Below are positions 1-52,627 of a stretch of DNA of 52,627 bases, one piece after another. The translations under genes were made by a program, and so were the position numbers. The notes below the pieces were generated by a model that was not told the origin of the DNA, did not search any database, and was given only the letters and a program-made list of their open reading frames with translations. The stretch covers positions 1 through 52,627 of the forward strand of contig JAPPKS010000009.1 of assembly GCA_028819845.1 (NCBI GenBank), written 5' to 3'. This DNA is from Candidatus Poribacteria bacterium. Its GTDB lineage: Bacteria > Poribacteria > WGA-4E > PCPOR2b. The first letter of the stretch is position 1, and every line of letters begins with the position of its first letter.

Positions 1-75
1 TACTTGACTACTATTTTAGAAACTCTATTCTGAATAATCAGGTGCGTTTGCCCTGCTTATCCGGTTGCTTTTCGA

Positions 76-104
76 TTGACACTTGTTCTCTTTTTTGATA
101 ATCT
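76..104 (+). promoter_or_regulatory. Candidate sigma70-type promoter upstream of the PhyH-like gene
   Basis: TTGACA at 76-81 is followed, 17 bases on, by TAATCT at 99-104. The -35 is perfect and the -10 is only fair. It lies about 210 bases before the chosen start of the dioxygenase gene, so a long leader would be needed. Nothing else was recognised in bases 1-278. Confidence 0.3.
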
Positions 105-314
105 GCCAAGACCAGAAATACAAATTTCAGAGCAAATTTAATATCTAGTATGCGAAACTGGACGGCAAATAAATGAGATACAACTCCATGACACTATCCT
201 ACAATCACGAAGTCCATTTCGAGGTCAATAACATGTGCCTTGTAAGGCGGGAATATCTTTCTCGTCCGGTCAATCAATGTGAATAAACCCTTTCAAAATC
301 TTGGGAGTTTCATT

Positions 315-1100
315 ATGTCTGACTTCAAACTTACGCAGCAGCAACTGAATTTTATGGAAACCTTTGGATATCTGTGCTTTCCCGGCCTGCTCAACGACCG
401 AATTGATCAGATTATCGAAGCTTTTGAACAGGTTTGGGTGGACTTGAATGTAGAACACCCTGAAACACAGCGTACTTACATTGTACCGTTTATCGGACAA
501 AGCGAATATCTCAGTTCGCTGCTTGACGACGATCGCATTGATGGAATTTTCAGCAGCCTTTTGGGGGAAGATTACGTTTACTTGGGCAGCGACGGCAATT
601 TCTACAGCGGCGATTCTGGATGGCACTCGGATGGCGGTTGGCCGCGCCGCATTCGTCACTGCAAGATGGCGTTCTACCTCGACCCGTTGACCGCAAACAC
701 CGGCGCTTTGCGATTCATCCCTGGCAGCCACAGATATGGGGAAGCTTATGCCGAGACCATACAGCAAGGCGTTGCGACCTTGGGTGAGACCTATGGAATT
801 GACGCTACCGATGTGCCGGCAGCGGTAATGGAGACACATCCCGGTGACGTTGTGGTGTTTAACCAAGGCTTGAAACACGGTTCATGGGGCGGTAGCACGC
901 AACGCCGTATGTTTACGATTAACTGTAGTTATCGGTATAAAGAAGATCAGATGGATCTTCTCCAGAAGGAAGTAGGGATGACAATAGGTCATGAAGGCAA
1001 AATTTACGGCGAAAAAATGCTTGCGACAGCGGGGCCGCGCAGACTCGTGCATCTTGAACAGCCGTTATCAATTGCTCCGGGTGGCGTGCCTTTGGGATAG
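315..1100 (+). CDS. Phytanoyl-CoA dioxygenase (PhyH) family protein
   Basis: Predicted non-haem Fe(II)/2-oxoglutarate oxygenase of 261 residues. The HxD iron motif is H104-S-D106 in a Gly/Trp-rich context. A late histidine in the stretch GLKHGSWGG (near residue 188) would be the third iron ligand, and the Arg pair just after it could bind 2-oxoglutarate. I chose the ATG at 315 because GGGAG at 303-307 stands 7 bases before it. An in-frame GTG at 279 has no visible ribosome site. Family members hydroxylate varied small molecules, so the substrate cannot be stated. The last residues may be out of frame: a second frame stays open to 1204 with protein-like content. Family assignment is firm and function is open. 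Confidence 0.85.
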   Translation: MSDFKLTQQQLNFMETFGYLCFPGLLNDRIDQIIEAFEQVWVDLNVEHPETQRTYIVPFIGQSEYLSSLLDDDRIDGIFSSLLGEDYVYLGSDGNFYSGDSGWHSDGGWPRRIRHCKMAFYLDPLTANTGALRFIPGSHRYGEAYAETIQQGVATLGETYGIDATDVPAAVMETHPGDVVVFNQGLKHGSWGGSTQRRMFTINCSYRYKEDQMDLLQKEVGMTIGHEGKIYGEKMLATAGPRRLVHLEQPLSIAPGGVPLG

Positions 1101-1204
1101 AGCAGTTCAACCATTCCACGGCCTTCAATGATTACATTAAGAATTGCGAACGATTGGGCGTCCTGCCAACGATAACTGAGGTTGATACATCAAAAAATCA
1201 ATAA
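1051..1204 (+). other. Possible out-of-frame C-terminal extension of the PhyH-like gene
   Basis: A frame two bases off the dioxygenase frame stays open from about 1051 to a TAA at 1202-1204. From about 1090 it encodes a plausible globular tail (WRAFGIEQFNHSTAFNDYI, then KNCERLGVLPTITEV). It has no start codon or ribosome site of its own. It could be the true C-terminus displaced by a one- or two-base indel near 1050-1095, or chance. The rest of 1101-1342 shows no gene. Confidence 0.35.
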
Positions 1205-1342
1205 TTGGGCGTTACAGATTACTAATTTTTCCCCTATGTCTTCCTAGCTTCGTTCAAACCTGTCAAGAATTTTATTGAATGACTCTTGCTGTTAATATAG
1301 GCGTATTTGAATTCCACATGGTAGAGGGAAGGTTGGAATGAA

Positions 1343-2485
1343 TTGAAAAGCACATTCTTAAAAGACATGGCATTCCGCAAAGCACGCATTGCAATGACTG
1401 CAATCGCTATCACTGTATTGATTGCACTAATTCTGATGTTGGGCGGAATTATGAATGGCATGCGTATACAAGCACAGCAGTACGTCAAATCTACGGGGGC
1501 AGATATTTGGATTTCCGCGGAAGGCTCCGGTGGCGCGTTCGTTGGCTTTTCAATGATCAACCCGGAGTATCTTGCCTATCTCAATAATGCCCAAGATCTG
1601 AAACCCAAATCTACATCACAACTCGTTTTTGCACAAGCGCGGCCTGTAATCAGAGGTAAGACCGGCAAAGCCATTGTCGTAGGATATCAAAACGGAAAAC
1701 TCGGCGGGCCCGTACGTTTAGTCGAAGGACGTTTGTTCACGCCGAGTCAATACGAGGATTATCGGCCGGAAGATATCCCGTCACCAGAGGTTGTCATTGA
1801 TGAAAAAATGGACCTTGAAATAGGCGAACGCCTATCGATCGGCGGCAGCAAACTTAAAGTCGTCGGCAAAGCCAAAAGCCTGATGTTTGTACTTGACACA
1901 CCGCTGTTATTTATGGATATCCGAACCGCGCAAAATGTGATGCTAGACAACATACTGTATGTCAATATGATCCTTTCAAAAGCCGCGGACGGACGTCCGT
2001 CCGACGAAGTTGTGGAAGCCTTAAATCGATCGGATGCAGAATCGAAAATGATTGAAGTTTATACGCTTAAGCAGACTATTGGGGACATTCTCGAGACCTA
2101 CGTGGATGAACCAATGAAGGCGGTTCAGTTCTTGCGCGCGATGCTGTGGTTAGCCACCGGAATTATCGTTGCCATGATAACTTACGTCACGACGCTTGAA
2201 AAGACACAGGAGTTTGGTACATTGAAAGCCATCGGCGCGTCAAATTCCTATGTGATATCCCTGATTCTAAAGCAAGTCGCTTTGACTACCATTATCGGGA
2301 TAATATTTGGGCTTGTTCTGTCGTTCATCTTCGCGGCTGCCGCTCCAATATTTGTCGCAATCCACCTAGTCGAAGCCGTGATCGTGGCGATTATCAGCTT
2401 CATTGTCTGCTGTAGCGGTGGTTACCTCGCTGGGCGGAAAGCTATTTCTATCGATCCTATGGTCGCATTCAGAGGAGAAATTTAA
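1343..2485 (+). CDS. ABC transporter permease, MacB/FtsX type
   Basis: Membrane subunit (380 residues) of a type VII ABC transporter. There is one N-terminal membrane helix (around residues 13-33), a long extracytoplasmic region resembling the MacB periplasmic core domain (about 40-255), and three C-terminal helices (about 260-285, 300-335, 340-365) of the FtsX fold. The start is TTG at 1343, supported by GGGAAGG about 10 bases upstream. An in-frame ATG at 1367 is the alternative. The stop overlaps the ATG of the ATPase gene by one base (TAATG), so the two are translationally coupled. This family exports lipoproteins, peptides, antibiotics or glycolipids. The substrate is unknown, and no adaptor (HlyD/MacA-like) gene is next to it. 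Confidence 0.9.
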   Translation: MKSTFLKDMAFRKARIAMTAIAITVLIALILMLGGIMNGMRIQAQQYVKSTGADIWISAEGSGGAFVGFSMINPEYLAYLNNAQDLKPKSTSQLVFAQARPVIRGKTGKAIVVGYQNGKLGGPVRLVEGRLFTPSQYEDYRPEDIPSPEVVIDEKMDLEIGERLSIGGSKLKVVGKAKSLMFVLDTPLLFMDIRTAQNVMLDNILYVNMILSKAADGRPSDEVVEALNRSDAESKMIEVYTLKQTIGDILETYVDEPMKAVQFLRAMLWLATGIIVAMITYVTTLEKTQEFGTLKAIGASNSYVISLILKQVALTTIIGIIFGLVLSFIFAAAAPIFVAIHLVEAVIVAIISFIVCCSGGYLAGRKAISIDPMVAFRGEI

Positions 2486-3159
2486 TGGGCGCAATCGTAC
2501 AGGGAAATGGCTTAACCAAGCGGTTTGGCCAAGGCGATGCTACCGTGGTGGCTGTTGATAGCGTTGATGTTGCAATTGAGGCGGGCGAATTGGTCATGAT
2601 TATGGGAGACAGCGGATGCGGAAAAACCACCCTGATTAGCTTGCTCGGTTGCATTCTCACACCGAGCGAGGGCGCTCTGTGCATTGATGGGAAACCAGTT
2701 GAATACGGTCACCAAAACCTTTCTGTCATTCGCCGGGAACGAATTGGCTTTGTATTTCAACTGTTTAATCTGATTCCTTACCTGACGGCCATTGAAAACG
2801 TGATGGTTGCGATGAACATTGCCGGAATCAAAGGCTACAGTGCAGAGGCACGGGCAAAGGAGTTGCTTACTCGGGTAGGGTTGGAACAGCGCTTATATCA
2901 TCGTCCTGCGCAGCTCTCCGGGGGTGAAAAACAGCGTGTATCCTTTGCGCGTGCACTTGCAAATAACCCTAAAATTGTCTTCGCCGACGAACCCACAGCA
3001 AATCTTGATAGCCGTCAAAGTGCAAATTTAATGAATCTTATCCGTGAACTACGTCAAGAACACCAAACAACGATTGCGATTGTGACGCATCATGAAGGGC
3101 TGAAGCAGGATGCAGACCGTGTTATCCAGATGAAGGATGGACGAGTCGTATCGAGTTAA
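2485..3159 (+). CDS. ABC transporter ATP-binding protein, LolD/MacB type
   Basis: Cytoplasmic ATPase partner (224 residues) of the preceding permease. Visible motifs in order are Walker A GDSGCGKTT (about residues 42-50), the Q-loop in VFQLFNL, the signature LSGGEKQR, Walker B IVFADEPT and the switch histidine in IVTHH. The length and the LxGGEKQR signature place it with LolD, MacB and FtsE-like ATPases, which drive mechanotransmission rather than substrate passage. The ATG overlaps the permease stop by one base. The beta-barrel gene 83 bases downstream may be co-transcribed and could provide the outer-membrane end of the route. Confidence 0.93.
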   Translation: MGAIVQGNGLTKRFGQGDATVVAVDSVDVAIEAGELVMIMGDSGCGKTTLISLLGCILTPSEGALCIDGKPVEYGHQNLSVIRRERIGFVFQLFNLIPYLTAIENVMVAMNIAGIKGYSAEARAKELLTRVGLEQRLYHRPAQLSGGEKQRVSFARALANNPKIVFADEPTANLDSRQSANLMNLIRELRQEHQTTIAIVTHHEGLKQDADRVIQMKDGRVVSS

Positions 3160-3242
3160 AAAATCTAGCGCCGAGTGAATTTGCTTACCGTGTAGGGATT
3201 CGATAAGATTAGTCGGTACGAATGCAGGCATGAGCATGAGCT

Positions 3243-4658
3243 ATGAGTCGAAACGACTTTTTCGTGTTTTGGGTCGTCATTTTGGTGCTTCCCTGCACGA
3301 TTCAGGTTTATGGACAAGTTGAGTCAAGCGAAATCCAGCATACCGAGAATGAATCCGCGCTATACGAATCACCGTCGGGATTGGAAGAGGCAATCCTCCA
3401 GCAAACTAACCTTTCCGGTGTTGGCTTAACCATCATCAACGAAGATCCGTTCTTCCGAATGCAGTTGCAACCGGAGGTCAACCTTGGCAAAATTGGGTTT
3501 GGGTTAGGTTTCGTGGTTTTGTACAATCCGAGCGCAGAAAATGACGAGGATAAAATCTTTACTGAGGATGCTGAGAACTGGGACAATCCCAGTTCCTATC
3601 TGCGAACCGTCCGGTATGTGCGTTTTGGACACCTCGGCGATTCGTTCTACACCCGATTCGGAGAATTGGATTACGTCACCATCGGGTATGGATTCATCAT
3701 GTCCGGCTATTCCAACCACGATCGGCGTGGAATACGCCTGAACCTAAGCAATGACACTAAGAAATACGGGGTAGAGACTGTCATAAACAACGTCAGCAAT
3801 CCGACAGTGTTTGGTGGGCGGACATACATTCGTCCACTGCAGAAAGAGCATGAGTCGGCAATCCTTAACCGTCTAGAATTCGGAGGTACCTACCTAACTG
3901 ATATTGACCCATCATGGGGCAATCAGAATGAAGATCCGCTCGTGGCGTTAGGTGTGGATGTCGGATTCCCGATAATTCACAACAGGCTGATGCGGGTAAA
4001 CTTGTACGATGAAATTGCCTTCCTAAACACAAAACCCACTTCAGATTCATCGGGCATGATTGAGCTCGCAAGCGGAAACGCCATCGGGATCGGTTTATCT
4101 ATTTTTCAAGCCTTGTTCAAGGTGGAGTATCGGACCTTTGGCGAGGCATACCGTCCTACCATTTTTGACTACACCTATGATGCAGCTAAGGCAAATGTGC
4201 CAGACTTTCTGGGAAAGGATACGGACACCCAAATTGACGGGCCAGGACGCGGATTCTTCTCACTGCTAGCCTGGCGGCCGACTCCAATGGTACATCTGCT
4301 AGGCACATTTGAAGATTACAACACGACCGAGCCGAAGTTATACATTGGCGTTACTGAATCTGGCCTGGTAGATAAGATGTCGTTCAGAGCGTTTTATGTC
4401 AAGCGTAACATCGGCGAACCGGATACGGGATACCCGGATGGCATCGGAAGCAAAGACCCATTATTCTTCGAAGATCTGTTCCGCCTTGATGAAAAATCCG
4501 CGTTCACCGTGCGGATTGGGTATGAAGCGTATGCACCCATTGAGGTGGCGGTTATCCGAGAGTTTCGGTTTCGGCAGGTGGAAAAACCGGATAAGAGTTT
4601 TGGCTTCGAGCCAATTCGGAAAACCACAGTCGAGGTAGGAGTGAGTCTCAAGTTCTAA
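3243..4658 (+). CDS. Predicted outer-membrane beta-barrel protein
   Basis: Unrecognised protein of 471 residues. It starts with a signal peptide (hydrophobic stretch about residues 5-20, cleavage likely near VYG-Q). The mature chain has alternating polar/aromatic strands typical of a beta-barrel and ends in VGVSLKF; a C-terminal Phe is the usual signal for outer-membrane insertion by the BAM machinery. No plug or catalytic domain was recognised. It directly follows the ABC permease/ATPase pair, which suggests, without proof, a shared export or lipid-transport role. It could equally be an independent porin. Confidence 0.75.
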   Translation: MSRNDFFVFWVVILVLPCTIQVYGQVESSEIQHTENESALYESPSGLEEAILQQTNLSGVGLTIINEDPFFRMQLQPEVNLGKIGFGLGFVVLYNPSAENDEDKIFTEDAENWDNPSSYLRTVRYVRFGHLGDSFYTRFGELDYVTIGYGFIMSGYSNHDRRGIRLNLSNDTKKYGVETVINNVSNPTVFGGRTYIRPLQKEHESAILNRLEFGGTYLTDIDPSWGNQNEDPLVALGVDVGFPIIHNRLMRVNLYDEIAFLNTKPTSDSSGMIELASGNAIGIGLSIFQALFKVEYRTFGEAYRPTIFDYTYDAAKANVPDFLGKDTDTQIDGPGRGFFSLLAWRPTPMVHLLGTFEDYNTTEPKLYIGVTESGLVDKMSFRAFYVKRNIGEPDTGYPDGIGSKDPLFFEDLFRLDEKSAFTVRIGYEAYAPIEVAVIREFRFRQVEKPDKSFGFEPIRKTTVEVGVSLKF

Positions 4659-4705
4659 GCCGGAAGCGGGGGACAATTTGAAAGAAGGATTTACCCCTTA
4701 TCAAA

Positions 4706-5491
4706 GTGCATTCATCGCTGCTGGAGAAATGGACCGGAGCACAAATACGCGTGATGAATAGATGGTTAGAAAGTCTAATCACGTTTATCTACCCCGCGAA
4801 ATGTCGATGCTGCGAATTGCCTATGGGCGTCGGTGGCGTCCACTACATCTGCGACACCTGTTGGGAAAAAATTGAGTTTCTGTCAACACCGTGGTGCGGA
4901 ATCTGTGGCACACCGCTCAACTCTAGCGCATCAAATAATAACGATGTATGCGCAGATTGTCGAAAGCAGCCGCCGTGGTATGGCAAACGACGCGCCATCG
5001 CATTTTATGAACCCACTGTGCGTGGGGCTATCCATCTCTTCAAATACGAAAAGAAGCGAATTCTGGCAAAACACTTGAATCAGTTAATTCAAGTGCATCT
5101 TCCCACGGATCTCTTCGCCGCCGACTATGATTTTTTAATCCCCATCCCGCTTCATACTCGTCGCCAACGCGATAGAGGATTTAACCAATCCGAACAGATT
5201 GCCCAGAGTATTGCGGAGATCTGGCACGTGCCAGTCCGGATGGATATCCTTTTTCGCATTAAAGACACTGCGCCGCAAAGCAGCATGAATTCTCGCGAGG
5301 AACGTATTGAGAACATCGCTGACGCCTTTGAAGTCCGCTCGATAGAAACCATTTCCAATCAACGAATATTGCTTGTCGATGACATCTATACAACAGGTAC
5401 AACCGTAGACGAAGCGTCAAGGGTTCTCCTGACTGGGAACCCTACTGAAGTCGATATATTGACGCTTGCCCGAACGAGACCGGCCAGATAA
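4706..5491 (+). CDS. ComF family phosphoribosyltransferase-like protein
   Basis: A 261-residue double zinc-finger/phosphoribosyltransferase protein. The N-terminal part carries CxxC pairs (CRCC, CDTC, CGIC, CADC) that form the family's zinc modules. The C-terminal half has the type I PRTase fold, with the PRPP loop in LLVDDIYTTGTT. ComF proteins take part in uptake of transforming DNA in competent species, but the family is widespread and often of unknown role. The start is GTG at 4706; an in-frame ATG at 4754 is an alternative and would still keep the zinc fingers. No other competence gene is present in the window. Confidence 0.87.
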   Translation: MHSSLLEKWTGAQIRVMNRWLESLITFIYPAKCRCCELPMGVGGVHYICDTCWEKIEFLSTPWCGICGTPLNSSASNNNDVCADCRKQPPWYGKRRAIAFYEPTVRGAIHLFKYEKKRILAKHLNQLIQVHLPTDLFAADYDFLIPIPLHTRRQRDRGFNQSEQIAQSIAEIWHVPVRMDILFRIKDTAPQSSMNSREERIENIADAFEVRSIETISNQRILLVDDIYTTGTTVDEASRVLLTGNPTEVDILTLARTRPAR

Positions 5492-5510
5492 CAATTTTGG
5501 AGATTTCAAG

Positions 5511-6218
5511 ATGAAACTTCTAATCACTTCTGCAGCTTCTGATTTAGGTCAAACATTAGCGGCAACTTTCTCTAGTAAATATCAGGTTCGCCTGACTGAT
5601 CTGGTTGATGTCGAATCCGATCTTGAGTTCGTCCGCAGTGATCTCGGTCATGGTGAGGCGACTAACGAGCTAGTGCGGGGAATAGATACCATAATCCATC
5701 TAGCGGCGTTGCCCCACGTCCTGCTTTCAGAATCATGCGATGCAGCAAATTTGGAAATCGACTTTTTAACACGGTGCACGTACAACTTGCTGTTAGCTTC
5801 CGCTGCCGAGAATGTATCGCATGTCATCTACGCGAGTACACTAGGCCTAATGGAGCAGTATGATGAAGATTGGACTGTCACTGAATGCTGGCGTCCGCTG
5901 CCCACAACAGACGCTTGCACGCTCTCTAAGCACCTCGGCGAATTCGTGTGCCGCGAATTTGCCCGCGAAGGACTGATCAACATCACTTGTCTTAGATTAG
6001 GTGCACTAGTCACCGAAGCCAAAGTCTCAAACCAACCATTTGACGCGGCATGGCTTGAACTGAAAGACGCGGTCCACGTATTTGAGTGTGCGCTAAACGC
6101 GCCTGCCGCAAAGTGGGAAATATTCCACGTCCAATCGGAATATCTAGATTCACGCTTTTCCATCCTCAAGGCGAAGGATTCCCTAAAATTCAATCCGCAG
6201 TTTTCTTTTGAAAGGTGA
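5511..6218 (+). CDS. NAD-dependent epimerase/dehydratase family protein, atypical active site
   Basis: Extended short-chain dehydrogenase (235 residues). The N-terminal Rossmann segment is degenerate (LITSAASDLGQTL instead of GxxGxxG). DLVDVESD could give the adenosine-binding acid, and YAST gives the usual Ser/Thr. The catalytic YxxxK motif reads C136-T-L-S-K140, so the proton-donating Tyr is replaced by Cys. The ATG at 5511 is preferred because of GGAG about 11 bases upstream; a longer TTG start would run into the comF-like gene. Four bases separate it from the second epimerase gene, so they form an operon. Without the Tyr it may be a non-redox or regulatory partner of that paralogue. Confidence 0.8.
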   Translation: MKLLITSAASDLGQTLAATFSSKYQVRLTDLVDVESDLEFVRSDLGHGEATNELVRGIDTIIHLAALPHVLLSESCDAANLEIDFLTRCTYNLLLASAAENVSHVIYASTLGLMEQYDEDWTVTECWRPLPTTDACTLSKHLGEFVCREFAREGLINITCLRLGALVTEAKVSNQPFDAAWLELKDAVHVFECALNAPAAKWEIFHVQSEYLDSRFSILKAKDSLKFNPQFSFER

Positions 6219-6221
6219 ACA

Positions 6222-6953
6222 ATGAAGGTACTGATTTTGGGCGGACACGGTTTTTTAGGCCCACATCTCGTGACGGCGTTAGAACCATATCACCATCTGC
6301 GCATCACAGATATCAAACCGATTGAGACCGAACATGAATCAATGCACGTTGACGTTGGATCGCTGGATGAAGTTTTGAAAGCTGCGGAGGGGATGGAGGC
6401 TATCATCAACTGTTCGGTTTTGCGTGAGGATCGCCAGCTCGCGTTTGATGTGAACACACGCGGCTGCTACAACACCATGTGCGCCGCAGTAAAACACGGC
6501 ATTCGGAGAGTGATTAACACCGGTCCGCATTTTACGATCCAAGGAAGTTCCTACACGGACTTCGACTACGAAATTAATCCGGATGTGCCTCCGCATCCGG
6601 GCACACTCCTTTATGCAATCTCAAAGGGACTCGGGCAGGAAATTTGTAAAGTTTTCACAGAGAATCATGACATTTATGTGCTCTGTTTTCTTTTTCTAGC
6701 GTTCTATTCTCATGATGTTGCGGGTGAAGGCACAGATATCAATTCGTTCTCTGTCTCGTGGCAAGATGCGGCAGAGGTATTCAGGTTGGGATTGGAGATT
6801 GACCTTGTCGAACTTCCGTCGCGGTGCGAGGTATTCAATATCTTTAGCAATCTACCGCATCGGCAATTCTCTAACGACAAAGCAAAACGGATTCTCGGTT
6901 TCAACCCGCAAGACAACTTTGAGAAGCGGTGGCACAAGAAGCGCGAGTCGTAA
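6222..6953 (+). CDS. NAD-dependent epimerase/dehydratase family protein
   Basis: Extended SDR of 243 residues with an intact GGHGFLG nucleotide loop at the N-terminus and an intact catalytic Y131-A-I-S-K135. It probably acts on a nucleotide sugar or other hydroxylated substrate, but nothing local defines which. It follows the first SDR by four bases, with AAAGGTG as a ribosome site. The pair looks like a duplication in which the upstream copy lost its catalytic Tyr while this one kept the full set. It is somewhat short for a sugar epimerase (usually 300 or more residues), so the substrate-binding lobe is reduced. Confidence 0.85.
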   Translation: MKVLILGGHGFLGPHLVTALEPYHHLRITDIKPIETEHESMHVDVGSLDEVLKAAEGMEAIINCSVLREDRQLAFDVNTRGCYNTMCAAVKHGIRRVINTGPHFTIQGSSYTDFDYEINPDVPPHPGTLLYAISKGLGQEICKVFTENHDIYVLCFLFLAFYSHDVAGEGTDINSFSVSWQDAAEVFRLGLEIDLVELPSRCEVFNIFSNLPHRQFSNDKAKRILGFNPQDNFEKRWHKKRES

Positions 6954-6971
6954 AACCTGAAAACACGATTT

Positions 6972-7172
6972 TCACATCATCAGTTGATTTTCAACGGTTT
7001 TATCATCAAATAGGTTGTCAATGCTGGTCGCTACTGCGAATAAACCGATCGGAATTGATACGATTATCACGAATGCCCTGAGAACACACCCGAATACGTA
7101 TTTGAGTTTGTCGATTGACCTCCCCGCTTTTGCCCCTGAACTCCCTCCTGATGGTGGCGCCCCCGCAACCAT
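6972..7172 (-). CDS. Possible small single-span membrane protein
   Basis: Weak candidate of 66 residues. A Gly/Ser/Ala-rich N-terminus is followed by one convincing membrane helix (about residues 28-50) and a short acidic tail. A stop codon lies immediately before the ATG, and only a weak purine stretch precedes it. It sits at the edge of a decayed region and may be the surviving end of a longer broken gene. Confidence 0.22.
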   Translation of the reverse strand: MVAGAPPSGGSSGAKAGRSIDKLKYVFGCVLRAFVIIVSIPIGLFAVATSIDNLFDDKTVENQLMM

Positions 7173-7296
7173 TTACGCCCACAAGTTTGTAACCAAGTTC
7201 GAACTGCCGGGCGAATTTCTCGATTTAGACCCCACCTCAGAAGAAGGAGCGCGAGTATGTCCATCAACCCACCAAGATTCCTTGTTAGCTAGCTAG

Positions 7297-8159
7297 AATT
7301 TATATCGGAGATAACAGTTGGCGGAATCACGAGAAATGCCGCCGTAAACTAAAATGACCGCGCCACGGCATGAAGGCATACAGATAGAGACATTGGAAGC
7401 GTCCTAAACCGATTTTTTCGATACGATTGAAAAGCAAGTGCAACGCATTGACAGTCCGCAGTTGGTCCACGCGATACGGGACGTGAAGACGCCGTATCGC
7501 TAGGCATTGGAGCCGTTTCAAGTTCAGCTTGTGGCGGGGAACAATTCGAAAGATTTAGGACCTACGCAGTTCAGTTTGTAGTAGCGCAATTTATTGCGCG
7601 TCCGGCAGGTCTTTCACTACATGGTACGTCACCTGACATATTTTGTTGCCCTACTACCAACCTTTGGACGTTTAACTGCGTAACTCCTAAGATTAACAAT
7701 CCGTCGAAACTGCCGAATTTTTCTAAAATCGTACAGGACTGGCCTAATAGTCCGTATCTGACAAGGAAGACAGCGCCGGTGCTCTTCAAGATGTTGGGAC
7801 CGACGCGCCGGAAATTTTCAATGGTGCATATTCCGATGAGCTACTGCAGCGGATTTGCGAAGAGATCCAAGACAAAGGACACCGAATACTGAAGAAGAAA
7901 CTGGAGACCGTGTTGAAACACAACAGCGAAGGCATTAGCGCGGTGCTCGGGGACGATTATCATAAAATGCTGAATACGGCGTCCGAATTGCCGTAATACA
8001 TGGATGATTTAGAGAACCGCAAGGGCATTCTAAAACGGTGTTTAATCAGTTGCGGACTCTAGCATATTGGGCAGTGTCCGATGGTTTAGCTGAGACGCAT
8101 GGAGGAGAGACAGACGGAGGACGAGAGCCAGCCGAAGTAGCCAAACATTAGGCTAGTTT
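7297..8159 (+). pseudogene. Decayed coding region, no intact gene
   Basis: No credible intact gene. Plus-strand pieces look like old protein sequence cut by stops: around 7370-7580 a frame reads through two in-frame stops (with DTIEKQVQRIDSPQLVHAI). Around 7780-7996 an open stretch without a good start is rich in charged helix (LLQRICEEIQDKGHRILKKK) and ends at TAA. From 7999 more charged sequence follows, again broken by stops. The family was not recognised. It may be one or two dead genes between the epimerase pair and the minus-strand prs operon. Confidence 0.4.
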
Positions 8160-8639
8160 TCAGTATTTTTTCGTACAGAATTCCCACAGATCTTTTAGGA
8201 GAAACAAAGGTGTTACAGCAAGAAAAGACAAGACTCCAAATATAGTGGCGCCAATCATTACTGGCCATGAATTAATAAATCGTGCAATCTCACGAACGAA
8301 GTACCAATCATGTTTAACAGTCGAATTCAAAAGGTTTGACAACGGGAACACCGCTACATCGCCTACCAATGTAGGCTCTATAGGTCCCCCATATTTTAAA
8401 AAGTGAATAACTTCGCCCAAAAAATAACATGCCATTACAATGGCATTGACAAAGGACGAAAGAGCAATGCCAATTAGAACTAAAATTAGGGCGACAAAGA
8501 CAACGCACCCGGATAGGACATCGTCCTCCTCGGATGGCGACTTCGTAGATGCGTCTTTTTTATCTGCGGGATCCACGGGGTATCGCTTCCTCGCCTCAGG
8601 CATTTTTGGTGTATCGAATCCTATTCTCTCGTTCAACAA
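8160..8639 (-). CDS. Small hypothetical membrane protein downstream of prs
   Basis: Unrecognised protein of 159 residues. A charged, Lys/Asp/Glu-rich cytoplasmic-type N-terminus (about 1-42) precedes a hydrophobic helix (about 44-63), a second amphipathic/hydrophobic helix (about 66-82) and a third near the C-terminus (about 125-150). It starts 13 bases after the prs stop, so it is probably the last gene of that operon. Downstream the DNA is decayed. No known family is visible, and membership of a nucleotide pathway rests on position only. Confidence 0.55.
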   Translation of the reverse strand: MLNERIGFDTPKMPEARKRYPVDPADKKDASTKSPSEEDDVLSGCVVFVALILVLIGIALSSFVNAIVMACYFLGEVIHFLKYGGPIEPTLVGDVAVFPLSNLLNSTVKHDWYFVREIARFINSWPVMIGATIFGVLSFLAVTPLFLLKDLWEFCTKKY

Positions 8640-8652
8640 TGCGGCGCGCTGA

Positions 8653-9645
8653 TCACACCGGAAACAACAATTGCTGATCGAAGAAAACCTTGCTGACAGA
8701 ACGATGTTGGTGAATCCTCAAGATGGCTTCAGCGACCAGTGGAGCGATGGAAAGCACCTTAATCTTTCCGTGTAGCTGTTTTTCTGCCGGAACAGGAATC
8801 GTATTGGTGACGACCACCTCTTGGATGCCGGGGTGACTTAGCCGTTCAAGTGCAGAACCGACGAGTACGGGATGGGTAACGCTTATATATGAGGGATTAG
8901 CGCCCGCTTTGGATAGTGCTTCGACCTGTTTGTAAATCGTACCGCCAGTCGCAATTTCATCGTCAATAATTATCGGGGTTTTGCCCGCGACATCACCGAC
9001 GAGTTCAACAAATTCAACCTGCTGACCGCCCACGCCGCTGCGCCGTTTGTGCATTAAGGCTAACGGTAGTTCGAGCATATCCATGTACTTTTCTGCTAAC
9101 TTAGCGCGTCCAACGTCAGGAGAGGCAATAACTCCATTTTCGATATGCTTCTCTCTGAAGTAGTTCACCAATGTTGCGACAGCAGTTAAATGATCCATAG
9201 GAATATCGAAGAAACCTTGAATCTGCGATGCGTGTAGGTCCAGTGCCACGACACGATTCGCGCCTGCGGTGGTCAATAGATCTGCAACCAACTTTGCGCT
9301 AATCGGTTCCCGCCCAGTGGTTTTGTGGTCCTGGCGGGCGTAACCAAAGTACGGAATAACAGCGGTAATCTGTCTTGCAGATGCACGTTTCATTGCGTCG
9401 ATGGTAAGGAGTAATTCCATCAAGTGGTCGTTAGCTGGTTCGCACGTTGGTTGAATGACATAAATATCCGTACCGCGAATACTTTCTTCAATTTGGACGC
9501 TGGTCTCGCTGTTTGGGAACTGACGGATTGAAATCCTGCCAAGCTCAACGTCCAGAATGGCAGCGACCTCCTTTGAAAACTCCGGATTCGCACGCCCTGA
9601 GAATAATCTGAAATCGCTGCCAACCCTTTCCATTTTCATGGACAT
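8653..9645 (-). CDS. prs: Ribose-phosphate pyrophosphokinase (PRPP synthase)
   Basis: Makes PRPP from ribose 5-phosphate and ATP for nucleotide, His and Trp synthesis. Family hallmarks are FSGRANPEFS near the N-terminus, the catalytic/ATP segment YFGYARQDHK, GREPISAKLVADLL, and LDLHASQIQGFFDIP for ribose-5-phosphate binding. The PRPP loop reads IIIDDEIATGGT, where the more usual second acidic residue before TGG is Ala. The length (330) is normal. GGAGG stands upstream of the ATG. trpF, which works in a PRPP-consuming pathway, lies upstream on the same strand, so co-regulation is plausible. Confidence 0.93.
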   Translation of the reverse strand: MSMKMERVGSDFRLFSGRANPEFSKEVAAILDVELGRISIRQFPNSETSVQIEESIRGTDIYVIQPTCEPANDHLMELLLTIDAMKRASARQITAVIPYFGYARQDHKTTGREPISAKLVADLLTTAGANRVVALDLHASQIQGFFDIPMDHLTAVATLVNYFREKHIENGVIASPDVGRAKLAEKYMDMLELPLALMHKRRSGVGGQQVEFVELVGDVAGKTPIIIDDEIATGGTIYKQVEALSKAGANPSYISVTHPVLVGSALERLSHPGIQEVVVTNTIPVPAEKQLHGKIKVLSIAPLVAEAILRIHQHRSVSKVFFDQQLLFPV

Positions 9646-9708
9646 ATTGCTATAACCTCCGTGAATTTTTCGTGCTTATCACATTGGAATGAGGCACACA
9701 CCCAATGC

Positions 9709-10227
9709 CTAACCAATGTTTATTCTATGCGGTAATCCCCACTGAAAAACAATTTCGGGCGGGAAAACACATGATTCAATTTCGGAAATCAGATTTTGTA
9801 GCATATTCCTTGCCTTCTCTGCTACATCGCCCCGTATCCAATTGTGCAAAATCGCGTTCTGAAATTCATCTTCATCATGAAGTTGATATCTTCCATCCGG
9901 CGAAACCCACAAATCCAAAAATAAATCTGTAATTTCGAAATGCGTTTTTGTTCGATTCATCGGCATAATTATGTCACAGTAATAGCCCGTGAGTTTATTG
10001 TTAAGATTATATATCTTGCCAATGTCATACCATCGGTCGGCGAAGACAAACCAAATGGCGGTAAAGTCATCCCCAAGCACAGTCACTCCGTCAATCACGA
10101 TTGGCTTTGAAGGCTTGACCTGCTGTAGGGTTACGATTAAGTCTTTGTCTTCATAAAGCAAGTCCTGTTGAAAATGGCTAACGCGATCCGGTAAACGTCT
10201 GTAGATTAGTTCGATAGTCTGCGTCAT
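9709..10227 (-). CDS. DUF402 domain protein
   Basis: A 172-residue protein with the DUF402 pattern: WYDIGKIYN in the middle, then a DLFLDLWVSPDGRYQLHDED strand-rich core followed by a helical tail. Proteins with this fold include nucleoside di-/triphosphate phosphatases and RNA-associated proteins, so a phosphatase role is possible. The ATG directly abuts the trpF stop with no spacer, which implies translational coupling. prs follows after 63 bases. The grouping trpF-DUF402-prs suggests phosphoribosyl or nucleotide metabolism, by inference only. Confidence 0.82.
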   Translation of the reverse strand: MTQTIELIYRRLPDRVSHFQQDLLYEDKDLIVTLQQVKPSKPIVIDGVTVLGDDFTAIWFVFADRWYDIGKIYNLNNKLTGYYCDIIMPMNRTKTHFEITDLFLDLWVSPDGRYQLHDEDEFQNAILHNWIRGDVAEKARNMLQNLISEIESCVFPPEIVFQWGLPHRINIG

Positions 10228-10845
10228 TTAAACTGTTGTTGCTCTCACGGCGTCAATAAATGCCTTGATTTTGGCAGGATCTTTGCGGCCCGGGCTTATT
10301 TCAACGCCGCTGCTGACATCAACACCATACGGACGCACCTGCATAATCGCTGACGCAATGTTTTCGGGATTTAGCCCCCCAGCCAAAATGATTCGGCCAT
10401 ATTGTTTTGCCTTTACTGCTAGGTTCCAATCGAAAACTCTACCTGTGCCGCCCATTGCCCCTCTCACATAAGCATCCAATAAATACGCACTGACGCGAAA
10501 ATCGCCCAAACGAGACAGGTTCGATTCGTCTTTAACACGGAATGCTTTGACAACTTTTCGTTTCAATGATAAGCATAATTCCGGCGACTCTTCACCGTGT
10601 AATTGTATCGCATCTAAAGAACAGTCGTTTGCAACCTTATTAATTTCGCTCTGTTCGGCGTTAACGAACAGTCCGACGGTTGTAATGAAGGGAGGTAAAT
10701 CTTCGATAATTTTTGCCGCTTCATCGGGATGGAGATATCGGGGTGTGTTTGGGACAAATATAAAACCGAGCGCATCTGCACCTGCCTCCACCGCAATCAA
10801 TGCATCGACAAGGTTCGTTGTTCCACATATTTTGATGCGAGTCAA
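10228..10845 (-). CDS. trpF: Phosphoribosylanthranilate isomerase
   Basis: Third step of tryptophan synthesis, an Amadori rearrangement of phosphoribosylanthranilate. It is a (beta/alpha)8 barrel of 205 residues, the normal length. It begins TRIKICGTTN, which supplies the catalytic Cys. A further barrel strand carries the acid in LLDAYVRGAMGGTG, and GVDVSSGVEISPGRKD near the end binds phosphate. The start is TTG at 10845 with GAGGA about 8 bases upstream. No other trp gene is nearby, so it is an orphan outside a trp operon. No leader peptide or attenuator was recognised in the 200 bases upstream. Confidence 0.93.
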   Translation of the reverse strand: MTRIKICGTTNLVDALIAVEAGADALGFIFVPNTPRYLHPDEAAKIIEDLPPFITTVGLFVNAEQSEINKVANDCSLDAIQLHGEESPELCLSLKRKVVKAFRVKDESNLSRLGDFRVSAYLLDAYVRGAMGGTGRVFDWNLAVKAKQYGRIILAGGLNPENIASAIMQVRPYGVDVSSGVEISPGRKDPAKIKAFIDAVRATTV

Positions 10846-11037
10846 CGTGCAATCCTCGGGTCTTATCGGTTTTCCTTTGTAATCTTATTGTAACAAATTG
10901 TCAAAGTATAGATCAAGCCATAAGTCATTCAAAGATTCAAACTTTAATTTAAAAAAATCTGACACTTTTCTCGTTTGAATTGACTCCCCATTTCTAAACT
11001 CGTTACAATTCTCATGCTCATCTCAGTTGAATCTAAC

Positions 11038-11061
11038 AAAAAAAACTGTCAACTACGACAG
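11038..11061 (-). terminator. Rho-independent terminator of the GntR-family gene
   Basis: On the minus strand, CTGTC and GACAG form a five-base-pair stem (11046-11050 with 11057-11061) around a six-base loop, followed by eight Ts. The stop codon of the regulator lies inside the loop. The stem is short but the T-tract is good. The rest of 10846-11052 is AT-rich leader for trpF with no recognised element. Confidence 0.6.
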
Positions 11062-11838
11062 CGTTGAATTCGTTGTACCCGTTCTATGTTCAAAGTGTGT
11101 TTGTAGATCGACGCTGCTAGACAGGATATGTTGAGTCATTGCTTGCTGTGCCTCTTCAGCATGCCTTTTTTGGAGCGTTAGGAGAATTTTCTGGTGCTCT
11201 CGAACGGACAAAATTGCGCGTCTTTCCGCTTTAGGAATTGGGGGTTCGGCTAGACTCCCTTTAATCCACGTTTGCAGGTAATTGCGTGTCATGTTTAGTA
11301 GGTTATAAAGTATCGAATTTTGTGTGGCTTGAGCAACCGTAAGGTGGAACTGCACATCGAATTCTAAATATTTCTCGGGCTGCAGAATTGATGCTTCCAT
11401 TCCCTTAAGCGTTCGCTCGATTTCGTCAATGTTCTCGGACGAAGCCCTTTGGGCAGCTAGAAATGCGGTTTGGGATTCCAACATCAGCCGAGTTTCAATC
11501 AAATCTTGGATTTTTTTTCGGTCGAGCAACAAACTCCACTGCAGGGCTTTTTCTAAATACCGCTCATTGTCGTTGGAGACAAAAGTGCCGTCACCAACTC
11601 GCCCGTCTAGTATTCCCATTACCGTAAGAGAACGCAGCGCTTCTCTTAACGAACTGCGCCCCACACCAAATTGTCTACATAGCTCACGTTCAGAGGGAAG
11701 CCGTTCACCGGGTTTAAGCACATCTCTCGAAATCAGGTCGACAATTTGAGATACAATTTCATCGCTCAGAGACGTACGAGCAATAGGACGCATCTCTTCC
11801 ATGGCTGAGTTGATCGTGTTGTGGTGTCTCATAGTCAT
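11053..11838 (-). CDS. GntR family transcriptional regulator, FadR/FCD subfamily
   Basis: DNA-binding regulator of 261 residues. The N-terminal winged helix-turn-helix is typical (LPSERELCRQFGVGRSSLRE, about residues 43-62). The C-terminal all-helical FCD ligand domain has the expected metal-site acid and histidines (FDVQFHLTVA, then VREHQKILL). Such regulators usually repress a neighbouring catabolic operon and release DNA on binding a carboxylate. It is divergent from the one-carbon island starting at 12066. The intergenic region holds a promoter and a matching palindrome at 11956-11964, so it most likely controls that island. The start used is ATG at 11838; an internal ATG a few codons on is also possible. 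Confidence 0.9.
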   Translation of the reverse strand: MTMRHHNTINSAMEEMRPIARTSLSDEIVSQIVDLISRDVLKPGERLPSERELCRQFGVGRSSLREALRSLTVMGILDGRVGDGTFVSNDNERYLEKALQWSLLLDRKKIQDLIETRLMLESQTAFLAAQRASSENIDEIERTLKGMEASILQPEKYLEFDVQFHLTVAQATQNSILYNLLNMTRNYLQTWIKGSLAEPPIPKAERRAILSVREHQKILLTLQKRHAEEAQQAMTQHILSSSVDLQTHFEHRTGTTNSTLS

Positions 11839-11919
11839 TCACGCTGCCTCGTGTTTTCCATTTCACAATTCAATGGTACGGTGCATGCAACCATAGTCAA
11901 ATTGCACGAAAAAATTTGC

Positions 11920-11948
11920 TTTACAATTCTATTATTTTACGATAAAAT
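11920..11948 (+). promoter_or_regulatory. Sigma70-type promoter of the corrinoid/one-carbon island
   Basis: TTTACA at 11920-11925 and TAAAAT at 11943-11948 are separated by exactly 17 bases, each box one or two bases from consensus. Transcription would start near 11955. The first gene of the island begins at 12066. Confidence 0.6.
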
Positions 11949-11955
11949 TACTAAA

Positions 11956-11964
11956 GGTCAGACC
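11956..11964. promoter_or_regulatory. Candidate FCD-type GntR operator
   Basis: GGTCAGACC is a perfect inverted repeat (GGTC-A-GACC) matching the GGT-N3-ACC core recognised by FadR-subfamily regulators such as PdhR and LldR. It falls right on the predicted transcription start, an ideal place for repression. A second, looser pair, ATGGT...ACCAT, lies near 11873-11894. Confidence 0.55.
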
Positions 11965-12065
11965 ATCAGTTATTATGCTTCTAACTTTCTCTGTTGTCAA
12001 GTAAATTACATTGTGAACGAACAGCCGAGAATGCGATTAATTCATTACCCGAGAGGATTAAAATT

Positions 12066-12701
12066 ATGGGTGAGACAATTGATATTGGAAGGCGGATTGA
12101 ATTGGTTCCGATGGATTCCCATTTTCAAGATATTACTATTGGCTTGTACAGCCAGGAACAGGATGAGGGTCCCGCGTTTTTGGTTCATACGTATAGTCGC
12201 CTTGACGGCACCGAGCAGCGCATTGCATTTGTGCGAAGGGCGATGAAAATTTTGGGAGGCATGGAATTTACTCCCGATGGGTTGCTACGGTTTCCTTGTA
12301 AGACAATACATGAACTTGCTTGTAAGCGCATTTTTCTGGAAGCCTGCAAGCTCGACCCAGCTAAGCAGATCGAACCGCGCCCTCTAAATACTCTCGACAA
12401 GAAGTCTGGTTTTACTATCACAGTCCTCAGTCTCGGAAACGGGGTTTATCAAATCACGGCCGATGGCGAGGGGCGCCACAGAGAAAAGCGCATTTCGGCT
12501 ATTGGCGGAGGTTTAATTAAACTCGGGCAGATGGATGAAACAGGTGAAGATGCAGATCGAGTGGCTTTTTCTTGTGGACACGTCCACGATGCCATGGTTG
12601 GACTATTACTGGTTCGTGCGCCGAATGTACGCGCCGTAATGCGGGAACAGCAGGCGGTTGCATCACGAGGGACGCTGTCAGCTCCCAGCCAACAGGAATA
12701 G
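12066..12701 (+). CDS. Conserved-looking hypothetical protein opening the one-carbon island
   Basis: Unrecognised soluble protein of 211 residues from the ATG at 12066, chosen because GAGAGG precedes it; an earlier in-frame start at 11994 has none. There is no signal peptide or membrane helix. An N-terminal beta-rich part (IELVPMDSHFQDITIGLY) has an even spread of charges. The middle segment has several Cys (RFPCKTIHELACKR, LEACKL). A C-terminal helix-rich part begins near CGHVHDAMVGLLLVRAPNVR. The position, first behind the GntR-controlled promoter and 49 bases before the methyltransferase gene, suggests a dedicated accessory or substrate-specific role. Confidence 0.75.
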   Translation: MGETIDIGRRIELVPMDSHFQDITIGLYSQEQDEGPAFLVHTYSRLDGTEQRIAFVRRAMKILGGMEFTPDGLLRFPCKTIHELACKRIFLEACKLDPAKQIEPRPLNTLDKKSGFTITVLSLGNGVYQITADGEGRHREKRISAIGGGLIKLGQMDETGEDADRVAFSCGHVHDAMVGLLLVRAPNVRAVMREQQAVASRGTLSAPSQQE

Positions 12702-12750
12702 TCTGAACGCAAGTAATGACTGGTCCTTTTTACGTTAGGAGAAAAACGAG

Positions 12751-13785
12751 ATGCAAACTCAATTGATGACGAGTCGCCAACGTGTCCTTGCAGCGTTGCA
12801 AAGAGCACCGGTGGATCGGACGCCCATTTGCAATCCGACATCTGTGGCCACGGTGGAATTGATGGACTTGGTAGATGCGCCGTTCCCTGAGGCAAACCGG
12901 CAGCCGGACCTGATGGCACGGCTAGCAGCGACTGGTTATACTGAGTTAGGATTCGACACAATTATGCCGGTTTTCACTATTATTCAAGAGTCTTCCGCAC
13001 TCGGTTGCAAGATTCAATGGGAACAAAAGGATAACTGGCCCACTGTGAAAATGCGAGAACCGATTTGGGAAGACGTTGAGGACATCAAAATTCCGCCCAA
13101 TCTCTTAACTCACCAAGACACTCGCTGCGTGACCGATGCGATCCAAATCCTCAAAAAGGAGTACGGCGAAGAAGTCGCTGTGATCGGCAAGACGATGGGA
13201 CCCTGGTCACTCGGATACCACTGTTTCGGAGTCGAGCCTTTTCTGCTGCTGTCCTTAGACGATCCGGAAAAAACGAAACTCGCGCTGGATAAGATGAAAG
13301 AAATCACGATAGCGTTTGGGTTAGCACAGATTGAAGCCGGGGCGGATGCGCTAACCTTACCCGATCACGCAACTGGGGATTTGGTCAGCGGCGAGTATTA
13401 TCAGCGGTACTTGCGGGATCTTCACATTGAGTTCGCCGAACGCCTTCCAATCCCGCTTATTCTACATATTTGCGGGCGCACGGTCGACCGTATGGAGTAC
13501 ATCGCACAAACTGGTTTCGCAGCCTTCCATTACGACTCCAAGAATGCCCCGGATGAGTCTATGGCAGTGATGCAGAAGCGAATTGCCCTAGTCGGAAATA
13601 TCAACAATCCCGAAACGTTGTTTGCAAAAGGCCCTGAGGAAGTGCGCCAGGAAGTCTACAAAAATCTTGATGCGGGCGTCGAACTTGTAGGTCCTGAATG
13701 TGCGATTCCGCTGCAAACTTCGATTGAAAACCTAAAAGAGATTCCCGCTGCCGTCAATGATTGGCACCTTCAAAATGCGAGTTAG
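12751..13785 (+). CDS. UroD-family corrinoid methyltransferase (MtaA/MTI-like)
   Basis: A 344-residue uroporphyrinogen-decarboxylase-fold protein with the methyltransferase-type zinc site: H239-x-C241 (in LHICGRT) and C317 (in GPECAIP). True UroD lacks these ligands, so a methyltransferase is much more likely. Family members move methyl groups to or from a corrinoid protein; MtaA and MtbA serve coenzyme M, and some demethylase MTI enzymes are of this type. The corrinoid protein gene follows after 39 bases, and TTAGGAG precedes the ATG. With a pterin-binding methyltransferase later in the island, this enzyme is best read as the substrate-side MTI. The methyl donor is unknown. Confidence 0.87.
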   Translation: MQTQLMTSRQRVLAALQRAPVDRTPICNPTSVATVELMDLVDAPFPEANRQPDLMARLAATGYTELGFDTIMPVFTIIQESSALGCKIQWEQKDNWPTVKMREPIWEDVEDIKIPPNLLTHQDTRCVTDAIQILKKEYGEEVAVIGKTMGPWSLGYHCFGVEPFLLLSLDDPEKTKLALDKMKEITIAFGLAQIEAGADALTLPDHATGDLVSGEYYQRYLRDLHIEFAERLPIPLILHICGRTVDRMEYIAQTGFAAFHYDSKNAPDESMAVMQKRIALVGNINNPETLFAKGPEEVRQEVYKNLDAGVELVGPECAIPLQTSIENLKEIPAAVNDWHLQNAS

Positions 13786-13824
13786 ATTTAAGAAGAATAA
13801 ATTTGAAACTTAAAGAGACACACT

Positions 13825-14589
13825 ATGCCTGAAATTACCGACATCGTAAATGAGTTCATTAGGGATGAAATCGAAGAATACATTGAGCGTGCCGATGAAC
13901 GCACGCGCACTATCGCAATATTTGCCCAAGCAAGTACCGCGATGCAAGCGATTGCTGCCGCACTTGTTGACGGTGACCACCATACCGTGGATCAATTAAC
14001 AAAAGAAGCTTTGGACGCGGGTACCGAGGCCTTGGAGATTATGGACGATGGCCTCATCGCTGGGATGGGCATTGTTGGAATAAAATTTCGAGAAAATTTC
14101 ATTTTCGTCCCGGAAGTCCTCGCTTGTGCACGTGCCATGAAGGCAGGTATGGCATATATTGAACCGATTCTGTCCGCGTCGGGGATTGAGCCGATTGGTA
14201 CCGTTATCATGGGGACAGTGAAAGGAGATCTGCACGATATTGGCAAGAATCTATGCATCATGATGCTTCGCGGCGCAGGATTCGTTGTACACGATTTGGG
14301 CGTCGATACTTCAGACGACGAATTTATTGATGCCGTGGAAGAACACGGTGCGCCGGTGCTAGGAATGTCGGCACTCTTGACTACGACGATGCCCAACATG
14401 GGTAAGACGATTGAAGCTTTCATTGACGAAGATCTCCGCGAAGATGTCAAAATTATGGTAGGTGGCGCACCGGTGACCCAGGAGTTTGCCGATGATATGG
14501 GAGCAGACGGATATGGGAAGGACGCACTTGCGTGTGTGGCGCTGGCGAAGCAACTAGTTGTAGAACTTAGAGACGAAGGAAGGTTATAA
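13825..14589 (+). CDS. Corrinoid (methyl-B12) protein, MtaC/MtbC-like
   Basis: The 254-residue methyl carrier of the island. The N-terminal helical cap domain (about residues 30-120) is followed by a Rossmann-type B12 domain containing the cobalt-binding motif D135-x-H137-x-x-G (GDLHDIGKN). The later signature segments (GMSALLTTTMPNM, VGGAPVTQEFADDMGADGYG) bind the corrinoid tail. His137 would be the lower cobalt ligand. An N-terminal extension of about 30 residues rich in Glu/Asp/Arg precedes the cap. It would accept a methyl group from the UroD-type enzyme and pass it to the pterin-binding enzyme. Confidence 0.93.
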   Translation: MPEITDIVNEFIRDEIEEYIERADERTRTIAIFAQASTAMQAIAAALVDGDHHTVDQLTKEALDAGTEALEIMDDGLIAGMGIVGIKFRENFIFVPEVLACARAMKAGMAYIEPILSASGIEPIGTVIMGTVKGDLHDIGKNLCIMMLRGAGFVVHDLGVDTSDDEFIDAVEEHGAPVLGMSALLTTTMPNMGKTIEAFIDEDLREDVKIMVGGAPVTQEFADDMGADGYGKDALACVALAKQLVVELRDEGRL

Positions 14590-14676
14590 ATGATCCTGCA
14601 CCAGTTTTGCTTAATGCTCCCACCTCACTATTCGGATGAAGCAACTATGCAAAGATTAGCCAAGCAAATGAATTAG
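14590..14676 (+). CDS. Possible 28-residue ORF between corrinoid protein and activator
   Basis: The ATG immediately follows the corrinoid-protein stop, and GAAGGAAGG stands about 9 bases upstream, a good ribosome site. The product (beginning MILHQFCLMLPPHY) has no recognised family. It could be a leader-like coupling peptide, the remnant of a lost gene, or chance. The 100 bases after it hold no clear signal. Confidence 0.25.
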   Translation: MILHQFCLMLPPHYSDEATMQRLAKQMN

Positions 14677-14778
14677 CGCATTGTTGGACTTAATCGCTTA
14701 TCGGCGAAGTTGTCTAGCTCGGTTTTAGTCACTGCCAAAAATCAAGTCTGTGCGTTGAATTTGCGGATAAGATTTATT

Positions 14779-16692
14779 ATGCCGAAGATCGCCAAGGAAG
14801 AATACCGGAAACGGTTGGACAAAATTACGGAATTGTTCGCTAGCATCGTGGGGCACGCCGATGAACAAGCCGCATATAGGTGTCCTTACAAAAACCGGTT
14901 CGATCAATGTACCGCCAAATTCGGCTGTAGAAATCAGCGTAAACCTCGTGAAAAAGGGAAGTCATTGATGTGCGGCGGCGACGATAAGCTAGACTATCGC
15001 GGTGCTTGGGATACTGAGGCCGATGTAGGGGTTTTTATTGAGAGAGATGGCGATTATGGAAAGGGTACCATAACGCATGATGACACAAAGCGTAAACTTA
15101 TAGCCGGCAAAACGGTTTTCGACTATGCTGACGAATTGGCGGTACAGGTGCCGACCTCCTGTTTTCGTACGGGGCAATGTCACGAGTGTATAGTTGAGAT
15201 AAAGCAAGGCATAGAGGCATTACGTCCGCGCAACGAAGCTGAGTCGTTTCTACGGGAAAATTACCGCCTTGCTTGTCAGGCAGTTGTCGAGAACCCTGAT
15301 GTCGATGTACAGTTTTCGCCGCTGCGCAGAAAGCCCAGGATTCTCACACTTACCCAAGAAAAGCCCGTTGAGCTCAAACCGATGGTCACCCGCCAGGGCG
15401 ATACAGTCTACTACGATAGGGAAGCTATCGACACATACCGCGGGCACATTTACGGTCTTGCCATAGATTTGGGTACCACAACCGTCGTAATGGATTTGGT
15501 AAATCTTGAGACCGGCGAAAGCGTAAGCGTCAACTCCTTTGAAAATCCTCAGCGGTTCGGCGGCAGCGATGTGATGCATCGTATTTCATATGATGGCGTG
15601 TTTGCCGGTGAGTTACGCAAGGCGGTTACCAATGCTCTGAATCACGAAATCGCCGAGATGGGAAAACGGTTGGGCTTTGTCCGTCAGGAAATCTACGAGA
15701 TTGTTGTTGCGGGCAACTCGACTATGCGCGATATTTTCTTCAAGCTGGATGTGCAGAGCATCGGCCAAAAGCCCTACAAGTCCGTGATTGAACATGCGTA
15801 CATCGCAGAGGAACTCAACACGACTTCGCTTGTTGAGAAAACACGGCGTTTAGGTCTCCGGGCGAATCCAAGAGCCCGAGTTTATGGGTTGCCGTTGATT
15901 GCAAGCCATGTGGGCGCCGATGTTACAGCCGATTTGGTCGCCATTGACATGGTATCGCAGAAAAAAGCCGTCATGCTAGTAGATGTTGGTACTAACACTG
16001 AAGTAGTTGTGGGACACGCAGGAAGGCTGATAACAGCGTCTTGTCCGGCAGGTCCCGCGTTTGAAGGCGGCGGAATTAAATTCGGTATGCCAGGATACGA
16101 AGGAGCCATCGAGTCTATTCGGTGGGGTGACGGTCATATCAACTATGACACTATTGGCGGTATTGCACCACAAGGAATCTGTGGATCGGGATTAATCGAC
16201 CTGTTGGCAGAACTTCGCCGCCATAATCAGATGACAGCAAAAGGTGTTTTTGCTGATAGAAAACAGTATGACATGACCGTTGTGCCCGAACATGGCATTA
16301 CGCTTTCCCGGGAAGACATTAGCAACTTGGCTCAAGCCAAGGCAGCCAATTACTGCGGACAATTTATTGTCTTGCGAAAGTTCGGTATTGACCCAACGGA
16401 AATCAATCGGCTCTATTTAGCCGGTGGATTCGCAAATTATGTGGATGTTCACAACGCCATCGAAATCGGTTTTCTTGCGCCAGTGTGCGGCGATAGAATC
16501 GTCAAAGTTGGAAACGCGGCGGTGCAGGGCGCGCGGGAAGTTCTCCTATCACGGGAAAAGCGTGACGCTATCGAGTATCTGGTTAAAGGAATCGAACATG
16601 TCGAACTAGAGACAACGCCCGATTTCTTCGAGGTGTTCGTGGAAGGGTGCCAGTTTAAACCCATGCCGGAGGAGTTAGCTGACATGTCATGA
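14779..16692 (+). CDS. Ferredoxin/ASKHA-domain corrinoid activation protein (RACE, DUF4445)
   Basis: Reductive activator that uses ATP to return inactive Co(II) corrinoid to Co(I). It has 637 residues from the ATG at 14779, the first start consistent with the domain order. An unusual Cys-bearing N-terminal segment (C35, C44, C50 and one near 65) precedes a [2Fe-2S] ferredoxin domain with C128-x5-C134-x2-C137 and C166. The large C-terminal ASKHA region follows, with phosphate loops LAIDLGTTTVVMDL, VDVGTNTEVVVGH and LYLAGGFANYVD. The domain make-up matches known activators of O-demethylase and methylamine corrinoid systems. The N-terminal extra cysteines could form another metal site. The start is not certain, since the ribosome site is weak. 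Confidence 0.92.
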   Translation: MPKIAKEEYRKRLDKITELFASIVGHADEQAAYRCPYKNRFDQCTAKFGCRNQRKPREKGKSLMCGGDDKLDYRGAWDTEADVGVFIERDGDYGKGTITHDDTKRKLIAGKTVFDYADELAVQVPTSCFRTGQCHECIVEIKQGIEALRPRNEAESFLRENYRLACQAVVENPDVDVQFSPLRRKPRILTLTQEKPVELKPMVTRQGDTVYYDREAIDTYRGHIYGLAIDLGTTTVVMDLVNLETGESVSVNSFENPQRFGGSDVMHRISYDGVFAGELRKAVTNALNHEIAEMGKRLGFVRQEIYEIVVAGNSTMRDIFFKLDVQSIGQKPYKSVIEHAYIAEELNTTSLVEKTRRLGLRANPRARVYGLPLIASHVGADVTADLVAIDMVSQKKAVMLVDVGTNTEVVVGHAGRLITASCPAGPAFEGGGIKFGMPGYEGAIESIRWGDGHINYDTIGGIAPQGICGSGLIDLLAELRRHNQMTAKGVFADRKQYDMTVVPEHGITLSREDISNLAQAKAANYCGQFIVLRKFGIDPTEINRLYLAGGFANYVDVHNAIEIGFLAPVCGDRIVKVGNAAVQGAREVLLSREKRDAIEYLVKGIEHVELETTPDFFEVFVEGCQFKPMPEELADMS

Positions 16693-16771
16693 CTTTAGAA
16701 AGTGTCGGGCAGCTCACGTACCAGATAAGAGGCCTACAGGAAACCTGACCACATATCTTTAGGAGACGAAG

Positions 16772-17809
16772 ATGAAGCTTAACGGTCTAGAATTCATAAT
16801 TATTGGTGAAAATGTCCACACTACTCGTGTGGTGCGTCGAAAAGGGAAGCTCGTTACGAATAACGCTGACGGCGTCGAATCCATTCGCTATCTAGATAGA
16901 AACAAAAAACGCCGGTATCTCGTCATCCCCGATAGCATCAAGAAAACTCAGGACTACGAGGAAGGACGCATTAAACACGTCAAGATCGCCATTCAGGCAG
17001 CCATGACCGAAAAAAATCCTCATGCCGGTGAAGGGCTCGAGTACCTGATGCGACTAGTGCAACGTCAGTTAGACGCCGGAGCCGATTACTTAGACTTGAA
17101 TGTAGACGAGGTCTCATTGCATCTTGAGGAACAAAAGGCTGCCATGAGATGGCTTGTGCAGACCGTGCAGGAGATGTATTCTATTCCATTGTCGGTGGAC
17201 TCATCCAATACGGAAATCATACAAGCGGGACTCGAGGCCGCTGATGGCAAAGTTGTCCAAACTATGCTAAATTCAGCAGCACCGGAACGCCTTGAAACCC
17301 TAGATCTTGCGAAACAGTATCATACGAGGGTCATTGTTCAAGCAGCGAGCGTAAACGGAATGCCAGAAAACGCCGAAGAGCGGGTGTCCAATGCCTCTTT
17401 CATGGTGGGAAAAGCCTTAGATAAAGGGATTGCGATTCATGATATTTTCATTGACCCCGTAATCTTTCCAATCTCGGTCGACAGCCAATACGGCAATCAC
17501 TGCTTCGATGCGATACGGCAAATCCGCGAGAAATATGGTCCCAATCTCCATATTAGCGGCGGTTTCAGCAACGCCTCATTCGGTTTGCCATGCCGCCGCC
17601 TCATTAACGATGTATTTATGATGTTAGCCATTGACGCCGGTGCGGACAGTGGGATCATCGATCCTGTCACGAGTGACCCTCGAAAGATTATGGCAATGGA
17701 TCGACAGTCAAAGGCCTACAAACTCGCTGAAGATATGCTTCTGGGTAGGGACGAATATTGCGCTAATTTTATAAAAGCATATCGAAAAGGGGAATTGGAG
17801 CTCCGCTAA
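16772..17809 (+). CDS. Pterin-binding (DHPS-fold) methyltransferase, MTII-like
   Basis: A 345-residue TIM barrel of the dihydropteroate-synthase/MetH-pterin family. Diagnostic segments are IIGENVHTTR at the N-terminus, GADYLDLNVDEV, the SVDSSN strand, and LHISGGFSNASFGLP, the pterin/phosphate region typical of corrinoid:tetrahydrofolate methyltransferases. True folate synthases lack the latter form. TTAGGAGACG supplies the ribosome site. In the island it would take the methyl group from the corrinoid protein to tetrahydrofolate, or donate methyl-THF in the reverse direction. The next gene starts three bases on. Confidence 0.9.
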   Translation: MKLNGLEFIIIGENVHTTRVVRRKGKLVTNNADGVESIRYLDRNKKRRYLVIPDSIKKTQDYEEGRIKHVKIAIQAAMTEKNPHAGEGLEYLMRLVQRQLDAGADYLDLNVDEVSLHLEEQKAAMRWLVQTVQEMYSIPLSVDSSNTEIIQAGLEAADGKVVQTMLNSAAPERLETLDLAKQYHTRVIVQAASVNGMPENAEERVSNASFMVGKALDKGIAIHDIFIDPVIFPISVDSQYGNHCFDAIRQIREKYGPNLHISGGFSNASFGLPCRRLINDVFMMLAIDAGADSGIIDPVTSDPRKIMAMDRQSKAYKLAEDMLLGRDEYCANFIKAYRKGELELR

Positions 17810-17812
17810 ACC

Positions 17813-18091
17813 GTGGCTGAATATCAAATATTGTACTGGAAAGGCATTCCAGCCCAGGTGAGAGTTTTTGAGGGAAAGAAAACAATCTCGCGAGAGATGC
17901 CCGCTCGTTTCCAAGCTGACATCGATCGAATCGCAATGCAAGAAGGTTTGTACGGAAGTGACAATTATCTTGACCAATGGGAATGGACCGAGAAACGCCA
18001 GCGGACCGGCGATGCCAAACTAGTATTAGATTCGCTTTTACGTGAACTCGAAACCGATTACGACGATAAATTTAGAAAACCGAAAAATTAA
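17813..18091 (+). CDS. Virulence_fact family small protein
   Basis: A 92-residue protein resembling the Pfam Virulence_fact family (YQILYWKGIPAQVRVFEG, then the LYGSDNYLDQWEW segment). Despite the name, members usually sit among corrinoid methyltransferase and methylene-THF reductase genes in bacteria that demethylate small compounds, so the context fits. It starts with GTG three bases after the pterin methyltransferase stop and is followed eight bases later by the Ldh gene, a tight operon. The molecular function is not known. I am fairly confident of the family from the motif pattern, without a search. Confidence 0.7.
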   Translation: MAEYQILYWKGIPAQVRVFEGKKTISREMPARFQADIDRIAMQEGLYGSDNYLDQWEWTEKRQRTGDAKLVLDSLLRELETDYDDKFRKPKN

Positions 18092-18099
18092 TTCCAATA

Positions 18100-19146
18100 A
18101 TGCCCAAATTCTCACCTGAGACGCTTCGTCAAATCGGGTACCAGCTTTTTGAAGCCGCGGGGTGTAAACCCGAAGATGCGCACGTAGTAGTTAATCACCT
18201 GATCGAATCCAATCTCTTTGGTCATGATTCTCACGGCGCAATTCGGTTTGGCGAATACCTGCGCGCTATTCGAGAAGGCCGGTTCCAACCTCGTGAAACA
18301 CCTGAGACTGTAAGCGAAAACCCATGCACTGCGGTCGTTGACGCCCACGGCGCGCTAGGGCAAATCGGCGCGTCCTATGCGATGAACTTGGCAATTGAAA
18401 AGGCTGGCCGCCACGGTGTTGGCACAGTGACCTTACGGAATACAAGCCATGTTGGGCGCGTGGGCGCCTATCCTTTAATGGCCGCTCAGACAGAGATGAT
18501 TGGTCTTGCCTTTGTCAATGCGGGCCGGCTCGGTTACCAAATAGTTCCCTTTGGAGGCATCGACGGCTGCCTAAGTACCAACCCGATTGCATTTGCCGCC
18601 CCGCGCCGGGAAGCCCCGCCTATTTTTGTTGATATGACTACTTCGGTATCTGCTGAAGGTAAAATTCGGGTTGCTATCAACCAAGGGAAGCAGGTTCCGG
18701 AGGGTTGGATCATCGATGCTCAAGGCAATCCCACCACGGATCCAAAAAAATTTACAGGTCCTCCGCCCGGAGCCATCCTCCCATTAGGCGGAGTAGTAGC
18801 ACACAAGGGTTACGGTTTGAGTATTGTAGTAGAACTCTTGGGCGGTGCCTTGAGCGGTCAGGGTTGTGCCGCTGGTGAACGTTCAATGGCAAGCAATGGC
18901 GTGTTATTTACCGTATACCACATTGAGCATTTCACCACTCTTGATGCTTTCTATAACGAAGTGGAATCACTGCTTCATCACATCAAATCGAGCCGACTAG
19001 CCCCCGGGTTTGTGGAAATCTTAGCGCCTGGTGAACCTGAATTTCGTAACGCTCAACGGAAGACGGTCGAAGGCATTGATATTGATGAGACAACTTGGAA
19101 TAATATCTGCCTAGAAGCTCTCGCCTTTGGGATTAATCTAGAATAA
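18100..19146 (+). CDS. Ldh family (malate/L-sulfolactate/ureidoglycolate-type) dehydrogenase
   Basis: NAD(P)-dependent oxidoreductase of 348 residues that belongs to the Ldh_2 family and not to classical lactate dehydrogenase. Marker segments are NLFGHDSHGAIRF with the active-site His, GTVTLRNTSHVGRVGAYP, FGGIDGCLSTNPIAFA and PLGGVVAHKGYGLS. It would oxidise a 2-hydroxy acid. It lies inside the one-carbon island and probably handles the acid left after demethylation, or a related hydroxy acid. A close paralogue with the same markers is at 51435-52484. The start is ATG at 18100. Confidence 0.9.
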   Translation: MPKFSPETLRQIGYQLFEAAGCKPEDAHVVVNHLIESNLFGHDSHGAIRFGEYLRAIREGRFQPRETPETVSENPCTAVVDAHGALGQIGASYAMNLAIEKAGRHGVGTVTLRNTSHVGRVGAYPLMAAQTEMIGLAFVNAGRLGYQIVPFGGIDGCLSTNPIAFAAPRREAPPIFVDMTTSVSAEGKIRVAINQGKQVPEGWIIDAQGNPTTDPKKFTGPPPGAILPLGGVVAHKGYGLSIVVELLGGALSGQGCAAGERSMASNGVLFTVYHIEHFTTLDAFYNEVESLLHHIKSSRLAPGFVEILAPGEPEFRNAQRKTVEGIDIDETTWNNICLEALAFGINLE

Positions 19147-19198
19147 TGGTGTACCAAAGCAATGTAATGGTCGAAAATTTAAAATTAGAGCGCTTCAA

Positions 19199-20200
19199 AT
19201 GAGGACGTTTCTTGAGAGGTTAGCCGACCCAAGCCCTATGATTTACGACGGCGGATTTGGCTCAGAACTGTTTGCCAGGGGGATAGAGCTGACGAATAGC
19301 GCGCTTGCAAACGAACGGCACGCAGATGTGGTAATTGATATTCATTCTGATTATATTGAAGCAGGTGTTAATGCCCTAGGAACAAACACATTTGTAGCTT
19401 CAAGGCTGCATCTTGAAATGGCAGGAATAGAGGGACTTGCGGCCGACAATATCGCCTGGTTGGCGGTAGAACATGCCAAGGTAGCAGTTGAAAAAGCTGG
19501 CAAGGAAATTTATATAGCGGGATCGATTGGGCCTTCGCCCGGCGCAATTGAAGCCGATAGCGGCGATATAGATTTTGGAATCCCGAACGCTGTTGTCAGG
19601 GATGTTTACGAGAGGCTAGCGAACATTCTGGCAGATGGCGGCGTTGACTTTTTCTGTATAGAAACTATGTTTTCCGCGAAGGAAGCCGCAATAGCAGTCG
19701 ATGTTACCAGAAAATACGGGCTTCCTATCGCCGTAAACTTGACATATAAGCACACGAAGGACCGCGCTAGCGGCAATGTCGTCTACCGTACAGATTGGGG
19801 GCATTCGGCGGCGGATTTGTTAGGTATCTTGTCAGGCGGGGAGTTCTCCAATGGTGATAATCTCTTGGATTATGTCCACATATTAGGTCTAAATTGTGGC
19901 GCGGAAGTCAAGCACGAGCAACACACTGGGATGCCCTATGCGATAAATGGAATACAACAGTTGAAGGAAGCATTGGCGATTAACAATGTAAAACCGAAAC
20001 GGTTGATGGCTTATCCAAATGCAGGTATGGCACGCCTGGACGAGAATCAGCGTACATATTATTCGCAATCCGCAGAAGAAATGGTGATTTACTTACCAAC
20101 TCTTCTCCAAGCAGGTGCATATTTTGTCGGTGGATGCTGCGGCACTGGACTTTCGCACATTAAAGCCTTTCGTGAAATTATCTCCCCGATAAACAAATGA
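19199..20200 (+). CDS. Homocysteine S-methyltransferase family protein
   Basis: A 333-residue TIM barrel of the BHMT/MetH-N type. The zinc site is complete: C233 (LNCG) and C313-C314 (GGCCGTG). The N-terminal DGGFGSEL segment is where homocysteine-binding residues lie. It methylates a thiol, usually homocysteine to methionine, using a betaine-like donor, S-methylmethionine or a methyl-corrinoid partner. It closes the island 52 bases after the Ldh gene and could act as the methyl sink for the corrinoid route. The usual MetH B12 and activation domains are absent, so any corrinoid would be the 13825 protein. Confidence 0.88.
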   Translation: MRTFLERLADPSPMIYDGGFGSELFARGIELTNSALANERHADVVIDIHSDYIEAGVNALGTNTFVASRLHLEMAGIEGLAADNIAWLAVEHAKVAVEKAGKEIYIAGSIGPSPGAIEADSGDIDFGIPNAVVRDVYERLANILADGGVDFFCIETMFSAKEAAIAVDVTRKYGLPIAVNLTYKHTKDRASGNVVYRTDWGHSAADLLGILSGGEFSNGDNLLDYVHILGLNCGAEVKHEQHTGMPYAINGIQQLKEALAINNVKPKRLMAYPNAGMARLDENQRTYYSQSAEEMVIYLPTLLQAGAYFVGGCCGTGLSHIKAFREIISPINK

Positions 20201-20248
20201 CGTAATGCCGCGCCAATCAAGATAGCCGGCGGTACGTAGCAGTTTTAA

Positions 20249-20277
20249 TTGACAATCTCCCACTAGAGTCGTATACT
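20249..20277 (+). promoter_or_regulatory. Near-consensus promoter upstream of the double FBP aldolase/phosphatase gene
   Basis: TTGACA (20249-20254), a 17-base spacer and TATACT (20272-20277): the -35 is perfect and the -10 has five of six matches. Transcription would begin near 20284, leaving a leader of about 190 bases before the ATG at 20473. Confidence 0.65.
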
Positions 20278-20303
20278 AACAATTTATAAAAACGCTGTTG
20301 CCT

Positions 20304-20326
20304 GCCTTTTTTAGGCTTTTGTTTTT
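20304..20326 (+). terminator. Terminator-like hairpin in the leader of the double FBP aldolase/phosphatase gene
   Basis: GCCT-TTTTT-AGGC (20304-20316) is followed by TTTTGTTTTT. The stem is only four pairs but the U-tract is strong. It lies only about 20 bases after the predicted start at 20284, so it could act as an early terminator or attenuator, or could end the upstream island's transcript. Confidence 0.35.
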
Positions 20327-20472
20327 CCCGTCTTAATACATGTCTTTAGTGAACACTTGCCTAACTTCAGTATGTTTAGTTCAGTCTAAAAAGCGGCGAT
20401 CCCGAATTCATCCGCGGTTTTGTAAATAGTAAGATGTATATGGGGGGTGACAGCAACTTTGGAGGTGAATGA

Positions 20473-23010
20473 ATGTCCGATTCGTTTGATGAATTTAGAG
20501 AAAATCGTCCACACGGACAATCTAACGTCACCATTGTTACTCTCGATTTGGGGCGTTGGATTCATGGCGAATTGCCCAATCAGATTGTAGAATTGGCACG
20601 CAATGAACTTCAAGGCGGACAATTAGAGAACTGGTTGCGAGGTGCGTGGGTACGAGGATTTGCAGGGGATTTACATCTACACATAACAACCTACAATGAA
20701 GACTTCATCGTAAACGGCGCGTATAAAAATCATCCTATTGAGGCCGCGGTCCGCGCCGCTGTTGATGCGGGTCTCATTGCGTTGGAAGAAGCCATAAAAA
20801 TGCAACGCTGTTCTGACGAGGCAAAGGAAATCCTGACACTTGATTCCGGGCAGCAATCCGAAGCGTTGGGGACGTATTACTTAAACTTCCCTTTTACCGA
20901 GAGGGGCGCCGAACCAATATTTGCGGCGAAGGCTATCAACGGAAGCTGGGGATTCTTCAACCGCGCAGTCTTTAATCTGTTTTTCAATCCGGATAAAGGT
21001 TCAGGGAGGCGTATTGAGGGAAATGATTATTTGGGGGTAGTTGAATCAATTGCGGATCTCAAGAACGGCGTGGAAAATGTACGAACCTATGAGTTTGGCC
21101 CTGGAAACCTTAACGAAATGGTCGCGTTAATTGCAGACGCCGATGAATGGCGTCTCAGCCGCGTTTACGCAGTCCGCGGTAAGTTCGGTGAAAGTGAACT
21201 GCGCGGAGAACCCGCCCTTGTGGTCGAAGGTGCCAAAAACCCAGTTTTGATAGGTCGCTCTCAGTCAGGTCTTCCCGCTGTCGGTGAATTCACTCAAGCC
21301 GTTGGAGAATTCTGCTTTGGACCGGGAGGCGGCGAAGGCAAATACCGGGTTGGACTCTTGCCGGTTAATTTTGAGGAGGCGCGCTGCAATTCAATTCCTC
21401 AAGGTACAGCGAAAGTAGTCGCCTATGCCTATCAGTCCTACGACTACGGAAAGATTCCGAGTGATTCGGATGTGGTTGACGTTTTTGACCAAAACCGCCC
21501 TGAGACGAGACGCTTGCAACGAGATGCCGCGGACCTAATCGGAAAAATGGTCAGTCACGGCGAGTTTGAACCTTACGTGAACCCAATCGCTGCAGAACGG
21601 CGCGCCTCACAGGAAGCGCAACATTTGGAGGCGCGATTTGAATCCATTCCTGAAATTTCCGACCCCTTGTTAGAAACCGCCAACAAAAAGGCTAAATTCA
21701 CACTTTCAGATATCAAAGCCGACAGCGGCGGCAAAGTGGGACATACCACACCGCCTCACCTGTTTCGGTATGTTGCGGAGGCTAGCCTGCAAGAAGGGAA
21801 AGATGCAGGGCTAATTTTTGAAACGTCCGAAATAATCGAAGTCGGCGACGATGGGCATCTATTGATGAGTCATAACCGTGGCGCCGACAACAATGATATT
21901 CATCTTTTCGCTTACCGTACTTTTTTCCGGCAAGTGTGGGTAGCGGAGGTATTGGGACATAAGTGGTATGGTTTGGGGCAGGATTTAGTCGGTGAAACTA
22001 CGGCTGGACACCCTACCGAAGAATTGGCAAACCTTAACGATGCTTTCCTCAAATTATTGCCCAAATTCCTTCCTACTGTGGAACGTGCGCATATAGGTCG
22101 GCTAGAAAATGCCTATAACGTGTGGAAGACTGGTGAAGGACAAGGGCATAAAGTACTTCACGTTTTCTCAGGAAACATCTCGGGACAAGGTCCCGGCTTT
22201 GCGGAACTTCCGTTGGTTCGCCCTGGCAGAATTGGGTTGCTGGCAATTGACAAAACAGGTCCCTCAGCTTTTAATTTGCCAATATGGTGGAGCCTAAATC
22301 AAGCATCAGCATCGGGCGCCCTCACTTCCTATCTCAACCGGACCGGGGGAGTAGGCTGCGTACTGGAGATTTGGGATGTGGAACATCATCGTCGAATTTT
22401 CTTAGATTTCAAGAGTGAAGCAGAAATTGCACAGCATTTACTTGGCGCGGTCGAAAGGTTTAACATCAAGCGAATTTGGAGCCGTCGAGCGAAAAACTGG
22501 AACTCAGAAAGCCCATCGGACGGACTGGGTGAGGTGCTTTTAGCGGCCTCCACAGAAAAGCTCGCGGTCATTACCGGCGGAGAATACCGAGGGAAAGATG
22601 ACCCTGTTTTGCTTGCCGTGGAACCTTTGGCGGACGCACTCAACCTATTCATGCGTGACTGCTTTTATATGACCCAGGGAGATGGCCGAGGTTCTCATTT
22701 CATGTTCCCGACGCCGCTGCCCTTCCAAGATGCTATCGCTACGGTCAACAGCCGCGCCGTGGCGGTGTCCGCTTGGGTAAGTATTAATGCTGACGGTCAG
22801 ATCTGTGGGTTGCAGGACGTTTTTTCGGATGCAATCTACGAAACCGCGCGGGATCGAGCTTACCGGTTCAATAAAGCAATCTGGGATGCTCAAGGTGGCA
22901 ACTTTATTCCCGTCGGTGTAGGTTCAGCCAAGGTAGAACAATCCTATCCTCTGGCAAAAACGCTGGACCGCATCACTGCCTCCAATTCCGAGTTTGCGTC
23001 CAAGCACTAG
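20473..23010 (+). CDS. Tandem-duplicated archaeal-type fructose-1,6-bisphosphate aldolase/phosphatase
   Basis: FBPA/P (class V FBPase) enzymes both condense triose phosphates and hydrolyse FBP, the one-way entry to gluconeogenesis; they are about 360-400 residues. This 845-residue protein holds two copies. The C-terminal copy (about 408-845) keeps the active-site set: D417, H424 (GHT), D459-D460 (GDD), Q503-D504, D593-K594 and Y705-R-G-K708-D709-D710. The N-terminal copy (about 18-390) follows the same order (TLDLGRWIHG, GDLHL, RSQSGLPAVGE, then a FEP-containing tail) but lacks the DD pair, the GQD, the DK and the Schiff-base Lys. It is probably structural or allosteric. An excellent GGAGGTGA precedes the ATG. 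Confidence 0.88.
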   Translation: MSDSFDEFRENRPHGQSNVTIVTLDLGRWIHGELPNQIVELARNELQGGQLENWLRGAWVRGFAGDLHLHITTYNEDFIVNGAYKNHPIEAAVRAAVDAGLIALEEAIKMQRCSDEAKEILTLDSGQQSEALGTYYLNFPFTERGAEPIFAAKAINGSWGFFNRAVFNLFFNPDKGSGRRIEGNDYLGVVESIADLKNGVENVRTYEFGPGNLNEMVALIADADEWRLSRVYAVRGKFGESELRGEPALVVEGAKNPVLIGRSQSGLPAVGEFTQAVGEFCFGPGGGEGKYRVGLLPVNFEEARCNSIPQGTAKVVAYAYQSYDYGKIPSDSDVVDVFDQNRPETRRLQRDAADLIGKMVSHGEFEPYVNPIAAERRASQEAQHLEARFESIPEISDPLLETANKKAKFTLSDIKADSGGKVGHTTPPHLFRYVAEASLQEGKDAGLIFETSEIIEVGDDGHLLMSHNRGADNNDIHLFAYRTFFRQVWVAEVLGHKWYGLGQDLVGETTAGHPTEELANLNDAFLKLLPKFLPTVERAHIGRLENAYNVWKTGEGQGHKVLHVFSGNISGQGPGFAELPLVRPGRIGLLAIDKTGPSAFNLPIWWSLNQASASGALTSYLNRTGGVGCVLEIWDVEHHRRIFLDFKSEAEIAQHLLGAVERFNIKRIWSRRAKNWNSESPSDGLGEVLLAASTEKLAVITGGEYRGKDDPVLLAVEPLADALNLFMRDCFYMTQGDGRGSHFMFPTPLPFQDAIATVNSRAVAVSAWVSINADGQICGLQDVFSDAIYETARDRAYRFNKAIWDAQGGNFIPVGVGSAKVEQSYPLAKTLDRITASNSEFASKH

Positions 23011-23162
23011 CACGAGTTTCAGGAAAGAAAAAACAACTCAAAACTACCAGCCCACGCCCCTTTGGTATTAACCCTGCCAAGTTTGCACAAACTGCGATTT
23101 CAAAAACGTTAACTACGCAGCAAAGTCATTCATTGCAAAGGGTTTTGGAATAGAATGACTGT

Positions 23163-23190
23163 GCGTGCTGAACCTACCAATGCAGCACGC
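23163..23190. repeat. Perfect 8-bp stem hairpin in the gap before the tetR-like gene
   Basis: GCGTGCTG (23163-23170) and CAGCACGC (23183-23190) pair perfectly around a 12-base loop. No T-tract follows, so it may be a weak transcript end for the gene stopping at 23010 or a structured RNA. The remaining 23011-23390 shows no gene; open frames there lack starts and look like chance. Confidence 0.35.
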
Positions 23191-23391
23191 TTCAAATAGA
23201 TGTGGTACTGTGGAACCAAATCTATACGCCGCACAGTTTCGCATTGCGTTTACATTTCTCTTCAACTCCAAATGTGAATATCCGGTGTTGGAATAGCAAT
23301 TGAAGCGTTGCTGACCAACGCCGTAATATCTGATGTATGTTCCTCGCAAGCGTTGTCCCATGGGGACAGAAAAAACATTTGAACTAAATTA

Positions 23392-23420
23392 TTGACAAAG
23401 CAGACGTCGTCTGATATACT
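23392..23420 (+). promoter_or_regulatory. Consensus extended -10 promoter of the TetR-family gene
   Basis: TTGACA (23392-23397), a 17-base spacer and TATACT (23415-23420), with TG at 23412-23413 giving an extended -10 (TGnTATACT). This is among the strongest promoters in the window. Two palindromes overlap it, which fits tight autorepression. Confidence 0.7.
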
Positions 23421-23434
23421 TAACGGCGTTAAGT
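23401..23434. promoter_or_regulatory. Two palindromic candidate TetR operators overlapping the promoter
   Basis: CAGACG-T-CGTCTG (23401-23413) is a perfect palindrome in the promoter spacer. ACTTAACG-G-CGTTAAGT (23418-23434) is a second perfect palindrome covering the end of the -10 and the start point. The core TTAAC-N3-GTTAA of the second recurs downstream of the gene at 24117-24129. Both have the size and place expected for TetR-type sites. Confidence 0.6.
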
Positions 23435-23464
23435 TAAATTACGATGTAAATTAATGGTTATGTA

Positions 23465-24070
23465 ATGGGTGTTAAAGAACGCAGAACAAGGGAAAAAGAG
23501 CAGTTACGGCGTCAGATTCTTGCTGCCGCGCGAGAGTTGTTCGTCAATGAAGGCTACGAAAACGTCTCTATGCGAAAGATTGCCGATAAGATTGAGTATT
23601 CGCCGACGATGATTTACCTCTACTTCAATGGAAAAGCAGATCTTTTGGATTCCGTTTGCCAAGAAACTCTCCTGAACTTATTGAATACATTTGAACTACT
23701 GAAAAAGGATAAAAGCGACCCCGTTGAGAACCTGAGAAAAAGTGGTAAAGCCTATGTCGAATTCGGTCTAAAGTACCCGCAGGATTACAAGCTGACATTT
23801 GTCGTCCGTCCTCAATACCAGAAGGGTTTAGGTCTGCCAGAAGGATCGGTTGGCGAAAGAGTGTTTAATTACCTGAGTGCAATGGTCTCCGAATGTGTTC
23901 GACAGAAGACCTTCCGCCAAGTGGATGTCGAAATCACCGGTCAAGCACTGTGGTCAGCAGTTCACGGAGTTACCATGCTCCTGATTGATTTCCCCGATTT
24001 CCCCTGGACAGCCAAAGATAAATTGATTGACACGGTGATACACACGATGATCGGAGGTTTGAAGGCGTAG
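23465..24070 (+). CDS. TetR family transcriptional regulator, WHG-type C-terminal domain
   Basis: A 201-residue repressor-type protein. The N-terminal helix-turn-helix is typical (ILAAARELFVNEGYENVSMR, then IADKIEYSPTMIYLYF; about residues 19-57). The C-terminal ligand/dimer domain contains ALWSAVHGVTMLLID, which fits the TetR_C_33 (WHG) group. Its own promoter carries palindromes, and one palindrome core recurs ahead of the lipoprotein gene, so it probably regulates itself and 24277-25839. The ligand is unknown. The ATG at 23465 has no good Shine-Dalgarno, suggesting low translation from a strong promoter. Confidence 0.92.
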   Translation: MGVKERRTREKEQLRRQILAAARELFVNEGYENVSMRKIADKIEYSPTMIYLYFNGKADLLDSVCQETLLNLLNTFELLKKDKSDPVENLRKSGKAYVEFGLKYPQDYKLTFVVRPQYQKGLGLPEGSVGERVFNYLSAMVSECVRQKTFRQVDVEITGQALWSAVHGVTMLLIDFPDFPWTAKDKLIDTVIHTMIGGLKA

Positions 24071-24116
24071 ATTTTGAATTATTGGGCGAGGTTTTATATA
24101 TTTTTTTGGTAATTTG

Positions 24117-24129
24117 TTAACACTGTTAA
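24117..24129. promoter_or_regulatory. Second TTAAC-N3-GTTAA palindrome, ahead of the FG-GAP lipoprotein gene
   Basis: TTAAC-ACT-GTTAA is a perfect 13-base palindrome with the same arms as the site at 23420-23432 on the other side of the tetR-like gene. A further half-site GTTAA lies near 24143. The stretch 24071-24276 is AT-rich and probably holds the promoter of the lipoprotein gene. Confidence 0.5.
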
Positions 24130-24276
24130 TTTAATTATCTATGTTAATAGATGAAATCTAATGAAAGGTAAACAAAAATTAATAAGCATTTCCAATCCTA
24201 CAAACACTGTCTTTATGCAATTCTTAACTCGCCAAGCAATCAGGCGGACTGCTACCAACGAAGTCTGCTTTCCATA

Positions 24277-25839
24277 GTGGTTCTTGGAGTGTTCTTATCG
24301 GGATGCACGACGTTGTTCGGCAAAGAGGTTAATCCGATACGCCTTGCCTCCGAGGAATTTTCTTTCAAGCGGTACGAGATCGTCACGGGCACAGCAAAAC
24401 ACCAAACCGTTTTGACAGGATTTCTTCTTGGCGGTATTACCGCGGAAATTGTAGTGGTGAGCATCGACACGGCGCATAATCGCCGGTTATTTCTGTACGA
24501 ATTTAACAGCGAGAGTTGGGCAATAAAGCTCGACGCAACGCTGCGTCCGGAAGTACTATTCGTCGACGTGGTTAACATCAAAGGACGCGACCGATTGATT
24601 ACATATGAGCACGGTCGCATAAATTGGTTCGAGCCCGAAACATCAATCGAGCACTTGCTGGTTGAGGTTAGTTCTAATGTCCCGCCTCACGAAATTGACG
24701 TCCCTCATGTTGATATTACGCGGGACCTCAATGGTGATAATCGAGACGATATAGTCCTGCCGGATGCTGACGGCTTCTGGGTGTTCATCCAGATGAACGA
24801 TGGTGCATTCGCCGATCCGGTAAAGATTGGTCCCTCGTTTAAGATGAGTGAAATCTACACGGCTGACGGGTACCGATTCATCCCATGGAATGAAAGCCGC
24901 GTCCACGAGGTGGACTATAACCGAGATGGGCGCATTGACCTCGTCTTCTGGCGTGAGGACCACTTCGTAGTTCATCATCAAGATGAGCACGGGCTGTTTT
25001 CTCCAGATACGGCGACCTTCTGCACGGAGGTGAGATTCGATTCGGACGACCTCTCATTGCTTGTCGCGCCGGAAGGGGTACGTGGCAGGCGTTTTGATCA
25101 CGGTGCACCTGGAGTAATGACGGGAAGAGTGTTGCACGAATTGACCGATATGAACCATGACGGTGTCGCCGACCTGGCGGTATTTTCCTTGCAGGCGGGG
25201 AGTGGCCGCCTATTCGGTCAGACATCCAAGTTGTGGAGTATGCGCTCCACCTACGAGGTGCACTTTGGGGTGCCGGCGCCGGGCGCCACTGAATTCAAAT
25301 CAGAGGTTGGCACCATGATTCGGGCAGACGGAATCCCGTTTGAGATAGCTACGCGCGACTTCGACCACGATGGTCATGTCGATGTGATGTTCACGGTCAT
25401 TAATCCGGGTATCTTCAAAATCATCGGTATGTTGGTAAGGGGGATAGCCACGGATTCAGCGTTGCTAGATCTCAATCTCTACCGCTTGACAGACAACTCG
25501 TATCCCGACGACCCCAACACTTCTCGTAAAATCAAAGCGTATACTCCTGGAGATACAGGGGAGAAAGCCATGCACTTTCCGGCGCTGCTCTACGGGGACG
25601 TATCCGGCGACGGACTCTCGGACCTTTTGGTACAGAATGGACTGAAAGAACTTTACGTCTTCATCGGTGAGCGCGGCCCGAAAATGTTCGCCCGGAAGCC
25701 TCAAAAGGTATCAATCAACATGCCGTACGAGGAATACACCCAGTTGATAGATCTTAACGGAGACGGCTTGGATGATGTCCTCATGCATCACCCGTCCATC
25801 GCAGAGCCGCATCGGGTGACTATGCTTATTGCTCAATGA
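24277..25839 (+). CDS. FG-GAP/VCBS-repeat lipoprotein, 5' end disturbed
   Basis: About 520 residues. A lipobox (LSGC) directly follows a hydrophobic stretch, so it is a lipoprotein. The body has at least six FG-GAP/VCBS-like blades with Ca-binding DxNxDGxxD loops (RDLNGDNRDD, VDYNRDGRIDLV, TDMNHDGVADLA, RDFDHDGHVDVM, GDVSGDGLSDLL, LIDLNGDGLDDV), indicating a beta-propeller at the cell surface or periplasm. The GTG at 24277 leaves only nine residues before the lipid Cys, too short for a signal. A frame beginning ATG at 24161 or 24215 (MQFLTRQAIRR) would give a proper basic n-region but ends at 24277, so a frameshift near 24250-24275 is suspected. No other start is convincing. Confidence 0.75.
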   Translation: MVLGVFLSGCTTLFGKEVNPIRLASEEFSFKRYEIVTGTAKHQTVLTGFLLGGITAEIVVVSIDTAHNRRLFLYEFNSESWAIKLDATLRPEVLFVDVVNIKGRDRLITYEHGRINWFEPETSIEHLLVEVSSNVPPHEIDVPHVDITRDLNGDNRDDIVLPDADGFWVFIQMNDGAFADPVKIGPSFKMSEIYTADGYRFIPWNESRVHEVDYNRDGRIDLVFWREDHFVVHHQDEHGLFSPDTATFCTEVRFDSDDLSLLVAPEGVRGRRFDHGAPGVMTGRVLHELTDMNHDGVADLAVFSLQAGSGRLFGQTSKLWSMRSTYEVHFGVPAPGATEFKSEVGTMIRADGIPFEIATRDFDHDGHVDVMFTVINPGIFKIIGMLVRGIATDSALLDLNLYRLTDNSYPDDPNTSRKIKAYTPGDTGEKAMHFPALLYGDVSGDGLSDLLVQNGLKELYVFIGERGPKMFARKPQKVSINMPYEEYTQLIDLNGDGLDDVLMHHPSIAEPHRVTMLIAQ

Positions 25840-25877
25840 CCAAAAAATCTAAAATAGATTGATAGGAGAAATTTACT

Positions 25878-26438
25878 TTGAGAATCACAGGGAAACACGA
25901 TTCAAACCGAAAATCAGCGGTAATATTAATTGCAACACTGACTTGTGTATGTTTGGGGTTAATTGTCAGTTTTTCGAATCAAGCACACGCATCTGATCTC
26001 ACCAAAAATTTCGGTATCGGACTCCAGGGAGCCACACCCGCATTTGGCGGAATTAGTTTTCGTTACAACGGGCTTGCGCCCGTCTATCTTCAAACCGTTG
26101 GACGTTTTATTCTCAATAATCAGGATAGCGACCATATGTTAGGCGCAAGCGTTTCATATGCCATTTTCGAGCATAATGGCAGGCGGAACTTAGCCCGGCT
26201 GCATTTTAGTTTAGAGGGTGGCTGGCGGTATGAAGAGGAGCATGTCAGATCAAAGGTCGAAACCACGACGCTAGCGGCAGGAATCGCTTTTGGAGGCGAA
26301 CTAGTGTTTTCATTTGGAGGGATTCCGCTCGGCTTAAACGCGGAAGTAGGTCAAGGGTTTGGCAGGGAAAAAGACGCGTCTCAATCCAACGGTATTGCCG
26401 GCGTTTACGTAGGAACGGGCATACATGCCTATTTTTGA
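25878..26438 (+). CDS. Small predicted outer-membrane beta-barrel protein
   Basis: Unrecognised 186-residue protein. The N-terminus is basic and is followed by a hydrophobic signal core (about residues 15-32) with a likely AHA-S cleavage. The mature part is glycine/aromatic-rich with alternating strands and ends in GTGIHAYF, a C-terminal Phe as in BAM substrates. The start is TTG at 25878 with AGGAG 9 bases upstream. It lies 38 bases after the FG-GAP lipoprotein gene and may be co-transcribed and so TetR-controlled. Confidence 0.7.
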   Translation: MRITGKHDSNRKSAVILIATLTCVCLGLIVSFSNQAHASDLTKNFGIGLQGATPAFGGISFRYNGLAPVYLQTVGRFILNNQDSDHMLGASVSYAIFEHNGRRNLARLHFSLEGGWRYEEEHVRSKVETTTLAAGIAFGGELVFSFGGIPLGLNAEVGQGFGREKDASQSNGIAGVYVGTGIHAYF

Positions 26439-26558
26439 ATCTCTATAAGCATTGCGCAGTTCATCGCTTAATAGCCTCGAGTTGTTAATTTAAACCTTGT
26501 AATCAGTGGTGTTTTGGCGGACACAATCCGACGCCATCACCAATTCCAAACACATTCA

Positions 26559-27854
26559 TTATGTCAAATAAGGTTGAATGTGAGCAAGTGTCCGTTGGGT
26601 AGCTCCCAAATTTTCCTCAATGGTTTCCATCGCAATTTTCCCCATCCGATCGCACAGGCCTGGGTTGGAAAGCAGCAATTTAAGAACAGTCGCCATCTCT
26701 TGAACAGAATTGACCAAACGTGCCGCGCCCCGGTCCTTCAGTAGGTATGCTTCATGTGCATTATGGATGGTAGGACCGAATAGAATAGGTTTTGCCATTG
26801 CGGCTGGCTCCATCACGTTGTGTACGCTTCCGTTAAAGCTCCCGCCGACAAACGCTAAATCTCCTAGCCGATAGAGTATTGCGAGCATACCCACAATGTC
26901 AATTACGATTGCATCAATTTTGCTTAGGTCGTCCACTGCTTTCAGCTCCGAAAAACACGTGTGTGTAAATCCTTGCCGATCCAATTGAGTCCGAATTTCT
27001 GAGATCCGTTCGGTTGTAGGCTCGTGGGGGACCAGGACTAAACTCGGCATGTGCTGCGGGGAATCTCGGCGAAGGAGATGGCATGCTTCAAACAGAACTC
27101 GTTCATCTGTCGAGTAAGTGCTTCCCGCTATTAAGATGGGACGCTTTAAGGTAGATTGCCCCGGGAAGAATTGAGCGTCGGCATCAACAGCGGCCGCATG
27201 TTGAAAAACCCGATCAAAACGAGTATCCCCCGTGACTTGGATTTGAGCGTTTAACGGGCAAATACGTCGAAAGCGTTGTGCGTCTAGGTTTGATATAACG
27301 CAGTGCACCGAAATGTGATGATGGACGCACTTGAAAAAAGACCGGGCAAAGGGGGTCAATCGTTTGGATTTTGCATGCAGCGATCCAGCGATGAGGATGA
27401 TTGGTATCTTACTTTTGGATGCGTACCAGACTAGGTTGGGCCAAATGTCGAACTTGGAAAAGATTAGGACGGACGGCTTGATAAGTTGAATGAGCCGTTT
27501 AGTGTTACGAATGGTGTCAAGAGGAAGATAGGAGGCTGCATCGCAATGCGGATATTTTGCAATGTTGGGATGTACCGAAGGGGAGAAGTAAGTTAGGACG
27601 ATTCGTGTGTCATCTTTAACGGCTTCGATTAGCGGTTTGGCTTGTTCGAATTCGCCAACGGAGGTGAAATGAAACCAAACCGTTCGGTCGATTTCTCGTG
27701 AGGATTCCAACTGGCTTTTCAGATTCGTAAACACGTCTCGTCTGCCGGTGATCCCCTCACGAGTCTTTGCGTTAAACCTTGCACCGATGTGGAATCCGAC
27801 GAACAGTGCGGGAACTACGATTGTGTTATAGAACGCTCTCCAAATTAAATCCAT
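26559..27854 (-). CDS. waaA: 3-deoxy-D-manno-octulosonic acid transferase
   Basis: Transfers Kdo from CMP-Kdo to lipid A precursor at the inner membrane. The 431-residue length is normal. An N-terminal membrane anchor (about residues 8-24) precedes a GT-B fold. The catalytic base is E68 in HFTSVGEFEQ, and the family segments FSKFDIWPNLVW and LVPHEPTTER are present. The CMP-site stretch with GGSFNGSVHNVMEPAAMAKP is intact. It indicates an LPS-bearing outer membrane. It is convergent with the beta-barrel gene, and 26439-26558 between them holds nothing clear. Confidence 0.93.
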   Translation of the reverse strand: MDLIWRAFYNTIVVPALFVGFHIGARFNAKTREGITGRRDVFTNLKSQLESSREIDRTVWFHFTSVGEFEQAKPLIEAVKDDTRIVLTYFSPSVHPNIAKYPHCDAASYLPLDTIRNTKRLIQLIKPSVLIFSKFDIWPNLVWYASKSKIPIILIAGSLHAKSKRLTPFARSFFKCVHHHISVHCVISNLDAQRFRRICPLNAQIQVTGDTRFDRVFQHAAAVDADAQFFPGQSTLKRPILIAGSTYSTDERVLFEACHLLRRDSPQHMPSLVLVPHEPTTERISEIRTQLDRQGFTHTCFSELKAVDDLSKIDAIVIDIVGMLAILYRLGDLAFVGGSFNGSVHNVMEPAAMAKPILFGPTIHNAHEAYLLKDRGAARLVNSVQEMATVLKLLLSNPGLCDRMGKIAMETIEENLGATQRTLAHIQPYLT

Positions 27855-27952
27855 CGAATATGCGTTCCTTCACAATTGAACGAATGAACCGGGCGCAAAA
27901 CACATAAAAGTTCCGTTTTGCGCATTGTTGCCCCCGTTTCGGTATCCATTTT

Positions 27953-28279
27953 CTACAACGCGGAGAGTATCTTTTCCTTCAGGGCGCCTTTTGGTAACGC
28001 ACCGACTATCTGCCCTTTAACCTCCCCATCGCCAAACACTAGCAGCGTGGGGATGCTGAGGACGCGGTATTTCATTGCAGTGTCACGATTGTCATCAACG
28101 TTGAGCTTGCCGACTTTGAACTGGCCGGTATGTTCGTCGGCGAGTTCTTCCAAGATTGGGGCAATCATCTTGCACGGTCCGCACCATTCCGCCCAAAAAT
28201 CAACAACAATCGGCATTTCCGAATTTAAAACAGTTTCCTCAAATGTGTCGTCAGTTATTTCTAAAACATTTTTAGCCAT
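27953..28279 (-). CDS. trxA: Thioredoxin
   Basis: Cytoplasmic disulfide reductase of 108 residues with the canonical WC33GPC36K active site, the cis-Pro segment LSIPTLLVF, and the buried acid (VVDFWAEW). TAGGAG precedes the ATG. It lies upstream of waaA on the same strand with a gap of about 100 bases, so co-transcription is possible. The divergent region 28280-28576 is AT-rich and likely holds promoters for this gene and for the SpoU methyltransferase. No single box pair stood out. Confidence 0.96.
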   Translation of the reverse strand: MAKNVLEITDDTFEETVLNSEMPIVVDFWAEWCGPCKMIAPILEELADEHTGQFKVGKLNVDDNRDTAMKYRVLSIPTLLVFGDGEVKGQIVGALPKGALKEKILSAL

Positions 28280-28576
28280 TGGGATTTCTCCTAATCAACT
28301 CATTTAATCACAAAAAATAAAAACCGAGGTGTTTGCCGCGCCGTGAACTTCTGCAATCTACATTGAAATTGCCAAACTCAAATATTTTTCAATAATTGTC
28401 AATGGATACCTAATATGATACCCTAGAAAAGAGGATTTATCATTAGGCACGCGATCTAGCATTTGAGACGATGACGAAGCGCCCAATTAGTCTAAGCCGC
28501 CCGCAAAATTAATGGGGAAAACAATGACGGAGTGCATTCTTAACACTTTGATCGGTGCACCGCGGAGTGTAGTCTG

Positions 28577-29389
28577 ATGCTGATTCGTTCTACTTCAAAC
28601 TTACACATCAAATACATTCGGATGTTGTGCGAAAAACGCATGGCGCGGAATACCCACTATGAGTTTTTCGTAGAAGGAGTACGCGCAGTCTCTGAAGCAA
28701 TCAGTCACGGTTGGAATGTGAAAAAACTGATTTTTTGTCCGTCGCTGGTCCGATCAGATTGGGCAAAGAAGATAGTCGCTGAATCCGATCGATTAATTCA
28801 CCTTCAAATTTCAGAAAACCTGCACAGCAAATTGTGCGACCGAAACGATTTAGAATTGATGGCAATCATTTCGCAAGTTGAGGACGATATTGACCGCATC
28901 CCGATTGAATCAAATCTTCTTGTCATCGCAGCGGAAAATCCGCAGAATCGAGGCAATTTGGGGACAATCATCAGATCCGCGGACGCTATGGGCGCACACG
29001 GAGTATTAATAATGGAGCCCGCTGTCGATCTCTATGATCCCAAAACAGTTCGAGCCACGATGGGATCTCTGTTTGCATTACCTGTAATTCGGATTAAATG
29101 CCACTCATTCTTCCGGAGTTGGCGTGAAAAAGTTCGTGCGGCTCTCGGCGCATTCCAAGTCATTGGAACAAGCCCACATGCGTCAACAACAATCGACAAG
29201 GTCGACTTTACGGTTCCAACGCTGCTAGTTGTTGGGAATGAACAATCCGGAATCAGCAAACAGCTTGAAACAATGTGTGATGCGTTGATTTCTATCCCAA
29301 TGTCAGGGTCGGCGGATTCTCTGAACAGTGCGATCGCTGCGTCAGTCGCCCTCTACGAAGCCAATCGTCAACGAATTGCAAGCAAGTGA
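28577..29389 (+). CDS. TrmH/SpoU family RNA 2'-O-methyltransferase
   Basis: A 270-residue SPOUT-class methyltransferase acting on rRNA or tRNA ribose. The N-terminal substrate-binding domain (about 1-100) is of the L30e type. The C-terminal knot domain has motif 1 (ENPQNRGNLGTIIRSADAMG, with the catalytic Arg), motif 2 (VVGNEQSGISKQ, where GSEGxGL is more usual) and motif 3 (IPMSGSADSLNSAIAASV). Specificity (RlmB-like or TsnR-like) cannot be settled from sequence alone. The ATG at 28577 has no strong ribosome site. Confidence 0.9.
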   Translation: MLIRSTSNLHIKYIRMLCEKRMARNTHYEFFVEGVRAVSEAISHGWNVKKLIFCPSLVRSDWAKKIVAESDRLIHLQISENLHSKLCDRNDLELMAIISQVEDDIDRIPIESNLLVIAAENPQNRGNLGTIIRSADAMGAHGVLIMEPAVDLYDPKTVRATMGSLFALPVIRIKCHSFFRSWREKVRAALGAFQVIGTSPHASTTIDKVDFTVPTLLVVGNEQSGISKQLETMCDALISIPMSGSADSLNSAIAASVALYEANRQRIASK

Positions 29390-29452
29390 ATCAATCGTGC
29401 CTGCTATCGTTCATCCAGTCCAATCACCGCGTAAAACCGCTAAATTTAACAC

Positions 29453-29557
29453 TTAAGCCGTCTTTTTTAACGTCTGTTTTTTTCTTTTTAGGCGGCGTTT
29501 TTGTTGCTGATGAATGAGTGTCCTTCGTCGAACTCGTCCACTCTTGCTGCGCGCCAT
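29453..29557 (-). CDS. Very basic 34-residue protein with an ideal Shine-Dalgarno
   Basis: A tiny ORF with TAAGGAGGTGA, an almost complete anti-16S match, a few bases before ATG at 29557. The product begins MARSKSGRVRRRTLIHQQQK and continues as Arg/Lys-rich sequence, with nearly half its residues basic and none acidic. It follows the stop of the 347-residue gene by 18 bases and is probably the last gene of that operon. The upstream partner also has a very basic N-terminus. The character fits a ribosome- or nucleic-acid-binding peptide. No family was recognised; it recalls small basic planctomycete proteins (DUF6800-like) only in style. Confidence 0.6.
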   Translation of the reverse strand: MARSKSGRVRRRTLIHQQQKRRLKRKKQTLKKTA

Positions 29558-29575
29558 TCAATCACCTCCTTACCA

Positions 29576-30619
29576 CTATTCATCCAACACCTTTGCAAGA
29601 TAAAACACAGATTTACCACAGAGTTGTTCTATCTCTTGCATGGCATCGTTTAATTGTGCCTTTCGAGGACATTGGAGCAGGAGTCTATCCGCCGTAAGGG
29701 TAACATATCGGTGCTGTGTTTTGTGCGAATATTGAGCTTGTTGTTCCCCATCTGTGGTGAGTCGATATCCATCTCCCAATTCGAACGTCTGACGCACTCT
29801 CTCCCAATCCAAGTTCTTGTACAATGCTTTTGCAGGCAACTCCCTCGGTGTAGGCGTCTGAGATGTCTGAGTGGGTTCATCTTCATCCGAAAAGTAATCT
29901 GCAATATCGCTCGATTTTTGAAAGCCATTGTCTAAGCCGTCAGAAACCTGTTCATCAATTGTGTGTATCTGCTGATCTCGAATGTTCTCACCCTGACTTA
30001 TCGCTAGTAAATCGTAAATTACCCATTGTATCGCTTCGTGCTCATCCCGTCCAAGTTGAGATTGGGTAGACACGGTTTCTAGCGTACGAACACAAATGTT
30101 CAAGATGAGTGGATGGAAATTAAGTGATGCTGGTTCAGCAAGATCAAAAAACATTCGCGTAACTACTGCAATCTCCGCTTTTTCCCTAGCGCCAATACGT
30201 TTTAGCCGCGTTTCGCAGGCTTTAAGCGACTGGGAAATTAGTTGGAGGAAATTGGGTGTAATCAGGCAGGGCAGCACTTCGTCGCGGAATTTTTCAGAAA
30301 TCGTTTCCATCCAATCCTCGCCTCGCGTCAATTCGTCCTGGTCTTCGGATCGCACGAAGTTTGGAGGGGGGAGGTGGAGCAATTCACGTATTGCTTGATA
30401 GAGGCGCTCTGTATCAAATCTGACTTTCTCTAGTTCAGGTTCGTTAACTAGCAACCCGCTTTTCATAATTCTGTCTTGTAACTGTTCTCCATCTGATTTT
30501 GCACTCTCTAGCATGCGCTGCTTTCTGAATGCCATCTGCCGCTGCCGGGATTTTCCAACCTGATTCCGTTTCGCACGTTTATGTGCAATATTGAGTTGCC
30601 GATTCTTTTTTCTCGCCAT
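29576..30619 (-). CDS. Hypothetical protein with a highly basic N-terminus
   Basis: Unrecognised 347-residue protein. I prefer ATG at 30619 (MARKKNRQLN...), because the upstream extension has no ribosome site and the basic segment makes a natural N-terminus. Residues 1-45 are Lys/Arg/Gln-rich, suitable for RNA or ribosome contact. The middle (about 60-230) is mostly helical. A Ser/Thr/Asp/Glu-rich linker (about 235-275) leads to a C-terminal domain (about 280-347) of roughly 70 residues. There is no catalytic motif. It is co-oriented with the 34-residue basic ORF 18 bases downstream. The region 30701-30913 up to lon holds no gene that I can support. Confidence 0.65.
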   Translation of the reverse strand: MARKKNRQLNIAHKRAKRNQVGKSRQRQMAFRKQRMLESAKSDGEQLQDRIMKSGLLVNEPELEKVRFDTERLYQAIRELLHLPPPNFVRSEDQDELTRGEDWMETISEKFRDEVLPCLITPNFLQLISQSLKACETRLKRIGAREKAEIAVVTRMFFDLAEPASLNFHPLILNICVRTLETVSTQSQLGRDEHEAIQWVIYDLLAISQGENIRDQQIHTIDEQVSDGLDNGFQKSSDIADYFSDEDEPTQTSQTPTPRELPAKALYKNLDWERVRQTFELGDGYRLTTDGEQQAQYSHKTQHRYVTLTADRLLLQCPRKAQLNDAMQEIEQLCGKSVFYLAKVLDE

Positions 30620-30913
30620 TTTTGATCCGGATGCCACGGTGTCAGTGCGCGTTGTTCCAATTTGTTGGATCGAACGCAGGAAAGTATACAAAATGAGCAC
30701 AAAAATGTCAACACAAGGATTTCTAGGTTATGGTATGAAATCTCAAGCGTAAAATGTAGCCCAAATAGATTCCGAATCCTTATCAATTCAAATGATCACG
30801 CCCTCATCTTTCGCGCAACGATCCTGTGCGGAAGCGTTTTGGATTTCACGTTAGTTGGACTGTGAAGGTTTAAATTCTGTCCGAATATTCCTTCCATCCA
30901 AATGCACCCTGTT

Positions 30914-33289
30914 CTAATGTCTTGGGCTAAGCGCTTTTGCAAAGACCTGATCAACCCGGTCTACAAACACGAAATCAAGCCCCTCTTTTGCATCATCTGG
31001 AATTTCTGCGAGATCTATTTCATTTCGCTTCGGAATAATAAAGGTTTTAATTCCCGCTTGTTTAGCCGCGAGGATTTTTTCCTTTACGCCGCCAATTGGT
31101 AGTACACGTCCTCTTAATGTAATTTCTCCTGTCATGGCAATTTCAGGATTAACGCTTTGCCCAGTGGCAAGCGACGTGAGCGCTGTCGCAATTGTGATAC
31201 CGGCAGAAGGTCCATCTTTCGGAATGGCGCCCGCTGGCACGTGTACGTGAATGTCATTCTTCCTGAAGAAATCCGGGTTAAATCCTAATTCTCCGGCTTT
31301 AGACTTGACGTAACTCAAAGCTGCCTGAGCAGATTCCTGCATCACCTCACTAAGATGGCCCGTCAAGACGAGTTTGCTTTCACCACTCATGCTTGTCGCT
31401 TCAACAAATAAAATTTCCCCGCCAAAAGCGGTAACCGACATTCCCGTTGCGACTCCCACTTCTTCCTCTTGTTCGGCAATTTCAGAATGGAATTTGATTG
31501 GACCGAGGTAATCCGAAATCCCGATGGGGGTCACATGTGTAAATTGGGCGCCGCGTTCGGCAATCTTGCGGGCGGCTTTCCGGCAAATTGCTCCCAACTC
31601 ACGTTCAAGATTTCGGACGCCTGCCTCACGAGTATACGCTTCAATCACTGTACGAATCGCGTCGTCCGAAATTGAGAGCAATTCGCTACTGATTCCGTGA
31701 GCTTCCAATTGTCGTGGAATAAGATACTGTTTGGCAATTCCCGTTTTTTCATTAGTGGTATAGCCAGGCAGCTCCAGAATTTCCATACGGTCTCGTAGGG
31801 GGGAAGGGATGGTGTGAAGCTGGTTAGCGGTTGTAATAAACATCACTTTTGACAAGTCAAACGGGGTGTCAATGTAGTTATCCACAAACGTATTGTTTTG
31901 TTCAGGGTCAAGCACTTCAAGCAACGCCGCCGCGGGATCGCCTCTAAAATCCGATCCGAGCTTATCGATTTCGTCTAACATAAAAACCGGATTATTGGAT
32001 TCTGCTTGACGCAGTCCTTTTATAATTCGCCCCGGCATTGAGCCGATATATGTTCTCCGATGTCCTCGAATCTCCGCTTCATCGTGTAAGCCGCCTAAAG
32101 AGATACGGACGAAATTCCTACCCATGGTTCTCGCAATTGATTTCCCTAATGAAGTCTTTCCGACCCCAGGAGGACCCACAAAGCAGAGAATCGGCCCTTT
32201 CATATCTTGCTTGAGCATGCGTACGGCTAGATATTCCAAAATTCGATCTTTGACTTTTTCCAAATCGTAGTGATCTTCGTCAAGAACCTGCTGAGCATGA
32301 GAGATATTGAGTTCATCTTCAGCGCAGACTGCCCATGGCAGATTAACTAGCCAATCCAGATAATTCCGGGAAACTGTGGATTCCGGAGAGGAGGCGTGCA
32401 TTTTAGACAAGCGATTGAGCTCCTTTTCCGCAACTTTGCGCGCCTTTTCGGGCATATTTGCAGCTTCGATTTCCTGGCGAATCTCTTCCACCTCCAGTAA
32501 TAAATCATCAGCCTCGCCCAACTCCGTCTGAATCGCCTTCAGTTGTTCCCGAAGGAAATATTCACGCTGTCCTTTGTTTATCACAGCTTCCGCATCCGAC
32601 TGTATCTTGCTCTCTAGTTCGGTAAGATCTAACTCCTTGGTAAGTATTACAATAAGCTGATTTAACCGGTCTTTGATAGGAATTGTTTCCAACAACAACT
32701 GTTTATCGTCGGGTTTGAGATCGAGCACTGAGGTGATATAATCCGCAAGACGTTCCAAATCATCTAAATTATCAGCGATGATACCTAGCTCTTCCTGGTA
32801 TCTTGACGATAGCTTGACTATTTTTTGAAACAGTTCAACCGCAGTTCGCTTAAGGGCTTCAATCTCAATGGTGGTTTCCTCTTTTTCATCTTGCTCAACA
32901 ATTCGAACCTGTACTTTCACAAACGGTTCTGTTTGAATGACCTCTTCGATTTGAACCCTGGCACGACCTTGCGCGAGAATCAATACATTTTCATCATCTG
33001 TACGGTACTTAATTATATGGACTAACGCTCCAACCGGAGCAAAATCATCAATCACCGGTGAATCTGTTTCCTTCAGCCTCTTAAAGACACAAATGCTTCT
33101 AGATGTGTTGATCATCGCATCATCGACAGCGGCTGTGACTGTCTTCCCAGATAACGCTAGATGATGAGGGGAAAACGGCGGAACGGGAGGCATGTGAGGG
33201 AAAATGACGAGATCGTTCACAATTAGAACCGGAAGTTCTTTCGGAATCTCCATATCCGTTTTTTGTTCATTCACGAATTCATCCACCAT
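30914..33289 (-). CDS. lon: ATP-dependent Lon protease
   Basis: Degrades damaged and regulatory proteins in the cytoplasm. The 791-residue length is typical. The N-terminal LAN substrate domain spans about 20-210 and the coiled coil follows to about 310. The AAA+ module has Walker [10 protein letters not shown] with K378, and Walker [11 protein letters not shown]. The protease domain has the catalytic S695 in PKDGPSAG and the Lys in [19 protein letters not shown] precedes the ATG, which overlaps the end of the Hsp20 gene by 11 bases, so the chaperone and protease are translationally linked. Confidence 0.96.
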
Positions 33290-33776
33290 GATTCGCCTCC
33301 TTTAGCTCCTGTTCGTTTTTTATCTCTTTTTCATTCTGACGGCCAATTTCTTCCGATTGTTCACGATTGACTTTGGGAATATCAATCTCAAGGAAACCGC
33401 CGGCGTATCTGGCTTGAGGTTTTATAGAATCTGAGAGAACGTCTGGTAGTGCGATAGATCGCTCAAACCGCCCATAATTTATCTCGGCCTGATGATAATG
33501 TTGCTTTTTTAATGCGGTCCAATCTTGTCGATTACCGTTAATTGTCAAGATATTTCCATCCAGACGAATTTGGATGTCCTCTTCCGCCTTTAGTCCAGCA
33601 ACTTCAATCTTAATAACGAAGCTTTCGACAGTTTCGTAAATATCCATTGGCGGCCGCCACAGTGCGGTTTCTGGCGTCAATTTTTGGGCCGGCCGCGTAA
33701 AGGAGTCAAAATGGATTTCAAGCTCCTCCTGCAATTCAAAAAACCCCGTGATGAATTCACTGGGATTTGATTTCAC
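33279..33776 (-). CDS. Small heat-shock protein, Hsp20/alpha-crystallin family
   Basis: ATP-independent holdase chaperone of 165 residues. The alpha-crystallin domain (about 45-140) has the typical DIYETVESFVIKIEVAGLK start, a GNILTI strand, and YGRFERSIALPDVLSD leading to a final GGFLEIDIPK strand. A Gln/Glu/Asn-rich tail follows. The start is GTG with GGAGAG upstream. It shares an operon with lon, a sensible pairing of holding and degrading unfolded protein. No clear heat-shock promoter or CIRCE element was found in 33777-33948. Confidence 0.93.
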   Translation of the reverse strand: MKSNPSEFITGFFELQEELEIHFDSFTRPAQKLTPETALWRPPMDIYETVESFVIKIEVAGLKAEEDIQIRLDGNILTINGNRQDWTALKKQHYHQAEINYGRFERSIALPDVLSDSIKPQARYAGGFLEIDIPKVNREQSEEIGRQNEKEIKNEQELKEANHGG

Positions 33777-33948
33777 CTTCTTACTCTCCTTTTGCGAGAT
33801 GATTTTTTGTTAGCGTTTATCGGCGGGGAAAATCTTGGCGGCGTAAGGCGTAATAAGTAATTTTCAATGCAACCTGCGCTACGTGATGTGCCGACCGCGA
33901 GAGTCGAATTTTAGCGGATTCACCGCTGCAAAATTAACCAAAGAAGTG

Positions 33949-34572
33949 CTATTCAGTCAATTCCGTTTCGTTCAAGCCTTCCCCTTCCTTGAGTTTCATT
34001 CCGAGGGCGATTAGATTATTCGCCAATGTCAAACGACTAATTTTATTGTCATCCAACGAGTCCGTCTCAGTAATTAACTCATTCCTCAATGTGTCGCAGT
34101 TTCGTCGCATTTGGTCGCGCAACTCAGCTATTTGAACGGCATTTGAATTGTTAATTTTGTCAATTTTTTCCTGCACCTCCTGGACCAACGTGTCCGCCAC
34201 TATGGAAATTTTGCGAGCATCTGCGATTACTTCTCCAATTACTTGATTAATCTGTTCATTGATTTTGTTTTCAAACTCTCTTAACTCTTCATGCAAATCC
34301 ACAGTCAATTCGTCAATTTTATTGGCCAATTTTGTGTCGACATCTTGGGAGAGTGCATTAAACGATTGTTGGAGGTTTTCTAACTCTGTTTCTATTACAC
34401 GGAATCGGTTTTCATCCTCACGCAGCTTGGGCCCAAGAATTACTTCGCGGATAGCATCTGCTGTTTCTGTGGAAGGCGCTGATTCACCGGTTGGCGAGGG
34501 GGCAATGGTTGTTTTTTCATCTTCATGCTCATCAGAGTCTAGCGTCGGACGGGCAGGGTCAATTCTACTCAT
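33949..34572 (-). CDS. Hypothetical coiled-coil protein
   Basis: Unrecognised 207-residue acidic protein. A low-complexity N-terminus (about 1-45, rich in Asp/Glu/Pro/Ser/Thr) precedes a long predicted coiled coil (about 50-175). There is no signal peptide, membrane helix or catalytic motif. It could act as a scaffold or a nucleoid/cell-division accessory. An AAGGAG ribosome site precedes the ATG. It lies upstream of hsp20-lon on the same strand with a gap of about 170 bases, so it may be separately transcribed. Confidence 0.7.
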   Translation of the reverse strand: MSRIDPARPTLDSDEHEDEKTTIAPSPTGESAPSTETADAIREVILGPKLREDENRFRVIETELENLQQSFNALSQDVDTKLANKIDELTVDLHEELREFENKINEQINQVIGEVIADARKISIVADTLVQEVQEKIDKINNSNAVQIAELRDQMRRNCDTLRNELITETDSLDDNKISRLTLANNLIALGMKLKEGEGLNETELTE

Positions 34573-34707
34573 CTAGTTCTCCTTATCGGGACGGTTTATC
34601 GGACTGGCGGTCAGCACAGCAGTCTACAAGCATATTCTATCAAAGGCTTTAAACGAATGTCAAAGAAATCAGGTTAATTATGGCACGCTTGCAGGAGTCA
34701 ATGCTGA

Positions 34708-35748
34708 TTACGGATAATTATACAGATTCTCATCCTCATTGTGATGCTCTTGTGGAGGAGACTGGTTCTGCCGAAATTCACGGAGAATGCAATCGATAAT
34801 ATCTTTATTGTAGGCTTGAGCATTGATTCGTTTCTGATTGGCTTCCCACGCCATTTGCGCGGCTGCTTCAAAATATTCCGCATGCTTATATGCATCAAGA
34901 ATGTCTGCACCGCGTGAGAAGGTTCCATGTCCAACCCAACATAGTATATGACGCATTTCGTGACGTTGATTGGATGGTAAGTCTTCCTTTTTGAAGAGGC
35001 GCAGATTTTCATAAGAAAGCTCAGGTATACCTGGCGCTTTCTCTTGGACGAAACCGATGCCGCCAGATTTTTCATAAATGATTGGCGTTTCTGGTTCGTA
35101 ACCCCTCAAGAAATCGTAGAATCGTGAGGGACTCCCATACTCACTCCGAGAAATTAGGTTCAAAAACTTCGGCTGCAAATGTACAAGCGCCTTGAACCCG
35201 TGATTTTCGAGTTGGTCAAATATCAAGAGATAGTGGAATAATTCGCTGGTTGGTTTGGGCGCTGTAATCTGTCCTTGTTCCAATATGGACACTGGAGGCG
35301 TGCCATATCTCATTCGGTAATGGCGTCCATCGTCATCGATTTCAACAATTGTTAAATTCAGTGCTGGATGTTCTACTGCAATGGCGTCTAATCTTGAACC
35401 GGACTTGGTAATCAGCACCCGCCGCCCCGCAAGCTGTTTTACAGTAATGGCTGCCGGCAAGGAGTAACGCGGGGATTGATCGCGCGGAACCAGACAGCGT
35501 AAATCAATGGCTTCAGAGAGCAATGCACCCATATTGCCGGCTGTTCCCCACAGATAACCGCGGGCATGTGCTTGGCTTCCCATCCACCCCATCTGTCCAA
35601 CGAGAACTCCCATTTCGCTATCGGACGACATCGGTTGCAGGGCAGCTTGATATCCGCGCGCTTGCCACTGCCGGTAGCGGAAACTCCTCGGCGGAGGCGG
35701 CAGTAAATTGTTGGTGAGATAAGGATTTGATGGCGATATTCCACGCAT
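34708..35748 (-). CDS. Class II aldolase/adducin-family protein with altered metal site
   Basis: A 346-residue protein whose central and C-terminal parts follow the class II aldolase (FucA/RhaD/AraD) fold: VLITKSGSRLD for phosphate binding, PTSELFHYLLIF with the acid E169, ALVHLQPKFLNLIS, and WVGHGTFSRGADILDAY near the end. The usual zinc ligands are three His. Here H190 and H274 remain but the second His of HxH is Q192. It may bind metal differently or be non-catalytic. The start is ATG at 35748, with AGGAGA six bases upstream, not the longer GTG start at 35805. An N-terminal Pro/Tyr-rich extension (1-40) and an acidic Asn/Glu tail are unusual. Confidence 0.72.
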   Translation of the reverse strand: MRGISPSNPYLTNNLLPPPPRSFRYRQWQARGYQAALQPMSSDSEMGVLVGQMGWMGSQAHARGYLWGTAGNMGALLSEAIDLRCLVPRDQSPRYSLPAAITVKQLAGRRVLITKSGSRLDAIAVEHPALNLTIVEIDDDGRHYRMRYGTPPVSILEQGQITAPKPTSELFHYLLIFDQLENHGFKALVHLQPKFLNLISRSEYGSPSRFYDFLRGYEPETPIIYEKSGGIGFVQEKAPGIPELSYENLRLFKKEDLPSNQRHEMRHILCWVGHGTFSRGADILDAYKHAEYFEAAAQMAWEANQKRINAQAYNKDIIDCILREFRQNQSPPQEHHNEDENLYNYP

Positions 35749-35866
35749 CGTTTTTCTCCTAGTAACATGAATATTATATTCCGATTCGAAAGAAGAATAT
35801 ACCACGCTTGATTGAACTTATCAACTGTTTTCTGTGACCAATTTCGATCTAAGCAGATGTTCTAAC

Positions 35867-35896
35867 TTGAGCAAAGCACCCCAAAAATGATATAAT
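35867..35896 (+). promoter_or_regulatory. Extended -10 promoter for fumC
   Basis: TTGAGC (35867-35872), an 18-base spacer and a perfect TATAAT (35891-35896) preceded by TG in the extended position. The leader to the ATG at 36028 would be about 125 bases. Nothing else stands out in 35806-36027. Confidence 0.6.
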
Positions 35897-36027
35897 CAGA
35901 TGTTTAAGTAAACATTCAAGGTTTGTAGATCTAGATACACGGTTTCAATACTCAAGACCAATAGCATTCAGATCTTCCCTTTGTTTCAAGACAGCAAATA
36001 TGAATAGAATTTCTACCGGAGGAGTAG

Positions 36028-37419
36028 ATGGACACACGAATTGAGAAGGACAGTATGGGTGAAATTGAAGTTCGCGCAGATCGGTATTGGGGTGCGCAGA
36101 CGCAGAGATCTATCCAGAATTTTAAGATTGGCGGTGAACGGTTCCCACGCGAGATGATTTGGGCGCTTGGAATCGTTAAATGCTCGGTAACCGAAGTGAA
36201 TGCTGAACTAGGTCTGCTTGAAAGAGATAAAGCGGATGTAATTTTGAAAGCCGCACAAGAAGTGATTGACGGCCTTCTTGACGATCACTTCCCGCTTGTG
36301 GTCTGGCAGACCGGCAGCGGTACACAGACGAACATGAATACGAACGAGGTCATTGCTAATCGGGCAATTGAAATGCTGGGTGGCAACCTGGGGAGCAAAG
36401 GGCCCATTCATCCGAACGATCACGTCAACAAGTCTCAATCGACCAATGACGCATTTCCGACTGCAATTCATGTGGCTATCGCAGACCGCATCCACCATAA
36501 CCTTATTCCAGCGGCGACTGTCCTACGTGACGCGCTCAATGATAAGGCGGAAGAATTCAATGATATCGTAAAAATCGGACGTACGCATTTACAGGATGCG
36601 ACGCCCCTGACATTGGGACAAGAGTTTTCCGGGTACACAATGCAGATTACCAACGCAATTCGAACAATCGAAAATTGCCTCCCGCACCTCTATGAATTAC
36701 CGATTGGCGGCACGGCCGTAGGGACGGGATTAAACAGCCATCCAGAGTATGCCGCAAAAGCTGCAGCGGCAATCGCTAAGCGAACGGACTTTCCGTTCGT
36801 GTCGGCGCCGAACAAGTTTGAAGCTCTCGGTGCACGAGATGCTGTTGTCGAGGTGAGCGGTGCTTGCAAAACATTGGCGTGCTCACTGAACAAGATTGCA
36901 AACGACATCCGTTGGCTTGGGAGCGGACCGCGTTGTGGGATTGGAGAGATTTCCCTACCAGAGAACGAACCGGGGAGTTCCATCATGCCGGGGAAAGTCA
37001 ATCCAACACAATGCGAGGCGATGACGATGGTTTGCGCCCAAGTCATTGGCAACGATACGACGATAGCACTAGCCGGCGCCTCAGGAAATTTTGAACTAAA
37101 TGTGTTCATGCCTGTCATCGCCTTTAACGCGCTGCAATCAATTCGCCTTTTAGGAGACGCCTGCACGTCATTCACGCAAAATTGCATTCTTGGCATTCGC
37201 GCGAACCGCGAAAAAATCGACCAATATTTGAATGACTCCTTAATGTTGGTGACGGCGCTGGCGCCTAGCATCGGGTATGACAACGCCGCTCTAGTAGCAA
37301 AAACAGCCCATACGGAAAACAAGACGCTGCGCCAAGTCGCACTTGAGTTGAATCTATTGACCGAGGAAGAGTTCGATCGCGTTGTCGTTCCCAATAAAAT
37401 GATTGGTCCAAGCGTGTAA
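36028..37419 (+). CDS. fumC: Class II fumarate hydratase
   Basis: TCA-cycle enzyme interconverting fumarate and (S)-malate, oxygen-stable and iron-free. The 463-residue length is normal. Signatures are the [14 protein letters not shown] segment, [14 protein letters not shown], the catalytic-loop signature [11 protein letters not shown] with S317/S318, and [19 protein letters not shown] precedes the ATG. It stands alone in its transcription unit, behind its own promoter. The HAD gene follows after about 100 bases. Confidence 0.96.
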
Positions 37420-37522
37420 GCGAACTAACTTTACGCTTGAATTGAACTGATTGAACATTAGACCTCGAATTCTTTGAACGAATTGCGTATTGGCTTTATT
37501 GAGATGTAATTCGTCACATGTT

Positions 37523-38449
37523 ATGCCCCCTATTGAAAAACTGATTGCTGATTTTGATGGAACGGTGTCTGAGGTGGATACGCTGGGTCTATTGGTGCAG
37601 AACGCCGCAAAACATCGGGCAACTGGCGGCGACATGGGAGCGCAACCGTCATTCTTAGAATGGCGTGAAACGGTGGAATGGTATTCAAAACAGCACGCTC
37701 GGATTGTGAACGAATGGCTTACCAATGACAGCGGGGGAACGACCGGCACGGAGGACAATCTAGAAGTTCACCCAGACCTAGCTGGACTCCGGAGATTCCT
37801 TGATGCCGCTGAGGTCCTGGAATATGACGCTACCCATAGAGTCATAGAAAGAAAATTCCTGTCAGGGCTCACAAAGGAGACGCTCCGGAAGATTGGCCGG
37901 TGCGTTCAATTGAGATCTGGGGTATTCACGCTAATGGAGGCGATGCGCGCGAATGGTGTAAAGATTGAAATACTCTCTGCTAATTGGTCAAAGACCTTTA
38001 TTCAAGGCGCGATGGGAGAGATGTGCGATCAGATTGTAACCAATAGCCTGATATTTGATAAATCAGGGCGTTCAACAGGGGAAATTCATTTACGCGTGAT
38101 TTCGGCACAAGATAAACTGAAACACTTTTTGAGGCGGAAAAGCCACCGCAATCAATTTACACCCTCGCAGGATGTGAAGGAACAGTACCGCAAGCTACAG
38201 CCACGGATCGGACGCACATTGTACATCGGTGATTCAGTTACAGATTTACTCGCCATTTTGGAGGCTGATGTCGGGGTGTTGATTGGCACCAAGCAAACCG
38301 CTGTTCAGGCAATGAAGCGGTTTGGTATTCCCACGCGAGAAATTACCGGCAAAGATAGATTTGGTTCCGTCCGTGATGTTTCACGCACCGTGCTACGTGT
38401 GGATTCATGGGAGACATTAGGGCATTTTCTCGGATATGAAAAGTCATAG
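37523..38449 (+). CDS. HAD-superfamily phosphatase
   Basis: Cytoplasmic phosphatase of 308 residues from the ATG at 37523, 12 codons after an earlier TTG start without clear support. Motif I is DFDGTVSEVDT (nucleophile and acid/base Asp), motif II ILSANWS, and motif IV YIGDSVTDLLA. The helical insertion after motif I resembles MtnX and the HAD part of plant/yeast thiamin monophosphate phosphatases. The substrate is not determined; a phosphorylated small metabolite is likely. Nothing in the neighbourhood (fumC upstream, moeA downstream) explains it. Confidence 0.78.
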   Translation: MPPIEKLIADFDGTVSEVDTLGLLVQNAAKHRATGGDMGAQPSFLEWRETVEWYSKQHARIVNEWLTNDSGGTTGTEDNLEVHPDLAGLRRFLDAAEVLEYDATHRVIERKFLSGLTKETLRKIGRCVQLRSGVFTLMEAMRANGVKIEILSANWSKTFIQGAMGEMCDQIVTNSLIFDKSGRSTGEIHLRVISAQDKLKHFLRRKSHRNQFTPSQDVKEQYRKLQPRIGRTLYIGDSVTDLLAILEADVGVLIGTKQTAVQAMKRFGIPTREITGKDRFGSVRDVSRTVLRVDSWETLGHFLGYEKS

Positions 38450-38659
38450 CCAAAACGACGAACAGACAGTGCGGTAGAAGCTACACAGATTTTAGCAACG
38501 CAAACGCCCAAGAAACGCATTATCACCCATTGTTCAACCAGGTTTCCGGATATGAACACACGCAGTAATTGGATTAATCATCTCCGTTTCGAGGTTTGAC
38601 TTATCATGTTGTTTTACGGGAGAGATTTGCGCGAGTGAGAATACAGGAGGGAAGTCATT

Positions 38660-39865
38660 ATGCTCAGTGTCGAGGAAGCGCGTAAACGGATATTGGACGC
38701 AACCCGCGTCTTGCCGCCGGAAAAACTCAGGATTATGGACTGTCTCGGATATGTCTTGGCGGAAGATGTGCACGCCGCCGAACATATACCGCCGTTTCGC
38801 AATTCGGCGATGGACGGATATGCAGTGGTTGCTGAAGATACACAGTCGGCTTCCAAAGATTTTCCAATTCAACTTTCGATTGTCGAATCTATACCCGCAG
38901 GCTATGCTCCAACCGAGTGCGTTGCAAGCGGCCAAGCTGCCCGGATTATGACGGGGGCAATGATGCCCAATGGAGCAGATGCCGTTGTGATGATAGAGGA
39001 AACGCAATGTGAAAAGAATCAGGTTAAGGTCCTTGATAGTGTAGAAAAAGATGAGAATGTACGCTTTGCCGGTGAAAGCGTAATGCAAGGAGATCTCGTG
39101 ATGTCAAGAGGCAAGCAAATCCATCCGCCGGAAATTTCCATGCTTGCCTCACTCAATCTACCGGCAGTCGAGGTGCACAAGCGCCCCAAAGTTGCGGTGA
39201 TTTCGACAGGCGATGAGCTAACACCTCTCGGCGGACCGCTGAAGCCGGGCAAGATTCGAGATAGCAACCGATACGGCATTTGCGCCCAGATTCAGGAAGC
39301 TAATTGCTTCCCAATCGATATGGGGATTGCCACCGACGATGAAGTGGTGTTGGAACGCAAGTTCCGCGATGCAGTGGGTCAAGCCGACGCTGTCGTCACC
39401 AGCGGCGGCGTATCAGTCGGAGACCACGACAGCGTGAGAGCGGTTCTCGCCCGGATGGGTGAGATAAATTTTTGGCGGGTCGCGATGAAGCCGGGAAAAC
39501 CACAGGCGTATGGATTCATTGACGGCGTGCCAATCTTCGGATTGCCGGGGAACCCGGTATCGTCGCTTGTGGTGTTTGAATTATTTGTCCGTCCTGCCCT
39601 GCTCAAAATGGCAGGTCATTCCGATTTACTTCGTCCAACGTTCCAAGCCATTTTAGATGATGACGTGGTAAACAGGGATGGGCGCGTAAACTTTCTGCGG
39701 ACAATCATTACATCGCGCAACGGCAAATTTCATGCCCAGACGACGGGACCGCAAGGATCCGGCATTCTTTACTCGCTCGTTCTAGCAAACGGGTTCATAA
39801 TTATTCCGGCAGGTGCGACCATCAAAGCGGGTCAAACTGTCGAAGCACAGTTACTGAAGTGTTGA
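38660..39865 (+). CDS. moeA: Molybdopterin molybdenumtransferase MoeA
   Basis: Inserts molybdenum into adenylylated molybdopterin, the last step of Mo-cofactor synthesis. The 401-residue length is typical. The order is N-terminal domain (SVEEARKRIL, PPFRNSAMDGYA), the MoCF domain with TSGGVSVGDHDSVR, the segment KPGKPQAYG followed by FGLPGNPVSS, and the C-terminal beta domain (about 330-401). AGGAGG stands before the ATG. No other moa/mob gene is nearby, so this is an isolated cofactor gene. It implies molybdoenzymes elsewhere in the genome. Confidence 0.95.
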   Translation: MLSVEEARKRILDATRVLPPEKLRIMDCLGYVLAEDVHAAEHIPPFRNSAMDGYAVVAEDTQSASKDFPIQLSIVESIPAGYAPTECVASGQAARIMTGAMMPNGADAVVMIEETQCEKNQVKVLDSVEKDENVRFAGESVMQGDLVMSRGKQIHPPEISMLASLNLPAVEVHKRPKVAVISTGDELTPLGGPLKPGKIRDSNRYGICAQIQEANCFPIDMGIATDDEVVLERKFRDAVGQADAVVTSGGVSVGDHDSVRAVLARMGEINFWRVAMKPGKPQAYGFIDGVPIFGLPGNPVSSLVVFELFVRPALLKMAGHSDLLRPTFQAILDDDVVNRDGRVNFLRTIITSRNGKFHAQTTGPQGSGILYSLVLANGFIIIPAGATIKAGQTVEAQLLKC

Positions 39866-40029
39866 CCGTTGCGCTATGGCAAACTGCAATTTCTGTAAAG
39901 ATTCCTAATGACTGATTAATACAAGGTAAAAACAAAGGAACGAAGCCGTGTCGTTAAATTAAAGCTTTCCAACTGACACTTGTGAGGGATTGGTGGACCC
40001 AACCCAATAAATTGAAGGAGGAATCACGC

Positions 40030-40629
40030 ATGGCACGACAAGTTTTTGTCGATATAGATACGCAACACGACTTCATTGATGCTGACGGCGCTCTTTCGGT
40101 GCCGGGAGCAGAGGATATCCGAGAAAATTTACATATGCTTACTAACCACGCGCTTGAAACTGGGGTGAAAATTATCGCCTCGGCGGATGCACATGCGCCT
40201 GACGATAAAGAGTTTGAGGTCTTCCCGCCCCATTGCGTACAAGATACGCCGGGGCAGAAAAAAATTGAGGAGACAAGCGTTGCCAACACGCAGGTCATCA
40301 CAAACACCGCATCAGGAACCCATCCACACGAAGTGGTCAGTGGGGCGGATCTGGTCTTGTTAGAGAAACAGACATACGACGTCTTCACGAATCCGAACAC
40401 GGCAGAGATTGTCCGGGCGGCAAACGCGGATGAACATATCGTTTACGGCGTTGCGACGGACTACTGCGTCAAAGCGGCAGTGTGCGGATTGCTTGATCGA
40501 GGGCATAACGTAATCGTCGTCGAGGATGCCATTGCGGCGGTGGACGAGAGTGCGGGCAATGACGCTATCGCATTGATGAAACGGCAAGGGGCAATTTTTA
40601 AGAAGACCCGTGAAATCATCGGTAGGTAA
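40030..40629 (+). CDS. Isochorismatase-fold cysteine hydrolase (nicotinamidase-like)
   Basis: A 199-residue hydrolase. The triad is visible: Asp10 (in DIDTQHDF), K113 (LLEKQTYDVF) and C146 (ATDYCVKAA), with the preceding cis-peptide. The segment ASADAHAPDDKEF and the HCVQDTPGQKK stretch match nicotinamidases, which convert nicotinamide to nicotinate, so that is the favoured role. Other amidases of the fold cannot be excluded. The start at 40030 is chosen over 39982 because a near-perfect AAGGAGG lies nine bases upstream. The deacetylase-family gene follows after 29 bases. Confidence 0.85.
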   Translation: MARQVFVDIDTQHDFIDADGALSVPGAEDIRENLHMLTNHALETGVKIIASADAHAPDDKEFEVFPPHCVQDTPGQKKIEETSVANTQVITNTASGTHPHEVVSGADLVLLEKQTYDVFTNPNTAEIVRAANADEHIVYGVATDYCVKAAVCGLLDRGHNVIVVEDAIAAVDESAGNDAIALMKRQGAIFKKTREIIGR

Positions 40630-40658
40630 TTCAGTCTGTTCTAGGGTAGCGGAATCCA

Positions 40659-41606
40659 ATGAATGCTGAGAAGAAAACAGGTTTTGTTTACCATCCCGAT
40701 TTTTTGAAGCACGATACTGGACACGGACACCCCGAACGTCCGGATCGGCTAAAGGCTTGTATTCAGTCCCTTCAGGCGTCGCATTTTTGGTCAGATTTAG
40801 TTCAAGTAAAACCAATAATTGCCACGATTGATCAGATTTGCGATGCGCATACGAAATCGTATGTGGCCCGAGTCAAGCGCCATAGTGCTGAGAGCGTTCC
40901 ACTCGCTTCCGATACCCCGGTCTCAACCGATTCTTATAATGCGGCGTTATGCTCCGCGGGGAGCGTGCTTGCGGCGGCTGACGCCGTAATGACCGGTAAA
41001 GTTAAAAATGCGTTCGCCCTTGTTCGTCCCCCTGGCCACCACGCCACGTCGGATCGAGGCATGGGATTTTGCTTATTCAATAATGTCGCCGTTGCGGCTA
41101 AATTTCTTCAACGAGAGCACAATGTCGGGAAAGTTGCGATTGTGGATTGGGATGTGCATCACGGCAACGGCACGCAAGACATTTTCTACAGCGATGAATC
41201 GGTTTTTTTCTTTTCTATTCACCAATTTCCGCTCTACCCCGGTTCAGGACTGGCTAGCGAGATTGGCGCTGGCAAAGGAATCGGTGCGACCTTAAATGCG
41301 CCGATGCGCGCCGAGAGTGAGGCGAACGACTATATTGAGGTGTTCAAAAGTTTGCTCATACCTGCGTTGAATAATTTTGCGCCGGACTTCATTATAATTT
41401 CGGCGGGATTCGATGCGCATCGCTTGGACTTGTTGGCATCAATGAACTTGACCGCTGAGGGTTTTGCGGATTTGACTGACATTATGGCAAAAATTGCTGC
41501 GCAGTGTTGTGAAGGTCGGCTGGTGTCGGCATTAGAAGGGGGCTACAGTCTTGAAGGGTTGTCAGAATCGGTCGTCGCCCATATTCAACGGCTGTTTGAG
41601 AATTAG
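40659..41606 (+). CDS. Histone deacetylase family (AcuC/class II-like) deacetylase
   Basis: Zinc-dependent deacylase of 315 residues. The signature order is HPERPDRL, RPPGHHA (H127, H128), FNNVAVAA, the zinc-binding DWDVHHGNGTQ, and SAGFDAHRLD with the second metal Asp, then the ALEGGYS loop. The catalytic set is complete, so it should be active. Bacterial members act on acetylated polyamines, acetoin-type compounds or proteins. It is co-oriented with the nicotinamidase-like gene, so the two may form an operon. The convergent GNAT gene ends seven bases away. Confidence 0.93.
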   Translation: MNAEKKTGFVYHPDFLKHDTGHGHPERPDRLKACIQSLQASHFWSDLVQVKPIIATIDQICDAHTKSYVARVKRHSAESVPLASDTPVSTDSYNAALCSAGSVLAAADAVMTGKVKNAFALVRPPGHHATSDRGMGFCLFNNVAVAAKFLQREHNVGKVAIVDWDVHHGNGTQDIFYSDESVFFFSIHQFPLYPGSGLASEIGAGKGIGATLNAPMRAESEANDYIEVFKSLLIPALNNFAPDFIIISAGFDAHRLDLLASMNLTAEGFADLTDIMAKIAAQCCEGRLVSALEGGYSLEGLSESVVAHIQRLFEN

Positions 41607-41612
41607 AGAACG

Positions 41613-42806
41613 TTAAAACCTATCAGTTTCCCACAAGAACAACTCCCCGGGTGGGAAAAGTACACCAAGCAGCTCAATTTTACTGTCGTCAAGCGTCAAT
41701 TCGTTGGAGAACGCAATCTGACGCGGCGTCATATTTCCGAACAACAGATTTAACAGTTGTGTGTGGCTGACGGCGAGCTCGATGCTTGGCATTCCGATTA
41801 ATGCTGAGCGCTTGAAAATTCCTCCGTCAACACTAAAGCATAAAATTTTGGTTTCGCAGCGGATAACAATCGATCCGCCCCATCCCGAAAAGTCAGAGTC
41901 ATTGAGCCTTGTTTCGAATGTCGGCAGCATCTTCGTAAGCAGAGATTCGAGGTCAATTATCCGAATCATCGTATGATAATGTTCGACACGCTTCACTGCG
42001 CAGCCTGTAGCTGTAAGTAACTCGCGGCATTCGTGCGGAACAATGGCTTCAACTGAATTAACTTCCTCAACATTCGCTTGATTGAAGAAGCGGTGGAATA
42101 GTTCAATAGTTGCACTTTCAAAATTCGGCAGATAACCCATTTCGCGGATGAACCACCGGTCGCACATGAGATAAGCGACGATGCGGCCGTTCTGCCGCGC
42201 TGTCCAGAAGAGTGTGGGATCGTAATCACGCCACTTCGGCCGGTTGTTCCAATATTCGACAGATCTGACTATCGTCCCTGTACGGGACGCATTGAAGCGA
42301 TTGTAAATTTCCCGCAACGCCCCTTCATCTTGATCCAGGTCACATTGCCGAACGATCACGTCCGACGAATTTTCAAGCTTTTCAGGTAAAGCCAGGCGTG
42401 TCCTGAACATAGGGTACATCACCCAACCCGCCTTGGCGTAATGCGATTGGATGTCCGTAAAGAGAATCGAGAGGTCGTAACCCGCCGCACGCATGTATTG
42501 AACGCTGTCCCGAATGACTTGCGATGAGTGTCCGGCACGGCGGTATTCAGGCCGCGTGCTGACGTTTCCGACTCCCCCCATCTGCACAACGCTGCCGCCA
42601 ATTCGCATGGTACGCCGAAATATCTGAACGACGCTAACCACCTTCCCATCTACAAAGCAGGCGCGGGTATTGTTTAAGTCGAACCAAGGATCGAGTTTAA
42701 CAATGTTCGTGAACATGTGCTCCGATTCATCGAACACACTTATGCTGCATTGAATTGAATCGTCAAGTTCAGTTTGGTTTAGGGGAGCGCGGTATTGAAT
42801 ATTCAA
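41613..42806 (-). CDS. GNAT family N-acetyltransferase, Eis-like length
   Basis: A 397-residue acetyltransferase. The acetyl-CoA site is in VGNVSTRPEYRRAGHSSQVI (about residues 80-99), followed by the second motif LSILFTDIQSHYAKAGW. Beyond the first GNAT domain (about 1-150) is a second, diverged GNAT-like domain (about 150-290) and a C-terminal SCP-like part (about 300-397), the layout of Eis-type enzymes. The substrate is unknown. Its ATG overlaps the ubiE stop by four bases (ATGA), so it is coupled to ubiE. It is convergent with the deacetylase-family gene. Confidence 0.82.
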   Translation of the reverse strand: MNIQYRAPLNQTELDDSIQCSISVFDESEHMFTNIVKLDPWFDLNNTRACFVDGKVVSVVQIFRRTMRIGGSVVQMGGVGNVSTRPEYRRAGHSSQVIRDSVQYMRAAGYDLSILFTDIQSHYAKAGWVMYPMFRTRLALPEKLENSSDVIVRQCDLDQDEGALREIYNRFNASRTGTIVRSVEYWNNRPKWRDYDPTLFWTARQNGRIVAYLMCDRWFIREMGYLPNFESATIELFHRFFNQANVEEVNSVEAIVPHECRELLTATGCAVKRVEHYHTMIRIIDLESLLTKMLPTFETRLNDSDFSGWGGSIVIRCETKILCFSVDGGIFKRSALIGMPSIELAVSHTQLLNLLFGNMTPRQIAFSNELTLDDSKIELLGVLFPPGELFLWETDRF

Positions 42807-43507
42807 GTCTTCCTACCGACGTGGATGGCAACAATGCCAAGGGTCTTTTGATAGTATCGCACATTAGCCAGACCGCAGCCTTCCATTACGGCTTTAAGCT
42901 GTTCACAATTCGGAAATTGCATGACTGATTCTGGAAGATAACCGTATGCATCGTCTTTGTTTCTTGAAATTAAATTGCCGATTACGGGCAATAGCCTTTT
43001 GAAATAGAAGAAATGGAGATTGCTAAAAACCGGTGCGGACGGCTGAGTAAACTCAAGAATTACAACACGGCCGCCTTTGACGGCGACTCGTGCCATCTCG
43101 CGGATTCCGCGCTCTAGCTTTGCGACGTTGCGAATACCGAACCCAACTGACACGATATCGAAGGTATCGTCCGCAAATGGAAGTTGGAGCGTATCCGCCT
43201 CTACGGCAACCAAATCATGGGTCCTTTTCTGTTTTTCTACTTTCTCTTTGCCAATCGCTAGCATTTCGAAGCAGAAGTCAGTGCCGATTACGGGTTTACC
43301 GTTACCCATTGCATCCGCGTAAGCAAGCGCGAGTTCACCGGTGCCTGTGCAAACATCAAGCACGCTATTGCCCGGTGCAACCTCGCTGACTCGGGCGGTA
43401 AATTTACGCCATGACCGGTCACACCCCATACTCAACAGGGTGTTGAGAAAATCGTAACGCCTTGCAATCGCGGAGAAAATGTTATGGATGTAGGTTTCTT
43501 TTTCCAT
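42803..43507 (-). CDS. ubiE: Demethylmenaquinone/ubiquinone methyltransferase
   Basis: SAM-dependent C-methylation of the quinone ring (UbiE/MenG). It has 234 residues from the ATG at 43507, which starts exactly where family members do (MEKETYIHNIFSAIARRYDF). Motif I is VLDVCTGTGELAL, and the later family signatures VSVGFGIRNV and LEFTQPSAPVF are present. It supports a quinone-based respiratory chain; menaquinone versus ubiquinone cannot be settled here. The GNAT gene overlaps downstream, and the TIM-barrel gene ends 28 bases upstream. Confidence 0.94.
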   Translation of the reverse strand: MEKETYIHNIFSAIARRYDFLNTLLSMGCDRSWRKFTARVSEVAPGNSVLDVCTGTGELALAYADAMGNGKPVIGTDFCFEMLAIGKEKVEKQKRTHDLVAVEADTLQLPFADDTFDIVSVGFGIRNVAKLERGIREMARVAVKGGRVVILEFTQPSAPVFSNLHFFYFKRLLPVIGNLISRNKDDAYGYLPESVMQFPNCEQLKAVMEGCGLANVRYYQKTLGIVAIHVGRKT

Positions 43508-43535
43508 AATCCGAACGGAAATCAGACACGCGTTG

Positions 43536-44327
43536 TCACGCGGACGGCAACTGGATACTTGCCACAAATCGCCTCGTGAAATCGAGGTTCATTTTGGCAG
43601 AAGCGAAAGCATCCTCACCGGCCGGCGTTTCCAGTACGAACCAACCATCATAATCGATATCCACAATTGCTTTGCTGACCTCTTCGAAGTCCACTTGTCC
43701 CCCGCCCAGAGGCTGCGAATCCGTATCCTTCATGTGCAGATAGCCAATATGCTCCGCGGTAAGCATTCGGATTTCCCGGGCGGGGTCGTAGCCCGCGCTT
43801 ACGGCGTTACCCACATCGTAACAGAGGGCGACGGCCTCAATATCAACTGCCTCGAGCAGACGAAGTTGGTCCTCACCGCTCAATGTACATTCGAGAGCGA
43901 GTGTGACGCCGTATTGCGCGGCAACCACGCCTGTACGCTTTAGTCCATCCACCAGGCGCGGTGCCGTGGCGTGTTCTGAAATTAACGTCGCCTCCTCAAA
44001 AAAGGGCAATACAATGAAGTTAGCCGCCAACCGCGGTGCAACGCGCGCCAAATAGTTTACGAATTTTATTCCCTCACGACGCAGGTCATCATCAGGATTC
44101 AAGAAGGTGCGTGGAATCAACGCCTGAGCCGTAAGTGCGGCGACACTACATCGTGACGAATCAATTAATTCTTGGACTTTTTCGACCCCTTCCTCGCTGA
44201 ACAGTAAATGGTCTTGATAGTTATCTCCAATGCGGAACTCCAGGCCGTCAAAACCAAGTTCCGCCGCCTGGGCGAATGTTTCCTCAAAGGGAACGGGCAA
44301 CATCACATCACGAATACCGATTTGCAT
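43536..44327 (-). CDS. Sugar phosphate isomerase/epimerase (xylose isomerase-like TIM barrel)
   Basis: A 263-residue AP-endonuclease-2-type barrel. The N-terminus MQIGIRDVMLP starts the first strand, and AELGFDGLEFRIGD gives the second. The metal ligands are visible as LALECTL (Glu), LCYDVGNAV (Asp), YLHMKDTD (His/Asp) and FVLETPAG (Glu). The ATG at 44327 is favoured by AAGGA eight bases upstream over a longer start. Members isomerise or epimerise sugars, inosose or hydroxypyruvate-type compounds. The exact substrate is unknown. It lies immediately upstream of ubiE on the same strand. Confidence 0.86.
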   Translation of the reverse strand: MQIGIRDVMLPVPFEETFAQAAELGFDGLEFRIGDNYQDHLLFSEEGVEKVQELIDSSRCSVAALTAQALIPRTFLNPDDDLRREGIKFVNYLARVAPRLAANFIVLPFFEEATLISEHATAPRLVDGLKRTGVVAAQYGVTLALECTLSGEDQLRLLEAVDIEAVALCYDVGNAVSAGYDPAREIRMLTAEHIGYLHMKDTDSQPLGGGQVDFEEVSKAIVDIDYDGWFVLETPAGEDAFASAKMNLDFTRRFVASIQLPSA

Positions 44328-44496
44328 ACGTCTAATCCTTTTGTGACTATCCACGTTGGTATGTACACACTAACAGCCGAGCATCTATCCCAACCGGCAG
44401 ATTACGATAACAGAGACCCGATACCAGTCCTTACGGAAATCCGGCAGCGTTGAGCTAAAATCGCAATGTGTGACGCTGAAGCCTGACACCGCTTTT

Positions 44497-44907
44497 TCAC
44501 ACCTTTGATTCTAGGATTTGCATTAGTTCGAACACGAGGCCGTTGGGTGATCTGAAAAAGGCAATGCGCCGCGTTCCCAATCCAACACTGATTTGCCGCG
44601 GCTCGAATAGTGTTTCTGCTCCCAGCCCCGCGGCTTGTTCGCAGGCTTTGTCCAAGTCTTCAACCTCGAACACCGCATGGGTCAATCCGGTCATGAGCGG
44701 GTAGTTAAGCGATTTTTCGAACAGCGGCGCCGGCATCAAAGACAGCCGCGTACCCCCGAATTCCAGTAACGCCACCTCGTAAGTTTTGCCATCAGCCCTT
44801 GAACGAGTTTCTCGCACCAGAACCTTGCCGCCTAAAGCTTCGAAAAAGTTGACTTCCTGATTTAGGTCTTCAATTTTTACGCCAAGGTTCCAGAGACTAG
44901 CCTCCAT
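44497..44907 (-). CDS. VOC (glyoxalase/dioxygenase superfamily) protein
   Basis: A 136-residue metalloprotein of the vicinal-oxygen-chelate fold: two beta-alpha-beta-beta-beta modules (about 1-60 and 65-130). The end of the second module (AFFRSPNGLVFELMQI) has the typical metal-ligand Glu. The start is ATG at 44907 with AAGGCGG upstream; longer starts lack support. It may be a lyase, isomerase or resistance protein. A second VOC gene lies at 46907 on the other strand. Confidence 0.85.
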   Translation of the reverse strand: MEASLWNLGVKIEDLNQEVNFFEALGGKVLVRETRSRADGKTYEVALLEFGGTRLSLMPAPLFEKSLNYPLMTGLTHAVFEVEDLDKACEQAAGLGAETLFEPRQISVGLGTRRIAFFRSPNGLVFELMQILESKV

Positions 44908-45434
44908 AATTCGCCGCCTTCGCGAGGATAAGGTTGCCGGTAACACACCTATTGTACCGGCGGCCCTTGTTCTGCAATCCGATGAGAGAATACCGCTGGC
45001 GGTAACCCAAGCCGTTGGTATTTCGGTTAGCAGAATGGTGAATTCCGCTACTGTGGATAACAACGCTTGTACCGGGGTGCAAGATGTTGAGTCGTCCTAC
45101 TATTGCGCGGCGTGCGAGTCAACGTATGAAAATTCTCAATACCCTTTCGATTCCATCGGTGTCGTGTGTCAACAGCGGGAATAAATGTCAAGCCGGTAAA
45201 CATGGGAAGGACTGGCAAGGGTCGGTCGCCACCGAATTTGCGTTTGACCCAATGACTTTGACAGATTGCAACGGTGTCCCTTTATGCGAGGCTGAGTCCT
45301 TGGGGACACTCATGTCCACCGGCACAATCTTGATTGAATTTTGGTATTCGACGACACTTGAGAAACCCGTCCAACACTAGCTCCATGGCATGTTCGGCGT
45401 ACCTATCCACGCGTCAGTTTCGACTCGCGCAAGA

Positions 45435-45461
45435 GTGCCCTTTTGTGCCCTTTTGTGCCCC
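45435..45461 (+). repeat. Tandem repeat of GTGCCCTTTT
   Basis: The ten-base unit GTGCCCTTTT occurs twice in a row and a third, partial unit (GTGCCCC) follows. It does not lie in a supported gene. Confidence 0.6.
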
Positions 45462-45606
45462 ATTTCGAAGTTTCCATTTTGGGACACTTCTCACGGTTCG
45501 GGTTGCACGTCAGGCTTGCGGTTACGATTTTACGGTTCAGCACGAGTAGTCAATCCTGTGGTAATGAAATTAAATGTACGATTTCCGCTCAATTTGAGAA
45601 AAAAAA

Positions 45607-45643
45607 GGCGAGGTTAGACATCCTTCAGCGCCCTCGCCTCGCC
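45607..45643. repeat. GGCGAGG/CCTCGCC hairpin, terminator-like
   Basis: GGCGAGG (45607-45613) pairs with CCTCGCC at 45637-45643; an overlapping second copy of CCTCGCC starts at 45632. An A-run precedes the left arm and an A/T-rich tail follows the right, so it could terminate transcripts on either strand. Confidence 0.45.
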
Positions 45644-45746
45644 AACAAAAATTTATTTATTCAGATTTTGTGTAAAACATCTTTCTATTGCATTTTACAC
45701 GATGATAAATACACATGTCAAGGAAATTTAAAGCCTACAAGCGAAA

Positions 45747-45810
45747 ATTTATGGAGCGCGAGTGATGTCTACTACGCTAATACCCGAGGACTGTCGCGCT
45801 CCCTAAATTA
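45747..45810. repeat. 16-bp imperfect inverted repeat
   Basis: AATTTATGGAGCGCGA (45747-45762) and TCGCGCTCCCTAAATT (45795-45810) are reverse complements except for one position, with a 32-base loop. It sits just after the stop of the minus-strand HpcH gene (45860) and may be its terminator, the end of a small mobile element, or an RNA. Confidence 0.5.
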
Positions 45811-45859
45811 CCCAATAAATTATCGACCTCGCAAAACCGAGATATTAATTTGCGGCGGT

Positions 45860-46531
45860 TTAGAATTTCCCCGATGGGGATGTGCCAACACCTACCTTTA
45901 CCCCCGTACCCTCCATCTGTTCCACGACGTGGCGAATGCAGTCGTCAACCGTTTTGAAAGGGGGATTGGTGTAGGATTCTAGGCTAAAACTCAAGTCATT
46001 TGCGCCAAAAACAAGCATATCAACCCCGGGTTTTGCCAGTTTCCGGGCATTGATAACGGCATTAACAGATTCAATCTGTAGACAGAGAATACCATTATTG
46101 TTCCACCATTCGGCGTATTCGAGACGGTCAGGAATCGCTTTTATGCCGTAGCCGGAGCTGGGCCCCCAACTCCTTTTTCCCACCTGCGGATAGTAGAACG
46201 CATCAATCGCCTCGTCCACCGTCGATTCGTTCTCTACTTGCGGCACCACGATGGCTAGCGGCCCCAAATCGACGTAATTGCCAATGAGAAACGCGTGCCG
46301 TGTGTGTTTGATACGGAACATAGCGGGCACACCCAGGTCCTCCGCCATGCCGCAAAACCGAACAAGTTCTTTTTCAACGAACGCCGAGTGTTGGCTGTCA
46401 ATACCGACCAAATCGTATGAGTCCTTGCTGAAGATATCCTCAAGTTGCTCCTTGGTGGAATCCATGGGCGCACCGCCGACATTAACGGCTTCCCCGTTGT
46501 GTATGCGTTGTTTTAACGTTAGTTCTGACAT
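45860..46531 (-). CDS. HpcH/HpaI aldolase family protein
   Basis: A class II pyruvate-type aldolase barrel of 223 residues, somewhat shorter than the usual 250-260. Markers are DLVGIDSQHSAF, LGPLAIVVPQVENESTVDEA with the metal-binding Glu region, YPQVGKRSWGP, LCLQIESVNAVIN (Glu ligand) and VFGANDLSFSL (Asp ligand). It would cleave or form 2-keto-3-deoxy acids with pyruvate as one product. The C-terminal helix of the family is missing, so the end could be trimmed. GGAG precedes the ATG. Confidence 0.85.
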   Translation of the reverse strand: MSELTLKQRIHNGEAVNVGGAPMDSTKEQLEDIFSKDSYDLVGIDSQHSAFVEKELVRFCGMAEDLGVPAMFRIKHTRHAFLIGNYVDLGPLAIVVPQVENESTVDEAIDAFYYPQVGKRSWGPSSGYGIKAIPDRLEYAEWWNNNGILCLQIESVNAVINARKLAKPGVDMLVFGANDLSFSLESYTNPPFKTVDDCIRHVVEQMEGTGVKVGVGTSPSGKF

Positions 46532-46641
46532 ATCTCACGATCTCCTTTATTTTGGCTTAAACGATGCCGCAGGCTGAAGGAAAATGTATCAAACTATGAG
46601 ACGACCGCCGTCAGGCATTTTACGTCTTTTTCGTCATCTGA

Positions 46642-46878
46642 TCAACAAAAATCCGTAATTTTGTCTTTTCTCTCTTTTTTTGCGTCAATGTTGTCGAACT
46701 GTTTGTGCATAGTTTGGCGGCTCGTTCCAAGAATGGGAGTAATTGCTGCCGGACTATCGGCTTGCCGAACGGGGAGTGGTGTGCTATCATTGATTGAAAG
46801 CCGCACTATTTTTTGGGAGTGGTTTAGCGCTTGAATTTGGGCAACGGATTGGCGTAACGTCTCAAGTGCCATAGCCAA
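46642..46878 (-). CDS. Possible small HTH-like protein
   Basis: A 78-residue candidate with no firm support. The segment SPAAITPILGTSRQTMHKQF has the spacing of a helix-turn-helix (small residue, Gly turn, Ser/Arg/Gln recognition-helix start), followed by a Lys/Asp-rich tail. The ribosome site is weak. It is divergent from the VOC gene at 46907. It may be a real small regulator, a fragment, or chance. The 110 bases before the HpcH gene hold nothing else. Confidence 0.25.
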   Translation of the reverse strand: MAMALETLRQSVAQIQALNHSQKIVRLSINDSTPLPVRQADSPAAITPILGTSRQTMHKQFDNIDAKKERKDKITDFC

Positions 46879-46906
46879 AAATCAACTGCAGAAAGGACAT
46901 CAAAAT

Positions 46907-47317
46907 ATGGCTACATTTTTGCACACACGTATTCGAGTCAGTGATCTAGAGCAATCAATCAAATGGTATTGCGACAATCTCGGTTTCGTTGTGAAACGCC
47001 GTAGCGACAGATCGCCGGCGGGCAACCAAATCGTCCATTTGGAGTTACCCGGTAATGTCCCCACCCTAGAATTGACCTATTCCCCCGATTATGAACTGAG
47101 CGTTCCGGAAGATTTGATGCACCTCGCCATCGGCGTACCGGATCTCGTAGCCTGCTGCGACGAACTGGAAAATTCTGGCCTTGAAATCTGGCCCGACGGT
47201 TGGCGTGAGCAATTCACCTCGGGCGGCATGAAAATGGCCTTTATTACCGATCCAGACGGCTATGAGGTGGAATTGCTTGAGGATATGGAGAAAATTATGG
47301 ATGAGTTGAGCGAGTGA
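46907..47317 (+). CDS. VOC-family lactoylglutathione-lyase-like protein
   Basis: A 136-residue VOC protein. It starts with FLHTRIRVSDLEQSIKWYCD, the glyoxalase I style opening with the first metal His. ELPGNVPTLELTYS gives the first Glu, DLMHLAIGVPDL the second His, and FITDPDGYEVELLE the final Glu. All four metal ligands are therefore in place, as in active glyoxalase I-type enzymes. An AAAGGA ribosome site precedes the ATG. The MOSC gene follows after 40 bases and may be co-transcribed. Confidence 0.9.
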   Translation: MATFLHTRIRVSDLEQSIKWYCDNLGFVVKRRSDRSPAGNQIVHLELPGNVPTLELTYSPDYELSVPEDLMHLAIGVPDLVACCDELENSGLEIWPDGWREQFTSGGMKMAFITDPDGYEVELLEDMEKIMDELSE

Positions 47318-47357
47318 GTTTAATCGCCGCCCAATCTCATGTGGGGGAGACCTACAG

Positions 47358-47999
47358 ATGAAGTTGCTCTCGGTAAATGTTTCGAAACCCAAGCCTGTCT
47401 CATATAACGGTAAAACGATACCCACAGGGATTTTCAAAGTTCCGGTGAAGGGGCGTGTTGTCCTTAAAAGATTGAACTTGGACGGTGACGGGCAGGGCGA
47501 TTCAACGGTACACGGCGGCGTGGACAAGGCAGTCTACGCCTACCCAAATGAGCATTACGAGCATTGGCGGCGAGAACTCTCGCGTGACAATTTGACCTAC
47601 GGGCAGTTCGGCGAGAACTTTACCGTGGGCGGCATGTTGGAGGATGGCGTTCATATCGGAGACATTTTCCGGGTAGGGTCGGCATTGGTGGAAGTGTCGC
47701 AGCCGCGCGTGCCGTGTTTTAAGCTTGGGCTAAAGATGGGTATTCCAACATTTCCGAAACAGTTCTTGGCGAGCGGACGGTCGGGGTTCTATTTGCGTGT
47801 ACTGGAACCGGGGGAGGTCGGCGCTGGCGATGCGATCGAACGGGTTAAGGTTGGGCACAAATGCCTAACCGTAAAGGCGGTACACCACCTGCTGTATTTC
47901 GACAGCGGTAATTTGGAAGAAATTCACGAGGTTTTAAGCATCCCCGCCTTGGCGGCGAGTTGGCGCGAATCATTCGAGAAGGTGTTAGCAAAAGCCTGA
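47358..47999 (+). CDS. MOSC domain protein, YiiM-like
   Basis: A 213-residue protein of the molybdenum-cofactor sulfurase C-terminal (MOSC) type: GDGQGDSTVHGGVDKAVYAY, the FGENFTVGG segment, and the catalytic-type C120 in RVPCFKLGLKMG. YiiM-like proteins reduce N-hydroxylated bases with Mo-cofactor, so detoxification is a reasonable guess. A 3-alpha helical tail (about 165-213) is present as in YiiM. It fits with moeA elsewhere in the window. GGGGGAG precedes the ATG. Confidence 0.91.
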   Translation: MKLLSVNVSKPKPVSYNGKTIPTGIFKVPVKGRVVLKRLNLDGDGQGDSTVHGGVDKAVYAYPNEHYEHWRRELSRDNLTYGQFGENFTVGGMLEDGVHIGDIFRVGSALVEVSQPRVPCFKLGLKMGIPTFPKQFLASGRSGFYLRVLEPGEVGAGDAIERVKVGHKCLTVKAVHHLLYFDSGNLEEIHEVLSIPALAASWRESFEKVLAKA

Positions 48000-48018
48000 A
48001 ATCACACGAAAGTGAAAT

Positions 48019-48066
48019 GCGGCGAATGGTTAGTGGAAAGCACGAAATTCACTAACCACTCGCCGC
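48019..48066. terminator. Long inverted repeat between convergent genes, likely bidirectional terminator
   Basis: GCGGCGAATGGTTAGTG (48019-48035) and CACTAACCACTCGCCGC (48050-48066) pair at 16 of 17 positions around a 14-base loop. It lies 19 bases after the MOSC stop and about 60 bases before the end of the DUF4159 coding signal on the opposite strand. Its length and sharp arms also suit a dispersed repeat. Confidence 0.6.
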
Positions 48067-48128
48067 TAATGTACAAATCGCCGTTCATGGATGACTTCCT
48101 GATGCCGACGATGGAAATCACCCCAACG

Positions 48129-48335
48129 CTACTCAACCATGCGAATCTTGGCGGCTTCTGGCGCACGCGTCGGCAAGTTCTGCTTCGCCAGTTGGTTTTC
48201 CGGAATATATCCGGTGTAATCAGGTATTCGACCGTGCGTCAATGAGTAAACAGCAACGTTGGTCATAAACCGATATACGCCTGGCGAATAGTGGACGGAC
48301 CGCGTCGGCAGGCTTACTGTGCCTCCATGGCGCAC
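48129..48335 (-). pseudogene. Out-of-frame C-terminal part of the DUF4159 protein
   Basis: A frame shifted relative to the gene above it encodes HGGTVSLPTRSVHYSPG, then YRFMTNVAVYSLTHGRIPDY and a Pro/Ala/Lys tail, ending at 48129. This looks like the natural end of a DUF4159 domain (Asn-Val-x-Val-Tyr-x-Leu-Thr-His) but is not in the frame of 48314-49612, whose own end MCAMEAQ is abrupt. It has no convincing start of its own. Confidence 0.6.
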
Positions 48336-49612
48336 ATGTAATCTCGCCGCACGACTAACACCGAAAGCTTTTCACCAATTGAGATTCCTTCCAGGAAATT
48401 CCGCCTGGGCGGCGGTTTAGTGCCAAACCAGAAGATATCAAATCCAACAGGCGGGCCGCCCATTTCATAGAAGTTATTATACAGCTCGTGGTCGTTAGGA
48501 ATACGCCCAACCTGATGTTCAGGCATGACATAGCGCATCTGAGCGAGGAAAACGCGAGTAAATCCACGGTCGGCGGCATTTACGCCGCAATCGTCAAAGA
48601 CGAGCAGGCCGCCTCTCTCCACAAGGTAACGCCGCAGTCCAACCGCTTCCGGTTCCGTGAGTCTGCTGTTCAGCGTTGAACCGTAACCGCCCTTTTGAGC
48701 GAGTCCACGGGAACGAGCGAGGGCAGGGTCATGTCCTGTAAAAAATGCCAGCGGGGTTTTTTGTAGGGCAGCGTCCGTCAATTTTACCGCACCGCCTTCA
48801 ACGTTCATGTCAGTCTTTATATGGGTGCGCTCGTTCAACCATTTCGTCAGCGCATTCAGCGATGACGCATCCGCCCACCAATCAGACAAGTTATGACGGA
48901 TTCGGGTAAAACGGAATACGCCTCGAATGTCGCGTCCCTTACCGATGACTGTACCCCCAGGCTCACCCCTCGGCAGCGGCGGAACGTCATCATTGCCGAG
49001 TGTGATGCTTTCAACTACATCCTCCAGGGCATCGCGAGTAGCACCAACATGTTCCACCATCGCCAACCCGGGCGGACGTTGAGGACCAAATGGCGCCTGA
49101 ACCGTACCGGGAGCAATTCCACGTCCAATCGCTGACGTCCCAGCGCTCGGTGCAGATGCAACGGGGCCGGAAAACGCCAATACGCCCGGCGCATCAGAAA
49201 CCGGCAAATCAGCATGGGTCATTGCTCGCGGAACCGGCACGTTCGGGTTGACGAATTTGGGGACGTTTGGATCTATTGGTTGGTTCAACCTGACGAATTT
49301 GTTCGAAAATTCGAGCGCCGTTTGGGGCTCGAAGGTAGCGGTACGAACCACTGCAGCGGTTGTGACTCTGGGTTGGACCTGAACTTGCGCAACGAAAACG
49401 GTGTTATCCGTCGGAGTTGCAGGTCTTACCACTCTCCTAGGGGGTATACGCGGTTTGAGTTTAGGCGGATCTGCTGGATTCAGTATTTCCGCACTGACCA
49501 AGTCTTTGAACTGCGGGGTTTGTGTGACGAGATAAACTCCTAGAATCAGAACAGCGACTCCATGAAGAATCATCGACGTCATCAAAGCGCTTGAGGTTTT
49601 CTTGGCAGACAT
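48314..49612 (-). CDS. DUF4159 domain protein with TonB-like N-terminus, probably frameshifted at the 3' end
   Basis: About 432 residues as read. An N-terminal membrane helix (about 10-28) is followed by a Pro/Lys/Arg-rich segment (PPKLKPRIPPRRVV), like the periplasm-spanning part of TonB, then a low-complexity linker to about 210. The C-terminal domain (about 220-432) is DUF4159: FTRIRHNLSDWW, FFTGHD, LRRYLVERGGLLVFDDCG and a FGTKPPP stretch. The chain stops at MCAMEAQ, while matching sequence continues in another frame to 48129. The start is ATG at 49612 with GGAGGG eight bases upstream. Such proteins often lie in gliding, secretion or aerotolerance-type clusters. No partner is seen here. 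Confidence 0.75.
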   Translation of the reverse strand: MSAKKTSSALMTSMILHGVAVLILGVYLVTQTPQFKDLVSAEILNPADPPKLKPRIPPRRVVRPATPTDNTVFVAQVQVQPRVTTAAVVRTATFEPQTALEFSNKFVRLNQPIDPNVPKFVNPNVPVPRAMTHADLPVSDAPGVLAFSGPVASAPSAGTSAIGRGIAPGTVQAPFGPQRPPGLAMVEHVGATRDALEDVVESITLGNDDVPPLPRGEPGGTVIGKGRDIRGVFRFTRIRHNLSDWWADASSLNALTKWLNERTHIKTDMNVEGGAVKLTDAALQKTPLAFFTGHDPALARSRGLAQKGGYGSTLNSRLTEPEAVGLRRYLVERGGLLVFDDCGVNAADRGFTRVFLAQMRYVMPEHQVGRIPNDHELYNNFYEMGGPPVGFDIFWFGTKPPPRRNFLEGISIGEKLSVLVVRRDYMCAMEAQ

Positions 49613-50296
49613 TTTTTTTCCCTCCAAAGTCAACATGCGGTGTTATGGTAGCTAAGTCTTCTCCCGCCGCGCCATCTAAGGAATTGCGCGACGTAATTTG
49701 CAGTGTGCGCAATTTATATGCCATAATTGCATTTCAGGGTGCAAAAATACCAATTACCCCTGCGCATGCGGGGTACGCGATGGAAGAGCGGCATTAGTCC
49801 AGCCCGCTCCATGACTGCGTTTCGGCGGTCGATCTGACTTTTTTGCCGTGCACTGCATACGAATATAAAAACTTCCGACTTATGGCGCTAACTGTTTTTA
49901 AACACCGGCGAAGATTGTACATTTCTGCGCTAAACGGTTAATCCGCTTTGTCAGGTTGCACCAGATGGTGCACCCTCGCCTGCATGAAGAAATTAAAACT
50001 TCACGTGATTGGTGCCTACCTAATCTCAAGCCAATCAGATAAGTGAAGTGGTATAACACCGATTGAAGTATCCATCAAGAAACTCCTAAATTGCCTACAT
50101 TTCCATCCCTGTGTTCAATAGCTGCAGACACAAAAACGCTTGACACGAACTCTATCCCGTGATAAATTTGCTCGTTTGTTTACCTTAACTTTACCGCCAA
50201 TCGAAAAGTGTTTCCCACAAGACCGTGCTTAGAACCCAAATGGGTTTATGATGAAATCTATTTCCTAGTGATGAAGCTTGACAGGAGGTTTATTCA
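49613..50296. other. Intergenic region before the D-2-hydroxyacid dehydrogenase gene
   Basis: Nearly 690 bases without a supported gene, between divergent genes. It holds a perfect 16-base palindrome, TGCACCA-GA-TGGTGCA (49957-49972), and a promoter (listed separately). Small open frames here lack ribosome sites. Confidence 0.5.
50140..50168 (+). promoter_or_regulatory. Candidate promoter of the D-2-hydroxyacid dehydrogenase gene
   Basis: TTGACA (50140-50145), a 17-base spacer and TAAATT (50163-50168). The -35 is perfect and the -10 has four of six matches. The leader to the GTG at 50297 would be about 120 bases. Confidence 0.4.
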
Positions 50297-51265
50297 GTGA
50301 AAGTGCTAATTCTCCCTTCCCCGCCGCAGTTGCATTATTGGTGCGACGGCGTTGTTACAGCGTTAGACGACAGGTATCCGATCAGGCATTTTGATCCGAC
50401 GCAGGCGGTATTAGACCAATTTAAAGACATTGACGTCGTCGTGGAGTGTGTTGGCTGTACGCGGGAGATGGTTGATGCGGCAGTAGATGCCGGCGTAAAA
50501 TTGTGGCAGGTCATGGCAGTTGGCTTAAATGCCTGGGACGTGAACTACTTCTTGGAAAAGGGTATGCCCTTTGCGAACACGCCTGGGCCTTTTAGCGCGG
50601 TCGCACTGGCAGAACATGCCCTATCTTTGATGTTCTTGATCGCCAAAAACTACACGGCAGCGCAAGAAAATGTACGAGCGGAAAATTTTAGTCTTCCGGT
50701 AAATGACGAGTTGGCGGGAAAAACGCTAGGCTTGGTTGGGTTGGGTGCAAGCGGGCGTGAACTCGCAAAGCGCGCCCATGCGCTAGGCATGCGCTTGGCG
50801 GCTATTGATATCGTTGATGTTTCTCAGGAAATTCGAGACGAGTTGCACTTGGAGTTCTTTGGCGATCCGAGCCGGTTGGACCACCTGTTGAGCGAGGCAG
50901 ATTACCTATCAATCCACACGCCGCTTACCTCAAAGACGCGGCATCTGATTGACCGGCGAGCATTAGAAATAATGAAACCGACCGCGGCGTTGATTAACAT
51001 TGCACGCGGTGGAATCGTGGACGAGCCGGCTCTAATTGAGGCTTTAGAAAAAGGTCAGATTCGGGCTGCCGGCCTGGACGTTTTTGCTCAGGAACCGCTG
51101 TTGTCCGACCACCCTTTCCAACAGATGAATAACGTGTTTTGCACGCCCCACATCGCTGGAGTAACTAAGGAGACTGTTCAACGCCGTGCGGAATTAGTGG
51201 TTGAGAACATCGATCGGGTGGCTAAAGGCCTGACGCCGCTGCATCTCGTTACATCCGCCGAATAG
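50297..51265 (+). CDS. D-isomer-specific 2-hydroxyacid dehydrogenase
   Basis: NAD(P)-dependent oxidoreductase of 322 residues. The substrate domain contains the NTPGPFSAVALAEHAL stretch. The nucleotide domain has LGLVGLGASGRELAKRA (GxGxxG). Catalytic Arg is in NIARGGIVDE, Glu in the DVFAQEPL segment and His in CTPHIAGVTKE, so the Arg-Glu-His triad is complete. It interconverts a 2-oxo acid and a D-2-hydroxy acid; the substrate is unknown. The start is GTG with CAGGAGG about 10 bases upstream. The Ldh-family gene follows after 170 bases. Confidence 0.92.
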   Translation: MKVLILPSPPQLHYWCDGVVTALDDRYPIRHFDPTQAVLDQFKDIDVVVECVGCTREMVDAAVDAGVKLWQVMAVGLNAWDVNYFLEKGMPFANTPGPFSAVALAEHALSLMFLIAKNYTAAQENVRAENFSLPVNDELAGKTLGLVGLGASGRELAKRAHALGMRLAAIDIVDVSQEIRDELHLEFFGDPSRLDHLLSEADYLSIHTPLTSKTRHLIDRRALEIMKPTAALINIARGGIVDEPALIEALEKGQIRAAGLDVFAQEPLLSDHPFQQMNNVFCTPHIAGVTKETVQRRAELVVENIDRVAKGLTPLHLVTSAE

Positions 51266-51434
51266 GCAGCGAGGAACTGCTAAGGATTATCCGTGCATTT
51301 TCTCACTACGCCGCGCGGCTCGGCGGTAAAATTTAACGCTATGTTGGAATGTTTAAGTTTGCTCTCGGCTTCGTCCTGCGTTTAAAGTGAATTGCGTTTA
51401 AAGTGGATGATGTACCATTTTGGAGGAAAACCGT

Positions 51435-52484
51435 GTGAAGTATTTCTCTGCTTCCCAGCTACAACAGATTAGCACAAAGATTTTGGATGCAGCCGGTTCG
51501 CCGCATGAAGAATCTGTAATCGTAAGCAGAGCGCTTGTCCGCTCAAACTTAATGGGGCACGATTCTCACGGCGTCTTGCGTATCGCACAGTACGTCGGGG
51601 ATATTCGGAACGGCGAGATTTTACCGGGGGCGCCGATTGAAATTGAGCGAGAAATGGACGCTTCTGCCGTGATAAACGGCAACTCAGGATGGGGCATGGT
51701 GATTGCCCAGAAGGCGATGCAGCTTGCGATTGACAAAGCGCGCAGGTGTTCGATTGGTACGGCGGTTGTGCGCGGAAGCCATCACGTGGGCCGCGTGGGA
51801 GAGTATCCCACTATGGCGGCTGCGGCACAGATGATCGGTATGGCTGCCATCAACTCTTACGGAACCCCCGGTATGATGGCGCCGTGGGGAGGAATTGATC
51901 GGCGGCTCTCCCCAAATCCGCTAGCATTCGCTATGCCGAGCGGCGAAAAGTGGCCCGTGCTTGTAGATGTAACTACATCGGTTGTGCCGGAAGGCAAAGT
52001 TCGCGCCGCCCAATACGCGGGCGAATCCTTGCCGGAAGGGTGCATCATTGACTCCGAGGGAAATCCAACCACAGATCCCAACGCTTTCTACGGACCGCCA
52101 ACTGGCGCAATCTTACCTCTCGGCGGCGTCATGGGACACAAAGGCTACGGGTTGGGCATCGTCGCCACGTTGCTGGCAGGCGCATTGTCAGGCGTAGGTT
52201 GTAACGGACCAGAGGCGCCAATGAAGGGCAATGGGATATTCTTTCAGGCAATTAACATTGACGCCTTTCTCCCGTTAGAAGAATTCATCCAAACGGTTCA
52301 AGGGCAAATCGACTGGATGAAGTCGTCTCGACGGAGACATGGTGTGGATGAAATTCTATTTCCCGGCGAGCCTGAGTTTCGGACGGCACAGCGCCGCGAA
52401 ACGGAAGGCATTCCGGTTGAGGACAGCGTTTGGAATGAAATGGTTGAAACAGCGGAAAGTCTAGGGCTGGAATTAGCGGAATGA
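51435..52484 (+). CDS. Ldh family (malate/L-sulfolactate/ureidoglycolate-type) dehydrogenase
   Basis: A 349-residue Ldh_2-family oxidoreductase with markers LMGHDSHGVLRI, GTAVVRGSHHVGRVGEYP, PWGGIDRRLSPNPLAFA and PLGGVMGHKGYGLG, the same as its paralogue at 18100-19146. I chose GTG at 51435 because GGAGG lies about 10 bases before it; a TTG start five codons earlier would contain the Shine-Dalgarno itself. It likely oxidises an L-2-hydroxy acid. Lying behind a D-2-hydroxyacid dehydrogenase, the pair could handle both configurations of one acid (inference). Confidence 0.92.
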   Translation: MKYFSASQLQQISTKILDAAGSPHEESVIVSRALVRSNLMGHDSHGVLRIAQYVGDIRNGEILPGAPIEIEREMDASAVINGNSGWGMVIAQKAMQLAIDKARRCSIGTAVVRGSHHVGRVGEYPTMAAAAQMIGMAAINSYGTPGMMAPWGGIDRRLSPNPLAFAMPSGEKWPVLVDVTTSVVPEGKVRAAQYAGESLPEGCIIDSEGNPTTDPNAFYGPPTGAILPLGGVMGHKGYGLGIVATLLAGALSGVGCNGPEAPMKGNGIFFQAINIDAFLPLEEFIQTVQGQIDWMKSSRRRHGVDEILFPGEPEFRTAQRRETEGIPVEDSVWNEMVETAESLGLELAE

Positions 52485-52520
52485 GGAGGTTACACCCTAA
52501 CAAACGTATACCTCCCCTAG

Positions 52521-52541
52521 CCCCTCCCTAGTAAGGAGGGG
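52521..52541. terminator. GC-rich hairpin after the last Ldh gene
   Basis: CCCCTCC (52521-52527) pairs with GGAGGGG (52535-52541) around a seven-base loop, 37 bases after the Ldh stop; an A-run follows. More C-rich sequence at 52557-52566 (CTCCCCC) could pair with the same arm. It resembles the short dispersed repeats common between genes in some uncultured lineages. Confidence 0.4.
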
Positions 52542-52613
52542 GAAAAGCACAAATAATCCTCCCCCTTGGCAAGCTTACTATTACCCACAAGTCTTCGGAG
52601 GTAGTGGTTTTCT

Positions 52614-52627
52614 ATGTTAGTGCTAAG
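52614..52627 (+). CDS. Possible start of a gene cut by the window end
   Basis: An ATG (MLVL...) lies 11 bases after GGAGGT at 52597-52602. Only four codons are visible, so nothing more can be said. Confidence 0.25.

Follow-up and report, generated by a model that had tools for sequence, protein, structure and literature searches.

What is made by a gene that is double the length usual for its family, and what each of its halves may do, are the questions raised by one locus of the Candidatus Poribacteria window (the whole stretch of 52,627 nucleotides analysed). The encoded protein belongs to the FBP aldolase/phosphatases (FBPA/P, or class V FBPases), a family usually associated with archaea and thermophiles. 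Its members are normally single-domain, as had been assumed: the chains of the known enzymes measure 362-407 residues, and those of single-domain proteins from Acidobacteriota 364-412 aa. The original prediction described the gene as an intact catalytic copy fused behind a dead copy. The ORF is real and open, and is organized as follows.

20473..23010, + strand: double-domain FBPA/P gene, an open ORF of 845 aa with no stop; orthologues number seven (844-866 aa, 64-69% identical)
20473..21684, + strand: N-half, degenerate FBPase_3 domain, residues 1-404 (homology about 18-395), identified by Pfam, hhalign, AF2, Foldseek and omega
21685..23010, + strand: C-half, catalytic FBPase_3 domain, residues 405-845, identified by Pfam (1.2e-54) and 49 invariant columns

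The whole protein matches the Pfam profile PF01950 (FBPase_3) in three stretches (E 1.3e-71). When PDB sequences were searched with phmmer, FBPA/P entries were the only significant matches, and in one stretch the N-half sequence RSQSGLPAVGE was aligned onto the Thermoproteus neutrophilus enzyme. Searched alone, both halves pass the PF01950 gathering cut-off of 25 bits, the C-half with 186 bits and the N-half (residues 1-396) with 61 bits (E 1.2e-16). From D11 to the C-terminus, the N-half is also aligned by hhalign to single-domain relatives (348 columns; probability 97.2%, E 3.5e-11). An AF2 model of the N-half (29 sequences, pLDDT 76, pTM 0.82), not independent of homology since its alignment took in single-domain relatives, has as its seven best PDB matches in Foldseek all seven FBPA/P entries (E 1e-20 to 1e-22, TM 0.64-0.77); the next match is unrelated (E 9e-4). 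The Pfam match is independent. A mismatch with the FBPA/P fold, in HMM-HMM comparison or in structure, had been named as what would speak against a repeated family domain in the N-half; the fold was matched in both. The gene encodes a covalent fusion of two class V FBPase domains, both halves being members of the family. The AF2 model of the full 845-aa chain, obtained from a three-sequence alignment, has a pLDDT of 37. The whole protein scores 231 bits with the NCBIfam bifunctional equivalog NF041126 (FBP_aldo_phos), and does not reach the cut-off of 520.

Other proteins of this type were sought in a genome-contig scan, in the phylum of the window (85 genomes) and in 396 Acidobacteriota genomes. 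The scan provided two orthologues from Acidobacteria MAGs, at 67-69% identity. PF01950 matches are found in 48 of the 396 Acidobacteriota genomes; seven host a double-length protein, and the rest mostly feature one single-domain copy. The search for further long two-domain proteins, suggested at the outset, has thus provided seven orthologues, all in Acidobacteriota. The eight double proteins, from eight genomes and two phyla, align end to end, and an insertion and deletions described below are common to all. No separate single-domain FBPA/P copy was seen in double-bearing genomes. Unusual length is all that was found to favour a chimeric assembly, a frameshift fusion or a decaying gene. Any of these is extremely improbable, given eight proteins of the same architecture with no stops and pairwise omega (dN/dS) values well under 1 in both halves, and an assembly artefact is ruled out by the eight proteins themselves. 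Among the double proteins omega is 0.09-0.19 for the N-halves and 0.05-0.13 for the C-halves, and identity is 58-95% and 68-98%, respectively. Judging from its omega, the N-half is therefore maintained by purifying selection as a functional domain, and is not decaying.

In the small phylum to which the window belongs, PF01950 proteins were found in the window genome only (1/85), and horizontal transfer of the double gene is therefore likely. N-halves form one clade and C-halves another, each with a support of 100/100; hence the two-domain architecture arose once within the sampled doubles. The duplication and fusion initially proposed are borne out as far as the pairing of a degenerate and a catalytic domain is concerned, on the grounds of profiles, fold and eight doubles. 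A lineage-specific duplication, in which N- and C-halves would be sisters, is compatible with the tree (AU p 0.38) but not demonstrated by it, the branches being long. What is supported is that duplication and fusion, or the fusion of two family members, gave rise to the pair.

The residues on which the argument turns are listed below. Equivalent positions, in brackets, follow the numbering of S. tokodaii ST0318.

21721..21744, + strand: C-half D417 and H424 (D11, H18), metal ligand positions, invariant
21847..21852, + strand: C-half D459-D460 (D52-D53), metal ligand positions, invariant
21979..21984, + strand: C-half Q503-D504 (Q94-D95), invariant
22000..22164, + strand: insertion of about 55 aa, C-half residues about 510-564, between Q94-D95 and S102-G103-N104; in 8/8 doubles and in no single-domain member examined
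22249..22254, + strand: C-half D593-K594 (D131-K132), invariant
22585..22602, + strand: C-half Schiff-base segment Y705-x-G-K708-D709-D710 (Y228..K231-D232-D233), invariant
22612..22623, + strand: C-half LAVE, site of a deletion of about 5 residues removing the V238-R239-x-Q241 equivalent, in 8/8 C-halves
22687..22698, + strand: C-half R739-G-S-H742 (R265-G-S-H268), of which the N-half retains the G only
20902..20916, + strand: N-half RGAEP, residues 144-148, the R120..E123-P loop; R120 and E123 in 35/35 single-domain proteins, 8/8 N-halves and 0/8 C-halves
21256..21288, + strand: N-half RSQSGLPAVGE, residues 262-272, the family-invariant R239-x-Q241...P245-A246; RSQSGLPA[VI]GE in 8/8 N-halves

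All the C-half residues originally singled out are present and aligned with family invariants. The metal ligand positions D11, H18, D52, D53, Q94, D131, D232 and D233 are conserved in 8/8 C-halves, and so are K708 and Y705, the equivalents of the Schiff-base Lys231 and of Tyr228. The C-half set further includes Y90, D95, G103, N104, K132 and R265, and 49 columns are invariant over the eight C-halves and 17 single-domain proteins. The description of this copy as intact is accurate for metal, Schiff-base and catalytic residues, but not for the rest of the domain. The insertion falls in the presumed lid region, and the RFDGPP segment is lost. The R239-x-Q241...P245-A246 segment, located just after the Schiff-base lysine and found in 35/35 single-domain proteins, is deleted or replaced in all eight C-halves. 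The loss of R-x-Q is independent of gap placement, because the replacement (LAVEPLA or LSVEPLA) carries no Arg or Gln at those positions.

The N-half has lost H18, D52, Y90, Q94-D95, G103-N104, D131-K132, R265 and the Schiff-base loop with Y228 and K231-D232, which is deleted in the alignment with single-domain members. Metal and Schiff-base residues had been reported as replaced in this half; most are, with the exception of D25 (D11) and D66 (D53), the only residues of this catalytic set kept in 8/8 N-halves. RSQSGLPAVGE, taken at first for a segment repeated in both halves, belongs to the N-half only, the C-half having lost it. An allosteric sensor, in which a partial sugar-phosphate pocket of the N-half would switch the C-half, could find a remnant ligand site in D25, D66, R262 and Q264, and would fit with the conservation of the N-half. 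Most phosphate and metal ligands are nevertheless gone from this half, together with the Schiff-base loop, and a regulatory domain of this kind is rather improbable.

Both halves were mapped onto 35 single-domain sequences, in which 84 positions are invariant. Forty of these are conserved in all C-halves but not in all N-halves, 12 show the reverse, 12 are conserved in both sets and 20 in neither. Complementary loss across the 84 positions is not significant (Fisher p 0.21), and a general pattern of this sort was dropped; the argument is therefore one about the R-x-Q segment only. R120, E123, G136, F146, P149, G154, P183, R239, Q241, P245 and A246 are found in 8/8 N-halves and 0/8 C-halves. 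By strict count, 16 of the 84 invariants, including D44, R330 and Y347, are lost from both halves, and substrate handling may therefore differ. The catalytic residues are those of the C-half, and a conserved polar segment belonging to the same fold has been retained by the N-half. A dead copy next to an intact one is, from the alignments, better described as two halves from each of which different parts have been lost.

Single-domain FBPA/P proteins are common in the sampled Acidobacteriota (about 10% of the 396 genomes; L008-L037, L043-L045). They are of the same family, and of the same phylum as 7/8 doubles, and share about 30% identity with the C-half; in contrast to the doubles, they consist of one domain with 84/84 invariants in place. 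L043, L044 and L045 form a distinct single-domain subclade, in which RFDGPP is replaced by GAFCLP or GPFCLP and 4-6 extra residues are inserted ahead of the E-R-x-x-E-P loop.

Both halves are homologous to the enzymes of S. tokodaii (ST0318; 1umg, 3r1m) and T. neutrophilus (3t2b-3t2g), and metal, Schiff-base and Tyr residues of the C-half occur in the same order. Unlike these single-domain enzymes, the protein has two domains per chain, one of which is degenerate; its C-half differs by the missing R239-x-Q241...PA and the additional insertion, and the equivalog cut-off is not attained. The homo-octamer of single-domain subunits known for bifunctional FBPA/P is excluded here, as the chain holds two domains. 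Q241 and R265 are listed among the substrate contacts of the known FBPA/P structures.

We envisage, at somewhat under even chances, a covalent pseudoenzyme/enzyme pair with one composite active site per fused unit, still making F6P from triose phosphates. The double protein would run the gluconeogenic reaction, in which DHAP and GAP are converted to FBP, and FBP to F6P and Pi. In the ancestral homo-oligomer the R-x-Q segment would have reached the pocket of the neighbouring subunit, and that interface would now lie between an N-half and a C-half. In the least certain step, the N-half would lend its R-x-QSGLPA segment to the substrate pocket of the C-half, a role proposed in view of the deletion of this segment from the C-half. 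Of the two sites in each fused unit, one would then be composite and active, and the other dead. Reciprocal degeneration, tentatively suggested by these paired losses, may have turned a homo-oligomer into an obligate internal heterodimer, in which the N-half supplies R-x-QSGLPA in trans and neither half works alone.

Were the sharing of the segment to fail, the N-half would be a scaffold or a regulator; the initial suggestion, that it may regulate the enzyme or give a different oligomer, would then be conceivable. As a structural scaffold it would complete the oligomer and stabilise the C-half; R-x-QSGLPA and ER..EP would be kept as parts of the subunit interface or of the fold. The site of the C-half would work without these segments or with substitutes, such as E717 or Y825. 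The retained fold and the structural-looking Gly, Pro and Phe residues among the N-only invariants (G136, F146, P149, G154, P183, P245, A246) speak for such a role. R239 and Q241 are however polar, and invariant in 35/35 single-domain proteins and 8/8 N-halves, and a purely structural role leaves unexplained the deletion found in the C-half beside a complete metal site. The scaffold is on balance unlikely, though worth serious consideration.

The genomic context bears on whether the gluconeogenic reaction has been kept. FBPA/P is considered to be an ancestral enzyme of gluconeogenesis (Say and Fuchs 2010, as cited in PMC12168267 and PMC4535450). In one clade of orthologues a pyruvate phosphate dikinase gene is located directly downstream of the double gene (L002 10206-12947, L003 12534-15302, L040 10304-12964); the products score 1179-1239 bits with TIGR01828 (cut-off 843), and the association suits gluconeogenesis. 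Upstream, on the opposite strand, genes resembling OleABCD (long-chain olefin) were recognized by eye in the same contigs (L002 2385-7432, L003 4700-9275, L040 2687-7462). Directly upstream of the double gene, the window features the following cluster, recognized by profile matches.

12751-20200: corrinoid-dependent methyl-transfer cluster
starts 12751: URO-D methyltransferase
starts 13825: B12-binding protein
starts 14710: RACo-type activator
starts 16772: pterin-binding methyltransferase
starts 18100: malate/lactate-type dehydrogenase
starts 19199: homocysteine S-methyltransferase

These neighbours have no clear functional link to the double gene. A TetR-family regulator is encoded downstream (23465-24070), and two long window ORFs have no Pfam match at E 1e-5 (3243-4658, 471 aa; 29576-30700, 374 aa). 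With the same metal and lysine chemistry the protein might act on another phosphorylated ketose, or perform one step only. The lid-region insertion, the loss of R-x-Q and RFDGPP from the C-half, a score below the equivalog cut-off, and window neighbours that are corrinoid methyl-transfer rather than gluconeogenic genes are all in line with a changed reaction. This is judged improbable, set against the completeness of the metal, Lys and Tyr residues and the dikinase gene that follows the double gene in L002, L003 and L040.

Rival enzymes were also monitored, the search covering class I and GlpX FBPases, class II FBA and classical class I FBA. None of the four was found in the window genome (96.6% complete), which encodes two DeoC-family proteins, one LsrF-like and one DeoC, and one PFK that might be reversible. 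Class I FBPase is absent in 7/8 double-bearing genomes, and GlpX in 8/8. Class II FBA is however missing in 67 of the 83 genomes searched in the phylum of the window, the window genome included, and the relatives lacking it also lack FBPA/P. The absence of rival enzymes is therefore weak evidence for activity, and the notion that the protein is active as the sole FBP aldolase of the genome is weakened.

The double FBPA/P is a real and conserved protein, of which the literature search returned no description, as had been surmised. Neither double-domain FBPA/P nor inter-subunit residues yielded anything usable in the literature searched, where no such case is named. We know of no pseudoenzyme/enzyme pair or tandem fusion within this family. 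Pairs of this kind are known more generally, for example where an inactive paralogous subunit completes an active partner, and the double FBPA/P likewise has a dead paralogue kept under selection beside a live one.

The N-half provides a clear example of selection preserving a pseudoenzyme domain. Proteins of this type may be mis-annotated, as they match the FBPase_3 profile but not the NCBIfam equivalog rule. FBPA/P is known for one active site that remodels itself for two reactions. If the parts of this site are distributed over a catalytic and a degenerate domain, which is directly testable by mutating each half alone, the double protein would reveal which parts each subunit must supply.
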